Origin: Siphonodentalium dalli
Taxonomy: Eukaryota; Mollusca; Scaphopoda; Gadilida; Siphonodentaliidae
Direction: 5' to 3'
DNA: 64,000 nucleotides
Assembly (NCBI GenBank): GCA_032622095.1
Contig: CP136062.1
Span: 225,322,578-225,386,577, forward strand
A model generated the notes under the pieces. That model was not told the origin of the DNA. It searched no databases and saw only the letters and a list, made by a program, of their open reading frames with translations. A program made the position numbers and the translations under genes. Below, one piece after another: positions 1 through 64,000 of this stretch (the first letter of the stretch is position 1; every line of letters begins with the position of its first letter).

Positions 1-2899
1 AGATTATTTATATACAGAGTCAGTGTTATTAAAGGTCCACTTAATGTTTGAGTCCCCTGATTATTTATATACATAGTCAGTGTTATTAAAGGCCCACTTA
101 ATGTTTGAGTCCCTGATTATTTATATACAGAGTCAGTGTTATTAAAGGTCCACTTAATGTTTGAGTCCCAGATTATTTATATACAGTGTCAGTGCTATTA
201 AAGTCCCACTTAATGTTTGAGTCCCCGATTATTTATATACAGAGTCAGTGTCATTAAAGGTCCACTTAATGTTTGATCCCCTGATTATTTATATACAGAG
301 TCAGTGTCAGAAGGTCCACTTAATGTTTGAGTCCCAGATTATTTATATACAGAGTCAGTGTCATTAAAGGTCCACTTAATGTTTGATCCCCTGATTATTT
401 ATATGCAGAGTCAGTGTTATTAAAGGCCCACTTAATGTTTGATCCCCTGATTATTTATATACAGAGTCAGTGTCATTAAAGGTCCTCTTAATGTTTGAGT
501 CCCCGATTATTTATATACAGTGTCATTAAAGGTCCACTTAATGTTTGAGTCCCAGATTATTTATATACAGAGTCAGTGTTATTAAAGGCCCACTTAATGT
601 TTGATCCCCTGATTATTTATATACAGAGTCAGTGTTATTAAAGGCTCACTTAATGTTTGAGTCCATGATTATTTATATACAGAGTCAGTGTTATTAAAGG
701 CTCAGTTAATGATTGAGTCCCTGATTATTTATATACAGAGTCAGTGTTATTAAAGGCTCACTTAATGTTTGAGTCCCTGATTATTACTATACAGAGTCAG
801 TGTTATTAAATGCCCATTTAATGTTTGAGTCCCTGATTATTTATATACATATACAGAGTCAGTGTTATTAAAGGTCCACTTAATGTTTGAGTCACTGATT
901 ATTTATATATACAGAGTCAGTGTTACTAAAGGTCCACTTAATGTTTGAGTCCCCGATTATTTATATACAGAGTCAGTGTTATTAAAGGCTCACTTAATGT
1001 TTGAGTCCCTGATTATTTATATACAGAGTCAGTGTTATAAAAGGCCCACTTAATGTTTGAGTCCCTGATTATTTATATACAGTGTCAGTGCTATTAAAGT
1101 CCCACTTAATGTTTGAGTCCCCGATTATTTATATACAGAGTCAGTGTCATTAAAGGTCCACTTAATGTTTGAGTCCCAGATTATTTATATACAGAGTCAG
1201 TGTTATTAAAGGCCCACTTAATGTTTGATCCCCTGATTATTTATATACAGAGTCAGTGTCATTAAAGGTCCACTTAATGTTTGAGTCCCAGATTATTTAT
1301 ATACAGAGTCAGTGTCATTAAAGGTCCACTTAATGTTTGATCCCCTGATTATTTATATACAGAGTCAGTGTTATTAAAGGCCCACTTAATGTTTGATCCC
1401 CTGATTATTTATATACAGAGTCAGTGTCATTAAAGGTCCACTTAATGTTTGAGTCCCCGATTATTTATATACAGAGTCAGTGTCATTAAAGGTCCACTTA
1501 ATGTTTGAGTCCCAGATTATTTATATACAGAGTCAGTGTTATTAAAGGCCCACTTAATGTTTGATCCCCTGATTATTTATATACAGAGTCAGTGTTATTA
1601 AAGGCTCACTTAATGTTTGAGTCCCTGATTATTTATATACAGAGTCAGTGTTATTAAAGGCCCATTTAATGTTTGAGTCCTCGATTATTTATATACAGAG
1701 TCAGTGTTATTAAAGGCCCACATAATAATTGAGTCCCTAATTATTTATATACAGAGTCAGTGTTATTAAAGTCCCACTTAATGTTTGAGTCCCCGAATAT
1801 TTATATACAGAATCGGCTCACTTAATGTTTGAGTCCCTGATTATTTATATACAGAGTCAGTGTTATTAAAGGCTCAGTTAATGTTTGAGTCCCTGATTAT
1901 TTATATACAGAGTCAGTGTTATTAAAGGCTCACTTAATGTTTGAGTCCCCGATTATTACTATACAGAGTCAGTGTTATTAAAGGCCCGGCCACTTAATGT
2001 TTGAGTCCCTGATTATTACTATACATATACAGAGTCAGTGTTATTAAAGGCTCACTTAATGTTTGAGTCCCCGATTATTACTATACAGAGTCAGTGTTAT
2101 TAAAGGCCCGGCCACTTAATGTTTGAGTCCCTGATTATTACTATACAGAGTCAGTGTTATTAAATGCCCATTTAATGTTTGAGTCCCTGATTATTTATAT
2201 ACATATACAGAGTCAGTGTTATTAAAGGTCCACTTAATGTTTGAGTCACTGATTATTTATATATACAGAGTCAGTGTTACTAAAGGTCCACTTAATGTTT
2301 GAGTCCCCGATTAATTATATACAGAGTCAGTGTTATTAAAGGCCCACTTAATGTTTTTGAGTCCCTGATTATTTATATACAGAGTCAGTGTTATTAAAGG
2401 CCCACTTAATGTTTGATCCCTGATTATTTATATACAGAGTCAGTGTTATTAAAGGCCCACTTAATGTTTGAGTCCCCGATTAATTATATACAGAGTCAGT
2501 GTTATTAAAGGCCCACTTAATGTTTGAGCCCCCGATTATTTTTATACAGAGTCAGTGTTATTAGAGGCCCACTTAATGTTTGAGTCCCTGATTATTACTA
2601 TACAGAGTCAGTGTTATTAAAGGCCCATTTAATATTTGAGCCCCCGATTATTTATATACAGAGTCAGTGTTATTAAAGGCTCACTTAATGTTTGAGCCCC
2701 TGATTATTTATATACAGAGTCAGTGTTATTAAAGGCTCACTTAATGTTTGAGTCCCCGATTATTTATATACAGAGTCAGTGTTATTAATGGCCCATTTAA
2801 TGTTTGAGCCCCTGATTATTTATATACAGAGTCAGTGTTATTAAAGGCCCATTTAATGTTTGAGCCCCTGATTATTTATATACAGAGTCAGTGTTATTG
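1..2899. repeat. Satellite array, about 55-bp unit, about 50 copies
   Basis: Head-to-tail copies of a unit containing GATTATTTATATACAGAGTC, AGTGTTATTAAAGG and CCACTTAATGTTTGAGTCCC. The array begins before the window. Copies differ by point changes and small indels, and longer higher-order blocks recur (for example around 180-660 and 1080-1620). The part TTAAAGGCCCACTTAATGTT is the terminal sequence of the transposon-like elements at 23483-24717 and 39456-40229, so the array looks like an expanded element end. There is no coding potential. Confidence 0.95.
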
Positions 2900-3060
2900 A
2901 CTATTGTTGGCATGAAATAAAACCGAAAATATATATATTCCACCATGATAGCCGTGTGCTAGGCGTGTCCAACAAGACTAGTGATAGATATTCTCAGATT
3001 CACCCCAAGACTTCGGAAATTCACCCTTTATTTACCCAAAATGCATAAGATTTCAAAACT
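2900..3060. mobile_element. Inner flank of the TTAAAGGCCC element family
   Basis: The sequence after the last satellite unit (TTGACTATTGTTGGCATG and the stretch ending in ATTCTCAGATTCACCCCAAG) recurs at 23596-23730 and, reversed, near 39730-39770. This shows that the satellite sits at the left end of such an element. No matching right end was seen here. Confidence 0.7.
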
Positions 3061-3061
3061 A

Positions 3062-3310
3062 GAAGTTATACCTCTTCCATCAATCATATGAAGGTAAATG
3101 GATACCATATAAAGGTGAGTGCACATCATTTTAAGAACAGTGGTCATCATAATAAATGTGAATGGACACCATTTGTTGATATTTGCACACCACATGAAGC
3201 CAGTTGCACACCAAATAAAGGTGAATGGACACCATATACAGATGAATGGATACAATATACATATACAAGGACATCATATAATGGATGCCAACAACATAAG
3301 GCTATGACGT
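3062..3310. repeat. Degenerate short tandem repeat
   Basis: Imperfect repeats of about 20-24 bp around TGAATGGACACCATAT, AAAGGTGAATGG and TGCACACCA. Short overlapping reading frames on both strands are by-products of the repetition. Confidence 0.6.
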
Positions 3311-4637
3311 TTTCCACATTTAAACAACAATAGTACATCCTGTATGTTTAATTTGCAACATATTGTGCATACTCGGCATGAAGGTAATTACTTCCTGGTT
3401 AATTCTTAAGATGTCATAAAGGACCCAATACGGGAGGCAATTAGTATTAATGAAGTGACGTATATTTTGTGCTAGATTATTGTGTCACCTTCATAAAACA
3501 TGTGTACTTTACACCAAGAATGTCCAGCTGTGAGGGACTATAGGTTTATCACATAATAAATATATTTACTCATGGATATGACGTCACACGTGACCCTTCC
3601 AAATCTGCTCGTACGTAAACCAGCTAGGGTATTTGATAGCGAGATGTAGACTAGTCCTGGCTTATCTGTGAAACACTATGACGCTATCGTTCTGTAATGT
3701 GCCCCCCCCCCCATAATAACGACGTCCAAAGCAGAGCACAAACTCCAGGCAGAGTTATCTCACATAACTCCGCTGAGATAACGTAGAGGGCGCTGCATGG
3801 AGTTTGAGCAGAGCGATGGCAAGTTTTATAGTCCGGGGACCAGTCAAAGCGAGATACTGGTTTACGTCCGAGACCGTCTGGATACCATGCTTTGCACCCA
3901 GACCTGGTGGCGGGAATTGTCTATTTTACTCGATTTTACCCAACAAATAAATACAAGCTGCTATATATATCAGAAATAGTGACATCTTATGGTCATAATG
4001 ATTTATAATAATATAACTTTCATGTTAAATTACGCATATAATATTCCAGTTTATTAGGACTAACATGGATTTGTATAAGTTTAAACTGAAAGCCGAAGTG
4101 TAATCGGCAACGTTTGGCTTCTATGCAAACAATCGAGTAGACCCAAAGTCACCCATAAACAATCGAATGCACCCTTACTCAACATATTTAGGACATCGTC
4201 TGCTCTTAATATATTCGAACATCCCATCACTATTATGTGTTTAGTTTTGTTGTAAGTTGTCCTGTATTTATTATTAGTTAAACATTTCTTACACGGAACG
4301 TCTCGCGATATATATGTAATTTTCAATTTACAAATTACCGGGTATACGTGATAAACTGAATTAAATTTACGACCACGTGGTGTTGTTTATGTTTACCTTA
4401 CGAGTTCATGCTACGGCGGAACAAAACGAGCTCAATTCGAGAGGTCAAATGCGTTAGTAATTAAAAAAAATTTATGTAAACATGGCGATCTAATGTATTT
4501 TCCACATTGAATTACCGCTTTCCATTGGCAACTGTTGTGGAAGTCAGAACAAATAACATGTTAACAATAACCCAGCTTATTGTCATTATTGTGACATTTG
4601 ATTACATCTACTGGTAGTTTTATGTGAGCTGTGGTCA
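3311..4637. other. No gene seen
   Basis: AT-rich DNA without exon-like frames. The motif GTAAACCAGC with its inverted partner appears at about 3616 and 3857 and again as a short palindrome at 5078-5130, suggesting another small inverted-repeat element. Confidence 0.5.
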
Positions 4638-5035
4638 TTAACCCTTTACCCAACAGAAGGGCCCTGTGCCAATGCATTCTCTTATATATGCGAGTCGACC
4701 ATAGGTCGCCTCGCATATATAAGAGAATGCATTGGCTTAACACATTACAAATTATAAAATTGTTAAAGAATGTAAAAAATGGTAAAAAGTGTTAAAAAAA
4801 AGATTTTTTTTAGGCCAATGCATTCTCTTATATATGCGAGGCGACCTATGGTCGACTCGCATATATAAGAGAATGCATTGGCACAGGGCATAACTGTAAC
4901 TATCAGAATGTGGTCAATGAGCCGGTTCCAATGATATCCATATTTGTATGGTTTTATTGAGACAGACCCAAGATAATTTAGGCTGTTGCAGCTTTATTTG
5001 GCCGGTTGTGGCTGGTTTGTTGGGTAAATGGTTAA
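4638..5035. mobile_element. Foldback MITE, family B, copy 1
   Basis: The element starts TTAACCCTTTACCCAACA and ends with the inverse TGTTGGGTAAATGGTTAA. Inside, a stem with CCAATGCATTCTCTTATATA and GCGAGTCGACC is present in both orientations (4670-4735 and 4815-4880). A second copy lies reversed at 50882-51334. It has no coding capacity, so it is non-autonomous. Confidence 0.85.
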
Positions 5036-5164
5036 CGCGCAAAGCCTCTTATAAGAATGGTATCAAGGCAGTCTCGGACGTAAACCAGCATATCGATATC
5101 CAAATATCCTAGCTGGTTTACATGCGAGCAGACTTGGGCTATATGTGACGTACTCACCCCACCC

Positions 5165-5300
5165 CAATAGTTAAAGATCCTGTGCCATACATTCTCTTAT
5201 ATAGGAAGCCTCGCATATATGAGATAATTCACGGGCTCACATGCCAGGTCAAGGTAAATATTATTCGGCCAATGTATTATCTTATATATGCGAGGCTCCC
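5165..5300. mobile_element. Partial relative of the family-B stem
   Basis: Contains CTGTGCCATACATTCTCTTA and GGCCAATGTATTATCTTATA in inverted arrangement with GCCTCGCATATA. It is close to, but not the same as, the family-B core. A similar fragment is at 55935-56095. Confidence 0.6.
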
Positions 5301-5315
5301 AAAATAGCATGTTTT

Positions 5316-5369
5316 GCGGGGTGGCGTCACTAAATTCACCCTCTGGGGACCTCATTCTGCAAATGTCTG
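5316..5369. mobile_element. Family-D foldback, half copy
   Basis: GCGTCACTAAATTCACCCTC and GGGGACCTCATTCTGCAAAT form the right arm of the family-D palindrome seen near 28.6, 30.8, 31.2, 31.4, 48.6 and 58.7 kb. Confidence 0.7.
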
Positions 5370-5894
5370 CCAACTTATTCTCAGGCCTGTCGGTAAAGGA
5401 ATTTCCAACTGTTGGAAAATATTACCAATGTTATCCGCCACCCCCTCCCATCATATCGTAACGTCCCTGTTGCAGCGGGTATCAATAGGTACCGAACGAT
5501 GCTGCGGGGTGATTATATACTGACTATTGTGGCATTCAGATACACTTTAAAAAGAAAAAGAAAGGGCTTCCTCTGTCTGTGAAAATCAAATGAGTACAAC
5601 GTTGCACGGCTTCGTGACATTGTCTTCATCGCCCATTGAGTCGTTTCCGGCAGAAGGCCTGGTAGGATAGTCGGACTGCATTCTGCCTGTACCTTCAACC
5701 AAATTGAATACATGTACTAAGCATACAGGTACACGCGCATTGATTTGTGAATACCTGTAATACTGAATGAAGTCAAGACGACAAAAATCTTTTGTTGTCT
5801 TTTGTTGTCTGAAACAAATAGACGGATTCCCATTTACTTGCATGGCTCCGAAGTTGAAAAGGCTGATTTCTGGTTTGAAAGTGTGCCAACAGCT
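5370..5894. other. No gene seen
   Basis: A 129-codon minus-strand frame spans 5586-5975 but runs into the satellite and has no family signature. I see nothing supportable here. Confidence 0.4.
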
Positions 5895-7850
5895 AGCTAC
5901 TCGCAATACTATATCAGTGCATTGAGGGTGGGGCGTTTCGGGCATATGAGAGCCAATATACATGTATATGCACACACGACTATGTCAGTGCATTGATGGT
6001 GGGGCGGTGCGGGCATATGACAGCCAATATACATGTATATGCACACACGACTATGTCAGTGCATTGATGGTGGTGTGGTGCGGGCACATGACAGCCAATA
6101 TATACGCACACAAGACTATGTCAGTGCATTGGGATGGGGTGGTGCGGGCATATGACAGCCAATACACACACACGACTATGTCAGTGCATTGAGTTTGGTG
6201 TGGTGCGAGCATATGACGGCCAACATATACGCACACAAGACTATGTCAGTGCATTGAGAGTGGTGTGGTGCGAGCATATGACAGCCAATACACGCACACA
6301 AGACTATGTCAGTGCATTGAGAGTGGTGTGGTGCGGGCATATGACAGCGAATATATACATGTATGCACACAAGACTATGTCAGTGCATTGGCGATGGGGT
6401 GGTGTGGGCATATGACAGCCAATATATACGCACACAAGACTTTGTCAGTGCATTGAGTTTGGTGTGGTGCGGGCATATGACAGTCAATATATACGCACAC
6501 AAGACTATGCCAGTGCATTGAGTTTGGTGTGGTGCGGGCATATGACAGCCAATATATATGCACACAAGACTATGTCATTGCATTGAGGGTGGGGCGGTGC
6601 GGGCATATGACAGACAATATATATGCACACAAGATTATGTCAGTGCAATGAGGGTGGGGCGGTGCGGGCATATGCCAGCCAATATATACGCACACAAGAC
6701 TATGTCAGTGCATTGAGAGTGGTGTGGTGCGAGCATATGGCAGCCAATACACGCACACAAGACTATGTTAGTGCATTGAGGGTGGTGTGGTGCGGGCATA
6801 TGACAGCCAATATATACGCACACAAGACTATGTCAGTGCATTGGGGATGGGGTGGTGCGGGCATATGACAGCCAATACACACACAAGACTATGTCAGTGC
6901 ATTGAGTTTGGTGTGGTGCGAGCATATGACAGCCAACATATACGCACACAAGACTATGTCAGTGCATTGAGAGTGGTGTGGTGCGAGCATATGACAGCCA
7001 ATATATACGCACACAGGACTATGTCAGTGCATTGAGAGTGGTGTGGTGCGGGCATATGACAGCCAATATATACGCACACAGGACTATGTCAGTGCATTGA
7101 GAGTGGTGTGGTGCGGGCATATGACAGCCAATATATACGCACACAGGACTATGTCAGTGCATTGAGAGTGGTGTGGTGCGGGCATATGACAGCCAATATA
7201 TACGCACACAGGACTATGTCAGTGCATTGAGAGTGGTGTGGTGCGAGCATATGACAGCCAATATATACGCACATAGGACTATGTCAGTGCATTGAGAGTG
7301 GTGTGGTGCGGGCATATGACAGCCAATACACACACACAGGACTATGTCAGTGCATTGAGAGTGGTGTGGTGCGGGCATATGACAGCGAATATATACATGT
7401 ATGCACGCAAGACTATGTCAGTGCATTGGGGATGGGGTGGTGTGGGCATATGACAGCCAATATATACGCACACAAGACTATGTCAGTGCATTGAGTTTGG
7501 AGTGGTGCGGGCATATGACAGCCAATACGTACGCACACAAGACTATGTCAATGCATTAAGTTTGGTGTGGTGCGGGCATATGACAGCCAATATATATGCA
7601 CACAAGACCATGTCAGTGCATTGAGTTTGGTGTGGTGCGGGCATATGACAGCCAAAATATACGCACACAAGACTATGTCAGTGCATTGGGGTGGTGTGGT
7701 GCGGGCATATGACAGCCAATATATACGCACACAGGACTATGTCAGTGCATTGAGTTTGGTGTGGTGCGGGCATATGACAGCCAATACGCACACAAGACTA
7801 TGTCAGTGGATTGAGTTTGATGTGGTGCGAGCATATGGCAGCCAATAATC
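5895..7850. repeat. Satellite array, about 64-bp unit, about 30 copies
   Basis: The unit contains ACTATGTCAGTGCATTGAG, GTGGTGTGGTGCGGGCATAT and GACAGCCAATATATACGCAC. Length varies from about 58 to 68 bp through the TA/CA-rich spacer. Short reading frames on both strands repeat with the unit and are not genes. Confidence 0.95.
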
Positions 7851-7869
7851 ACATGATCAGATCGCATAC

Positions 7870-8084
7870 TTAACCCTTTCAGTGCCAAGTCCGAATTTTG
7901 TATCAACCCATATTTCCTTGATAATTTTTCAAATTTATTGATTATAATAATGTGATACATTGATGGAAAGAGCTCTAACGGCTCTTTCCATCAATGTATC
8001 ACATTATTATAATCAATAAATTTGAAAAATTATCAAGGAAATATGGATTGATACAAAAATAGGACTTGACACTGAAAGGGTTAA
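7870..8084. mobile_element. Near-perfect palindrome with TTAA ends
   Basis: TTAACCCTTTCAGTG at the left is matched by CACTGAAAGGGTTAA at the right, and arms of about 100 bp meet at GAGCTCTAACGGCTC. It is a foldback MITE or a hairpin-type insertion. The arms differ at only a few positions, which suggests a recent origin or gene conversion. Confidence 0.85.
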
Positions 8085-8085
8085 T

Positions 8086-8466
8086 GGGGTTCACGATTAA
8101 ATAGCGATTGGTATCCAATCGAAGAAACATGTGCCACGCGAGGTTAGGATTGAGGTTAGGATTATTGACGAACGAAATAACGGAGATATTTGAAGAAGTG
8201 TTGTAAAGAGCGTAACCCTAACCTCCTCGATCCACACACACAATTTGAGAATTTGAATTTTGTACGACTTATGTTCGATCACTTGTGGTTTTGTAAATTA
8301 TTCATACAAATCTCCGTCATTTCCTCAAAGTACGTTCTATATAGAGTTATCACCCTTCCGATTAACTCAGCATCCTTTTTCGAAATATAATCATAACTAT
8401 ACCCGTGGCACACTGGCACGTGTTACTGCGATAGTATATATCAATCGCTATATAATCGTGAACCCC
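8086..8466. mobile_element. TIR element, family J
   Basis: GGGGTTCACGATTAAATAGC at the left and its inverse (GCTATATAATCGTGAACCCC) at the right frame 380 bp of non-coding DNA. The right end recurs alone at about 25690-25744. Confidence 0.75.
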
Positions 8467-8689
8467 GTTTAAGTATCTTTCGCTATACAATTGTGTGCGT
8501 ATTACGTGTGTTGTCCCCTGGGACCCTGACCATATTAGACGGAGAAGGAAATGTGACATTAACTCGGGTAAGATAAAAACAAATTTGTTGAAATTTCTGA
8601 CTTTTTTGGCCAATTTTCAGAAAAGAATGTGTTACTTTGATAAATTGTTATCCATACACATTACATATATATCTCATATATATTTTGAA

Positions 8690-9990
8690 GACCTCTGTCT
8701 GTATGTATGTTTGTTTGTTTGTTTGTCTGTCTGTCTGTCTGTCATTTATACAAATCTACGATTCTCGACCGATCGGGACGAAACTTGGTACGTGTTATTT
8801 AGTTTGACCGGGCGGTGAACGTTGTCGTATTGGCGAGCCCGTGCGGCGCCCGCTTCGCGCATGCGCAGACGAGATCTCGGAAACGGGTGGAGCTATCGAC
8901 TTGAAATTTGGTATGTGAATGTATCTTGCCCCGGATACGAATTTTATCGGGTCGCCGAGCCCGTGCGACGCCAGATTCGCGCATGCGCAGACCAGATCTA
9001 GGAAACGGGTACAGCTATCGACTTGAAATTTGGTTTTTGAATAGCCCGGAGAACGTCGGGCTCATCGGCTAGTCTATTATATATTTTGGAAGATCTGTTT
9101 GTTTGTTTGTTTGTGTGTTTGTAATCGATGGACTCGAAAATGGCCCAGCCGATTTCGATGAAACTTGGTATGTGGGGGTATTTTCGGGTCAGGACCAACA
9201 TAGGCCTATTAATTTGTCCGTGCGAGGTCAACTTTTCACGTGCCGAGGTCAAATCTGTTTTTACGCCGTTTTGCGCTAATATATTTCAGTTCGGTGCTTA
9301 CAAATCGATTCGAAACAGCGCGAATAATAACATGCCAGTCATAATAATGACACTATGAGAATCTTTCGTGTTTCCTCTTTCCAACGATATATAATATGTA
9401 TGTATCCGTTTTAGTTATCTGCCTCAATTATTAAGAAGAAGTGGTACGATCTTCTATCAGGGTAAAAACAATGCGTAACTTCTATGACGTCGTTAGAGGT
9501 CATAAAGTTAGATCACGTTAACTCTTCTCCGGCCGATGCATTTGACTGTTTCAGACGTCTTGGCGATATCTCGGGCACCGATGGTAATTTATCTTTACGT
9601 TGAAACTTGATAATTAATGAGCGTGTGTATATGAGGCGCGTTTATATACTTCAGTGGAAATCAAATCGGGTTAAACTGGCGGATTTTTACGGACGAAATT
9701 TGATGCATAGGGTATCTCGGTATCCGATGGGCCGATTTCCCGGTATCCGCTTGGCCGATTTCCACCATTTTTGGGGTGTTGGTCCACGTGACCTTGACCT
9801 TCAAAATGGTCAATTCAAGGTCAAATCGGGTAAAACCGGATGGATTTCGACGGGTACTTTTGTCGGGTACTTTTGTTCGGGCACTGTGTTTTGGACGGGT
9901 CAAATCGTGACCCCACTTGACCTTGGCCTTCAAAATAGACAATTCAAGGTCAAAGCCCGGACGAAGTCGGGTCACCTTCTAGTATCATAT
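8690..9990. repeat. Dispersed repeat with (TTTG)n/(TCTG)n tracts and degenerate modules
   Basis: Two modules each start with a TTTGTTTGTTTG tract (8707-8744 and 9093-9121), followed by a 'gatgaaacttggta' block and CGGGTCAAATCGG-type blocks in 9660-9970. The layout (microsatellite-headed, modular) fits an old dispersed repeat; class not assigned. Confidence 0.5.
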
Positions 9991-10139
9991 ATATATGATA
10001 CTTTCATGCATGGAAATGTTATGATAATTTGAGAGATGATTCCACACTTCATACTTTACAATTAATTGTTCATGCCTCATAAGGTACTGGGACAACCAGA
10101 ATCTAATATTTAGTTGTCAGTCGATTAACTAACATGTCT

Positions 10140-10440
10140 AATAACCAAGTGAGTGCTGCATTTTCGGAACAGCAAAGAATTATGTTCTGGATATCGATAT
10201 CGATATATGTGAAAAATCAACTGTTTACCCAAGTTAGTTGCCATTTTGGAAGCCATTTTGAGCAATTTGGTCATTAAACACATTAGTGTGACATAGTCCG
10301 TGGGCCAAGTAGGATATTTTTCAAATTGGCTGCAACCCCCCCCCCCTCCAAGATTTTTCAGGGAATACAACTCTTACCCCTAAAATAAAATGAAAATTTT
10401 CTCTAGTACAAGTGTCAGAGCATAAACAAGATATTGCAGT
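10140..10440. mobile_element. Dispersed repeat, family K, copy 1
   Basis: The stretch with CCGTGGGCCAAGTAGGATAT, a C-run and ACTCTTACCCCTAAAATAAA recurs reversed at 19312-19545. It has no coding potential. Confidence 0.6.
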
Positions 10441-10864
10441 TATAAACTGCACAATATATCGTTTATATTAATAATAAATGATAATAAAATAACCGTAAAC
10501 TTAGCCCCACCCCTAAAATATAACTTTTGGAAAATTTTGTTTATGTAGTTTACACTTAGAATGCTGCATGTCAAGTTGGTTTTAGAAGCTTAAACTAAAA
10601 GAGTATAGAGAGTGATGAAGGGAATTATAAATAACGGTGTCTGAACGTGATCTAAGATTAAAATTTGAAAAAGAATTGTGAAAAATGAGAAATTTTACTA
10701 ATTTATGTAAAACTTGCAACATTGTGATTAAATTTTGATAGCCTATGGTATAACCTCGCGATAACACTGGTCTAGAATTAGTAAGCTCATAAAACCTCAT
10801 ATGATGACCTTTCTGTCAAATATTTCGTATATGTTTCAATTTTTACTTTAATTTTTATGGAAAG

Positions 10865-10866
<2 letters not shown>
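10441..10866. other. No gene seen
   Basis: AT-rich DNA with no exon-like or repeat signal that I can support. Confidence 0.4.

Positions 10867-10867
<1 letters not shown>

Positions 10868-10923
<56 letters not shown>
10868..10923. repeat. (TA)n microsatellite
   Basis: About 28 uninterrupted TA dinucleotides. Confidence 0.98.
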
Positions 10924-10927
<4 letters not shown>

Positions 10928-10967
10928 CAACTGAACGCATATGGCTACAAATGCTTATGAGTGAGAC

Positions 10968-11550
10968 TTAAAGGGATACTGTACCCACAATGTTGTTGTT
11001 GGTTGCTATAGTCTCAGAGTCGGAGAATAAGTTAACAAGGTTTCCATTATTTGAAAGTCTGTTGAGTACGAAGTTACGGATGGCAAATTTACCGGAATGC
11101 AAAAATACAAATTGTCGTTGTCGAGTAATTTTTATACAGTTTTCAACCAAATGTATCAAATAAAAGTTATATTGTATGCATACTAGTCCCATATACTCAT
11201 TTAAGTTATTGTATCGTCACTGGTCAGTGAGTGGCTTCAGTTTTCTCCCCGTATCGTCATAATGTTTTAAACTATCGTGGTTTACTAATCCAGTATCCCT
11301 CAAGTAATTCGATTACGTCTTATACACGGAAATTCGTATTTTAATTTCCGCCATTTTATGGCTGGAGCCATAAATTAAATTTATATAAAATTATTAACTT
11401 TTAAATTATTAAATTTTAAGATAGCCTATTAACCTGTGCGTTTACAGAATACATCTTCGACTCAAATTACTTATGTTTCTATATATTATCGATCTTAGAT
11501 CAGTGTTATTACCGGAAATTTATTGAAAATGGCGTACAGTACCCCTTTAA
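10968..11550. mobile_element. TTAA-ended MITE, family A, copy 1
   Basis: The ends are TTAAAGGGATACTGTACCC and GTACAGTACCCCTTTAA. The interior (GGTAATAACACTGATCTAAG, GTCGAAGATGTATTCTGTAA and GGCTCCAGCCATAAA, read on one strand or the other) matches 47609-48132 in reverse orientation. It is about 580 bp and has no reading frame. Confidence 0.85.
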
Positions 11551-14500
11551 GTTATACATAACGGTATTTTCTTATTTGTGCCGCGCATGTCGGGACAGTG
11601 ACCACAACTGACAATAGATATGGCATTACAATACGCTTCATATTTGACAATAAGTTTAAGATGGCATCCAAAAACGGCCAACAAAATCGAAGTTTCTCAC
11701 ACTTCCCACCACAAACGTGACTGAGTTCGTTATCTGGGGACAAGGGAATTGTTAATAATGGTAATTAGTTCACTGGTAACCATAATCAAACCGAAGAACC
11801 CTACTATTGTTTCATTTAATTTAACCGAATGAGTAATTGATTGTCTTATGGACTATAGATACTCATTTATTGGGAATACTTGATAAAAGTCAATGTATAG
11901 AAATATTAAAACAATTGTCACTAACATGTGCCTTTTGTGTCAGTTTAGATAAGTAGTATTATATAATTTTTCTGAAGAAATTGAAATTGTATGCCCAAAT
12001 TACCGGCCTCCAATTTCAAGTTGCCTATCTCTGATGTAAACATGTGTTCAGCTGAAATATTTTTATAATAACGAAATTAGTTTATACAGAGGATTTATTT
12101 GTCAATAAAGAAATGACTTTTGCAGTATATAATATTGTGTTGCCAAACAGTTTTCAAGGCATGCTACTACTTCCTATTCTATAAGTTGAGTTTTCTCACT
12201 CTGCTCATCATATGAGTCGTCAAAATTTACACTATTTCGGTTATTGTAGACATTCTCACATACATGTACATCGTTACATGGTTAGTCTGTGGTGAAACGA
12301 GATCATTTGTTAGATTGATATGAATCTTTACAGCCAAGATTCAGTAGTCACAGTAGATCGGGAGGAAGTATAATCCGACCTTGTTTGTAGGACTCAATCA
12401 AAGAGCGACCAGCCATGGCTGTCAGGACATGGTACACCAGACTGGGGAGTTAGTATGATGTGCCAATCACTGATATAGTTCGCACGAAGATGTGCTGATA
12501 TAAGTTCTTAAGGAGTCTGTGGCTGCTGGCGGTAGAAGATGTGTTCCAGTGTCTGGTTATACAACATACGAACGTGTGTGATATATAGTGTCATCGTCAA
12601 CATTAATAGATTGCACAAATTGGTACAAAATGCGCATCACATTTTACTGATTTTAACTATTAAGTCAAACGGCTTTATTTTATAGGTGTTTGTGAATGTC
12701 GTAGCCCGTCAACGCGTGAATTAGAGGCAAGGTTTTACACATCGCTTGGACAATACTGTCCGATATGTCGTTCACGGAAATGACACGTGACCTATTTTTG
12801 TTTTCAGTATGAAGAATCGTCCTAGCTCCTATTCATCGAGAAACATAACATTCTAGTATTTCGACATGTACGTCAGGGGAATAAAAAACAATAACTTGCT
12901 TCCGACCGAATCGTGCTGCATTGTCTGCATGTAACAGCAGACCTGTTTCCGCTTCATCATGGTAACATACTAGCAAGAGATCAGGAACTAATTATAAGCG
13001 AACGTCGCCACTCACGGACCGTATCACGTGACATTCGACCCAATGGCAAACATAATTCAGTGTTTATGAAACAGCATATAGATTCTGCACTCGACCATTC
13101 ACGAAAAAATAGAATCATGTCAAGGACTCTTTGTTATCACCACCTGATATGTGGCATTGTCTGGAACTGTGTCATGGACACAGAATATGTGAAGCCTTGC
13201 ATGAATACCAGGATTGTATTCTCGGGTTGCAGGAAAAAGGTAGCATAATGACTTATTCTGAAAAAGAAGTGCAATGTATCATACTATACTATGTGCTTTA
13301 TGTGACAAGTCGACATGTATTCAAGTCGATGAATTACGATAAATTGTCTCCGTTTTTCGTGCAAAATATCAGGCAACTACTTGGCACAATAACTCATACC
13401 CATTCTGGAATGTCATGTCCTTATAACCATATGCAACTTGGGCTCCATATATAGCCCTACGTTGTGTGGCACATATAACCATAGCCCGTCTATAATGCAC
13501 GAGATACATGTTTATGGTTATATGATAACAACACTAGGCATAGCGATATTAGTTGTCCCTAAAGTATGTCCCTTTGCCTATTGCCCGTTTGAGTGTCATG
13601 TAAATAATGTTATCACCTGGACGCAGATCGGGAATGGTCAGCACCATGATGTACGTGCATAATAACGAATCTATAACCAATGATGTAGCAAGATTCAGGC
13701 GTAATCATGATCGGCCAGTCCACTCTCATTGTCGCTTTCATGCCCGTCGGGTTTGTGCACAGATCAACGCCATACTACTATTATAATCTTCGTATTGTTA
13801 ACAAATCCAAATAATTTCAGTTGACCCAGAATATATACCCACAAGCTGGGCAGAACCATAACGGCTAAATAGAGTCAAAATGTTTCCTAAAAATCCTGAA
13901 CCTATTGATATGCAGTGTATCGGATCGCCCCGGGTGGCCCGGTCCGCCCCCCCCCCCCCCGCGCTAATATATAATCAAGCCATGGGAGTTCTGATTGTCT
14001 CCCTCAATGTCTGGCTAAAATGACCCCGCAACAGAAGTAACGGTATAGAAAGCATTGTTACCGTGTATGAGATATATGGGTGCATGGAATTATATGGGAT
14101 TGGTTTTCCATGACGGCCATCGGTGGTCGCTGCGTGAGGGACCCGGAAGTCCTACACATCAACAACGCATCGATGACACTTCATCCCTATCCAAATGCAG
14201 TTATGGAACTACTGCGATTTGCAATTGGCTAAAATGATTCATGCGAATTGTTGTTATTTGGCCGCCGACATGTCAGGATGTACTGGTGTATGAAATGTGA
14301 GGATATCTGCATGGAATAACCGAAGTAGTGCCAATTTTGACTTAGATGGCTACCCTGGGGACGAGCACAGTTATTGGACATATTCGTCAATGAATTACTC
14401 ATCACAATACATGAGTTGGGACAATATATTAGCGTTCTTTAGTTTGTTGAGGAGCACCAGTGAATGCGTTTATTAATGAACAATTCCTTATCCCCATATG

Positions 14501-14891
14501 ACGAACCCAATTAAATTTGTGTCGGTAAGTTTGAAAATCTTCGATGTTGGTGGCCGTTTTGGACGCCATCTTAAAACAATTATCAAATATGAAGTGTCCG
14601 AAGCTGTATATATCGTCACAAAATGCGCCACAAAATAAGAAAATAACTCCCTGTAAACGCGAGTCTCACTCATCAGCCATTTGATAGCCATATGTGACCA
14701 GTTGAAATTGAAATTCATAGAGGATATGAAATGAATGTTTCTCTCATAGATAGATAGATAGATAGATAGTTTAATGACATAAAACGTCCACACGAGACCG
14801 ATGTCAAAATAACAAATATATATAACAATGTCAACAATGATACAAACATAATACATATACTGCAGTAACTATTTCATTATTATTAGTCTAA
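11551..14891. other. No gene seen (3.3 kb)
   Basis: Mostly single-copy-looking DNA. The longest frame (111 codons, 12913-13248, plus strand) has no recognisable family, no good splice context and average composition, so I do not call it. A (GATA)n tract lies at about 14746-14770 and a C-run at about 13950. Confidence 0.45.
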
Positions 14892-14938
14892 GAATTTTCA
14901 GTTTTCTCGAGCCTCCGGCGAGAGAAAACTGAAAATTC
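14892..14938. repeat. Perfect short hairpin
   Basis: GAATTTTCAGTTTTCTC is followed after a 13-nt CG-rich loop by its exact inverse. It is too short for a MITE and may be the tip of an older palindrome. Confidence 0.7.
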
Positions 14939-15225
14939 GTGACGAGTTTCATAAATATCATATGAGAGAAACACGAATTACATATTCTATTTATCATACG
15001 ACACCTATAAATTGATTATGATGTCCAAAACGCACACAAATCACTAAATAGCTATATGACATTGGCAGCAAAGGGTTAATGTGACGTCACTTCATTGCAC
15101 CGGAAGCCCAATTACACCTGGTGAACTAGCAGAAATAATATGCACGCGAAGATATAGTGCGCTATTCTGTTCTCAGTTTGTGACATTATATCGTATGTTT
15201 ATAAGATAAATACGAATTTATGGAA
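14939..15225. other. No gene seen
   Basis: No supportable feature. The last bases (GGAATCCTATTACGGCCACT) recur at the edges of the 18.2-18.8 kb arrays, so they belong to the repeat boundary. Confidence 0.4.
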
Positions 15226-15505
15226 TCCTATTACGGCCACTTGCTAATGGCGCTTTCGGCGCACTTTTTGTCGCTTTCGGCGCATCGCGCCGAAAGCGCC
15301 GAAAGCGACAAAAAGTGCGCCATTAGCGTTGTTTCGGCGCGCGCCGAAAGCGCCGAAAGCGCCGAAAGCGACAAAATGTGCGCCGATCGGCGCACTTTTT
15401 GTCGCTTTCGGCGCTTTCGGCGCACCGCGCCGAAAGCGACAGAAAGTGCGCCATTAGCGCGGTGCGCCATTAGGGCATTCGGCGCGGTGCGCCATTAGCG
15501 CATGT
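15226..15505. repeat. GCGCCGAAAGC mosaic array 1
   Basis: Runs of GCGCCGAAAGC alternate with runs of the reverse complement GCTTTCGGCGC, separated by GACAAAAAGTGCGCC or GGCGCACTTTTTGTC and ATTAGC spacers. GC-rich, in sharp contrast with its AT-rich surroundings. Frames on both strands are open because of the repeats and encode nothing credible. Confidence 0.95.
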
Positions 15506-17815
15506 ATACAATTAAGTATGTGATCAGCCCAGCAGGGGTGCCGGAAGAGGGGGCAGCTGATCCCCTGCCCTTGACCAAGGGGGCAGGACTTGCCCTTTTT
15601 CTGGAGACAGAAAATGCTGTGTTTAATCTCGTGTTTTTATAGCAAAATGTAACTTTTTGGGTCCAAATACCACCAATTTCACAAGGAATATTAATTTTTT
15701 GTCAAAAACGGCCATAAAAACCGACAAATACCTTTAAAATAGGGATTTTTGCCACAATGAATTTATGGTTGTTTTTTCCGAGTTTGCGGAGAAAATTCCC
15801 TTTTTTGGGCAGAAAAGTGCCATTTTTGTAGGCTCTTCCCCCCCCCCCCCGCCGATGCCCTTGGATGCTCCCGGCACCTCAGTGCAGATCGAACATGGCC
15901 ATATGTGTACAATGTATAGGCCTATGTATCAATTTTAAAAGGGAGGGGCTGAATTTTGCTGTAGATACACCTCTAAATGCTATAATTTGTCATTATTCAG
16001 ATTTAAAATTATTTATTAATATGGTACTTAACACATGTATGAATTTTCACTATAAATGAGTCTAAATATAGTCAAGTGATTAGTATGCATACATTTGAGC
16101 AACTTTTTAAGTGAGTGTTGCCGCATGTAATTAAATGTAATATAATGAAAAAGTCTGTTAATAATTGAACACCACAACTGACTGTCACTAGCTGTGATAG
16201 ACTTGCAGTGAATATATTGATTGAGTAATTGGCAATCATGAATATTTTTGTGGGACAAACCCCAGCTTCTGGCATGATTCAGGGTACGTTCATACGCTGG
16301 CAAGTTTGCAAGGTACATTTTTGTGGGCATTTCGTCATAGAAAACCACATGGTGCCAGAATATGAACGGAAATATGCACCTAACATGCATCTTTACCAGA
16401 GCGAAAGACATCGGAAGTAACATTTATATAGTTCCACTTGTACTACCAGTGCTACCTCCAAATACCTGTATGATTTATTCTTGTGAGATAATTTGCATGA
16501 TATTTACAGGCAAATTCCGGTAGCATCGTTACCAGTGGAACTACAGAGATTTATTTCGCACGTATACTAGTAGTTAGCCCCCCAACTTTGGTCAAAAGTA
16601 TAACAGTTGGAAATTTCATACTTGCCAAAACATTAGTTGGAAATTTCACACCAACAATAGGTGAAATATGTTCTTGTAGTTTGATTATAAAACAATTTAT
16701 TGGGGGGGGGGAAATGTTCCTATGTTTGGTAAAAACTTTGGACAGAAATGGTCATCAGTTGGAAATTTTCCAACCTTAGGGGGGGTAACAGATTGGAAAT
16801 TTCCAACACTTGGAAAGCTTGTGTCCTGGTCCCTCCCCCGTGGCCAGTCAAAAACTTCTAGTTAATTTAAGAAAACAATATTGTCATACATTTGGTCAAC
16901 ATTGTCATTGGAATTGTCATCAGTTGGAAATTTTCCAACCTAAGTGGGGGGTGTAGGGTTTAAATTTACAACGGTAGGAAGGCTTGAGGCTAGTGTAGAT
17001 GTTACGATTTCAAAATTTTCTTGTTAAGATTTCTAAATTTTCGCACACCGGATCGAACCATGGTCGGCCCGGTGTGTCATTGCCCCACATCCACATGGCC
17101 AATACAAAACTGCTAATTAGTTTAGCAAAACAATATTTTACTACATTTGGTCAAATTTGTGGACAGAAATGGTCATCACTTGAAGAATTTTCCAACCTGA
17201 GGGGAGTATGAGGTTTGAAATTTTCAAATAACTAATAAATGTTCAGGTTAAAATATCTGTCAATGTTCTCATACCAGGAATATAGAAATATAAAACCATG
17301 GCTTATGAATATATTAGAAATTAGGCCTGACTGAGGTTCAAGGGGGGGGGGGGGGTGCAAATGGAATTATTCAAAAACTTGTGTTGGTCTGATTCTGACT
17401 AAAGGGGGGATGCAGTTGGAATTTCCCAAGGTGGACACCCCCCCCAAACATGTAGTTGAAATTGAAGTCAGAAGAACCCCTCCCCCCAGATTGTGCCATG
17501 AAACTTTACTCTGCATAGTGCTTGTAGAGATATTATTCCATCAGTGCAAAACATGGGAACTTTTTTTATGTTCTAACATGGAACTTTATAACATTGAACA
17601 AACAAGGCAGAGAACATGTTGGACTCTCCGTTACCACATCCCTGCATCCATGCGAATGGGGGGGGGGGGGGTTCAGGAGCTGTGGCTTTTGAAGTTCACT
17701 CACCTAATTGTAATTCCATATTTCTGATAAAACTTATAGATAATTTCACGGTGTGTAAAATTTAGAAAAAAATTGTCAACAATAAACGCCTCCATTTTAA
17801 TGGCATACAGAAGTT
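15506..17815. other. No gene; TTGGAAATTTTCC-type dispersed repeats
   Basis: From about 16580 to 17220, blocks with GACAGAAATGGTCATCAGTT and GGAAATTTTCCAACCTTAGG recur three or four times and again at 51960-52180. Homopolymer C or G runs occur at 15839, 16700, 17341, 17420 and 17658. No exon is supported. Confidence 0.55.
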
Positions 17816-18808
17816 ACACCTCGTTACGCATGCCGGAAACGCTGCACTTTTTGTCGCTTTCGGCGCTTTCGGCGCGTTACTAACGGCGCATATTTTGTCG
17901 CTTTCGGCGCTTTCGGCGCGTTACTAACGGCGCATATTTTGTCGCTTTCGGCGCGGTGCGCCGAAAGCGCCGAAAGCGCCGAAAGCGCCGAAAGCGCCGA
18001 AAGCGCCGAAAGCGACAAAAAGTGCGCCGTAACGGCGCATATTTTGTCGCTTTCGGCGCTTTCGGCGCGCGCCGAAATAACGCTAATGGCGCACATTTTG
18101 TCGCTTTCGGCGCACCGCGCCGAAAGCGACAAATAGTGCGCCGTTACGGCGCACTTTTTGTCGCTTTCGGCGCTTTCGGCGCTTTCGGCGCTTTCGGCGC
18201 GTTACTAATGGCGCACTTTTTGTCGCTTTCGGCGCTTTCGGCGCATCGCGCCGAAAGCGCCGAAAGCGCCATTAGCAAGTGGCCGTAATAGGATTCCATA
18301 AGTTACACCTCGTTACGCATGCCGGAAACGCTGCACTTTTTGGCGCTTTCGGCGCTTTCGGCGCATCGCGCCGAAAGCGACAAAATGTGCGCCGATCGGC
18401 GCACTTTTTGTCGCTTTCGGCGCTTTCGGCGCGTTACTAACGGCGCATATTTTGTCGCTTTCGGCGCGGTGCGCCGAAAGCGCCGAAAGCGCCGAAAGCG
18501 ACAAAAAGTGCGCCGTAACGGCGCATATTTTGTCGCTTTCGGCGCTTTCGGCGCTTTCGGCGCGCGCCGAAATAACGCTAATGGCGCACATTTTGTCGCT
18601 TTCGGCGCACCGCGCCGAAAGCGCCGAAAGCGCCGATAGCGACAAATAGTGCGCCGTTACGGCGCACTTTTTGTCGCTTTCGGCGCTTTCGGCGCTTTCA
18701 GCGCGTTACTAATGGCGCACTTTTTGTCGCTTTCGGCGCTTTCGGCGCATCGCGCCGAAAGCGCCGAAAGCGCCATTAGCAAGTGGCCGTAATAGGATTC
18801 CATACGAA
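17816..18808. repeat. GCGCCGAAAGC mosaic array 2, duplicated
   Basis: Two similar blocks (17816-18300 and 18301-18808) each begin with AAGTTACACCTCGTTACGCA and GCCGGAAACGCTGCACTTTT and end with GCAAGTGGCCGTAATAGGAT. In between are runs of two to six GCGCCGAAAGC units in alternating orientations. The blocks differ in the number of units per run. The array can fold into many nested hairpins. Confidence 0.95.
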
Positions 18809-19838
18809 TTACATATTCTATTTATCGTATAACAATGTCCAAAACTATATATTTCAAGATTATAATTGCGAGAATTTCGGCATCGCGTTGATTCGTGTAT
18901 TTGACGCGCACGAATTTTCTTTGCATGCGGCATTCTAAAGTGTAAACTATACAATTCATTTTTCTAAGAAAATTATATTTTAGTGGGTGGGTTTAAGTTT
19001 ATTCCCACAGCGCATTTTCACAGAAATATAATTGGCATTCCATCATCCAAATTATTTTGCTAGGTCTTTGGGGCAATTTATTAGACACGTTGCCCATCAA
19101 TAGCCCATGTTTTTCACAAGTTATAGCCAATTATATGTGACATTATATTTCAAAATCCAAGCAATTTTTCGCAATTTCAAAATATTTATCGCATTTTGTT
19201 CGAACTAGCTGATACATTGGTCCAGTATTGTGTCATATTTTGTTTTATGGTGATCTATAATTAATATAAACGATGTCTTGTTCACTTTATAACCGCAGTC
19301 ATTTTTCTATACGCTGACACTTGTACTCGAAGAAATTTTTATTTTATTTTAGGGGTAGGAGTTGTCTTCCCTGAAAAATCTACTTTGGGACACATTCTGA
19401 AGCGGGCAACAAGCAAAATCGGATGCGTCATATAATTACCTTTAATTTGATATATAAAAACTTTTGTTGGAGGGGGTGCAGCCAACTTCTAAACTAAAGG
19501 CTTTATGAGAATTGGCCCACGGACTAACACATTTAATATATATCAAAACAATAAACACCTTTCCTACCAAAGTTATTTACATTTTATATGAAAAAAATGG
19601 TTCAAACCTGAAAAGTGATTTTTTTCCATTTTTTTTTGTAAGAGAAAAATTCAATATTTCTGGTTTTGCCTTGGTTACAATAGTTACAATTAACCAAAGT
19701 GCATCAGACATGTTAGTATTCAGTGTATAGAAGGTAGAATAGCCAATTTTGTTCATCAACCCCAACTTGTAAGCGATTGCAGGGACACTGGTTCTACCCA
19801 GATATATCATTTACATCTAAATATTAACTCCGCTAATA
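18809..19838. other. No gene; contains family-K copy 2 (about 19312-19545)
   Basis: The 19312-19545 part is the reverse of 10140-10440 (GGGGTAGGAGTTGTCTTCCC, GCCCACGGACTAACAC). The rest is AT-rich without features. Confidence 0.55.
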
Positions 19839-20101
19839 AGCGAGATCACTGAGTCGCGGCCATATTTGATTCATCCAGCCCCCGTTCCGCGGTTTAAATG
19901 CTACAGGTCAAAGTTCTGGGGGGGGGGGGAGGTGCATTCCATATATGGAACATTTGAATATTCATGATTCCATCTTTTGAATATTCATGAATTCCATATC
20001 TGGAGACTGGAAGGCACCTCCAGAACTTTGACCTGCGGCACTTAAACAGCGGAACGGGGCCTGGATGAATCAAATATGGCTGCGACTCAGTGATCTTGCT
20101 T
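19839..20101. mobile_element. Foldback MITE, family E, copy 1
   Basis: GAGATCACTGAGTCGCGGCC at the left mirrors GGCTGCGACTCAGTGATCTT at the right, with arms through GATTCATCCAGCCCCCGTTC and AGGTCAAAGTTCTGG. The centre holds CATTCCATATATGGAACAT. Other copies are 20611-20859 and, degraded, about 41770-41945. Confidence 0.85.
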
Positions 20102-20161
20102 ATAGTTACCGTCCCCATAAACATGCGAGATTTGCGATGAAAAATAATCGAAAAGTTTGTG

Positions 20162-20500
20162 CTGATTGTTACCGAGTGCATATACGGGACGTTGTTGTTG
20201 TCGAGTGCATATCCACAATGCACTCCTTATAAGTCATATGTTGCTTTTCTTTGCCCGCGTATCAAGGTTAATGGTCCCACTCTACAAATTTAATGTCACA
20301 ATCAATGTACTGACCTGTTCTTACACTGGAAGAGTATACAATGTCCACAATTCACTCCTTATAAGTCATATGTTGCTTTTTCTTGCCGGCGAACCAATGT
20401 TAATGGTCCCACTCGACAAATTTCATGTGACAATCAATGTACTGACCTGTTCTTTACACTGGAGGAGTACAATGTCTACAATGCACTCCTTATAAGTCAT
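20162..20500. repeat. Tandem triplicate, about 140-bp unit
   Basis: CACTCCTTATAAGTCATATG, TAATGGTCCCACTC and CAATCAATGTACTGACCTGT recur two to three times in order. The frame of 109 codons on the plus strand follows the repeats. Confidence 0.8.
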
Positions 20501-20610
20501 ATGCACGCGAATCGCAATTTACTATGTTTCTGGCCACAAAACATCGAACCGGACATGGAATGCGGAACCGGATTGTATCCAATGCAGGCTTTTAGCCTGT
20601 GAATACGCCC

Positions 20611-20859
20611 TGTCACCAACTCGCGGCCATATTGGATATACCAGGTCCAGTTCCGTGGTTTTAGTGCTACAGGTCAAAGTTTTGGAGTAGCATTCCATAT
20701 GTGGAAGTCATGAATAATTCAAAAGCTCCATATATGGAAATGCTACTCCAAAACTTTGACCAGTAGCACTAAACCACGGAACTGGGGCTGGAAGAATCTC
20801 TGAAACCACGGAACGGAGCTGGATGAATCCAATACCGCCGCGACCCGGTGATCTCGCTT
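20611..20859. mobile_element. Foldback MITE, family E, copy 2
   Basis: Same arms as 19839-20101 (TCGCGGCCATATTGGAT and AGGTCAAAGTTTTGGAGTAG, inverse on the right). An extra short copy of the right arm suggests slippage. Confidence 0.8.
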
Positions 20860-20991
20860 CACGCATCGCCTGATCGCCTGCATAGGCTTTTAACCTTGGG
20901 GTGGGGGCAAGTAAAGATTACATGAATATATAGACCAGCACAGGTCCAGTATACATGCATTAAGAGTGGTATGGAGTGGGTCCAGTGTACC

Positions 20992-20993
<2 letters not shown>

Positions 20994-21042
<49 letters not shown>
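20994..21042. repeat. (TA)n microsatellite
   Basis: About 24 TA dinucleotides. Confidence 0.97.
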
Positions 21043-21043
<1 letters not shown>

Positions 21044-21623
21044 CCTAAACGGAAAAGCATCAGTATCACTAAGACGAACAATACTTATATACATGTATAT
21101 TTTACATAGAACTGAAGCAATGATCGTTTGAGATTGGATGTGAAATGACATTCCGCGTGGGGGATATGAACATGAGTATAAATGGACAAACGATTGACGG
21201 CAGTAACTTGCCCCACCCTCTCATCCGTTAAATAAGACAACGATATAACGCACACGAGAATGACAGCCCCACCCTACCCCAACATAAGGAAGATTTACTC
21301 TCAAGCTAGATACATTTGCACCACTCTCATAGTACCCCGACCCAGGTCCCACCGATATTTTTGCCAATTTTATAGTCTATAACCAATAGACGCCATTATA
21401 TATTATGCCAATGATAACACGTGATGTTGTTTGATCCCCACCAACTCTCCGTGATTACACGTATACCGTACCTACACCGACCCACAAGTGTGTCTATTCA
21501 TATACACATGGTATACTGTTCAATTGATATAGGTACATGTATATATATATTAACTCAAATATACCAATGTGATTTGAGAATAAAATAATCTGAATATGGT
21601 ATGTGGTTAGATAATGCCATCAA
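21043..21623. other. No gene seen
   Basis: No supportable exon, RNA gene or repeat. Confidence 0.4.
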
Positions 21624-22090
21624 TCTCTACTCTGGCTAACGCCCGTAGAGATCATATTCCACCAGTACAAAACCTTGGAACTTTTTGAAATTTTGACAGT
21701 GAACCTTATAAAGTCGAATAAAAATGAAGCCGGGAATAGATTTATCAGTTATTTTCTGTTCTTAAATTAATAATGTACTACACTCTAGACGAAGGTCCCA
21801 ACTCGAACTTTCACGATTTAAGTGAATTTGTGAGCGAGTTTGCTTTGCGTCGCTTACAGTTATGGAATTTATCCTGGGTAATTAATTCGGTGTGTATTGC
21901 GATATCGGTTCACAAAAGTCATTGGGACATTCATCTACAATGAAGTACATTATCAAGGAAGAGATAACAACTGATAAATATATTCCCGGGTTATGTTTCG
22001 ACGTTATAAGGCTCCCTCTCAACACTTCAAAAAGTTTCAAGGTTTTGTACTGGTGGAATATGATCTAACGAGCGTTAGCCAGAGTAGAGA
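21624..22090. mobile_element. Foldback MITE, family F, copy 1
   Basis: TCTCTACTCTGGCTAACGCC at the left and the inverse (GCGTTAGCCAGAGTAGAGA) at the right, with arms through CACCAGTACAAAACCTTGGA and ACTTTTTGAA. Two more copies stand in an intron of the BPI-like gene (49776-50328 and about 50340-50780). Confidence 0.87.
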
Positions 22091-22369
22091 TTCATGACAT
22101 GATCTTGTATCCGGTTAATCAAATCACGAAGAGACAATACAATTATAACTTATAGGTAAACCATATTTTATTTTAACAAAAGAACAGCGCATCACATCAT
22201 TACAAATTTATACATAGACCAATACATAGTTCAAGTGAGGATGGGAGTCATGGGACAACAAGCTATAAGCCTATGACTTTTATTTTTTTTAAACCTTACC
22301 TCTGGAAATGTTATCCGGGTGTCTATTCACAGACAGATACAGCGTAAAGAAGACGGTAATTTAATGATG
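22091..22369. other. No gene seen
   Basis: Nothing supportable. Confidence 0.4.
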
Positions 22370-22700
22370 CATAATCCGAATTAACGCTCCCAAATTACTA
22401 TCAGTCGCTTTGGCTTTGAGGGTAAAAAAATATTTGATTCGAGTCGAGGAACCCACCCATCAAAGCTCAGAGTAATCAGATATCGATTTTTGAAGTTTGT
22501 TATTTCTCGAGATGTGCACTTATTTGTGGCCCAGAAAACAATGGACGGTCTCGGACAAGATTGCCGATGAAGATGGATAACTCTAAAATCAAGTGGTAAT
22601 ACGGCAAAATTTCATGACAATCAAGTGATAATACGGCCACATTTCGTTGAATAAAATGTTGATACAAAACACGTTTTGGGAAATTTGATGCCATCGTTGC
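22370..22700. mobile_element. Dispersed repeat, family H, copy 1
   Basis: Blocks GATGCATAATCCGAATTAAC, ATATTTGATTCGAGTCGAGG and GAAGATGGATAACTCTAA recur in the same order at about 52804-53033. Confidence 0.65.
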
Positions 22701-23157
22701 CAGTGGTTACCATTATTTTGTTTGCAATTAATCAATTCTGATAACTAAAGCCTTGTTATGTCGGTCGAATTTTCTCAACATTGAATATGAGTGTACATGT
22801 GAATATATTAAAATTAGTAGATGAGATATGTTCTATCTGAGACACAAACCTCGTAAAATCTACCAGGACATGACAAATTTTGCCACAAACACAGTCTGTA
22901 ACGCATTTTAATGCTGCTCCCAATTTTTGTTCTGTGGTAGCCTTTGTGGGTTTTGTGTCTCCAATAGAACACATCTCATCTAATAACTATGATATACTCA
23001 CATATTAACTCATATTAACTCAACGTTGAGGAAATTCCACCGACACATATATTATTATGTCATGTGTCATTTCTACACAATTTTATTTAAGATAAAATGT
23101 AACACATATTGTGTCGAATGTATACACAATTAATTAAATATATATATGCCCCACTAT
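22701..23157. other. No gene seen
   Basis: AT-rich. An imperfect inverted pair (ATGAGATATGTTCTAT and ATAGAACACATCTCAT) lies at about 22821 and 22963, perhaps a decayed foldback. Confidence 0.4.
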
Positions 23158-23404
23158 ATTCAGTTACACATATAGTTGATGGAAAGGGTAATGTGTGTCT
23201 CTTTCAGATGCCATGTTCTTATCCGTGTGTTATACACCACACGGGTAATGTTAGAGGGTAAACAAGCAGGACCGGTGGCACGTCCTTGACAGATCTGCAC
23301 ATAATTAAACTGTATTTTCGTCTCACATAAGAACCCCCGTGCGCAAAGATCGAATTTTCGGCTGTATACTGGCAGGATATTGTCCATAAATGTAATCGTA
23401 ATCA
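23158..23404. mobile_element. Dispersed repeat, family G, copy 1
   Basis: The 250-bp stretch (TCTCTTTCAGATGCCATGTT, CTCACATAAGAACCCCCGTG, GGATATTGTCCATA) recurs in the same orientation at about 55615-55870 with many substitutions. Confidence 0.7.
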
Positions 23405-23482
23405 TGATTTTGCGAAATGTCTCTAGTGTATGCTATACGAGTATAGATTCATAGCACGGTCTAGGAAGGTGCTACACGTTCA

Positions 23483-24717
23483 TTAAAGGCCCACTTAATG
23501 TTTGAGTCCCCGATTATTCGCATACAGAGTCTGTGTTATTAAAGGTCCACTTAATGTTTGAGTTCCCGATTATTTATATACAGAGTCAGTGTTATTGACT
23601 ATTTTTGGCATGTAATAAAAAAAAAAATATATATATATATGTTCCACCAGTATACAGAAAAACTGTGGCCTAGGAGTGTAACCAAGTCCAAGTGTTAAGA
23701 CATTCTCAGATTCACCCCAAGACTCCCCCTTAATTTAACCAAAATGAATAAAAAAATCAAAATTAGGAGTTAGAGTTATTCCCCGTCCACCAAGAATAGT
23801 AGACTGGCAGCACAGAGCAGATCAAAATCAAGCACAGAACACGGGTCGGTATATCGACACAATAACACGCCCACTTTTTATTCAACCGGATAAGTTCATA
23901 ATGCAATGTTATGGAACTTTCTCTTTTAAATGATATATAATATAGAACATGTTGTACATAATGTGATGTTATTGAGCTTTCTCTTTTAAATGATATATAA
24001 TATAGAACATGTTGTACATAATGTGATGTTATGGAGCTTTCTCTTTCAAATGATATATAATATAGAACACGTTGTACATAATGTGATGTTATGGAGCTTT
24101 CTCTGTTAAATGATATATAATATAGAACATGTTGTACATAATGTGATGTTGTGGAGCTTTCTCTTTTAAATGATATATAATATAGAACATGTTGTACATA
24201 ATGTGATGTTATGGAGCTTTCTCTTTTAAATGATATATAATATAGAACATGTTGTACATAATGTGATGTTATGGAGCTTTCTCTTTCAAATGATATATAA
24301 TATAGAACATGTTGTACATAATGTGATGTTGTGGAGCTTTCTCTTTTAAATGATATATAATATAGAACATGTTGTACATAATGTGATGTTATGGAGCTTT
24401 CTCTTTTAAATGATATATAATATAGAACATGTTGTACATAATGTGATGTTATGGAGCTTTCTCTTTTAAATGATATATAATATAGAACATGTTGTACATA
24501 ATGTGATGTTATGGAGCTTTCTCTTTTAAATGATATATAATATAGAACATGTTGTACATAATGTGATGTTATGGAGCTTTCTCTTTTAAATGATATAGAA
24601 TATAGAACATGTTGTACATAATGTGATGTTATGGAGCTTTCTCTTTAAATGATATATGATATAGAACATGTTGTACATAATGCGATCTTGGGATTCGAAC
24701 ATAAAGTGGGCCTTTAA
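23483..24717. mobile_element. TTAAAGGCCC TIR element, copy carrying satellite
   Basis: The left end TTAAAGGCCCACTTAATGTT followed by TGAGTCCCC is mirrored at the right by GATTCGAACATAAAGTGGGC followed by CTTTAA. It has TTAA at both ends, two left-end subrepeats of the 55-bp satellite type and an internal 60-bp array. No transposase frame is present. TTAA ends would suit a piggyBac-like target site, but TA plus TIR is equally possible. Confidence 0.8.
23893..24675. repeat. 60-bp tandem array, about 12 copies
   Basis: The unit is almost exactly 60 bp: GAACATGTTGTACATAATGT, GATGTTATGGAGCTTTCTCT, TTTAAATGATATATAATATA. Copies are nearly identical, hence recent or homogenised. It lies inside the element 23483-24717. 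Confidence 0.97.
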
Positions 24718-24739
24718 ATATCGGTGATACTTTCACCAC

Positions 24740-25212
24740 ACTGAAAGTATAGCCTTTACTTTAAATCACATAGCCTTTACTTTAAATCACATAGCCTTTA
24801 CTTTAAATCACATAGCCTTTACTTTAAATCACATAGCCTTTACTTTAAATCACATAGCCTTTACTTTAAATCACATAGCCTTTACTTTAAATCACATAGC
24901 CTTTACTTTAAATCACATAGCCTTTACTTTAAATCACATAGCCTTCACATTAAATCACACAGCCTTTACTTTAAATCACATAGCCGTTACTTTAAATCAC
25001 ATAGCCTTTACATTAAATCACATAGCCTTTACTTTAAATCACATAGCCTTTACTTTAAATCACATAGCCTGTACTTTAAATCACATAGCCTTTACTTTAA
25101 ATCACATAGCCTTTACATTAAATCACATAGCCTTTACATTAAATCACATAGCCTTTACTTTAAATCACATAGCCTTTACATTAAATCACACAGCCTTTAC
25201 TTTAAATCACAA
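24740..25212. repeat. 21-bp tandem array, about 22 copies
   Basis: The unit is CATAGCCTTTACTTTAAAT plus CA, with scattered T-to-A changes (TTTACATTAAAT). The array begins about 25 bp beyond the right end of the preceding element. Confidence 0.97.
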
Positions 25213-25299
25213 ACGGAAATAATCAACAGAGGTATATTATATATATAAACATATAAAATATGTATAAAAAATATTCATCTACATGTAAATGCACACTTA

Positions 25300-25468
25300 C
25301 CATAATTACACTCATACAAAACACACTCATTTATACAAAACACATAACCCACACGAAAGGCACTCATTCAACACACTCATACAAAACACATAACCCACAC
25401 GAAACGCACTCATTCAACACACTCATACAAAACACATAACCCACACGAAACGCACTCATTTAACACAC
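25300..25468. repeat. About 46-bp tandem repeat, three copies
   Basis: ACACTCATACAAAACACATA and ACCCACACGAAACGCACTCA repeat three times. Confidence 0.85.
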
Positions 25469-25689
25469 TCATGTATTATTGCTTGGGCCGCAAAATATGC
25501 TGAAGCTGAAGCAGTCAATCGCACAAGAAAAACTGCGAATGGGTTTTAAATCTAAAACCAAAAAAAGGTTTAAAAAATAAAACGCTCTTTATTGTTTTCT
25601 TCTGAATATATCCGTTCATTTAGTCAATATAATGACCCCCCACTTCGATTAAATCAGGATACTCATTTTGAAATACAATCCTAACATCG

Positions 25690-25744
25690 CGTGACACATG
25701 TTACTCAGATTTAATACCAATCGCTATCTAATCGTGAACCCCGA
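25690..25744. mobile_element. Family-J right end, solo
   Basis: TACCAATCGCTATCTAATCG followed by TGAACCCC matches the right end of 8086-8466. Confidence 0.6.
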
Positions 25745-25818
25745 TTATATATTGTTTGATATGTAATCTGGTTATGCGATATCGTTTCACACCAAATTTA
25801 CATTTTTAACCAAAATAA

Positions 25819-26606
25819 TTAAAGATGGTCTATCTCTTCTTCTTACAACAGCAACAACATATTTTTCTGATAAATACGATTTCAAGCCTACAAATAGCTA
25901 TTTTGTAAATAAATTACAGATAATACTGAATAATAATATTTGTATAGCGTTATCCCCAATAAGTGGGCCCTAAGCGCTTGACATAAACATAAACATGAAA
26001 TATAAGTATACCAATATCAAAGTAATTTTCTGAAACGCCGCGCAAACAAGTAAGTTTTTAGTGACTTTTTGAAGTCATCAAGAGATGGTGACTCTTTTAT
26101 GTTCAATGGCAGAGGATTCCATGCACATTTGGACATGTAACTTTAAAAGAACGGTAGCCAACCGTGATCAAATTAGCACCAGATGGTGTCAAAAGAAGTT
26201 TGTCCTCTGAACGAAGTGATCGGTGTGAGACATATGGATCAATGATATCACTGAAGTATGCTGGGAGAGCTTTTGAGTCATGGGTTGTTTGATAGGCATA
26301 TGTCACAAGTTTATAAATAATTCTATCTCTCACAGGTAGCCAATGTAATAAAACTGAAGATGTGGTATATTATTTGTGTAGATAAAGGCATACTAAAGTG
26401 GTTTATTTCTATCGTAATTCGCGATAAATATGTTAGCTGATCCGAAAATCTATTCTAAAAATAGCCAATAAAACTGTCCCACGAATTCTAAATCAAATTG
26501 ATATCATGTTAGAACCTTTTCCGGACAGGTATCCTCGATCCATATCTATTATTTCATACCCTGGAATTAATATAAATCTTTCTGAGAAGAGATAGACCAT
26601 CTTTAA
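25819..26606. mobile_element. TTAA-ended TIR element, family M, interrupted by a LINE fragment
   Basis: TTAAAGATGGTCTATCTCTT at the left is mirrored by AAGAGATAGACCATCTTTAA at the right. The LINE 3' fragment at 25928-26360 lies inside, so it probably inserted into the element. The right-hand part is the ancestor-like sequence of the 53-bp array at 60190-61318. Confidence 0.8.
25928..26360 (-). mobile_element. LINE (L2/CR1-like) 3' fragment: end of reverse-transcriptase ORF plus tail
   Basis: On the minus strand the frame reads SSVLLHWLPVRDRIIYKLVT, continues YAYQTTHDSKALPAYFSDII, then SRSLRSEDKLLL and GYRSFKVTCPN. A one-base frameshift follows, and then AWNPLPLNIKESPSLDDFKK, SLKTYLFARRFRKLL and stop. 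LHWLPVRxRIxYK, SRSLRS and WNxLPxxI...FKxxLKTYLF are the classic C-terminal signatures of L2/CR1-clade non-LTR retrotransposons. The 3' tail (AAGCGCTTAGGGCCCACTTA, then GCGCTATACAAAT-like sequence) is also typical. The fragment is 5'-truncated and frameshifted, hence dead. Confidence 0.88.
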
Positions 26607-27010
26607 ATATTGGAAAAAAATTATATTTTGCAATTTTATGGGAATCGATACTGTATTCGACGAGGGCCAAAAAAAATGGATTTCTTATTTTGAGAAAAAA
26701 AGCTTAAAACAAGAAATATTATCTTAGGATTGTACCTAGAACATTTTTTACACCAAATTTTATAATATTTGGAAAATTAATTTATTATAGAAATTTAATT
26801 ATAATTATGAAAATATTTTTCTTAATGTTTTCTAAGAACGGATTAATTATTTTTCTTATATTTTCTTAAAGTGAGAAATAATTTATTAAATCCCATAAAG
26901 TCTTTTTCTTAATATCTAGAAAAGATAAGAACTATTTTCTTACATCCTAGAAAGTCTTTTTCCAAATATCTAGAAAAATATACGAAATATTTTCTCAAAG
27001 GGATGAGTGA
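26607..27010. repeat. A/T-rich degenerate repeat with TTTCTAGAAA-like motifs
   Basis: AGAAATAATTTCTTA and TCTAGAAAAATA motifs recur here and at 53280-53410 and 53752-54010. Confidence 0.5.
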
Positions 27011-27780
27011 TGCATGAGACCCAAGCTGTGTCAATATCACTAAAGCCTCTCTGTTTTAGGAGTTTAAGTGGAGCAAAACGGAGTAAAATTAGAGATTCAA
27101 GTTATAGAAACATTGTAAACGTTCGCCATTGTCAACTTGATTGAGCTGAAAGTCTATATGACGATGTTTGACTAACCTATGGCAAACCTTCACCAGTATA
27201 CATTAATCTCGTTTGGTCCATCCATAATCTGATATTTCAGAATAATAATAATATATCAGAGTAGTGTAAGTGCTTGGAGAATTGTCATTCTTCAAAGATG
27301 TCAACACTCTTTTCGGTTCTGGCATGTTTGTGGTTGTAATACCGGCCTTGTCATTGCCCCCCCCCCCCATGAACTTGTAGTATATACATTGAAATAAGTT
27401 TTTAAAAATGGCAACCAAACAAATTTTGAAAGCATATGACCTCCTTTTTGTAATGCACGTGTAACATGCAGTTTACGATAGTGCGGGGGGTCAATAGTGG
27501 GGCTGGAGGATCAGGTTGCTATGTTTTCATATTTTTGTAGTTTTTGACCAGGAACCGGTCCATAAAACAACCGACATTGAGTGCTAGTCAGGGAAACAAT
27601 GACATATGACAGTTAGATAGCAATGTTCATTTCCTAAGCAATTGTATCAACTTTGAGAACAAAATATGTTATTAAAATGAAGTAGAATCTAAGACTGTAA
27701 TTTACACCCCATTGGGAACCTCGATTATGCAGTGTGTGGTCTGTAATTGTTGCCGAATTTCGCACATTAGACTGGTCCTT
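27011..27780. other. No gene seen
   Basis: Includes a C-run at about 27357. Nothing else is supportable. Confidence 0.4.
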
Positions 27781-27950
27781 GCCCCAATCGAACCAGATGT
27801 CCTATTCGTAGTAACCATGGTAACCTGGTCATTGTCCCAATCGAACAAAATGTCTAACAAGATGTCCGATTCGTAGTAACCATAGTAACCTGGTCCTTGC
27901 CCCAATCTAACAAGATGCCCGATTCGTAGTAACCTGATCCTGTCTGCAAT
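27770..27950. repeat. About 55-bp tandem repeat, four degenerate copies
   Basis: CCTTGCCCCAATCGAACAAG and ATGTCCGATTCGTAGTAACC recur four times with deletions. The 128-codon minus-strand frame across it is repeat-driven. Confidence 0.7.
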
Positions 27951-27957
27951 AATGTAG

Positions 27958-28452
27958 CCAATAATATTGCCGATGGGGTCATTGTCACAAGGCTCCGACC
28001 ACAATCGTAGCCAGCTTTTTAAATCGATCACAAATGTAGCCAGCTTTTCGTCGGCGATCACATTCGTAGCCAGATTTTCTAATTCCAAGCTTTATATGGC
28101 GCGAAATATGACGTCATCGCGTTCGTGACTAAAATATCGACGTCATGCTTCAAAACTGACTTCGTTTATCAACTTATATTGGAATATAATTCGAGCGTCT
28201 AACGACATTGATCGGAAACCTCAGGTTATTAGATGAACTAATATAAAATTAAAATTTATGTTGTTTTTCATTCATCAACTCAGAAAAATGAGACTAACCT
28301 GATCTTGTTCATTGAGGCTCGCATGAATATGAAAAGCTGGCTACAAATGTGATCGCCGAAGAAACGGTTGCTACATTTGTGATCGATTTAAAAAGCTGGC
28401 TACGAATGTGACCGGAGCCTTGTGACAATGACCCCATCAGCAATAATATTAT
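27958..28452. mobile_element. Large foldback element downstream of the gene
   Basis: CCAATAATATTGCCGATGGG, GTCATTGTCACAAGGCTCCG and TAGCCAGCTTTTTAAATCGA at the left are mirrored at 28345-28452. The arms are about 110-130 bp with a central spacer. It lies about 510 bp downstream of the BPI-like stop codon in the direction of transcription. Confidence 0.8.
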
Positions 28453-28550
28453 GGGTCCATCCCAGAATCTCGGGCAACGACTAGGGAAGCACCAGAAGAA
28501 TCGTATGACGCATGCCGAACAAGCCTGCAAATAGTATGTCTGTCTGACTC

Positions 28551-28925
28551 TGTCATGTGCAGAATGAGGTCCCCAGAGGGTGAATTTCGTGATGCTATCT
28601 CGCAAAGCGGGTTCGCATCGCCAAACTCACCCTCTGTGGACCTCAATCTGCTTAGGCCCCATCTTCCGGGACGTATACACAGTCTCAAATTAACATTGTT
28701 TTTGGTTACTTTTTCCTTTCTGGGAAGTTTCAATATCCCCTGATTTGCAGAAGATAAATGATCATCGAGGTGACACATGGGTGAACATCACCAACATCAA
28801 CTGGGGAACTTCAATCTGATCATATAAGGTCTCCCATAGAAGTTGAGGCCTAATCACAATGGGGTTCCCTAGCGGGTTAGCGTCACTAAATTCACCCTAG
28901 GGGACCTCAGTCTGCAAATAACAGA
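28551..28925. mobile_element. Family-D foldback, one full and one half copy
   Basis: GCAGAATGAGGTCCCCAGAG and GGTGAATTT face TCACCCTCTGTGGACCTCAA at 28551-28650. A right arm with GCGTCACTAAATTCACCCTA lies at 28867-28925. Both are just downstream of the gene's stop codon, possibly in its 3' UTR. Confidence 0.8.
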
Positions 28926-28959
28926 CACACTATTTGCAGGTTTGATGCCGAACTCGTCT

Positions 28960-29208
28960 CTATGGCATTGAGATTGCGAATGGGAGGCAGATCATCATGA
29001 TAGCAACCGACATCACGATTCCAGGCGAGCCATTAATGGAACACGCAACAACATCAGGTCGCTTTGTAGCGTTGTTTCTGTGGTGATCTATGACGCGGAA
29101 GCCACTGTCCCGGATGTCGTACACTTGGCCATAAGTCTTCAGTGGCTGAATTTTGTTCTGTACATAACCAGGAATTTCCTCGATGGATCCAGTCACAACC
29201 ATCATTCC
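28960..29208 (-). CDS. BPI-fold gene terminal exon with extra tail and hydrophobic C-terminus
   Basis: This exon of 82 codons plus TAG starts GMMVVTG, which closes the last BPI-fold strand. It continues with about 75 residues that have no counterpart in classical BPI/LBP: SIEEIPGYVQNKIQPLKTYG, then YDIRDSGFRVIDHH, then a sequon (NAT). The end is VACSINGSPG followed by IVMSVAIMMICLPFAISMP and stop. A small-residue patch, then about 16 hydrophobic residues and almost no cytoplasmic tail, is what GPI-anchor signals look like; a single membrane span is the alternative. The acceptor is GTATGTTTGCTTTCAG. The exon joins the previous one in phase 0 across a 10.1-kb intron, so attachment to the same gene rests on phase and continuity of the strand. 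No poly(A) signal was assigned. Confidence 0.75.
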   Translation of the reverse strand, partial: GMMVVTGSIEEIPGYVQNKIQPLKTYGQVYDIRDSGFRVIDHHRNNATKRPDVVACSINGSPGIVMSVAIMMICLPFAISMP

Positions 29209-29269
29209 CTGAAAGCAAACATACATATACACCAGGTACCCTCAATCATATGCAGACAGTAAATAAAGC

Positions 29270-29660
29270 TGAATTTGGTCATTGTCGCATGGTATCATGC
29301 AAAAAGACACCCATATCTCTCAACGTGCAAATAGACACACAGGATCTCACAAACATGGAAAAAGACACACATGATCTCACAAACATGCAAAAAGACACAC
29401 AGGATATTTCAAACATGCAAAGAGACACACAGGATCTTTCAAACATGCAAAAAGACACCCATGATCTATCAACGTGCAGAAAGACACACAGGATCTCTCA
29501 AAGTGCAAAAAACCACCCAAGATCTCTCAAACGTGTAAAAAGACACCCATGATATCTCAAACGTGTAAAAAGACACACAGGATCTCTCAACGTGCAAAAA
29601 GACACCCAGGATCTCTCAACGTGCAAAAAGACACCCAGGATATCCAAATGTGAAAAAAGT
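29270..29660. repeat. 30-bp tandem array
   Basis: The unit holds AAAGACACACAGGATCTCTC and AAACATGCAA, with about 12 copies, in the last intron of the BPI-like gene about 60 bp from its acceptor. As 30 is divisible by three, a plus-strand frame repeats TQDLSNMQKD; I regard it as non-coding. A short reversed copy is at about 30530-30590. Confidence 0.9.
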
Positions 29661-30615
29661 CACCGAGCAAATCGATATCTCATAAAAAAACAAGATTTTG
29701 GATTAGCTGTCTGCTAATTATTATTATTTTAAGTATTTGTTTTGGAATTTCAACTTAATTACTTGCGCCAGTCCATGCTGGACGCAAGTAATGTTTTCGG
29801 TTCGGATCTTTGTCTGTTGTCTGGCCTTCCGCGAACATGTTACGTCATACCGGAAGTACATACTGTAAATAATGGACACGCAAAATATGAAATGGTTGCA
29901 TCAATTGTAATTTAAATCAAGATATATACTTAATTTGCATCGTCATCTGGTTTTATTTGGTAATAAATCGTTCATAAAATAACAATTTTGAATGATTTCT
30001 TTCTGGAAACCGATCAAGATGCCATGACGTCATGACGCACATCAGGACGTCACGAGCTACATGGGCGCGCAAAACACCAGGCATGATTGCGTCGATGTCA
30101 AGACAGCTGAGACTCGTGTTACACGGACTGGCTATTCCATCTGCCAACAACTTCGTTTCGTATCTTTATATGAACGATGTCTATAATGTTCTATAAATAT
30201 GTCAAACAACTCGTACGTATTACTAAGACTAGCATTTATAATAGTGTAATATATCAACTTGAGATAATAGAGATATTATGTCCGTACACACAACTATTTC
30301 AGCGATGGATGAACTGAGATTTGATATCTAGAATTTTTTTATCGATCTCTCTCAAACGAGGGGCCAGCACCCGTGATTCAAACAGCTGTTGGTAAGACAC
30401 CGCAACACATGCCGAATGTGTGATAGGCGCAAGTATAGGCAGCTCCAGAGAGTGCATTCTAGTTTTAATATAAATTTCGTTCGCCTCGTGTTTGACTTTC
30501 ACCGCAGTTCCGTATCCTTGAATCGACTGGGAGATTCTGGTGTCTTTTTGCACCTTTAGGAGATCCTGGGTGTCTTGTTGCATGAAACCATGCGACAATG
30601 GTCAATTCAGCGTAA
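29661..30615. other. No gene seen (intron)
   Basis: Intronic. A short hairpin (ACTTGCGCCAGTCCATGCTG and its inverse) lies at 29760-29790. Nothing else is supported. Confidence 0.4.
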
Positions 30616-30740
30616 ATAAAGAGTGCATGTGCGATAAGAAAAAACACTCAACATCCGGGGTGGGGGACCCACTGAGAACACTGTACGATAAGCAAAACAC
30701 TCAACACCCGGGGTGGGGGACCCACTGAGATCACTGCATG
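30616..30740. repeat. Short tandem duplication
   Basis: AACACTCAACACCCGGGGTG and GGGGACCCACTGAGA occur twice. Related sequence is at 56995-57060 and 58500-58560. Confidence 0.7.
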
Positions 30741-30800
30741 TGGATCACCAGGAGATTCACCATAATTGTTTTGCTGTTATCCAGTCAAGCCTGAGTTTAG

Positions 30801-31762
30801 TGTGCCTGTCATTTGCAGAATGAGGTCTTCAGAGGGTGAATTTAGTGACGCTACCCCAAAAAGCGGGCTAGCATCACCAAATTCACCCTCTGTGGACCTC
30901 ATTCTGCGTGGCCTCATCTGCTATGAGAGACATAGACTCAGATTGAAGTTCTCAAGTGGTTAATATTGTGATGTACACCCATTGGGAACCTCGATTATGC
31001 AATGTGTCGTCTGCCAATTTTGGGGATATACTGAGAGAAACTAAACTAAAAAAAGAAATATAATCTGTGTGAAGAAGTTTCTATAGAAATTTGATAATAA
31101 AGAATTTTCCAGAGAAGATGAGGCCCGATCAGAATGAGGTCTTCATGCAGAGGGTAAATTTAGTTATGCTAACCCGCTATGCAGGATTGCGTCACTAAAT
31201 TCACCCTCTGGGGACCTACTTCTGCAAATGACAGGCGCACTAAACTCAGGCCTGTCCACACTGAACATGGGTGCAACGGATTAATATGAATCAACATAAA
31301 TCACGTAGACTGACCAGCCGTAGAGAATCACCGCGAACCACCGACGTTACTATTTAGAATATTTCACGTCATTTCGATTTACGAGAATAAGGTGCCTGTC
31401 ATTTGCAGAATGAGATACCCAGAGGGTGAATTTGCTGATGCTATCCCGCACAGCGGGCTAGCATCACCAAATTCAACCCATGGGGACCTAATTCTGCATG
31501 GCCTCAACTGCTATGGGAGACATAGAATCAGATTGAAGTTCCCAAATGGTGAATATTGTGATTTACACCCATTGGGAACCTCCATTATGCAATGTGTCGT
31601 CTGCCAATTTGGGAATATAGAGAAACTAAACTAACAAGAAATAGAATCTATGTGAAGAAGTTTCTATAGAAATTTGAAAATAAAGAAACTTTCATGAGAA
31701 GATGAGGCCTAAGCAGATTGAGGTCACCAGCCCACTAAATTCACCCTCTGGGCTCAAGCCTG
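30801..31762. mobile_element. Family-D foldback cluster with shared flanks
   Basis: Palindromes at 30801-30908, 31131-31236 and 31393-31498, and an arm at 31707-31762, each carry CAGAATGAGG...AGAGGGTGAATTT facing AAATTCACCCTCTG...CCTNATTCTGC. Between them a shared module (GTGAAGAAGTTTCTATAGAA, AATAAAGAA, AGATGAGGCC) repeats, so the repeating unit is larger than the palindrome. Similar modules are at 58600-58771 and 59560-59724. Confidence 0.82.
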
Positions 31763-32170
31763 TTCGTATATATAGCGGTCAATATCTGTGTTTAAAACAA
31801 AATTGACCAGAAAATTAACGGCAAACGTTAGATAACAGTCGATAACAGACAACTTTGCTTAACCCTTTCCATATTTAATGGATGCTCCCACTAAGATAAA
31901 AAAGTGTACATTGGAATGTTATATAATTCATCCGAAGGGGTTTTCATGAAAAATAAGCAGACGATGGATAGGTAACGTGACAATACAATTGCAGAATGAT
32001 TCATGTGACGCACGACGTAGGTTCTATTTGTTTTATAATGTTCAGATAATAACTTCGACAATAATATAAGTGCAAAACGATGGTCCCCGTATTCATAAAT
32101 CACCATAAAGAAGAAATAAAGAGTCGCAGGGACAACAAGTAGATAGCTTTAACCTATGATTTTATCACAT
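31763..32170. other. No gene seen (intron)
   Basis: Nothing supportable. Confidence 0.4.
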
Positions 32171-32545
32171 CCATCGGGGGCAGGAATCTACGACACTAGT
32201 GTAATATCTAAACCGTCGCTTCAAACGCTCAGGAACCAATGTGATATCTAAACCGTCCCTTCAAACGTTCAGGAACCTACGTCACCAATGTGATCTCTAA
32301 ACCGTCGCTTCAGACGTTCAGGACCAGGAAATTACATCTGACTTCACTAAACAGTCGCTTCAGACATTGAGGAACCTACCGTATATACGTCACTAATGTA
32401 ATCTCTAAACCGTCTCGCTTCAGACATTCAGGAACCTACCGTACTAATGTAATCTCTAAACCGTCACCTCAGACTTCATGGTCAAGAATCTACGTCACAA
32501 TGTAATCTCTAAATCATCGCTTCCGACGTAATCTAATATGATCGC
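32171..32545. repeat. About 45-bp degenerate tandem array, copy 1
   Basis: TAATCTCTAAACCGTCGCTT, CAGACGTTCAGGA and CTACGTCACTAATG repeat about eight times. The same array is at 38722-39075. Confidence 0.85.
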
Positions 32546-33122
32546 ACGTGACACGTAGTGGAGCAACCACACAAATACATCAAACTATCACAACAATTTC
32601 CATCTATATACGTAGTTTCCAACTGTTGCTGTGTCAGTCATGGGATTTCAAAATGTTGAATACTTTCACCAAAGTTGGAGGGGCGGATTGCGCGGAACAC
32701 TACAGTACAACCACCCTGCCACCACGTATCTCGTTAAAACAACTCAACACATCCATGCCAAACTAAAGCTAGCAACTTCCCACGTTTATATATGACAGTT
32801 CCATGCGCTTGCTAGCTCTTGTCAATAGAAAACATCTCTCGTTTTAATCCAGTCTGTATTGTTCTAGAAAATGGTCTTTAGAGAAGTCTCTTAATCACAT
32901 TTAAGTGTATATATTGTGGAAGGCAGCTGAATTAGCCCATTACATGGTCAAAATTTCAAACTGATAGTCAAAATGACATTTGAAAACACGATGAAGAATA
33001 TAATCTTATATGCACTCACTAGTTTTAAAAGAAGAACAAACAAAAAAGGAACAATGAAAACCAAACAAACAAACAACACATTTGTATGGAGGGATCCCAT
33101 ATTTATTGTGTGCATATTGTAT
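32546..33122. repeat. Segmental duplication, copy 1 of 36889-37600
   Basis: GATCGCACGTGACACGTAGT, CCAACTGTTGCTGTGTCA, AAGTTGGAGGGGCGGATT and AGGAACAATGAAAACCAAAC occur in the same order in both places. Confidence 0.85.
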
Positions 33123-36100
33123 ACTAGCAGGGTTACCCGGCGTTGCCCAGGTTAATGCGATGAGAACCCCTCTGTATTTTGTGGATATTTGTTGGGGATA
33201 GAGAATGCTCTTGCTTAAAAGTGTTATACGTTTTCTCATAAATTGTATATTCAAATAGCATCATAAATATGATTATTACAGTCATGGGATATAAGTAGTG
33301 GCCCACTTTGTCAATTGTCATTCTGTTTGTTGCGATTAATCTGTTCCAACAATAATGAAGTATGTATTTATTTACAACTGCGTATAAATTAGACGTTATA
33401 ATATGATACATGAACATCACAAACACATTAGTTCGATAACAGATGATAATTGGGTTTTAAATATTGAGATGTATCAATCAATTTAGTGGGTTGGACTAAG
33501 TTCTCGAGGAGACCTGGCAAAATCTCCATGAAAATACAGATGTTTCAAAGAAATTTCCAGGTGCTCCTCTGTTCATGGTGCTATATATTGGTTAAATATT
33601 CTCTGTTTAAACGAAATGTTGATGCGCATAAATATTAGCTACATGTGCCAGGCACAGAGCGAGATTTTGAGTTGTTTATGTCAGTCGAGGAGTCTGTTAT
33701 AAAACCCTTGTCAGACGTGCAGTATTGGGAGTATCCTGAAAAGTTTTATGCTACTAACTGCATTTTCTTGTATATCAGAAGAAACTATATTTGACTGCAC
33801 ACTGTGACCACTATTTTTGAACAGGCCTTCCATATCTCTTGACAAATTGTAACTTTTTTGTGGAAACTGTATTGAATGGAACAGACTCAATTTTGTTATA
33901 ATATATATGCAATCCTCTGACGGTTCGGGGTCTCTCAGTTTGCACGAATATATGTATCTCTTCAATAGAATGATAAATATACGTTTAATGCTTCTTCTAT
34001 GTATCTCTTTTTGCTAGATCATTTTGGCAATGCCCTGATTGCTATTCCCATATAAATATGACAGTTAAGAAGATATAATTGTTCAAGTGACTTAAGTGGG
34101 TCACCATATGTCGGGATTGTGAAATGTGAACGTCCAAAACTACTTAAAATGATATGGAGATGGCCTGGGTGACTGTATATACCTTATATGTGGATAAAGG
34201 CGAATAGCAATCTTATCAATGAAAGTGCATATCCGCTCGCAAACGACACCAAATGTGATTTAATTCATGGTATATCACTAGAGAAAAACGTGTATGAATT
34301 CGGTGGAAATTGGTGCCAAATAAATTTGTACCAGCGTTTGCCTCTTTTGACATATTTAAACCACTCCCATTAGACTCATGGATGTATGATCTACTGGCAA
34401 TGATTATATATATGTTTGGTGGTAATCAGGAACTAAACAAATTCTGAGAATAGTTATGACCCATATCTCTCACCCAACCGACAGCAATTTGACGTCTTTA
34501 AATCACACGATGATATTCCTCGTATCATAGAGAAGAATAATATATCAATTTTGTGGAAATTTGGGTTAAAAAATAGTTTATTAAATCAATTGTTGATGTA
34601 ACGCTGACTCGAACAACGCCATATTGCGAAGGTAATTGTGTATTCGTTTGGTGGAAATCGGCGACAAAACTATTTCACGATATATTTGTTAATTTTGCCG
34701 ACCTCCCCCTTTTCTTCCCTTGACACCAACAGCGTCATTTTATAATTTTTTTACCGCACCGTTATATTCATTGTAAACACTTACCCCTCTTAGAATGCCT
34801 TGGTGCCATCTCGATTGTACCGCGTGAAGTTATATATAGAACGCACACAGACAGACAGCAAGACAGACAGACAGACAGACAGCACGATTTGATTTCTTGT
34901 ATCATTTGAGAAGAACTTGATGGTAATTAATACTAAAAATATTTTGTATCAGTCTTGGTGACCACCCCGTCCCTATTTCAGTCTCAAGCTGCACACACTA
35001 AGACTCATTAGAGATTAGAGATGCATATATATATATATATGAAATTGGTGAAAATTGGCGAGTATACAAATTCGTATCAAATTTAAGGTCCCCATATCTC
35101 TCACCCATAGGGCACAAATTTGGTGTATCACAGAGAAGAATATGTATCAATCTGGTGGAAATCGGCACTAAACATATAGATATAATTTCTAATTTCATCT
35201 CTATACACCACTGACTCGAATGGCCCAACTTATGTCATCCTTAAACCACACGATTATACTCCTGATATCATGGAGATAATTGTTTATATGTTTGGTGATA
35301 ATCGGCGACTAAACAATTTTTTTTATCAGATTTGGTACCAATCCACATCCCCCATCTCTCAAACAAACAGCACCACTATGGCGTCTTTAAATCACACGAT
35401 TAGATTCCTCGTATCTTGGATAAGAACGTGTATCAATTTGGTGGAAATTGGCGCAAAAATATATTGTGCATCAATTTTGGTGCCCCTGTCCCTTTCAATG
35501 CAACCCTGACTCGAATGAGGCCACATTTGACAGATATAAGCAACACCATTAGACTCCTCATATCATGGGGATTATTTTATATAATTTGGTGGCAGTCGGC
35601 GACTAAACCAATTATTATCAAATTTAGTGCCCACCCCTCCCAATTTCTCAACCAAAAGACAACAATTTGGCGTTGTTAAAGCGCACAATTTGATTCCTTG
35701 TATAATGAAGAAGAATATATATCAATTTGGTGGAGATCGGCGCTAAAATTAGTTTTACAATTTTGGTGCCCCTCTCCCCTTCCGTGCATCCCTGACTCGA
35801 ACGACGCCACTTTTAAACCACACCGTTGATTTTTTCATATCATGGGTTTGGCGTTGTTAAATCGCACAATTAGATTTCTTATATCATGAAAAAGAATATA
35901 TATCAATTTGGTGGAGATCGGCGCTAAAATTAGTTTTTCAATTTTGGTGCCCCTCTCCCCTTCCGTGCACCACTGACTCCAACGACGCCACTTTTAAACC
36001 ACACCGTTGGTTTTTTTCATATCATGGAGATGATTATATATAAGTTTGGTGGAAATCGGCGACAGAAAAAAAATCTGCCCCTCCCCCTTCCGGGCACCCC

Positions 36101-36355
36101 TGACGCGAACGGCGCGACTTTTTGCCATATTTAAACCACACCATTATATTCCTCATATCATGGGGATTATTATATATAAGTTTGGTGGCCATCGGCGACA
36201 ATTTTTGTTCTGCCCCTCCCCCCTTTTCTGCCCCTGACAACAACGGCGTCACTTTAGAAAATTCTAACCCCGACCATTATCTTTCTCGTAAAAAGCTACT
36301 GCTAGTAGACCCCTTTGGCATCATCTAGATAGTCCCCTGTGAATTTCTATAGAAC

Positions 36356-36386
<31 letters not shown>

Positions 36387-36415
36387 TTCGCAAATATAGA
36401 TATAGATAAAATGTC
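33123..36415. repeat. Long modular dispersed repeat ending in (CAGA)n
   Basis: It begins with TACTAGCAGGGTTACCCGGC and GTTGCCCAGG, a sequence I have seen at the ends of invertebrate repeats, but I cannot assign the class. From about 34150 to 36330, modules of 150-200 bp with AATTTGGTGGAAATCGGCG, GGTGCCCCTCTCCCCTTCC and TTAAACCACAC recur eight or more times. ACAGACAGACAG tracts stand at about 34850-34885 and 36357-36387. No coding frame is convincing. Confidence 0.6.
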
Positions 36416-36424
36416 CTTTGGTCA

Positions 36425-36870
36425 TTTTGTATATATAATTGCGTTTAGTCTAGTGTCAGTAGTGATGTGAAATCGGTGTGTCCGGTAAAGACCAAATGTG
36501 TCTGGATTCTGGCCCACAAAACCAACTGACGTAAATGACGTCATGGACCATGTCATGACGTCTTCGCTGGTTTTCGGTCAGCTAACCAACGAAAATGGTC
36601 AAAATGAAACTAATTCATAAGCCTACATAACATAGGAATTGTTCAGAAAAACTGAAGTTGCTAATTTCATAACCATCCCACTTGGTCCACTTCCGATTCC
36701 GTGATTTCACAATTTGATATTATTGTTCCCAGGATGCTATGCAAAAGCGGGGCGAAAGTCACGTGATTTTTAACCCATTTTTCTTGTCCGGATTTTCATC
36801 GCGTCGAAATTCTGTTTCATGGTATTGTAAAAATTAATGACGTTATTCACGCCTAAACTTGAAAAGCGGC
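36425..36870. repeat. Segmental duplication, copy 1 of 38243-38710
   Basis: AGACCAAATGTGTCTGGATT, GACGTCATGGACCATGTCAT and TTCTGTTTCATGGTATTGTA occur in the same order and orientation in both copies. Confidence 0.87.
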
Positions 36871-36888
36871 GCTGTGGTGGTTGCTAAT

Positions 36889-37600
36889 ATGATCGCACGT
36901 GACACGTAGTGAAGCAACCACACAAATACATCAAGCTGTCACAACAATTTCAATCTATACACGTAGTTTCCAACTGTTGCTGTGTCACGTCATGGGATTT
37001 CAAAATGTTGAATATTTTGACCAAAGTTGGAGGGGCGGATTCCGCGGAACACTACAGTACAACCCCCCTGCCACCACATCTCTCGTTAAAGCAACTCATA
37101 CACCTCCATGCCAAACTAAACCTAGCAATTTCCCACGTTTATCTATGACAAATATAAATGACTACATGAGCGCATTATCCCAAAATATCACTGGGCAAAT
37201 CTTTCGCACGAACAGTTTCATGGGCTCTTGTCAATAGAAAACATCCCTCGTTTGAATCCGGTCTGCATTTTTTCTAGAAAATGGTCTTTAGAGACGTCTC
37301 TTATTGCATTTAAGTGTATACATTGTGGAAGGCAGCTGAATTAGCTCATGCCTGCAGGTCAAAAATTCAAACTGATAGTCAAAAGGACATTTGAAAACAT
37401 GATGAAGAATACAATCTTATTATTATTATTATTTATTTTGAATCAGGCATAAAGCGCCCATATATTATATCACAATTTAGCATACATACACACTAGGTCA
37501 AAAGAAGAACAAACAAAAAAGGAACAATGAAAACCAAACAAACAAACAACACGTTTGTAGGGAGGGATTCAGGATCCCATATTGATTGTGTGCATATTGT
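36889..37600. repeat. Segmental duplication, copy 2 of 32546-33122
   Basis: It carries an extra insertion at about 37418-37500 (TTATTATTATTATTATTTAT and AGGCATAAAGCGCCCATA) that is missing from copy 1 and resembles a reversed LINE 3' tail. Confidence 0.82.
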
Positions 37601-37789
37601 ATATAAAAAGTTGTATATGTGTTATGCGTGTTACTCATTAATTTGTGTCGTTGTAATAAAGCTTTGATTTGCGTACTGGTGACTAAAAGACTTATCAAAG
37701 TCAAATATACATTATATACGCTGTTTCCTAACTTCTAACAAAAGCGAGCCTCTATTTATGTCCCGTGTTAGTACGGTCAATAAATCGTG

Positions 37790-38230
37790 TATATATAAGG
37801 CCATGGCTTAAGAGCATTTTATCGCTATTTAGCTATATGGGCCTGACACGTTATACCGTTCTTTAGTACCAAACGCTAAAGAGTGGTATACCACGCTTCA
37901 TCTTTATGGGTCTGATACGCTTAAGAACGGTAGGCTATACCGCTCTTTAGCGGTTGGTACCAAGGAACGGTATGGGCATACCGCTCTTCAGCGCTGGCAC
38001 TAAAGAACGGTATACTGCTATTCAGTGACAAACGTCAAAGAACGGGGCACAGGAGTGGTGTACATCGGTATATACCAATATTTAGCTATACATGGTCCTG
38101 GCGCGATAAAGAACGGTCTTACATTATCATCCGTACTGCTCGATCTCCAGTGTCCGGCTATAAAGAGCCGTATACCGCTCCTTAGCCCTCATCGATAAAG
38201 AGCGGCATGCCGTTCTTGAGCCATCAGTGC
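37790..38230. repeat. Irregular inverted repeats of AACGGTATACCG
   Basis: AAAGAACGGTATACCGC and GCGGTATGCC-like words recur about ten times in both orientations with variable spacing (TTTAGC, CTTAGC). Confidence 0.65.
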
Positions 38231-38242
38231 TAAAGCCACTTC

Positions 38243-38710
38243 GTATATATAATTGCGTCTATAGTCTAGTGATGCGAAATCAGTGTTTCCGGTAGAGACC
38301 AAATGTGTCTGGATTCTGGCCCACAAAGCCAAATGACGTAAATGACGTCATGGACCATGTCATGACGTCTTCGCTGGTTTTCGTTCAGCTAACCAACGAA
38401 ATTGGTCAAAATGAAACTAATCTATAGGCCTAAATCACATAGGAATTGTTCAGAAAAACTGAAGTTGGTAATTTCATAACCATCCCGTTTGTCCACTTCC
38501 GATTCTGTGATTTCACCATTTCTTTTGGGAAATTATTGTTCCCAGGATGCTATGCGAAAGCGGAACGGAAGTCACGTGATTTTTAACCCATTTTTGTGCG
38601 CCGTTTTTCATCGCGTCGAAATTCTGTTTCATGGTATTGTAAAAAATTAATGACGTCATTCACGCCTAAACTTGAAAAGCAACAACGCGCCTGCGGCGCG
38701 TTGTGGTTGC
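38243..38710. repeat. Segmental duplication, copy 2 of 36425-36870
   Basis: Same blocks as copy 1, diverged by point changes and small indels; it ends in a CAACGCGCCTGCGGCGCGTTG palindrome. Confidence 0.87.
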
Positions 38711-38721
38711 TATAAACCATA

Positions 38722-39075
38722 TTTTCAGACGTTCAGGGACAGGAATCTACGTCACTAATGTAATCTCTAAGCCGTCGCTTCAGACATTCATGAACCTACC
38801 AAATGTCACTAATGTAATATCTAAACCGTCGCTTCAGTCGTTCAGGGCCAGGAACCTGCTTCACTAATGTAATATCTACAAAATCGCTTCAGACGTTCAG
38901 GGCCAGGAACCTACGTCACTAATATAATCTCTAAACCATCGCTTCAGACGTTCAGAAACAGGATTGAACCTACGTCACTAATGTAATCTGTAAACCGTCG
39001 CTTCAGACGTTCAGAAACAGGATTGAACCTACGTCACTAATGTAATCTGTAAACCGTCGCTTCAGACCATCACCG
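38722..39075. repeat. About 45-bp degenerate tandem array, copy 2
   Basis: Same unit as 32171-32545, about eight copies, including two near-identical last copies. Confidence 0.85.
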
Positions 39076-39326
39076 AGCAAGCCACTAACTATGACAAGAT
39101 AACAACATAATTAAGTATAAGATAATCACGGCAAAGAGAATCATATCACCATACTGCGAGAGGAAATAAATTTGACCGCCCCTATTTTTGCACAAACAGA
39201 CTCGTAGTTGTCAATTCTGCGAAAATATTCTTTTGGACAGTCCTAAAAATTTAGCAATTCGTAATTCTCATCAGTAGTAGTTCATTATGGGAAAGGTATC
39301 CAATATCTATCAGGTGTAGATCTCAC

Positions 39327-39412
39327 CTCAAGATATATTATGCTTGTGTTTCTGCTGACTAGCGTGTCTGGCATGTGCGTCAATGGCCTCAGTGGAATGA
39401 GTTTCATAAGTC
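39327..39412 (-). CDS. BPI-fold gene exon with IPLRPL motif
   Basis: A split codon gives Arg, then LMKLIPLRPLTHMPDTLVSR and NTSIIYLE, ending in phase 0. The acceptor is TTTTCCTTTCAG and the donor is GAG|GTGAGA. IPLRPL sits at the conserved 'KGFPLP' position, and the last residues run into the final strand ('NFLLFGADVVYK' in BPI), completed by the first residues of the next exon. A TTAA-flanked element starts 43 bp upstream of the acceptor. Confidence 0.8.
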
Positions 39413-39455
39413 CTGAAAGGAAAACGTATAAACTTAGTACATGTATATATTTCAA

Positions 39456-40229
39456 TTAAATGCCCACTTAATGTTTGAATCCACAGAGCACGTTATATAT
39501 TATATATTCTATATACTATAGGTTTGAAAGGGGCGGAAGCTCCAAAACATTGTATTATCAACTTATCCGATCGAATAAACTGTGAACACTGTGTTTTTGT
39601 CGAGGTACCGACGTGTGTTCTGAGTGGTTATGTGCTTACACGTTCTAGATTGTACGGTCAGTCTTCATGTATTATTCTTAATGGAAGGGGAAGAACTCTA
39701 TCTCCTAGTTTAGAATTTTCATGCATTTTTGGTCAATGAGGGGGAAGTCTTGGGGTGAATCTGAGAATCTCTATCACATTGTGGACACTCCTATAGAGGC
39801 CGCAGCTGTTATGTATCCTGGTGGTATATATATATAATAGCTGAAACAGGCTCCCTTTATTCACTTTATTCAGCGTTATAGGGGTCTGTGGCCTCTTTGC
39901 GCATTAGGGGCCTTAGACCTTAGACGGAGGCGGCCCCTTAATTTGCGCACATTTTGATCACTTAGATAGTTTGATTATTAAAAAAAAATAACTTAAATTT
40001 CATTTTTTTTTATTAATTATTTTTACACTGAACTCCTTGTTCAAATTAACAAACCTTTTTTTATTTTTATTTTTTTTTATTTTATTTTTTAATTAATTTT
40101 TTTTAATAAAAAAAACAACAAAAAAACGCCGATTTACCCTAGTTCGGGCAGGGTACCTTCATGCCATAGTAAATAACAATGACGCTGTATATAAATAATT
40201 GGGGACTCAAACATAAAGTGGACCTTTAA
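39456..40229. mobile_element. TTAAAGGCCC TIR element, short copy
   Basis: The left end TTAAATGCCCACTTAATGTT and the right end GGGACTCAAACATAAAGTGG with CCTTTAA. The interior CTTGGGGTGAATCTGAGAAT is the reverse of the flank at 2980-3012 and 23700-23725. It contains long A/T homopolymer stretches (39980-40120) and lies in the intron between the exons at 39412 and 41032. Confidence 0.78.
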
Positions 40230-40359
40230 ACAAGGCGGCTGCGCATCGAATATGGCATCGTCGAGGATTATGCTAAACATGATCGTTCCAACGATCTTAC
40301 GAGTAAAACTATCGGATTTTATTTAGTTTCTTATGATGCTAATGGTCTTAAAATTGCAA

Positions 40360-40620
40360 AAAAAGGAAAGAAAGATAACACTATGGGTCCCATATTTGCA
40401 ACCATCTGGATGGTGGCCATTTTGGATCGGGTGGAGTGTATGTTTAGGGAGTCGTGCATGGCGACCACCATACAACATACTTTGTTTGACATATTAAGTG
40501 CCCGGGCTATAAATGGCATGGATCCATTATTTGCACCCATCTGGAAGGCGGCCATGTTGGGTCGGAAATGGGGTGTGTGGCGGTGTCTCGGTGGCCACCA
40601 TACAACACCCTTTATTTTAT
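40360..40620. repeat. Tandem duplication, about 150-bp unit
   Basis: TTTGCAACCATCTGGATGGT with GGCCATTTTGG and GACCACCATACAACATAC each occur twice in order. The 86-codon frame across it is not an exon. Confidence 0.75.
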
Positions 40621-40689
40621 CGATATATAAAATTTTCGAATAAGGAGTAATTGAGGTAGATGTAGATCGTGTTGTGGCTGTGATGCATC

Positions 40690-40915
40690 ATCGGGGCGAT
40701 GATGGTTGTTGTTGTTGTTGTTGGAATCTGATGATACGGGGTCCATCGAATCGGATTGTGTACGTACCTCTAATTGGGGTACATGTAGATGGGGTTGTGG
40801 CGATGGTGGTTGTGTTGATGGTTGTTGTTGTTAGAATCTGATGATACGGGGCCCGTCGAATCGTGTTGTGTACCTTTAATTAGGGTACATGTGGATGGGG
40901 TTGAGGAGATGGTGG
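40690..40915. repeat. Tandem duplication, about 120-bp unit
   Basis: GATGGTTGTTGTTGTTG, GAATCTGATGATACGGGG and GGGTACATGTAGATGGGGTT occur twice. Confidence 0.8.
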
Positions 40916-41031
40916 TTGCATCTGATGACAGGTTGCACGTCGACCGATTTGGGTTGGCCTCTTCCGATTTTACGACAACTATTAAGCATATATGTCATAT
41001 ATATGACAACGCAGTTTCTGGATTAACTTAC

Positions 41032-41104
41032 TATTAATTTTCTTGAACATCTTTCCGTACAAAATCTTGGGTCCAATTGCCATCATCATTATAAAATCGT
41101 TGCT
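41032..41104 (-). CDS. BPI-fold gene exon: helix before the IPLP motif
   Basis: The exon is 24 codons plus one base: SNDFIMMMAIGPKILYGKMF then KKIN. The acceptor is CTTATTTTGCAG and the donor is AATA|GTAAGT. It aligns with BPI '[25 protein letters not shown]', the amphipathic helix near the C-terminus. The phase agrees with both neighbours. Confidence 0.78.
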
Positions 41105-41199
41105 CTGCAAAATAAGAAGTGTATTTCAGAAATGAATGTAGTGGGTGTGTGTTATTAGAGGATAAATGTGGTTGTTGGGGCACATTGCCCTTTTTCTCA

Positions 41200-41250
41200 A
41201 ACGCACGCACGCACCCACGCACGCACTAACTCACGCATGCACGCACCCAC
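41200..41250. repeat. CGCA/CCCA-rich microsatellite
   Basis: ACGCACGCACGCACCCACGC-type repeat. Confidence 0.9.
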
Positions 41251-41769
41251 TACATTCATTTCTTACATTTATATAACTTGTTGATGGTTTATTCCCATAA
41301 AAAAGATGAATGTATTCTTATATATTTTCACATAGCACATTAGGTTCATTAAGTAAGCCCACTATAAGATTTTCAAGAACTTATCAACGATAACGTGATC
41401 GTGATCAATATAAATAACTTCGTCTGAACTTTTAAAAGGACGCCCAATTATTCTGCTGACCGCTTTTAGTGATTAGGACAGATTAGGTCAACACTTTGTG
41501 ACGTCGTGTTCGTTTTACGGTCTGTGTGTAATCGGGGTTTGAAACGGGTGACCCAATTGGCAGTTGACCAATTACAGAACATGACGGGCTATGTAAATAT
41601 TTATGAATATCTGCAGTATTGAAAGTGGGGTGCATGGGTCATAATCCAGTGCTCCATTTATCAACCAATGTATCATGTCAAAATTCTGTTCTAATGGGAC
41701 GACGACGAGGATGTATAATAAGGTTCCTTATTATATTCATATGTGTGATTTACCTTGCTTTCTTGAGCG
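41251..41769. other. No gene seen (intron)
   Basis: Nothing supportable. Confidence 0.4.
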
Positions 41770-41945
41770 ACTAGAAAGGATACATGGAACTTTTGAATAC
41801 TCATTATTCCATAGATGGAGCTTTTGATATTCTCATGTTCCTTATATGGAATGCACCACCAGAACTTTAATATGTAGCACTTAAACTACCGAACGGGGGC
41901 TGGGTGAATCAAATATGGCCCCAACTCATGCAGTGATCGCTTGTA
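41770..41945. mobile_element. Family-E element, degraded copy 3
   Basis: ACATGGAACTTTTGAATACT, ATGGAATGCACCACCAGAAC and CGAACGGGGGCTGGGTGAAT correspond to the right two thirds of 19839-20101. Confidence 0.65.
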
Positions 41946-41959
41946 GGACAGTGGCGGAC

Positions 41960-44900
41960 TGACCGAATTAAATCAATGGCAAGCATGTTACACCACGAAT
42001 ACTTGGTTGGTTACCACACCAACAAATTACAATTTACTCCAGGGACACTGGCAGACTGACCGAAACCAATTAATGTCAAGCATGTTAAACCACGAATACT
42101 GGTGTGGTTACCGTACCCAACAATTAACAATGTTACTCCAGGGATAGTGGAAGACTGGCCGAAATCAAATAATGTCAAGCATGTTACACCACGAATACTG
42201 GTGTGGTTACCACACCCAACAAATAACAATAGTACTCCAGGGATACTGGACGACTGGCCGAAATCAAATAATGTCAGGCATGTTACACCACGAACACTGG
42301 TGTGGTTACCACAACCAACACTTAACAATGTTACTCCAGGGACACTGGACGACTGGCCGAAACCAAATAATGTCAAGCATGTTACACCACGAACACTGGT
42401 GTGGTTACCACACCCAACAAATAACAATGTTACTCCAGGGACACTGGAAGACTGGCGGAAACCAAATAATGTCAAGCATGTACGTTACAACACGAACACT
42501 GGTGTGGTTACCACACCCAACACTTAACAATAGTACTCCAGGTATACTGGACGACTGGCCGAAATCAAATAATGTCAGGCATGTTACACCACGAACACTG
42601 GTGTGGTTACCACACCCAACAAATAACAATGTTACTCCAGGGATACTGGACGACTGGCCGAAATCAAATAATGTCAAGCATGTTACACCACGAATACTGG
42701 TGTGGTTACCACACCCAACAAATAACAATGTTACTCCAGGGATACTGGAAGACTGGCCGAAATCAAATAATGTCAAGCATGTTACACCACGAATACTGGT
42801 GTGGTTACCACACCCAACAATTAACAATGTTACTCCAGGGATACTGGACGACTGGCCGAAATCAAATAATGTCAAGCATGTTACACCACGAATACTGGCG
42901 TGGCTACGGTACCCAACAAATAACAATGTTACTCCAGGGATACTGGAAGACTGGCCGAAATCAAATAATGTCAAGCATGTTACACCACGAATACTGGTGT
43001 GGTTACCACACCCAACACTTAACAATGTTACTCCAGGGATACTGGACGACTGGCCGAAATCAAATAATGTCAAGCATGTTACACCACGAATACTGGTGTG
43101 GTTACCACACCCAACAAATAACAATGTTACTCCAGGGATACTGGAAGACTGGCCGAAACCAAATAATGTCAAGCATGTACGTTACACCACGAACACTGGT
43201 GTGGTTACAACACCCAACAAATAACAATGTTACTCCAGGGATTCTGGAAGACTGGCCGAAACCAAATAATGTCAAGCATGTTACACCACGAATACTGGCG
43301 TGGCTACGGTACCCAACAAATAACAATGTTACTCCAGGGATACTGGACGACTGGCCGAAATCAAATAATGTCAAGCATGTTACACCACGAATACTGGTGT
43401 GGTTACCACACCCAACAAATAACAATGTTACTCCAGGGATACTGGAAGACTGGCCGAAATCAAATAATGTCAAGCATGTTACACCACGAATACTGGTGTG
43501 GTTACGGTACCCAACAAATAACAATATTACACCAGGGATACTGGAAGACTGGCCGAAATCAAATAATGTCAGGCATGTTACACAACGAACACTGGTGTGG
43601 TTACCACACCCAACAATTAACAATAGTACTCCAGGGATACTGGAAGACTGGCCGAAATCAAATAATGTCAAGCATGAACGTTACACCACGAACACTGGTG
43701 TGGTTACCACACCCAACAATTAACAATAGTACTCCAGGGATACTGGAAGACTGGCCGAAATCAAATAATGTCAGGCATGTTACACAACGAACACTGGTGT
43801 GGTTACCACACCCAACACTTAACAATGTTACTCCAGGGATACTGGACGACTGGCCGAAACCAAATAATGTCAAGCATGTACGTTACACCACGAACACTGG
43901 TGTGGTTACCACACCCAACAAATAACAATGTTACTCCAGGGATACTGGACGACTGGCCGAAACCAAATAATGTCAAGCATGTTACACCACGAACACTGTT
44001 GTGGTTACCACACCCAACAAATAACAATGTTACTCCAGGGATACTGGAAGACTGGCCGAAATCAAATAATGTCAAGCATGTTACACCACGAATACTGGTG
44101 TGGTTACCACACCCAACAATTAACAATGTTACTCCAGGGATACTGGACGACTGGCAGAAACCAAATAATGTCAAGCATGTTACACCACGAATACTGGTGT
44201 GGTTACCACACCCAACAATTAACAATATTACACCAGGGATACTGGAAGACTGGCCGAAATCAAATAATGTCAAGCATGTTACACCACGAACACTGGTGTG
44301 GTTACCACACCCAACACATAACAATAGTACTCCAGGGACACTGGAAGACTGGCCGAAATCAAATGCCAGGCATGTTACACCACGAATACTCGTGTGGTTA
44401 CCACACCCAACACTTAACAATGTTACTCCAGGGATACTGGACGACTGGCCGAAATCAAATAATGTCAAGCATGTTACACCACGAATACTGGTGTGGTTAC
44501 CACACCCAACAATTAACAATATTACACCAGGGATACTGGAAGACTGGCCGAAATCAAATAATGTCAAGCATGTTACACCACGAACACTGGTGTGGTTACC
44601 ACACCCAACACTTAACAATGTTACTCCATGGATACTGGACGACTGGCCGAAATCAAATAATGTCAAGCATGTTACACCACGAATACTGGTGTGGTTACCA
44701 CACCCAACACATAACAATATTACTCCAGGGACACTGGACGACTGGCCGAAACCAAATAATGTCAAGCATGTACGTTACACCACGAACACTGGTGTGGTTA
44801 CGGTACCCAACAATTAACAATATTACACCAGGGATACTGGAAGACTGGCCGAAACCAAATAATGTCAAGCATGTTACACCACGAACACTGGCGTGGTTAC

Positions 44901-45240
44901 CACACCCAACAAATAACAATGTTACTCCAGGGACACTGGAAGACTGGCCGAAATCAAATAATGGCAGGCATGTTACACCACGAATACTTGGTTGGTTACC
45001 ACACCAACAAATAACAATGTTACTCCAGGGATACTGGAAGACTGGCCGAAACCAAATAATGTCAAGCATGTTACACCACGAACACTGGTGTGGTTACCAC
45101 ACCCAACAATTAACAATGTTACTCCAGTGACACTGAAAGACTGGTAGAAACCAAACAATGTCAAGCATATTATTACACGAGGGGCATTGGCGCGGACTGG
45201 CCGAACCAAATCATTGACAATCATGTTACAACAGGACACT
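41960..45240. repeat. 99-bp minisatellite, about 32 copies
   Basis: The unit includes GGTGTGGTTACCACACCCAA, CAATGTTACTCCAGGGATAC, TGGAAGACTGGCCGAAATCA and AATAATGTCAAGCATGTTAC. Several copies carry a 4-bp GTAC insertion (103 bp). Copies alternate between GGAAGACTGG and GGACGACTGG types, suggesting higher-order units. As 99 is a multiple of three, long frames exist on both strands (up to 400 codons plus, 320 codons minus). The 4-bp insertions shift the frame and there is no codon bias, so I treat it as non-coding intronic DNA. Confidence 0.96.
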
Positions 45241-45460
45241 GGAATACTGACCGAACCAAATTAAATGACAACCATGTTATAACAGTGACATTGGCTGAAG
45301 GCAATAAATGGCAGACGTGCACGATACACATGGGACAATGTCGGAATGGCCGACTCTAATTAATGGCAAGCGTGTTAGACCTGGGACAGTGTGGGAATGG
45401 CCAAACCCAATCAATGTCAAATGCACGGATATTGGCTAATGATGATATCCGAATTCATAT
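45241..45460. repeat. Degenerate edge of the 99-bp array
   Basis: GGACACTGGAATACTGACCG and TTAATGGCAAGCGTGTTA are weakly related to the unit; here the array fades out. Confidence 0.6.
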
Positions 45461-46201
45461 TACTGTATGTTCCAGGGAGTGTTGGAATTGATTTTAGATA
45501 CATATCATACCTGTTTTACCTGTGGCCATTTTTTGGGCCCATCCGCCCCATTTTTTTTACTTTTTAGCAAGTGTTTCCGACCACTTTTCGACATCCACCC
45601 CTTAGAAACAAGTAATCTCTCGCTCGCTCTCTCTCTCGCTCTCTCTCTCTCTCTTTCCTCTTTGTCGCTCTTTCCTGTTCTCGTCGGCTCAATGTCTTAT
45701 CCTCTTAAGGCATACAATTTCTCATTTCTTTTTTTTTTTTATGCTTGTATCTGATTTTATGCAACTATAATTAGAGGATATTACTTGGTTGGTTTGATAT
45801 TAGGCCCGATGTCAGCCTGAGACCGAAGGTTGATATGATGTTATCGAGGGTCCATAATACCAAACCAACCAAGTAATACCCTATTAATTAATTAGTACGC
45901 CTCTTAGTAACTGTAAGATCGACAACATTTCAAATGAGTGACGTCACAAAAAATCGATATCTGCACATTATTTTTAAGTGAAGTAGGGTTATGGCACACG
46001 GCGATGTCGTAAAACGATATTACTCGGTTTGGTAGTGTCGCAAAACGATATCGCTCGCTTTAAGGTCACATTGAAGAGATATTCACACAGTTCGATAACA
46101 GGTCGTTCTGGGCCAAAATGTCATATCTAATAATTATTAATAAGAATGCAATTCACAATAAACAAAATGAATCCAATTTCACATCACCAACTAACCCTCA
46201 C
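45461..46201. other. No gene seen (intron); CT-rich microsatellite
   Basis: A CTCTCTCTCGCTCTCTCTCT tract lies at about 45619-45662. An inverted pair TTACTTGGTTGGTTTG and CAAACCAACCAAGTAA (about 45781 and 45863) forms a small foldback. Confidence 0.6.
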
Positions 46202-46244
46202 CTTAGCTGATCCAATTGTTGAATTCTTTATCGTTATGGTGCCA
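46202..46244 (-). CDS. BPI-fold gene 43-nt exon
   Basis: The exon completes the split codon (Asn) and reads GTITIKNSTIGSAK, ending in phase 0. The acceptor is CTTTTTTTCAG and the donor is AAG|GTGAGG. It matches BPI 'LDRLLLELKHSNIGPF', with STIGS at the SNIG position. Although short, it is supported by phase, splice sites and position between two other matching exons. I recall a 43-nt exon at this position in vertebrate BPI/LBP genes (to be checked). Confidence 0.78.
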
Positions 46245-47608
46245 CTGAAAAAAAGACGAAAGATAAAAATAATATTATTTTAACGCTCGGCATGTCTAGG
46301 AGACAAGTAGATATAACATGCAGCTGTGTCAAAATTCTACCTATACCTAATATAGAGTAAGTAAGTAAGTAAATATTTTAGTATGGCATATCATCATAAA
46401 ATGTGTTACACATATATAATTAAATAATAAACAATAATATGTCATATGGTGGTGGCATGACCATAGGGTCGTCTTCCTGCCGCCACCATTTGGAAACGGA
46501 AAATATGGACAAAAATATGGAAGATATACAAATTTATACAAAATTGGCATTTATGCAAAATTGACATACTGGGTGGGGTTCAAACCATATATTATAATGA
46601 AATAATAATGACACATTTGTGTGTGTCTGCGTTGTTTACAATTTGATTAAAAAAATTTAATCTTTAGCTATAAAGTTCAAAAATAAATCTGTTCAAACTA
46701 GACAATGTTCTAATCAGTTTGCACCAAATAGTTAATATTTGCACTGAATATAGGCACTCAACAACACAGAAGATTGAAAAAAAAAACAACAAATATCTAC
46801 ATGCATATATACACATAAGCGCATACATACATGCATTTACATATATATATATATTCATCAGGCACATCTTCTCAATTTTAAAAATTCATTTTACTAATGA
46901 GAGAAGGTCGTTTTATAGTTATAATTTCTTTCCTTATTGGAAGACCTTAAGAGAGACCTTAACATGTGCATATTTTGTCCTAAAACCAGTGCGACGTCGG
47001 TAACAGCGGCCATTGGAGCTTCCTTTTTTTTTGTCGCTTCGGTGGCCGCTTGACGAAAGGCAGCTTCTAAAATCGGCATCTTGAGCGTTATATAGTCACA
47101 TACATGTGCACAAGACAGCTTCTAAAATCGGCGCCTTGTCCGTTATATAGTCGCATACATGTGCACAAGGCAACGCTCGGCACGTCTCAGAGACAAGTAC
47201 GTAGAACATGCAGCTGATTACACTCGAAGGTCACAAATTGTTGTATTTATTCTACATGACGAATGTTATTTTTATTGAAAAATATAACAATAATTGCTAA
47301 TAAATGTCAAGTTATTTTATATATTCGGATATGTTGTGGTAACTCTCCAGATGGGACACCCTTTTATACTTAGCTGGATGGCGGTGTGTCCAATTTGTAT
47401 AATGGACACTTTTCGCGGACGCCGTCTGACTGATTACATAATACGACCGTTTTTCAACGTACTTATAACAAAAAGTTAAATAACTTATAGTGCAAAGTTA
47501 AACTTATTGTTATGTGATATTTCTGATGGAGAACGTTTGGAGGAATATATGCCTCGCTTTGGTTAATCTGGAAGAATATATGCCTCGCTTTGGTTAAAAG
47601 AATTTTAC
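46245..47608. other. No gene seen (intron)
   Basis: A direct repeat (GCAGCTTCTAAAATCGGC, TATAGTC, CATACATGTGCACAAG) lies at about 47060-47170. The 61-codon minus-strand frame over it is not supported. Confidence 0.5.
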
Positions 47609-48132
47609 TTAAAGGGAGCGTGTTCGCCAATTTCAATAAGTGCCCGGTAATAACACCGATCTAATATCGATAATATATAGAACATCAATTAATTTGACTC
47701 GAAGATGTCTTCTGTAAATGTTCAGATTAACAGGTTACTTTAAAATCTAATTTAATAATTTAATATCAATTTAATTTATGTCTCCAGCCATTAACTAACG
47801 AATTTTCATGTACAAGTCGTAATAAAATTAAATGACAGATAGTGGATTGGGCAACAGGGGTAATCTCAAGCCACTCAACGACTATACAATACCATTAATG
47901 AGTATCTGGAACTATTATACATATAATATAACATTTACTTGCTACATTCGCCTGAAAACTGTACACAAATATCTTGATGACGAGCGTTCTATTTTTGCAT
48001 TCCGGCTTATCTGTCATCTGTAACATTACTTCGTACTCAGCAGAAACTCAAATAATGGACATAGTGTTACCTTATTCTATACGAAGCAGACAGTAGAGAA
48101 AACAACAACATTTGAATACAGTGCCCCTTTAA
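47609..48132. mobile_element. TTAA-ended MITE, family A, copy 2 (reversed)
   Basis: TTAAAGGGAGCGTGTTCGCC to CAGTGCCCCTTTAA. The interior GGTAATAACACCGATCTAAT and GTCGAAGATGTCTTCTGTAA matches the inverse of 10968-11550. It lies in an intron of the BPI-like gene. Confidence 0.83.
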
Positions 48133-48174
48133 AACATCTTTAGAAACCGCATGTAATATAAACGGCGAATTTAC

Positions 48175-48490
48175 TGTTAGGGGTATATAGGTCAACAACG
48201 TTATACTTTATATAATTGAAAAGGGGTCTGCACGCCCTTTTCTGGTGGCAACTTACTGTTAGGTGCGGGTCAACAACGTTATACTTTACATAATTGAATT
48301 GGTCTACACCCACTTTCTGGTGGCCATGTACTGTCAGATGCAGGTCAATAACGTTATACTTTAAATAATTGCATTGGGTCTGCACAACCTTTCTGGTGAT
48401 CACATACATGTACTGTTAGGTGCAGGTCAACAACGCTATTCTTTAAATAACTGAATTGTGTCTGCACCCCCTTCTGGTGGCCACATACTT
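48175..48490. repeat. About 84-bp tandem repeat, four copies, abutting an exon
   Basis: TTCTGGTGGCCA, TACTGTTAGGTGCAGGTCAA, CAACGTTATACTTTA and AATAATTGAATTGGGTCTGC repeat four times. The array stops at the donor of the 48493-48560 exon. Confidence 0.85.
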
Positions 48491-48492
48491 AC

Positions 48493-48560
48493 TTCACTGA
48501 CATCAGATTAATCTTGCCATGCGTGTCATTGTGCAACATCTGAATGGGAATATCGGCATT
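48493..48560 (-). CDS. BPI-fold gene 68-nt exon
   Basis: The exon runs from NADIPIQMLH to KINLMSV plus two bases (phase 2), between CTAAAATTTCAG and AA|GTAAGTATG. It corresponds to the BPI segment '[23 protein letters not shown]'. The sequon NDT is present. An array of about 84-bp repeats (48135-48490) directly abuts the donor side. Confidence 0.8.
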
Positions 48561-48608
48561 CTGAAATTTTAGAAAACACAAAATCATTTGACGGCGAGCC
48601 TTCAAATA

Positions 48609-48680
48609 GTGTGTCTGTCATTTGCAGAATGAGGTGCAAGAGGGTGAATTTACCCCCTGTGGACCTCATTCTGCTTAGGC
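48609..48680. mobile_element. Family-D foldback, short copy
   Basis: GCAGAATGAGGTGCAAGAGG facing ACCCCCTGTGGACCTCATTC; the middle is deleted relative to other copies. Confidence 0.72.
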
Positions 48681-49540
48681 CCCAATTGCTATGGGAGACC
48701 TACAAGTTTGAAGTTGCTGCACAGCGGGCGATCTGGCGACCACGTAAATACAAAATAATTCAAACAAAACTTCACCCACAAAGGCAATTCTTTAAGGATT
48801 GGCCATTTATAAATGGACAATCCGTACCTAAATTTTCATTAATTAATGGTCAATCCGACCACGCGTGGCACGCGCGGTTGGGATTGTCCACCAAATCACG
48901 ACATATATAGATAATCCTGCATGTTAGCTTCATATTTAATCTGAAGGGTAATAACTCTATAAAGAATGTACCTTTACTAAATAACGGCGATTTGTACGAG
49001 AAGAAGTGTTTTGACGAAATAACGGATATATTTGAAGAAGTGATTTTGACCCAATAGAAGAATTTGACTTATATTTCACCAGAGTTGATCTATTGTGGTG
49101 TTGCAATTTCTGATACAAATTGCCATTATTTAGTAAAGGTAAGACGACATAAATAATGGAGAAATAAATAGGCCAGACATCAATTTTGTTTCCCTCGCGA
49201 CACACGAATCTTCCATTGTGATATTTCCAGATTCAGTGCAACGCTGTACATATAATATTCAAATGACATTATTACTCGAGAATGGCTGACACATTATACT
49301 CGAGAATGGCTGACACATTATACTCGAGAATGGCTGACGCGTTTCAGTGGCATCTACAAATCTCAGTAGATCATTTCCTCTCATCTTAATTCTATGGTAT
49401 ACCAAAGAACGACATATTTGGGCTCCTCTGCCATCACCCGGTCCTCCGCTATCACACCCCCCCCCGGTTACCAGGTGGATCTCATATGAAGTAAAGATCG
49501 AGAATCATCATGCTGAGTTTGAAATGTGCACATAACTTAC
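48681..49540. other. No gene seen (intron)
   Basis: A 24-bp triplicate (CATTATACTCGAGAATGGCT with GACA) at 49269-49340 is the only clear structure. Confidence 0.55.
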
Positions 49541-49714
49541 CAGATCCATGGTAAAGAAGAGGTCGGTTGTGTTTCGGTTTTTGCACACGGTTTTAGCCAG
49601 TAGATCCATCGTCATGGTGACCTGTATTGACATCATCTCTGGGCGGATCTTCACACGGACGTTCTGCTCTGTTAAGTTGAATTCCACCGTCGCATTGGGA
49701 TAGAGTATCTTGGA
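49541..49714 (-). CDS. BPI-fold gene exon with long amphipathic strands
   Basis: This 58-codon phase-0 exon starts SKILYPNATVEFNLTEQNVR, continues VKIRPEMMSIQVTMTMDLLA and ends DLFFTMDL. The acceptor is CATTTGTAG and the donor is CTG|GTAAGT. It aligns with BPI 'KKFPNMKIQIHVSASTPP' through '[20 protein letters not shown]'. Three sequons are visible (NAT, NLT, NTT). A family-F foldback element begins about 65 bp upstream of the acceptor. Confidence 0.88.
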
Positions 49715-49775
49715 CTACAAATGTCGTATTACGACAGACATAAAATGTATCTACATCTCGGTTAGATCGTGCCAT

Positions 49776-50328
49776 GAATCTCTACTCGAGCTTACGCCCG
49801 TACAGATCATTCTCCAACATGTAGATCATGCCACGAATCTCTACTCTGGCTAACGCGCGTAGAGATCGTAATCGACCAGTACAAAGCCTGGGAACTTTTT
49901 GAAGTTTGACAGGTTATACCATATAAAGTCGAAAACATAACGCGGGGAATATATTTCTTAGTTATTATCAGTTCCTTAATAATGTACTTCACTGTCGATG
50001 AAGTTCCCAACTCGAAGTTGCATGCCTTTCTGTGACTTTTGTGAGACGATATCGCTATAAACATTGACATAATTTGCCCAGGAGAAATTCGACAATTGTT
50101 AGCAACGCAAAGCAAAATCGCTCATAAAGTCACTTAAATCTTGAAATTTCGAGCTGGGACCTTTATCTATAATGAAGTGCATTATTAAGGAACAAATAAT
50201 AACTGAAAAATATATTCCCCGCGTTATGTTTTCGACTTTATAAGGTTCCTTGTCAAAACTTCAAAAAGTTCCCAGGTTTTGTACTGGTGGAATATGATCT
50301 CTACGAGCGTTAGCCAGAGTAGAGATTC
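49776..50328. mobile_element. Foldback MITE, family F, copy 2
   Basis: GAATCTCTACTCTGGCTAAC with arms as in 21624-22090. The left end is duplicated (49776 and 49834). It sits about 62 bp upstream of the exon 49541-49714. Confidence 0.87.
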
Positions 50329-50782
50329 ATGGCATGATCTATTCAACATGATAAAATCTGGGAACTTTTTGATGTTGTGGTAGGGAAGTTTATAAAATTG
50401 ATGGAACAGTGCAGGTAATATATTTCTCAGTAATTATTTGTTCCTTAATAATGTATTTCACTGTAGTTGAAGATCCCAGCTTGAAATTACATGGTTTAGT
50501 TGACTTTGTGAGCGATTTTGCTGTGCGTCGCTTGCAATCATGGAAATTTTCCCCGGGTAATTAATTCAATGTTCACAAGTCACAAAAATCATACAATCTC
50601 GAGATGCGACCACTCCCTACAACGAAGCAGATTATTGAGGAACAAGTATTAACAAAGATATATATTCCCTGTCCTGTTTGTTCGATGTTATACAGTTCCA
50701 TTTCAAAGTACCCAGGTTTTGTACTGGTGGTATATGATATCTACGGGCATAAGCTATAGAGTAGAGATTCATGGCATGATAT
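50329..50782. mobile_element. Foldback MITE, family F, copy 3
   Basis: Arms with AAATCTGGGAACTTTTTGAT and TACCCAGGTTTTGTACTGGT. More diverged than copy 2, tail to tail with it. Confidence 0.78.
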
Positions 50783-50881
50783 ATATCTCAGTCAATAAAA
50801 AACTCAAACGTCTCTCTGCGGTTTTTGGGCGTTTATAACATTCAGCCATTCGTCCGATTTAATCCAACATTTGGACTATGC

Positions 50882-51334
50882 TTAACCCTTTACCCAACAA
50901 AGCGGCCAAAAACGCCCAAATAAAGCTTCAACAGCCTAAAATATCTTCGGTCTGTCTCAATAACACCATACAAATATGGATATCATTGGAACCGGTTCAT
51001 TGACCATATTTTGGTGGTTACAGTTATGCCCTGTGCCAATGCATTATCTTATATATGCGAGTCGACCATAGGTCGCCTCGCATATATAAGAGAATGCATT
51101 GGCATAAAAAAATCTTTTTACCATTTGTTCTTACATTCTTTAACAATTTTATCATTTTTTCTTACATTCTTTAACAATTTTATCATTTTTTCTTACATTT
51201 TTAAACAATTTTTATAATATTTTTCTACATTCTTTGACAGTTTTATAATTTTTAAAATTTGTTTTTAATATGGTCGACTCGCATATATAAGAGAATGCAT
51301 TGGCACAGGGCCGTTCTGTTGGGTAAAGGGTTAA
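50882..51334. mobile_element. Foldback MITE, family B, copy 2 (reversed)
   Basis: TTAACCCTTTACCCAACAAA to TGTTGGGTAAAGGGTTAA with the GCGAGTCGACCATAGGTCGC core stem in both orientations and an A/T-rich spacer with TCTTACATTCTTTAACAATT repeats. Confidence 0.86.
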
Positions 51335-52597
51335 TCCAACATTTGGTCTATGCACGTCTGGTGATGTATCTTAGAAGGCGATACACCAAATATCACACCG
51401 ATTGGTCAAATACATATAGACAGAACGCAACGTGCATCTTAATCAAGAATATTTATCGAATAAGTCGCCGATGGCACAATGATATATAAATATATTTGAT
51501 ACTTTTCTGACATATTTTTATCACATATGCTATATGCTATCAGGGGGATTGGGGAGTCTCTGGACTACTGGATTGGAGTAGGTGGCAAAGAAGTCAGTGA
51601 AAGTACTCCATAGACACTCCAAACCAGCCAATTTTAACTATAAATGATCAAATAAAGGTAAGGAACACAACCACTAATATTTTATCTATATTTTTAACCC
51701 GCATGGCATTGGTACAAGATAGAGTTATGCCGCATCCAATGCATTGCAAAGGGGTGGGACGGGGTTACTCTCATCTCAAAAAGTGCCGAAGGGTATACGG
51801 GTTTTGAAAATGTGATGAAGGGTACATATTGTTTGATATCGGCTCTATAACGCAGTTATTTTAACTGTATTCCTGATAGTCTGTCGCCAGGGCCGTGACG
51901 ACGGGGGTGTTTGGGAGGAGTGTCTAGTTGCTAATTGGTTATTTTTAGACTAACATATCCATATTTTCCTACTTTTTGTCAACATTTTGGACTGAAATGG
52001 CCATCAGTTGGAAATTTTCCAACTTTAGGGCGGTGTCAGGTTTGAAATTTCCAACAGTTGGAAAGCTTGAGCTCAGTCTAGATACTATAGAATTTGGAAA
52101 TTTTCCCTACCTCACGAGCAGGCAAAAACTGCTAAGCAATTTAAGAAAAACAATCGGCCAGTGAATTTGGCTGAAGTTAGACCACTAGATGTTATGATTT
52201 TGTAAATTTTAGGTTAATATCTCAAACTTATCACACGGATTCCGTTCCTTCCCTTGGCTATTGGCCACAAGACTGTCGATCTATTCAGAATAGCCTGTGA
52301 CGTAACAGTTGGGAAAATCATAATCAAGGGGGGGGGTGCAAATGGAATTAAGCATGCACACGTGTGAGTAATTTGATCTAGTGCAAGGGGGCGCAGTTGG
52401 AAATGCCAAGGTGGAGACCCCCAGCGGAGACCCTCTATAGCCACGCCCCTGTCTGGCAAAACTTGTATACTCTTCAGCACATTTTCAAAACATGTGTACC
52501 CTTCAGAACTTTTTTGGTGAGTGAGACCTCTCCAGCGATACTGGGCATAAACCCTATTTCTTACGGAGCTATTTATGTGCAAAGTTTTTTCACTCAC
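51335..52597. other. No gene (intron); TTGGAAATTTTCC-type repeat at 51960-52180
   Basis: GAAATGGCCATCAGTTGGAA and ATTTTCCAACTTTAGGG match the 16.6-17.2 kb repeats. A G-run is at 52328. No exon is seen. Confidence 0.55.
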
Positions 52598-52657
52598 CTC
52601 GGGAAAATATCCGTGCATCATATTTATTGATAAATAGTCGCCCACCACGGTATGGAA
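52598..52657 (-). CDS. BPI-fold gene 60-nt exon
   Basis: This 20-codon phase-0 exon reads FHTVVGDYLSINMMHGYFPE. The acceptor is TTGTTCTTTTTACAG and the donor is GAG|GTGAGT. YFPE corresponds to the 'FLPEVAKKFP' turn of BPI. As I recall, vertebrate BPI/LBP genes also have a 60-nt exon here, which would mean conserved gene structure; this should be checked against an annotated gene. Confidence 0.82.
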
Positions 52658-52803
52658 CTGTAAAAAGAACAAACAGAGGGTATAGCAATATGACGTGTTA
52701 TTTATCCCAATGGTATATATTTATTTCTTAACAGCAATGCATTGTTTTGGCTTTAAACATATTTGTCAAACTATATACCGTGCGCTGATGTTGTTGAGTT
52801 AAG

Positions 52804-53033
52804 GATGCATAATCCGATTAAGGGCCCGTCAATTACTATTTATTTGAATTCGGGGGTAAACAATATTTGATTCGAGTCAAGACACCTATATCAAAGATCA
52901 GAGTTATTAGATATCGATTTTTGAAATCTATTATTTTCCCCATCGATACTTATTAGTGGCCCAGTAAAAAGTCGACGAGCCGACGGTCTCGGACCAAATT
53001 GCGGATGAAGATGGATAATTCTAACTTGCCAAC
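52804..53033. mobile_element. Dispersed repeat, family H, copy 2
   Basis: GGATGCATAATCCGATTAAG, TTTGATTCGAGTCAAG and CGATGAAGATGGATAA-like blocks as in 22370-22700. Confidence 0.62.
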
Positions 53034-53279
53034 TTGGAATCTGATTATATGGGGACCATCGAATCAGATTGAGTAGCTTTAAATTAGCTATATAATACAT
53101 AGGTTGCGTCGATAATAATATGAATACCAAGTTTCTTAAAAGCCTCCGCTCACGGTATACGGTGTGATTTTGTTTAGGTAAGTTTACTAAGCCTTATCTT
53201 TGTACCACATGACCTGGTGGCTGAAAGAATTACTAAAACTATGCAAACCATCATCGTAGCAATTCAGCATAAAATAGTT

Positions 53280-54010
53280 TGTTAAATCCTAGAAAGTCAT
53301 TTTCTCATAATCTAGAAAAAGGTTACAAATAATTTCTTGTTGGTAAGAAATGATTTCATAGTTTATAGAAAGTCATTTTCTCACTATATAGAAAAAAGTA
53401 AGAAATAATTTCTTAAAGGGGTACTGTACACTAAATCCCGTCTCATTTTATATTTAACAGAATATATGCAACAAACGGATGAATTTGAACCACGGATTAG
53501 TGCAAAATACACCCATGTGCTCTATGAATGATGCAAACAACATGGTAATTATAATGAAAATGAATAAATGATTGGAGTCATATATTCATTTTCATTATAA
53601 TTGCCATGTTGTTTTCATCGTTCATAGAGCACAAGAGTGTATTTTGCACTAATCAATGGCTCAAATTCATTCATTTGTTGCATATATTCTGTTTAGATTA
53701 AAAGGAGATGGTCCCATAAATGGCCGGATTTAGTGTACAGTACTCCTTTAAATGTCAAGAAATGATTTTGTCACAAGACTAGAAAAGACTAGAAAATTTG
53801 GGAGTATACATACTCACTGGTATACTTAGAAAATGTTCTTGTTCCTACATCAAGAAAATATGTTTCTTAAAGTTAGAACTTGTTTCTAATACGTTAAGAA
53901 GGGCACATTCTTACTTTCTAGAAAAAAAGTTAGAAAAATATTCTCAAATTTCAAGAAATATAAGAAAATGTTTTTCTTGCAATATCTAACATTTAGAAAA
54001 GTTAATTTCT
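53280..54010. repeat. TTTCTAGAAA-rich repeat split by a MITE
   Basis: AGAAAGTCATTTTCTCA and AAGAAATAATTTCTTA motifs lie on both sides of the element at 53413-53751, which therefore inserted into this repeat. Confidence 0.6.
53413..53751. mobile_element. TTAA-ended foldback MITE, family O
   Basis: TTAAAGGGGTACTGTACACT at the left and AGTGTACAGTACTCCTTTAA at the right, with arms of about 150 bp (GTGCTCTATGAATGATG, AACAACATGGTAATTATAAT) meeting in the middle. The TIR resembles family A, so they may use the same transposase. Confidence 0.85.
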
Positions 54011-54590
54011 TATAGCAGGACCACTTGACCATGTGGTCACAAATACGACATGGCCAGTGATTGACGCGAGTAGTCGGGCAGCTAGGTACACCCCCTATGG
54101 ACCCCCCCCCCAGGACTCTTCCGGACCGATTTTTTTTATGTACCTGGACACCTCTAGAGTAGAATTCCGGATGTTAACAAGAAAACAACATGGCCGCATA
54201 TGACGTAATCCAAGATGGCGCCCATGAGGGTCAGAAAATTTCGCGATTTTACCCTATGTCTATTTATATGACGATTGTGGAAAAACTAATTGAGATATGA
54301 CATTGCAATCAATTGCATTTTATTCCTTATATATTTCTACGTCAACTGATATCAAATTTGAAAATCAAAATCCAAGATGGCCGCCAGAATATGGCACAGA
54401 ATCTAGATTTTAGCCGATTTGCAACATCTAATAGAGCCAGTATTAAAATAGTTCGCAAATTATATGTTTTTTTTATGTTTTATACACATAATGGCTGCAT
54501 TTGGATATGTTTTGATTATCCTAACACCCCGAAAATGACAACTTTAGAAAAATAACGGTACTTTTTCAGTACTTCTTCGGTTTGGCCTAA
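54011..54590. other. No gene seen (intron)
   Basis: Contains AAATCCAAGATGGCCGCC-like words shared with 57540 and 57985. No exon. Confidence 0.5.
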
Positions 54591-54607
54591 CATCTTCATA
54601 TCAATTG

Positions 54608-55315
54608 AGTAGGACCCACCAGCATCATGTATATAGCAGATTAGTAGGACCCACCAGCATCATGTGTATAGCAGATAAGCAGGACCCACCAGCATCATGT
54701 ATATAGCAGATTAGCAGGACCCACCAGCATCTTGTACATAGCAGATTAGCAGGACCCACCAGCACCATGTGTATATCAGATTAGCAGGACCCACCAGCAT
54801 CATGTGTATAGCAGATTAGCAGGACCCACCAGCACCATGTGTATATCAGATTAGCAGGACCCACCAGCATCATGTGTATAGCAGATTAGCAGGACCCACC
54901 AGCATCATGTATATAGCAGATTAGTAGGACCCACCAGCATCATGTGTATAGCAGATTAGCAGGACCCACCAGCATCATGTGTATAGCAGATTAGCAGGAC
55001 CCACCAGCACCATGTGTATAGCAATTAGCAGGACCCACCAGCACCATGTGTATAGCAGATTAGCAGGACCCACCAGCACCATGTGTATAGCAGATTAGCA
55101 GGACCCACCAGCATCATGTATATAGCAGATTAGCAGGACCCACCAGCATCATGTATATAGCAGATTAGCAGGACCCACCAGCACCATGTGTATAGCAGAT
55201 TAGTAGGACCCACCAGCATCATGTATATAGCAGATTAGCAGGACCCACCAGCATCATGTATATAGCAGATTAGTAGGACCCACCAGCATCATGTATATAG
55301 CATATTAGCAGGACC
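54608..55315. repeat. 35-bp minisatellite, about 20 copies
   Basis: The unit is AGCAGGACCCACCAGCATCA followed by TGTATATAGCAGATT. Variants are C/T and A/G at fixed positions, and ATC-type and ACC-type copies interleave. Confidence 0.96.
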
Positions 55316-55614
55316 ACTTGACAAGGAGTGATAACAGGACGTGAATGATCTGAATATAATCTGTCTAATATCTTCATGAGTAATTCATATCGTACCCTCG
55401 CCAGCTCGTACCCACACGGAATAAGTCAACTCGTACTTGATTTTATATATTCTGTCTGGGTGATCTGGTGATAGCATCAAATCCAATATTAGAGATCTTT
55501 CGCAATATCACGATTACGATTACGGATAGGACATATTGTCCTATTAAGATGGACACCATCACAACTTATACATACGATGATTAATTGGTGAGACGGCATA
55601 TGCGCCATTATATT
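55316..55614. other. No gene seen (intron)
   Basis: Nothing supportable. Confidence 0.4.
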
Positions 55615-55870
55615 AAGTTACACATATATTTGATGCAAAAAGTACTGTGCGTCTCTTTCAGATCCAATGTTCTTATCCTTGCGTTGTACACCTCACGGAT
55701 AATGTTAGAGCGTCCCCAAGCAGGACCAGTGGAACATCCTAGACACATCTGCACATAATTAAACTTTGTGGGGTATATTTCGTCTCACATAAGAACCCCC
55801 GTGTGTTAAAATCGAATTGTGGTCGTATACTAGCTGGATATTGTCCATATCCGTAATCGTAATCGTTATT
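55615..55870. mobile_element. Dispersed repeat, family G, copy 2
   Basis: TCTCTTTCAGATCCAATGTT, CTCACATAAGAACCCCCGTG and GGATATTGTCCATA as in 23158-23404. Confidence 0.7.
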
Positions 55871-55934
55871 TTGCGAAAGGTCTCTATTATTTTATTATTT
55901 CATGACGGGAGCTGCACTGATCCAGCATTAAATA

Positions 55935-56095
55935 TCCCGTGTCAGTGTATTCTCTTATATATTCGAGTATCAAATAGGAAGACTCAAATAGATAAGAGAA
56001 TGCACTGGCTTACAAGCTCAATGTAAATATTGTTAGGCCAATGTTAGGCTCCATTAGGGAGACTCGCATATATCAGGGAATGCATGGCACAATGT
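55935..56095. mobile_element. Family-B-like stem fragment
   Basis: GTCAGTGTATTCTCTTATAT and AGATAAGAGAATGCACTGGC in inverted arrangement, with GGCCAATGTTAGGCTCC. Compare 5165-5300. Confidence 0.6.
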
Positions 56096-56100
56096 TCATG

Positions 56101-56250
56101 CATGGACATATTACCTGATCGTGTTCCAGGCGGGATAACTCTGTGCATGGACATATTACCTGATCGTGTTCCAGGCGGGATAACTCTATGCATGGACATA
56201 TTACCTGATCGTGTTCCAGGCGGGATAACTCTATGCATGGACATATTACC
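56101..56250 (-). repeat. 45-bp tandem repeat carrying the exon's 5' splice site
   Basis: Copies of CATGGACATATTACCTG (plus strand) start at 56101, 56146, 56191 and 56236. On the minus strand each gives CAG|GTAATATGTCCATG, so the real donor at 56249/56250 is followed by three more identical donors at 45-bp steps (exon ends 56205, 56160, 56115). The intervening sequence is open and encodes VICPCIELSRLEHDQ per copy. Confidence 0.92.
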
Positions 56251-56408
56251 TGTACAGTCACTTTCTTGGCGTGTTGTTGGAGCACCGTGCTGAACAAATC
56301 CTCGCCGACTGCCATGGTTAGCATGCTGTTTGTCTCGGGAATCTTCGCCAACACATGCGGTTGATACCTCACGAGCTGTTTTCTGTCATCTTGTGAGAAG
56401 GCATAGAC
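56250..56408 (-). CDS. BPI-fold gene exon with MLTMAVGEDLF motif
   Basis: This 53-codon exon, phase 0 at both ends, starts VYAFSQDDRKQ and ends HAKKVTVQ. The stretch MLTMAVGEDLFSTVLQQHAK lines up with [20 protein letters not shown] of BPI, the most recognisable motif of the C-terminal barrel. The acceptor is CACAACCCAG and the donor is CAG|GTAATATG. The donor sits at the edge of a 45-bp tandem repeat (56101-56250), and three further copies of the same CAG|GTAATATG donor follow at 45-bp steps. Reading through adds in-frame 15-residue repeats. Confidence 0.88.
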
Positions 56409-57249
56409 CTGGGTTGTGTAAATAGATAGCCCTTTACCAACCGATATGACCGGATATTATATAATATAGCAGATTATCCACATATCTTTAAATATTTCTC
56501 TTCTATCACAAACATTACTATCTAATTCTCCCTTTTTCTCCCACTGATCTGATAGTAATTTTTCTAATACCAACTGTTTTAATAATACCAATTCTTAGTC
56601 TCACTTAAACCGTTTATTCGATACAAACATTTCACTATAATGAAGCAAAGCTTCAATCACTTAATGGAACTGTTCATTTTACAGCACCATCTGACGTCAC
56701 ACACTCCTGCAACTGAGTACAGTACTACAGTGGATTAAAGCATTGAGGGTATAATTGCACCAGCGACATTGGAGCTACCTAACAAAGCGAAAGTCTCCTT
56801 CAAAAGAACTTCAACAGATACACCAACAACCAACCTTTATTCCATAAAACTTAATATCGACACACCTATCGAACCCACTACCTGAGTAAATGCGAGACAA
56901 AAAACAAACAAATAAAAACAGGTAGTTCAGTGGGTATAGTTAGGAAAATTTGGGCTGTTATATACGCTATTAATATACAGTAAATAACGAGTGTACGATA
57001 AGCAAAACACTCTACACTGGGGGGGGGGGGGGCAGCACACTGTGGATCACCAGGATTAACTGTGATTTTGTTCGCGGTGTTGCACGGTTAACTTGGATGG
57101 GGCGGATTAATATGAATCAATATAAATCCTGGAGTCAGACCAGCTCTATTATAGAATCACAACGTATCACTGAGAATATCCGCAAAACACAAACGAGTAC
57201 TCAGTTATTATATAACAGTATTAACTAAATAATGATAATTATCTTGTCT
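56409..57249. other. No gene seen (intron)
   Basis: A G-run at about 57019 and a copy of the AAGCAAAACACTC repeat at 56998-57060. No exon. Confidence 0.45.
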
Positions 57250-58385
57250 TGATTTGTTCAAGCATTTAATGTCCTCGAAAATGACAATTAATGGAAATTA
57301 TAAACCTATACGATCAGGGAGGGGAATTTATTTTTTCCGGGCACGTATGCTGGGGTGGGTGGGTGGTCGATGGGACCAACAAACAATTTTTTACGCAACT
57401 CAAATTTTTTTTCCTGCAAGTCTCTTTGACTGTTTTTGCAATGAGTTTGTCTTAAAACACATATATATGTCAATATTAACATAAATGACAAATATCATGA
57501 TGATCAGACAAACAGCATAGCCTGCAGCCCATGCTAATGGATTGATTTTTGAAATCCAAGATGGCCACTGGCAGCCATGATTTTTTGGCCGAATGACCCC
57601 AAGATGATGCGTTCTTATTTACATGTCAATGTTAAAATCCATGACAAATGGTATGCACATAAATTCATATACAGCTGTTTACAGTGAATTTCCCCTCGCA
57701 AATCTCTGCTTTAGTGTTAAAAGGGTGGGGTGGGTGTCCAAAAATGGTCGGGGAAAAACTGCCGAAAACAGGGCGGGGTGAAAAAAAAATTCCGGTGGGT
57801 GGGTGGTTAAAGCCACTAACAAGCAATTTTTTCCGCAACTAAAAAAACAAATTCCTGCTTGTTTTTTTTAGTGTTTTGGCAATGAGTTGGGCTTCAAAAC
57901 CACTTTGAATGAGAGAAATAATGTAATTCTAACTGGTAAACTGACTGCAGGCAGTTATCGTGTTGTATTTTGTTGCAAATTTTGAAATCCAAGATGGCCG
58001 CTGGCAGCCATGTTTTTTTGGCCGAATGACCGCAAAATGACTCATTCCTATTTACATGTCCATGTTAACATCCATGATAAATAGTATGCACAGAAATTCA
58101 TATACAGCTGTTTACAGTGAATCCCCCCCCCCGCAAATCTCTGTTTTAGTGTTAAAAGGGTGGGGTGGGTGTCAAAAAATGGTCGGAAAAAACTGCCGAA
58201 AACGGAAAAAACATTTGGCGGTGGCGGTGGGTGGGTACACAAAATAATCGAAAGGGAAAAAATGCCATACGTGCCTGAAATATTTTTCCGACCCCCCCCC
58301 CCCCCTGCCGAAAACGGAAAAAAGTTTGGACGCGGGGGTGAGTAAAAAATCAGCAAAAGTGCTGGAAAATTTTCCGACCCCGACC
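57250..58385. repeat. Tandem duplication, about 470-bp unit, two to three degenerate copies
   Basis: GAAATCCAAGATGGCC, TGGCAGCCATG, TATTTACATGTC and ATTCATATACAGCTGTTTAC occur at about 57550-57690 and 57985-58120. TGGGGTGGGTGTC-rich tails occur two to three times. A (C)n run is at about 58292. Confidence 0.8.
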
Positions 58386-58659
58386 CCCTGATGCGATGCG
58401 ATATAAAACTACCACCACCGCCACCATGTTGATTACATGTAGCATAGCGCTCGCTAATCAGCCACTCTAGCTTTGGATGATGATTGAGTCACCGCGAATC
58501 ACTCTCAAAGAAAAAATGGCCACAGTGTTGAGTGTTTTGCTTATCGCACATTCTTTACATTTAGAGAAAATAAAGTAAAAAAAAAATAAAAAAATAGAAA
58601 CTATGTGAAGATGTTTCTATAGACATTTGGTAATAAAGAAACTTTCCAGAGAACATGTG

Positions 58660-58771
58660 TCCTAAGCATGCAGAATGAGTCCCCAGAGGGTGAATTTAGT
58701 GATGCTAGCCCCCTATGCGGGATAGCGTCACTAAATTCACCCTCTGGGGACCTCATTCTACAGATGACAGG
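58660..58771. mobile_element. Family-D foldback, full copy
   Basis: GCAGAATGAGTCCCCAGAGG with GTGAATTTAGTGATGCTAGC facing the inverse GCGTCACTAAATTCACCCTC. It is intronic, 36 bp from the donor of exon 58807-58904. Confidence 0.85.
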
Positions 58772-58806
58772 CACACTAAACTCAGGCTTCATCTGGGAGC
58801 ACTTAC

Positions 58807-58904
58807 CTGGTTCACTATATATATGTAGTCTGCGCCCATCGTAATGTTCGAGGCGTGCATGAAGAATTCATCTCCAAAATCTATATCCTCTACTTCCAGA
58901 TTAA
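58807..58904 (-). CDS. BPI-fold gene exon: start of C-terminal barrel
   Basis: The exon takes phase 1 from the previous one (the split codon gives Phe) and continues NLEVEDIDFGDEFFMHASNI and onward to IYIVNQ, ending in phase 0 before GTAAGT. The acceptor is GTGTTTTTCAG. This matches the segment of BPI between the cysteine helix and the proline-rich linker. One sequon (NIT) is present. The family-D foldback at 58660-58771 begins 36 bp downstream of the donor. Confidence 0.83.
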
Positions 58905-58907
58905 CTG

Positions 58908-59649
58908 AAAAACACAATTAAGTGATTTAAAATTAAATGCAATAGAGAGGTTTTGCAAACTCACCATTAGTCCAAGTTTCCTTCGACGTGAACCAGATTG
59001 GAAAATCGGTATATTTATGGGACACCTTTCGCATAATGAACTACTATTGATAGGGTAGGGAATCTGTAAATTATAGTAATTCGTGCGTCGTCGCGATCTC
59101 GGGGGGGGGGGGGGGGGGGTTCCGATACCTCTCGTTGTAGTTACCTCGGATGATTATATAAACAAAGTAACCTCGCCACGACTGTGGGTGGAATTTAAAG
59201 TTGCACATGTTGTGCTTTGTAAGTGGACTCCATGGTGTAAGCAATTCATGAGATTCAGGGTTTTCTACAATTTTATTTATACTATTTTCATTTCGGACAT
59301 GCTAAAACTGCTCTGACGGCAGAGTGTCTGTTCATCATTATCATAATATAGTCTTCCCGCGAGCAATTAAGGCAGGGTACCTTGTTTGCGGGCCCATGAC
59401 ACGGTGGCATCCCCCATTGCTCATTATTATGGGCACCATAAAACAAAGAATGTATACTCAAGCATTGAAATAGTGTGCCTGCCCCCCCCCCCCCCGGGCA
59501 TGTAGGTGATAGTTGAATTAGTGATGTTCACCCATTAGTCACCTCGATTTTGCATTCTATCTTCTGTAAATTATGGGGATATAGAAACTGAACAGAAGGG
59601 AGTAACTAAAACAATGTTAATTTCAGACTATAGATAATTCCCAGAAATA
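58908..59649. other. No further exon seen (intron)
   Basis: A G-run lies at about 59101 and a C-run at about 59484. Nothing else. Confidence 0.45.
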
Positions 59650-59724
59650 AGGCCTAAGTATAATGAGGTCCACAGAGGGTGCGGGATAGCATCACTAAAT
59701 TGACCCTCGGGGGGCCTCATTCCG
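59650..59724. mobile_element. Family-D foldback, partial copy
   Basis: ATGAGGTCCACAGAGGGTGC and GCATCACTAAATTGACCCTC: left arm shortened. Confidence 0.65.
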
Positions 59725-59802
59725 CTATTTCAAAACTGTTGTACACTACACTATACACTGTAGTTAATATAATGACACAGAAAATGCTCGTTTACAACTT
59801 AC

Positions 59803-59860
59803 ATCTTGTGTTAATCATTGTTGCCTTCTTATTGACACCTTTGCGGATAGCATCGCACAC
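59803..59860 (-). CDS. BPI-fold gene, most upstream visible exon (CDAI helix)
   Basis: The exon reads VCDAIRKGVNKKATMINTR and ends in phase 1. The acceptor is TTTTCCTTGCAG and the donor is GTAAGT. In BPI this position is the 'MCEQVTNSVSSKLQPYF' helix, whose Cys175 pairs with Cys135 in the N-terminal barrel. Here the cysteine is residue 2, so its partner must lie in a missing upstream exon. The exon starts in phase 0, so an upstream exon is required: there is no start codon or signal peptide. Confidence 0.82.
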
Positions 59861-60129
59861 CTGCAAGGAAAAGAGGTGGATTCATTGTATGTATACCCCA
59901 TCGGTTACAACAACTAAATGTCCTATATGCGACAGTGTTAGGGTTAAGCCATGCCCACGATACATTACGGTACTGATCCAAACTTATGATGTGGCGTTTA
60001 GAGCTCTACGTCGGCCATAAGTTGTCAACAACAAACATGGTGCCAAACCATTCTGGATATAAATTGTCATTTCCACAACTACCCCATTTTTTGACACAAT
60101 CTTTCAATATAGAAAAATACCCCCACCCC

Positions 60130-61318
60130 TAAAATCACTATTACTTAATAGAAGCGTTTCCGTACGGGTGTCTTCGATTCATATCTATTATTTTATACCC
60201 AGGAAACTATATAAACCTTGTTATGGGAAGGGATAGACTATCTTTATACCCATGAAACTATATAAACCTTGTTATGGGAAGGGATAGACTATCTTTATAC
60301 CCAGGAAACTATATAAACCTTGTTATGGGAAGGGATAGACTATCTTTATACCCAGGAAACTATATAAACCTTGTTATGGGAAGGGATAGACTATCTTTAT
60401 ACCCATGCAACTATATAAACCTTGTTATAGGAAGGGATAGACTATCTTATACCCATGAAACTATATAAACCTTGTTATGGGAAGGGATAGACTATCTTTA
60501 TACCCATGAAACTATATAAACCTTGTTATGGGAAGGGATAGACTATCTTTATACCCATGAAACTATATAAACCTTGTTATAGGAAGGGATAGACTATCTT
60601 TATACCCATGAAACTATATAAACCTTGTTATGGGAAGGGATAGACTATCTTTATACGCAGGAAACTATATAAACCTTGTTATGGGAAGGGATAGACTATC
60701 TTTATACCCATGAAACTATATAAACCTTGTTATGGGAAGGGATAGACTATCTTTATACGCAGGAAACTATATAAACCTTGTTATGGGAAGGGATAGACTA
60801 TCTTTATACGCAGGAATCTATATAAACCTTGTTATGGGAAGAGATAGACCATCTTTATACCCCGGAAACTATATAAAACTTGTTATGGGAAGGGATAGAC
60901 TATCTTTATACGCAGGAAACTATATAAACCTTGTTATGTGACGGGATAGACTATCTTTATACGCAGGAAACTATATAAACCTTGTTATGTGAAGGGATAG
61001 ACTATCTTTATACCCAGGAAACTATATAAAACTTGTTATGTGAAGGGATAGACTATCTTTATACCCAGGAAACTATATAAACCTTGTTATGGGAAGGGAT
61101 AGACTATCTTTATACGCAGGAAACTATATAAACCTTGTTATGGGAAGGGATAGACTATCTTTATACCCAGGAAACTATATAAACCTTGTTATGTGAAGGG
61201 ATAGACTATCTTTATACGCAGGAAACTATATAAACCTTGTTATCGGAAGGGATAGACTATATTTATACCCAGGAAACTATATAAACCTTGTTATGGGAAG
61301 GGATAGACTATCTTTATA
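60130..61318. repeat. 53-bp minisatellite, about 21 copies, grown from a family-M end
   Basis: The unit is TATACCCAGGAAACTATATA, AACCTTGTTATGGGAAGGGA, TAGACTATCTTTA. The first part (60145-60245) matches 26510-26606 (ATCCATATCTATTATTTCAT-type block and the inverted terminus GATAGACCATCTTTA), so the array is an expansion of the right end of that element. Confidence 0.92.
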
Positions 61319-62655
61319 GCGCCCGCTCTCCCGCGGCGAAGCCGCGGAAGCGAAGCGACCAGGGTATACGTATGCGAATATGAGATATACTAATCGACTT
61401 TTTCGGCCAATCTAAACATAGATAAAATTACCTAAAATGGATAATTTATTCATAATTGAAGGGTCAGCCAGGGTCAGCGGAGTCCAAAATTCTATTGTTG
61501 GCAACGGCCGCCATTTTGTTTTGATTAATTCCCACCTCGATCAGCCTCGATCGGCAGCGAAGTTAGTGTAATTTATCAAAATGACCAAGAGCGAAAACTT
61601 TGATAAATAATTCTTGTCGGCACATGTTAGTTATACATGTACTTCATTATATATGGGCAAATAATGTCTTTAATACAAGCCAAAGATATTACAAATTGTG
61701 AATCTGAGCACTGAAGTTTAACAAAAAGTGAAATAATCAAATTGCATGAACAAATTTTGTTTACATATTTTATAAAAATATTAAAAATATTTGCCCCGAA
61801 AGAGGATTTTAGAGGCCCCACTGGGTGTTTAGATATTTTCTTCAATTTTCTATCGGTGCACATGTTTCCGCCTAAAAGTTGGATGGAATATTCTCAAAGT
61901 GCAAAGCCGACAAACGAAAACTATATGTTCCGATAGATTGATAGATCGCAGAGTCCTTTTAAATAAATCGAATTCATCATAGATTCATACAACTTTAGTG
62001 TGTCCCAAATCAAATATTGGGTGATGAGGCATGGGTCGAGACATAATATAGTTCCAAAGATATTAACTATTTTAAGCCATTTGATTCATTGATGGAACCA
62101 ATCCAATCATGTTATTGATAATGGCTTGTATATCATGTATTTCTATTCACAACGAGCGAAAGAAATATGAGTTTGTTGCTTGATAAGTTTGTATCAGTAC
62201 GCACACATAAAAAAAAACATGTCTGCGTGTACGATGCAGACATGTTTCGCCGCTCAACATTCACACTGAAAACATGTTAAATAACTCAACACCTACGATT
62301 ATGAACACAACTGAGGTAAGCAATGTGTACATATTTATGAAATCCATTCTAAGAATAGATTTCTTAAAGTCAAAGTCGACACTGACTGGCGAAATATTGC
62401 AGACAAAACCAAATAAAAACAAAACGCACAGTGACAGTGACTTCGAGCTTGAATTGAAATAAAAACAAAATGAATTTACCACAAGTTGTGCCATGGTTAT
62501 TTCACAAATGACCGCAAAAAATTGCTATTTCAAATATAATTTAATGTTTCGCTTGCTGAATTACATAACAGATACATGTATGAATCAAGTATTATTTAAA
62601 AACATGCAAAATAGCAATAGCAAATTAGCATGACGATTGTATAATTAACACTACC
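61319..62655. other. No gene seen
   Basis: I looked here for the exon upstream of 59860 (phase 0 end, amphipathic helix plus cysteine) and found none that satisfies splice rules. A 77-codon minus-strand frame (62261-62494) is hydrophobic but without family signature. Confidence 0.4.
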
Positions 62656-62657
62656 GT

Positions 62658-62798
62658 AACAGAATGAGACTGAGAGCAAGAAGTGATGGAGTCGCACCGA
62701 AATGTAGCAGCACCATAATCAGCTGATAATTCCAAGCCGGTCACCCATCCAAGGACTAACCGAGCTTGACGTTACTTAACATCGGTGATCAGACAAAG
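62658..62798 (-). ncRNA. 5S rRNA-derived repeat (SINE3-like or 5S pseudogene), copy 1
   Basis: On the minus strand the sequence runs TTGTCTGATCACCGATGTTA, AGTAACGTCAAGCTCGGTTA, GTCCTTGGATGGGTGACCGG. This follows 5S rRNA through its internal promoter: the box A region, then GGTTAGTACTTGGATGGGAGACC (box C almost intact). Downstream is an unrelated tail with GGTGCGACTCCATCACTTCT. It is too diverged for a functional 5S gene. Confidence 0.72.
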
Positions 62799-62865
62799 CA
62801 TCTAATGGCTGAGACCTGGAGGTTGTATCATGACAGTCCTCTAATGGCCAGACGAGCCCCCAGTG

Positions 62866-62987
62866 TAACAGGACGAGAGAGTGAGAAGTGCGTAAGTTGC
62901 ACCGAACATTGGCATCACCCGGAAACCCAACCCAGTCAACCATCCAAAGACTAACCGAGCTTGACGTTGCGTCTAACGACCGTGTCC
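62866..62987 (-). ncRNA. 5S rRNA-derived repeat, copy 2
   Basis: It contains GACGCAACGTCAAGCTCGGT, TAGTCTTTGGATGGTTGACT and the same tail type (GGTGCAACTTACGC, CTCTCGTCCTG) as copy 1 about 208 bp away. More decayed (GATGGTTGACT in box C). The two copies form a tandem pair. Confidence 0.65.
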
Positions 62988-62989
62988 AA

Positions 62990-63309
62990 GAAATCTAGAC
63001 CTCTCGGGTAGAAGAGTCATCTGCCTTCTATATTTACAACCATATTAGTCCTTTTCATGAAAATAAATTAAATTTAAAGCAAGTCGAAGATGTTAAATAA
63101 GTTATGTTTAAAAATATTATGCAATAATGCATGAAAATAATAAGTTTACGTTCAGACGACCACGATACAATCGTAAGCGGAAAGATTTCCGTCGCAGGAA
63201 GTAACCGGTAGCTCGATTGCGCATGCTAACATCAAAATCGTTGGTCATAAATTGATATCAAGCGCCGTTTGATTCTAGATGCGAAATGTGGATATCCTTG
63301 GTTACCTCC
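62990..63309. other. No gene seen
   Basis: Nothing supportable. Confidence 0.4.
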
Positions 63310-63425
63310 AGCTGTATAGGCCTGCAACGATTCATCGTGATTTCGATTCATCGCGATTCGTCATTCATGATTCTATACGCGATTCATTTGTCTGTAATTT
63401 CGATACACTACGATACAGTTCCGCT
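63310..63425. mobile_element. Possible hAT-type element end
   Basis: CTGCAACGATTCATCGTGAT, TTCGATTCATCGCGATTCG: short ATTCATCG subrepeats such as occur near the ends of some hAT-family elements. It lies about 300 bp upstream of a BED-finger frame in the same orientation. I did not find target duplications. Confidence 0.4.
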
Positions 63426-63731
63426 TCCGTATTATGCAGTTACCATCCGAAGTAAATCGGGACCCCTCGTTCGTTTCCGTAAACTGTGAATGCTTACGAA
63501 GTTTTATTGGAAGTAAATCTGTAAATTTCGTTTGTTTCCGTGAGCTCGCACTTTGACCTTTGACACAAACGTTTGCGGAAGTGATATGACTGACCTACGT
63601 AACCTAGCCTCAGACTGTAAGCCATGCTCTGATTGGTTTAATTTGATGAACTGCTGTGATTTCAATCAATCAAATACTAGTATATTGGATATATCGTCTG
63701 CGCAAAACAACAACATGTGGGCCGTGGAAAG

Positions 63732-63974
63732 ATGTCTGCTCAAGAAAGCTTAAAACTTGTCAATGCGACAGCGGCCTACAGGTAGAAAATCTGGCAGTAT
63801 TTCGGTTTTGGGACGTAACCCTTTGAGGATGGAAAGCCATGCATTAAGACAGACAGAACTAAAACGATCTGCAAATTATGTTCGACGGCAACCTCTTACA
63901 AGACTGGTGTTACGACCAACATGTCACACCATTTGAAACGACATCATTCTGAGCCAGCTGTTGTGATTATATGA
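63732..63974 (+). pseudogene. BED zinc finger of a hAT/ZBED-type transposase, with internal stops
   Basis: The 81-codon frame from ATG reads MSAQESLKLVNATAAYR, stop, KIWQYFGFGT, stop, PFEDGKPCIKTDRTK, then TICKLCSTATSYKTGVTTNM and SHHLKRHH, followed by SEPAVVII and stop. IWxYFGF, DGKP, CKLC, YKTGVTTNM and HLKRHH are the ordered hallmarks of BED fingers (Cys2-His2) of hAT transposases and ZBED proteins. Two in-frame stops before the finger and one soon after make an intact product unlikely, though short introns cannot be fully excluded. The DDE domain would lie beyond the window's end. Confidence 0.8.
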
Positions 63975-64000
63975 TATATAAACAGATGAGTGAGAAACTT

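Follow-up and report, generated by a model that had tools for sequence, protein, structure and literature searches.

The window analysed here (64,000 nucleotides) lies on contig C2 of the Siphonodentalium dalli genome, which comprises 2.23 Gb in nine contigs; no telomere repeat runs were found in the three contig ends read. It contains nine exons of a gene on the minus strand, from 58904 to 28963, which were found by alignment to an intronless relative, L006 (see below). When the nine exons were spliced, all junctions were GT..AG and one clean frame ending at a stop was obtained.

58807..58904, minus strand: exon a, donor CAG/GTAAGTGC (the slash marks the splice junction throughout)
56250..56408, minus strand: exon b, 159 bp, phase 0 at both ends, terminating at donor 1
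52598..52657, minus strand: exon c, with the acceptor named in the original prediction
49541..49714, minus strand: exon d
48493..48560, minus strand: exon e
46202..46244, minus strand: exon f
41032..41104, minus strand: exon g
39327..39412, minus strand: exon h
28963..29208, minus strand: exon i, the last coding exon, followed by the stop TAG

The acceptor preceding 52657 reads ttctttttacag/TTCCAT. An N-terminal exon is located upstream of the window gene, outside the window (C2:225402805-225402915), and its peptide is identical to that of paralog B (see below); without the N-terminal exons, the spliced window protein has 335 aa. The calculated U1 pairing of the exon b donor is moderate (-8.1 kcal/mol), the third weakest among the eight donors of the gene, and this donor is the sole one of the eight without a G at +5. 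The window is rich in minisatellites (60192-61318, 54611-55315, 41957-45172, 2-2898 and 5904-7847). A 51-bp array precedes exon a, and a long counterpart of it precedes paralog B.

Four copies of one splice donor

Exon b ends with ..ACTGTACAG at 56250 on the minus strand, where a tandem repeat lies (45-bp period, 3.4 copies, 98% matches at 56098-56252, minus strand; Tandem Repeats Finder, run on the window). After the exon, GTAATATGTCCATGCATAGAGTTATCCCGCCTGGAACACGATCAG occurs twice exactly and once with one change, followed by a 17-nt partial unit.

56205..56249, minus strand: unit 1, the interval between donors 1 and 2, encoding VICPCIELSRLEHDQ
56160..56204, minus strand: unit 2, the interval between donors 2 and 3, same sequence as unit 1
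56115..56159, minus strand: unit 3, the interval between donors 3 and 4, with one T-to-C change, encoding VICPCTELSRLEHDQ
56098..56114, minus strand: partial unit past donor 4, 17 nt of native intron start, GTAATATGTCCATGCAT

The original prediction had placed four donors in this array, multiplied with a 15-codon period and with two cysteines in each repeat. The positions were confirmed: the first intronic bases of donors 1–4 on the minus strand are 56249, 56204, 56159 and 56114. Every donor reads CAG/GTAATATG at a spacing of 45 bp, with no difference among the four from -3 to +16 (19 nt), and each 45-bp unit makes up 15 codons with two cysteines. The frame is open across the three units, which translate as VICPCIELSRLEHDQ twice and then VICPCTELSRLEHDQ; the third unit differs by one I-to-T change and hence is not identical to the others.

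The 20-nt donor block CAGGTAATATGTCCATGCAT was then used as a search pattern in the 2.23-Gb genome. There were 14 matches with 0–1 mismatch, all of them in the window gene and its two paralogs; the total was 24, 10 of which had two mismatches, and the reversed-pattern control gave 13. The repetition of the donor block is beyond chance. The same 17 nt, GTAATATGTCCATGCAT, follow the last donor in all three genes. No known structured RNA was found around the array (no Rfam match at E 0.5 or below for locus L001). These results confirm that a tandem repeat has multiplied the splice donor of one gene, and that the observation was real and exactly placed. As in the IFI6 type of minisatellite with several donors, the repeat unit holds a donor that is continuous with the exon end.

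An intronless relative and two paralogs

When the exon b protein was searched against the genome, the matches besides exon b itself were two close copies on C2 and a distant one (E 0.01) on C1, the last within an intronless open frame of 550 aa in L006.

C1:251213198-251214847 (L006 1699-3348), minus strand: L006 BPI-like frame, intronless, 550 aa
C2:225496465, plus strand: paralog B, the same exon b with five donors
C2:225799051, plus strand: paralog C, the same exon b with five donors, one reading CCG/GT

The L006 frame, which shares 49% identity with the spliced window protein, matched the Pfam family LBP_BPI_CETP_C (3.4e-6, 27.1 bits, cut-off 23). The 335-aa window protein, taken without its N-terminal exons, had no Pfam match at E 1 or below. 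The host gene is probably BPI/LBP/CETP-like, an assignment supported only through the relative, and the lipid-binding barrel of the original prediction likewise has support by way of L006 and not by a Pfam match of the window protein itself. Among solved structures there was no PDB match for L006 at E 1. A profile of the pair gave three neuraminidase matches (E 0.37–1.1), which were taken as chance, and a ferredoxin-thioredoxin reductase match to the frame spanning exon and array was dismissed as below the cut-off (E 0.38 and 0.8). L006 is either a retrocopy or an old intronless member of the family.

At the junction of exons b and c, L006 runs through without an insert (..QQHAKKVTVQ/FHTVV.. 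vs ..KQHARTVARQ/FDNVL..). The predicted zero-insert junction from donor 1 to the acceptor at 52657 is thus exact in L006, and since L006 aligns across it without an insert, joining donor 1 to this acceptor gives the ancestral product. The ancestral status of that product does not tell which donor serves today.

In B the full set of nine exons was found, and in C eight of them. Exon a of C was not found in a search that included 14 kb upstream of exon b, and the N-terminal exon present at the window gene and at B is not listed at C; C may therefore be truncated. Over the nine exons, 38 of 1007 positions differ between the window gene and B (dN 0.029, dS 0.077), so the two are recent copies under some coding constraint. 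These two genes form an inverted head-to-head pair (C2:225402915 to 225475604); C lies further along, on the strand of B, and may lack its 5' part. Copy number had been proposed to vary between individuals, and the variation that was found is between paralogs, with four donors in the window gene and five each in B and C. Because the window gene holds three units and B four, copy number must have changed since the two split.

Within exon b, the window gene and B differ at 11 positions, 5 of which are among the last 12 bases (window 56250-56261; L002), and the last 7 bases of exon b in B, CGATCAG, equal the end of the unit. A cluster of this kind anywhere in the nine exons has a chance probability of 0.014 (Fisher p 0.0004, for an interval picked after seeing the data). 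Conversion of the exon b end of B by the array is possible and is offered as a lead only.

LINE sequence within the repeat unit

Judged by its sequence, the unit is a chimera: it opens with 17 nt from the native intron start and closes with CAG, and about 25 nt in between are LINE sequence.

56204..56236, minus strand: LINE-identical stretch, 33 nt of unit 1 reaching 1 nt into the next donor, equal to LINE copy L013

This LINE part of the unit is a new finding, absent from the original prediction. The 33 nt are the longest identity between the unit and L013, and four further places match at 97% over the same stretch; it recurs in unit 2, and in unit 3 with one change. The stretch runs antisense to the frames of the LINE, as L012 and L014 show. 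A 26-nt unit pattern, allowing up to three mismatches, had at least 37 genomic matches, 11 of them in the three arrays and 26 elsewhere, vs 0 for the reversed-pattern control, which rules out chance as the source of the identity.

Twenty-three of the 26 dispersed copies were read, and LINE sequence was present on both sides in 20 of the 23. The exceptions were L019, with the downstream side alone, and L022 and L024, with the upstream side alone. In L014 the segment lies between two open frames of the opposite strand, one of which matched Exo_endo_phos (1.2e-9), with a second Pfam match, Exo_endo_phos_2, just below the cut-off. The other frame had no Pfam match and its ORF1 label is our interpretation; no reverse-transcriptase domain was found in the 3 kb read around L014, nor did the locus have an Rfam match at E 0.5 or below. 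The name LINE is therefore based on the endonuclease frame, the arrangement in two frames and the copy number.

Both joints of the chimera carry short shared bases. L013 has GCAT in common with the intron and CAGG in common with the exon-intron boundary (four bases each); the exons of B and C end with GATCAG, so the match at the second joint is GATCAGG there. The first joint reads GCATAG, as in the unit, in 4 of the 23 dispersed copies (L013, L022, L024 and L025), and most read GCAAAG. At two places, L022 and L024, ~50 nt of the LINE spacer are embedded in another kind of repeated sequence, which suggests movement of this short segment between repeat families. CAGGTGT is found in 3 of 23 LINE-type copies (L016, L023 and L025) vs CAGGCGT in 17 of 23; in these three it resembles a donor, on the opposite strand to that of the LINE frames.

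We consider an origin as a LINE chimera very probable. A template switch would be expected to leave such short shared bases at either joint, from which we infer that DNA synthesis just past the exon b donor was diverted: the new strand would have departed from the intron at GCAT, copied some 25 nt of LINE spacer sequence and rejoined the donor at CAGG, resulting in two donors 45 bp apart. Unequal exchange would then have brought the number of units to three in the window gene and to four in the paralogs. The template was perhaps not an intact LINE, because few copies carry GCATAG, L022 and L024 have other surroundings and L019 is without the upstream side.

The kept frame and the expected splicing outcome

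The frame was kept, as the original prediction had it: the period is 15 codons and reading is open through the three units. The weight placed on this was overrated. When cycled, 43% of the 45-mers of the window on the gene strand are open, and for shuffled units the fraction is 0.425; the unit itself is open in two of three frames on the gene strand and in one of three on the other. With 0.43 for openness and 1/3 for a period that is a multiple of three, a kept frame is a ~1-in-7 outcome by chance (~0.14), and we rejected it as evidence of selection, other frames being open too. The eleven complete units contain six distinct changes, four amino-acid-changing and two silent (counted by eye), which show no coding constraint, though their number is too small for a test of it.

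On balance we lean towards a minisatellite that has multiplied a 5' splice site through a LINE template switch and is predicted to yield mixed in-frame mRNAs. The four same-sequence donors would compete for U1, and their own U1 pairing cannot separate them, since all four are the same from -3 to +16. The expected mixture would contain mRNAs with 0, 15, 30 or 45 extra residues, two cysteines per unit, donor 1 giving the ancestral protein. The zero-insert form is expected to be in the mixture; that two or more donors are used appreciably is in our estimate an evenly balanced question. A single donor may take nearly all splicing, because the U1 pairing is moderate and nearby-bound factors can push the choice towards one donor; the relevant part of PMC5585400 describes such effects among competing donors, SRSF1 shifting the choice to intron-proximal sites and hnRNP A1 to intron-distal ones. 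We think that the longer forms would be mostly tolerated by-products and not a regulated switch; a switch both regulated and useful is distinctly improbable.

It is quite possible, although we would not bet on it, that the array is an inert intronic minisatellite, donor 1 taking essentially all splicing, the other copies being ignored and the open frame being due to chance. The product of donor 1 is the one matched by the intronless L006, the openness of the unit is unremarkable against the 45-mer background and the other frames, and one downstream donor in paralog C has decayed to CCG/GT. Against this, the downstream copies equal donor 1 over 19 nt, so that the site itself favours none, and IFI6 is described as using repeat-unit donors in the portion of PMC4526556 that deals with it. 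The opposite outcome, in which the intron-proximal (last) donor dominates and exon b now includes three units (four in B) as coding sequence, we regard as unlikely. Reading stays open through the last donor in all three genes, and the SRSF1 activity on intron-proximal sites stated in PMC5585400, as far as that section goes, would favour it, but it would place 45–60 extra cysteine-rich residues where L006 has no insert, in units that, few as their changes are, look free of coding constraint.

A regulated isoform switch kept by selection, its cysteine-bearing inserts adding a binding or linking surface, would account for an array that each of the three gene copies has retained with its period and frame unbroken. 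With only 38 of 1007 positions differing between the window gene and B, the array could persist in three copies so young without selection, and we hold this reading to be very improbable. Least credible, and barely plausible, is a step towards new introns, with donor 1 and the CAG of a later donor removable together as a small intron: 10 of the 11 complete units do read GT...CAG (the remaining one GT...CCG), but the units are without a clear pyrimidine tract, the duplication is located where an existing intron begins and not within an exon, and 45 nt is short for splicing as an intron. In its favour, duplicated AGGT sites are described as serving as donor and acceptor in the pertinent section of PMC3443670. 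That model of intron gain by tandem duplication resembles the present case in its tandem CAG/GT copies and GT...CAG units, as far as the same section describes it. It differs in that here an existing donor and intron start were multiplied, giving sites that, known from DNA, are candidates only. The competing 5' splice sites in DOK7 intron 4 likewise lie close together, but according to the part of PMC5585400 concerned they differ in sequence, are 11 nt apart and in one choice shift the frame; those of the window gene share one sequence, are spaced at 45 nt and keep the frame.

The minisatellite of human IFI6 (6-16/G1P3) has a 12-nt unit, repeated many times. It appears to be the closest precedent for the favoured reading, a tandem repeat whose units hold donors: as related in PMC4526556, in the passages on this gene, two downstream repeat units act as donors and three mRNA species result, and passages there and in PMC2572611 credit the work to Turri, Cuin and Porter (1995). 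Whereas donor use is reported for IFI6, it is predicted for the window gene, and the repeat here is of 45 bp with 3–4 units, is in part LINE DNA, lies in an unrelated gene and is common to paralogs. A limited literature search gave no further case of repeat units holding donors, and more may be in print. The window array belongs with IFI6 as a variant of that type, one in which a LINE contribution can be traced and paralogs form a series.

Four, five and five copies of one donor, one of them weakened, in a single genome make up a natural series on the choice among identical sites. The array also suggests how a splice site can come to be copied through a few bases of a mobile element, by a route that can be traced. 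Taken as one proposition, that a LINE-templated copying switch duplicated a 5' splice site as an in-frame cassette and set up an isoform ladder with 0–4 cysteine-bearing inserts is tentative and rather doubtful; if true, transposon DNA would enter proteins through splice-site multiplication, without a new exon. If the longer forms are made, they would give a BPI-like protein length variants by simple means.
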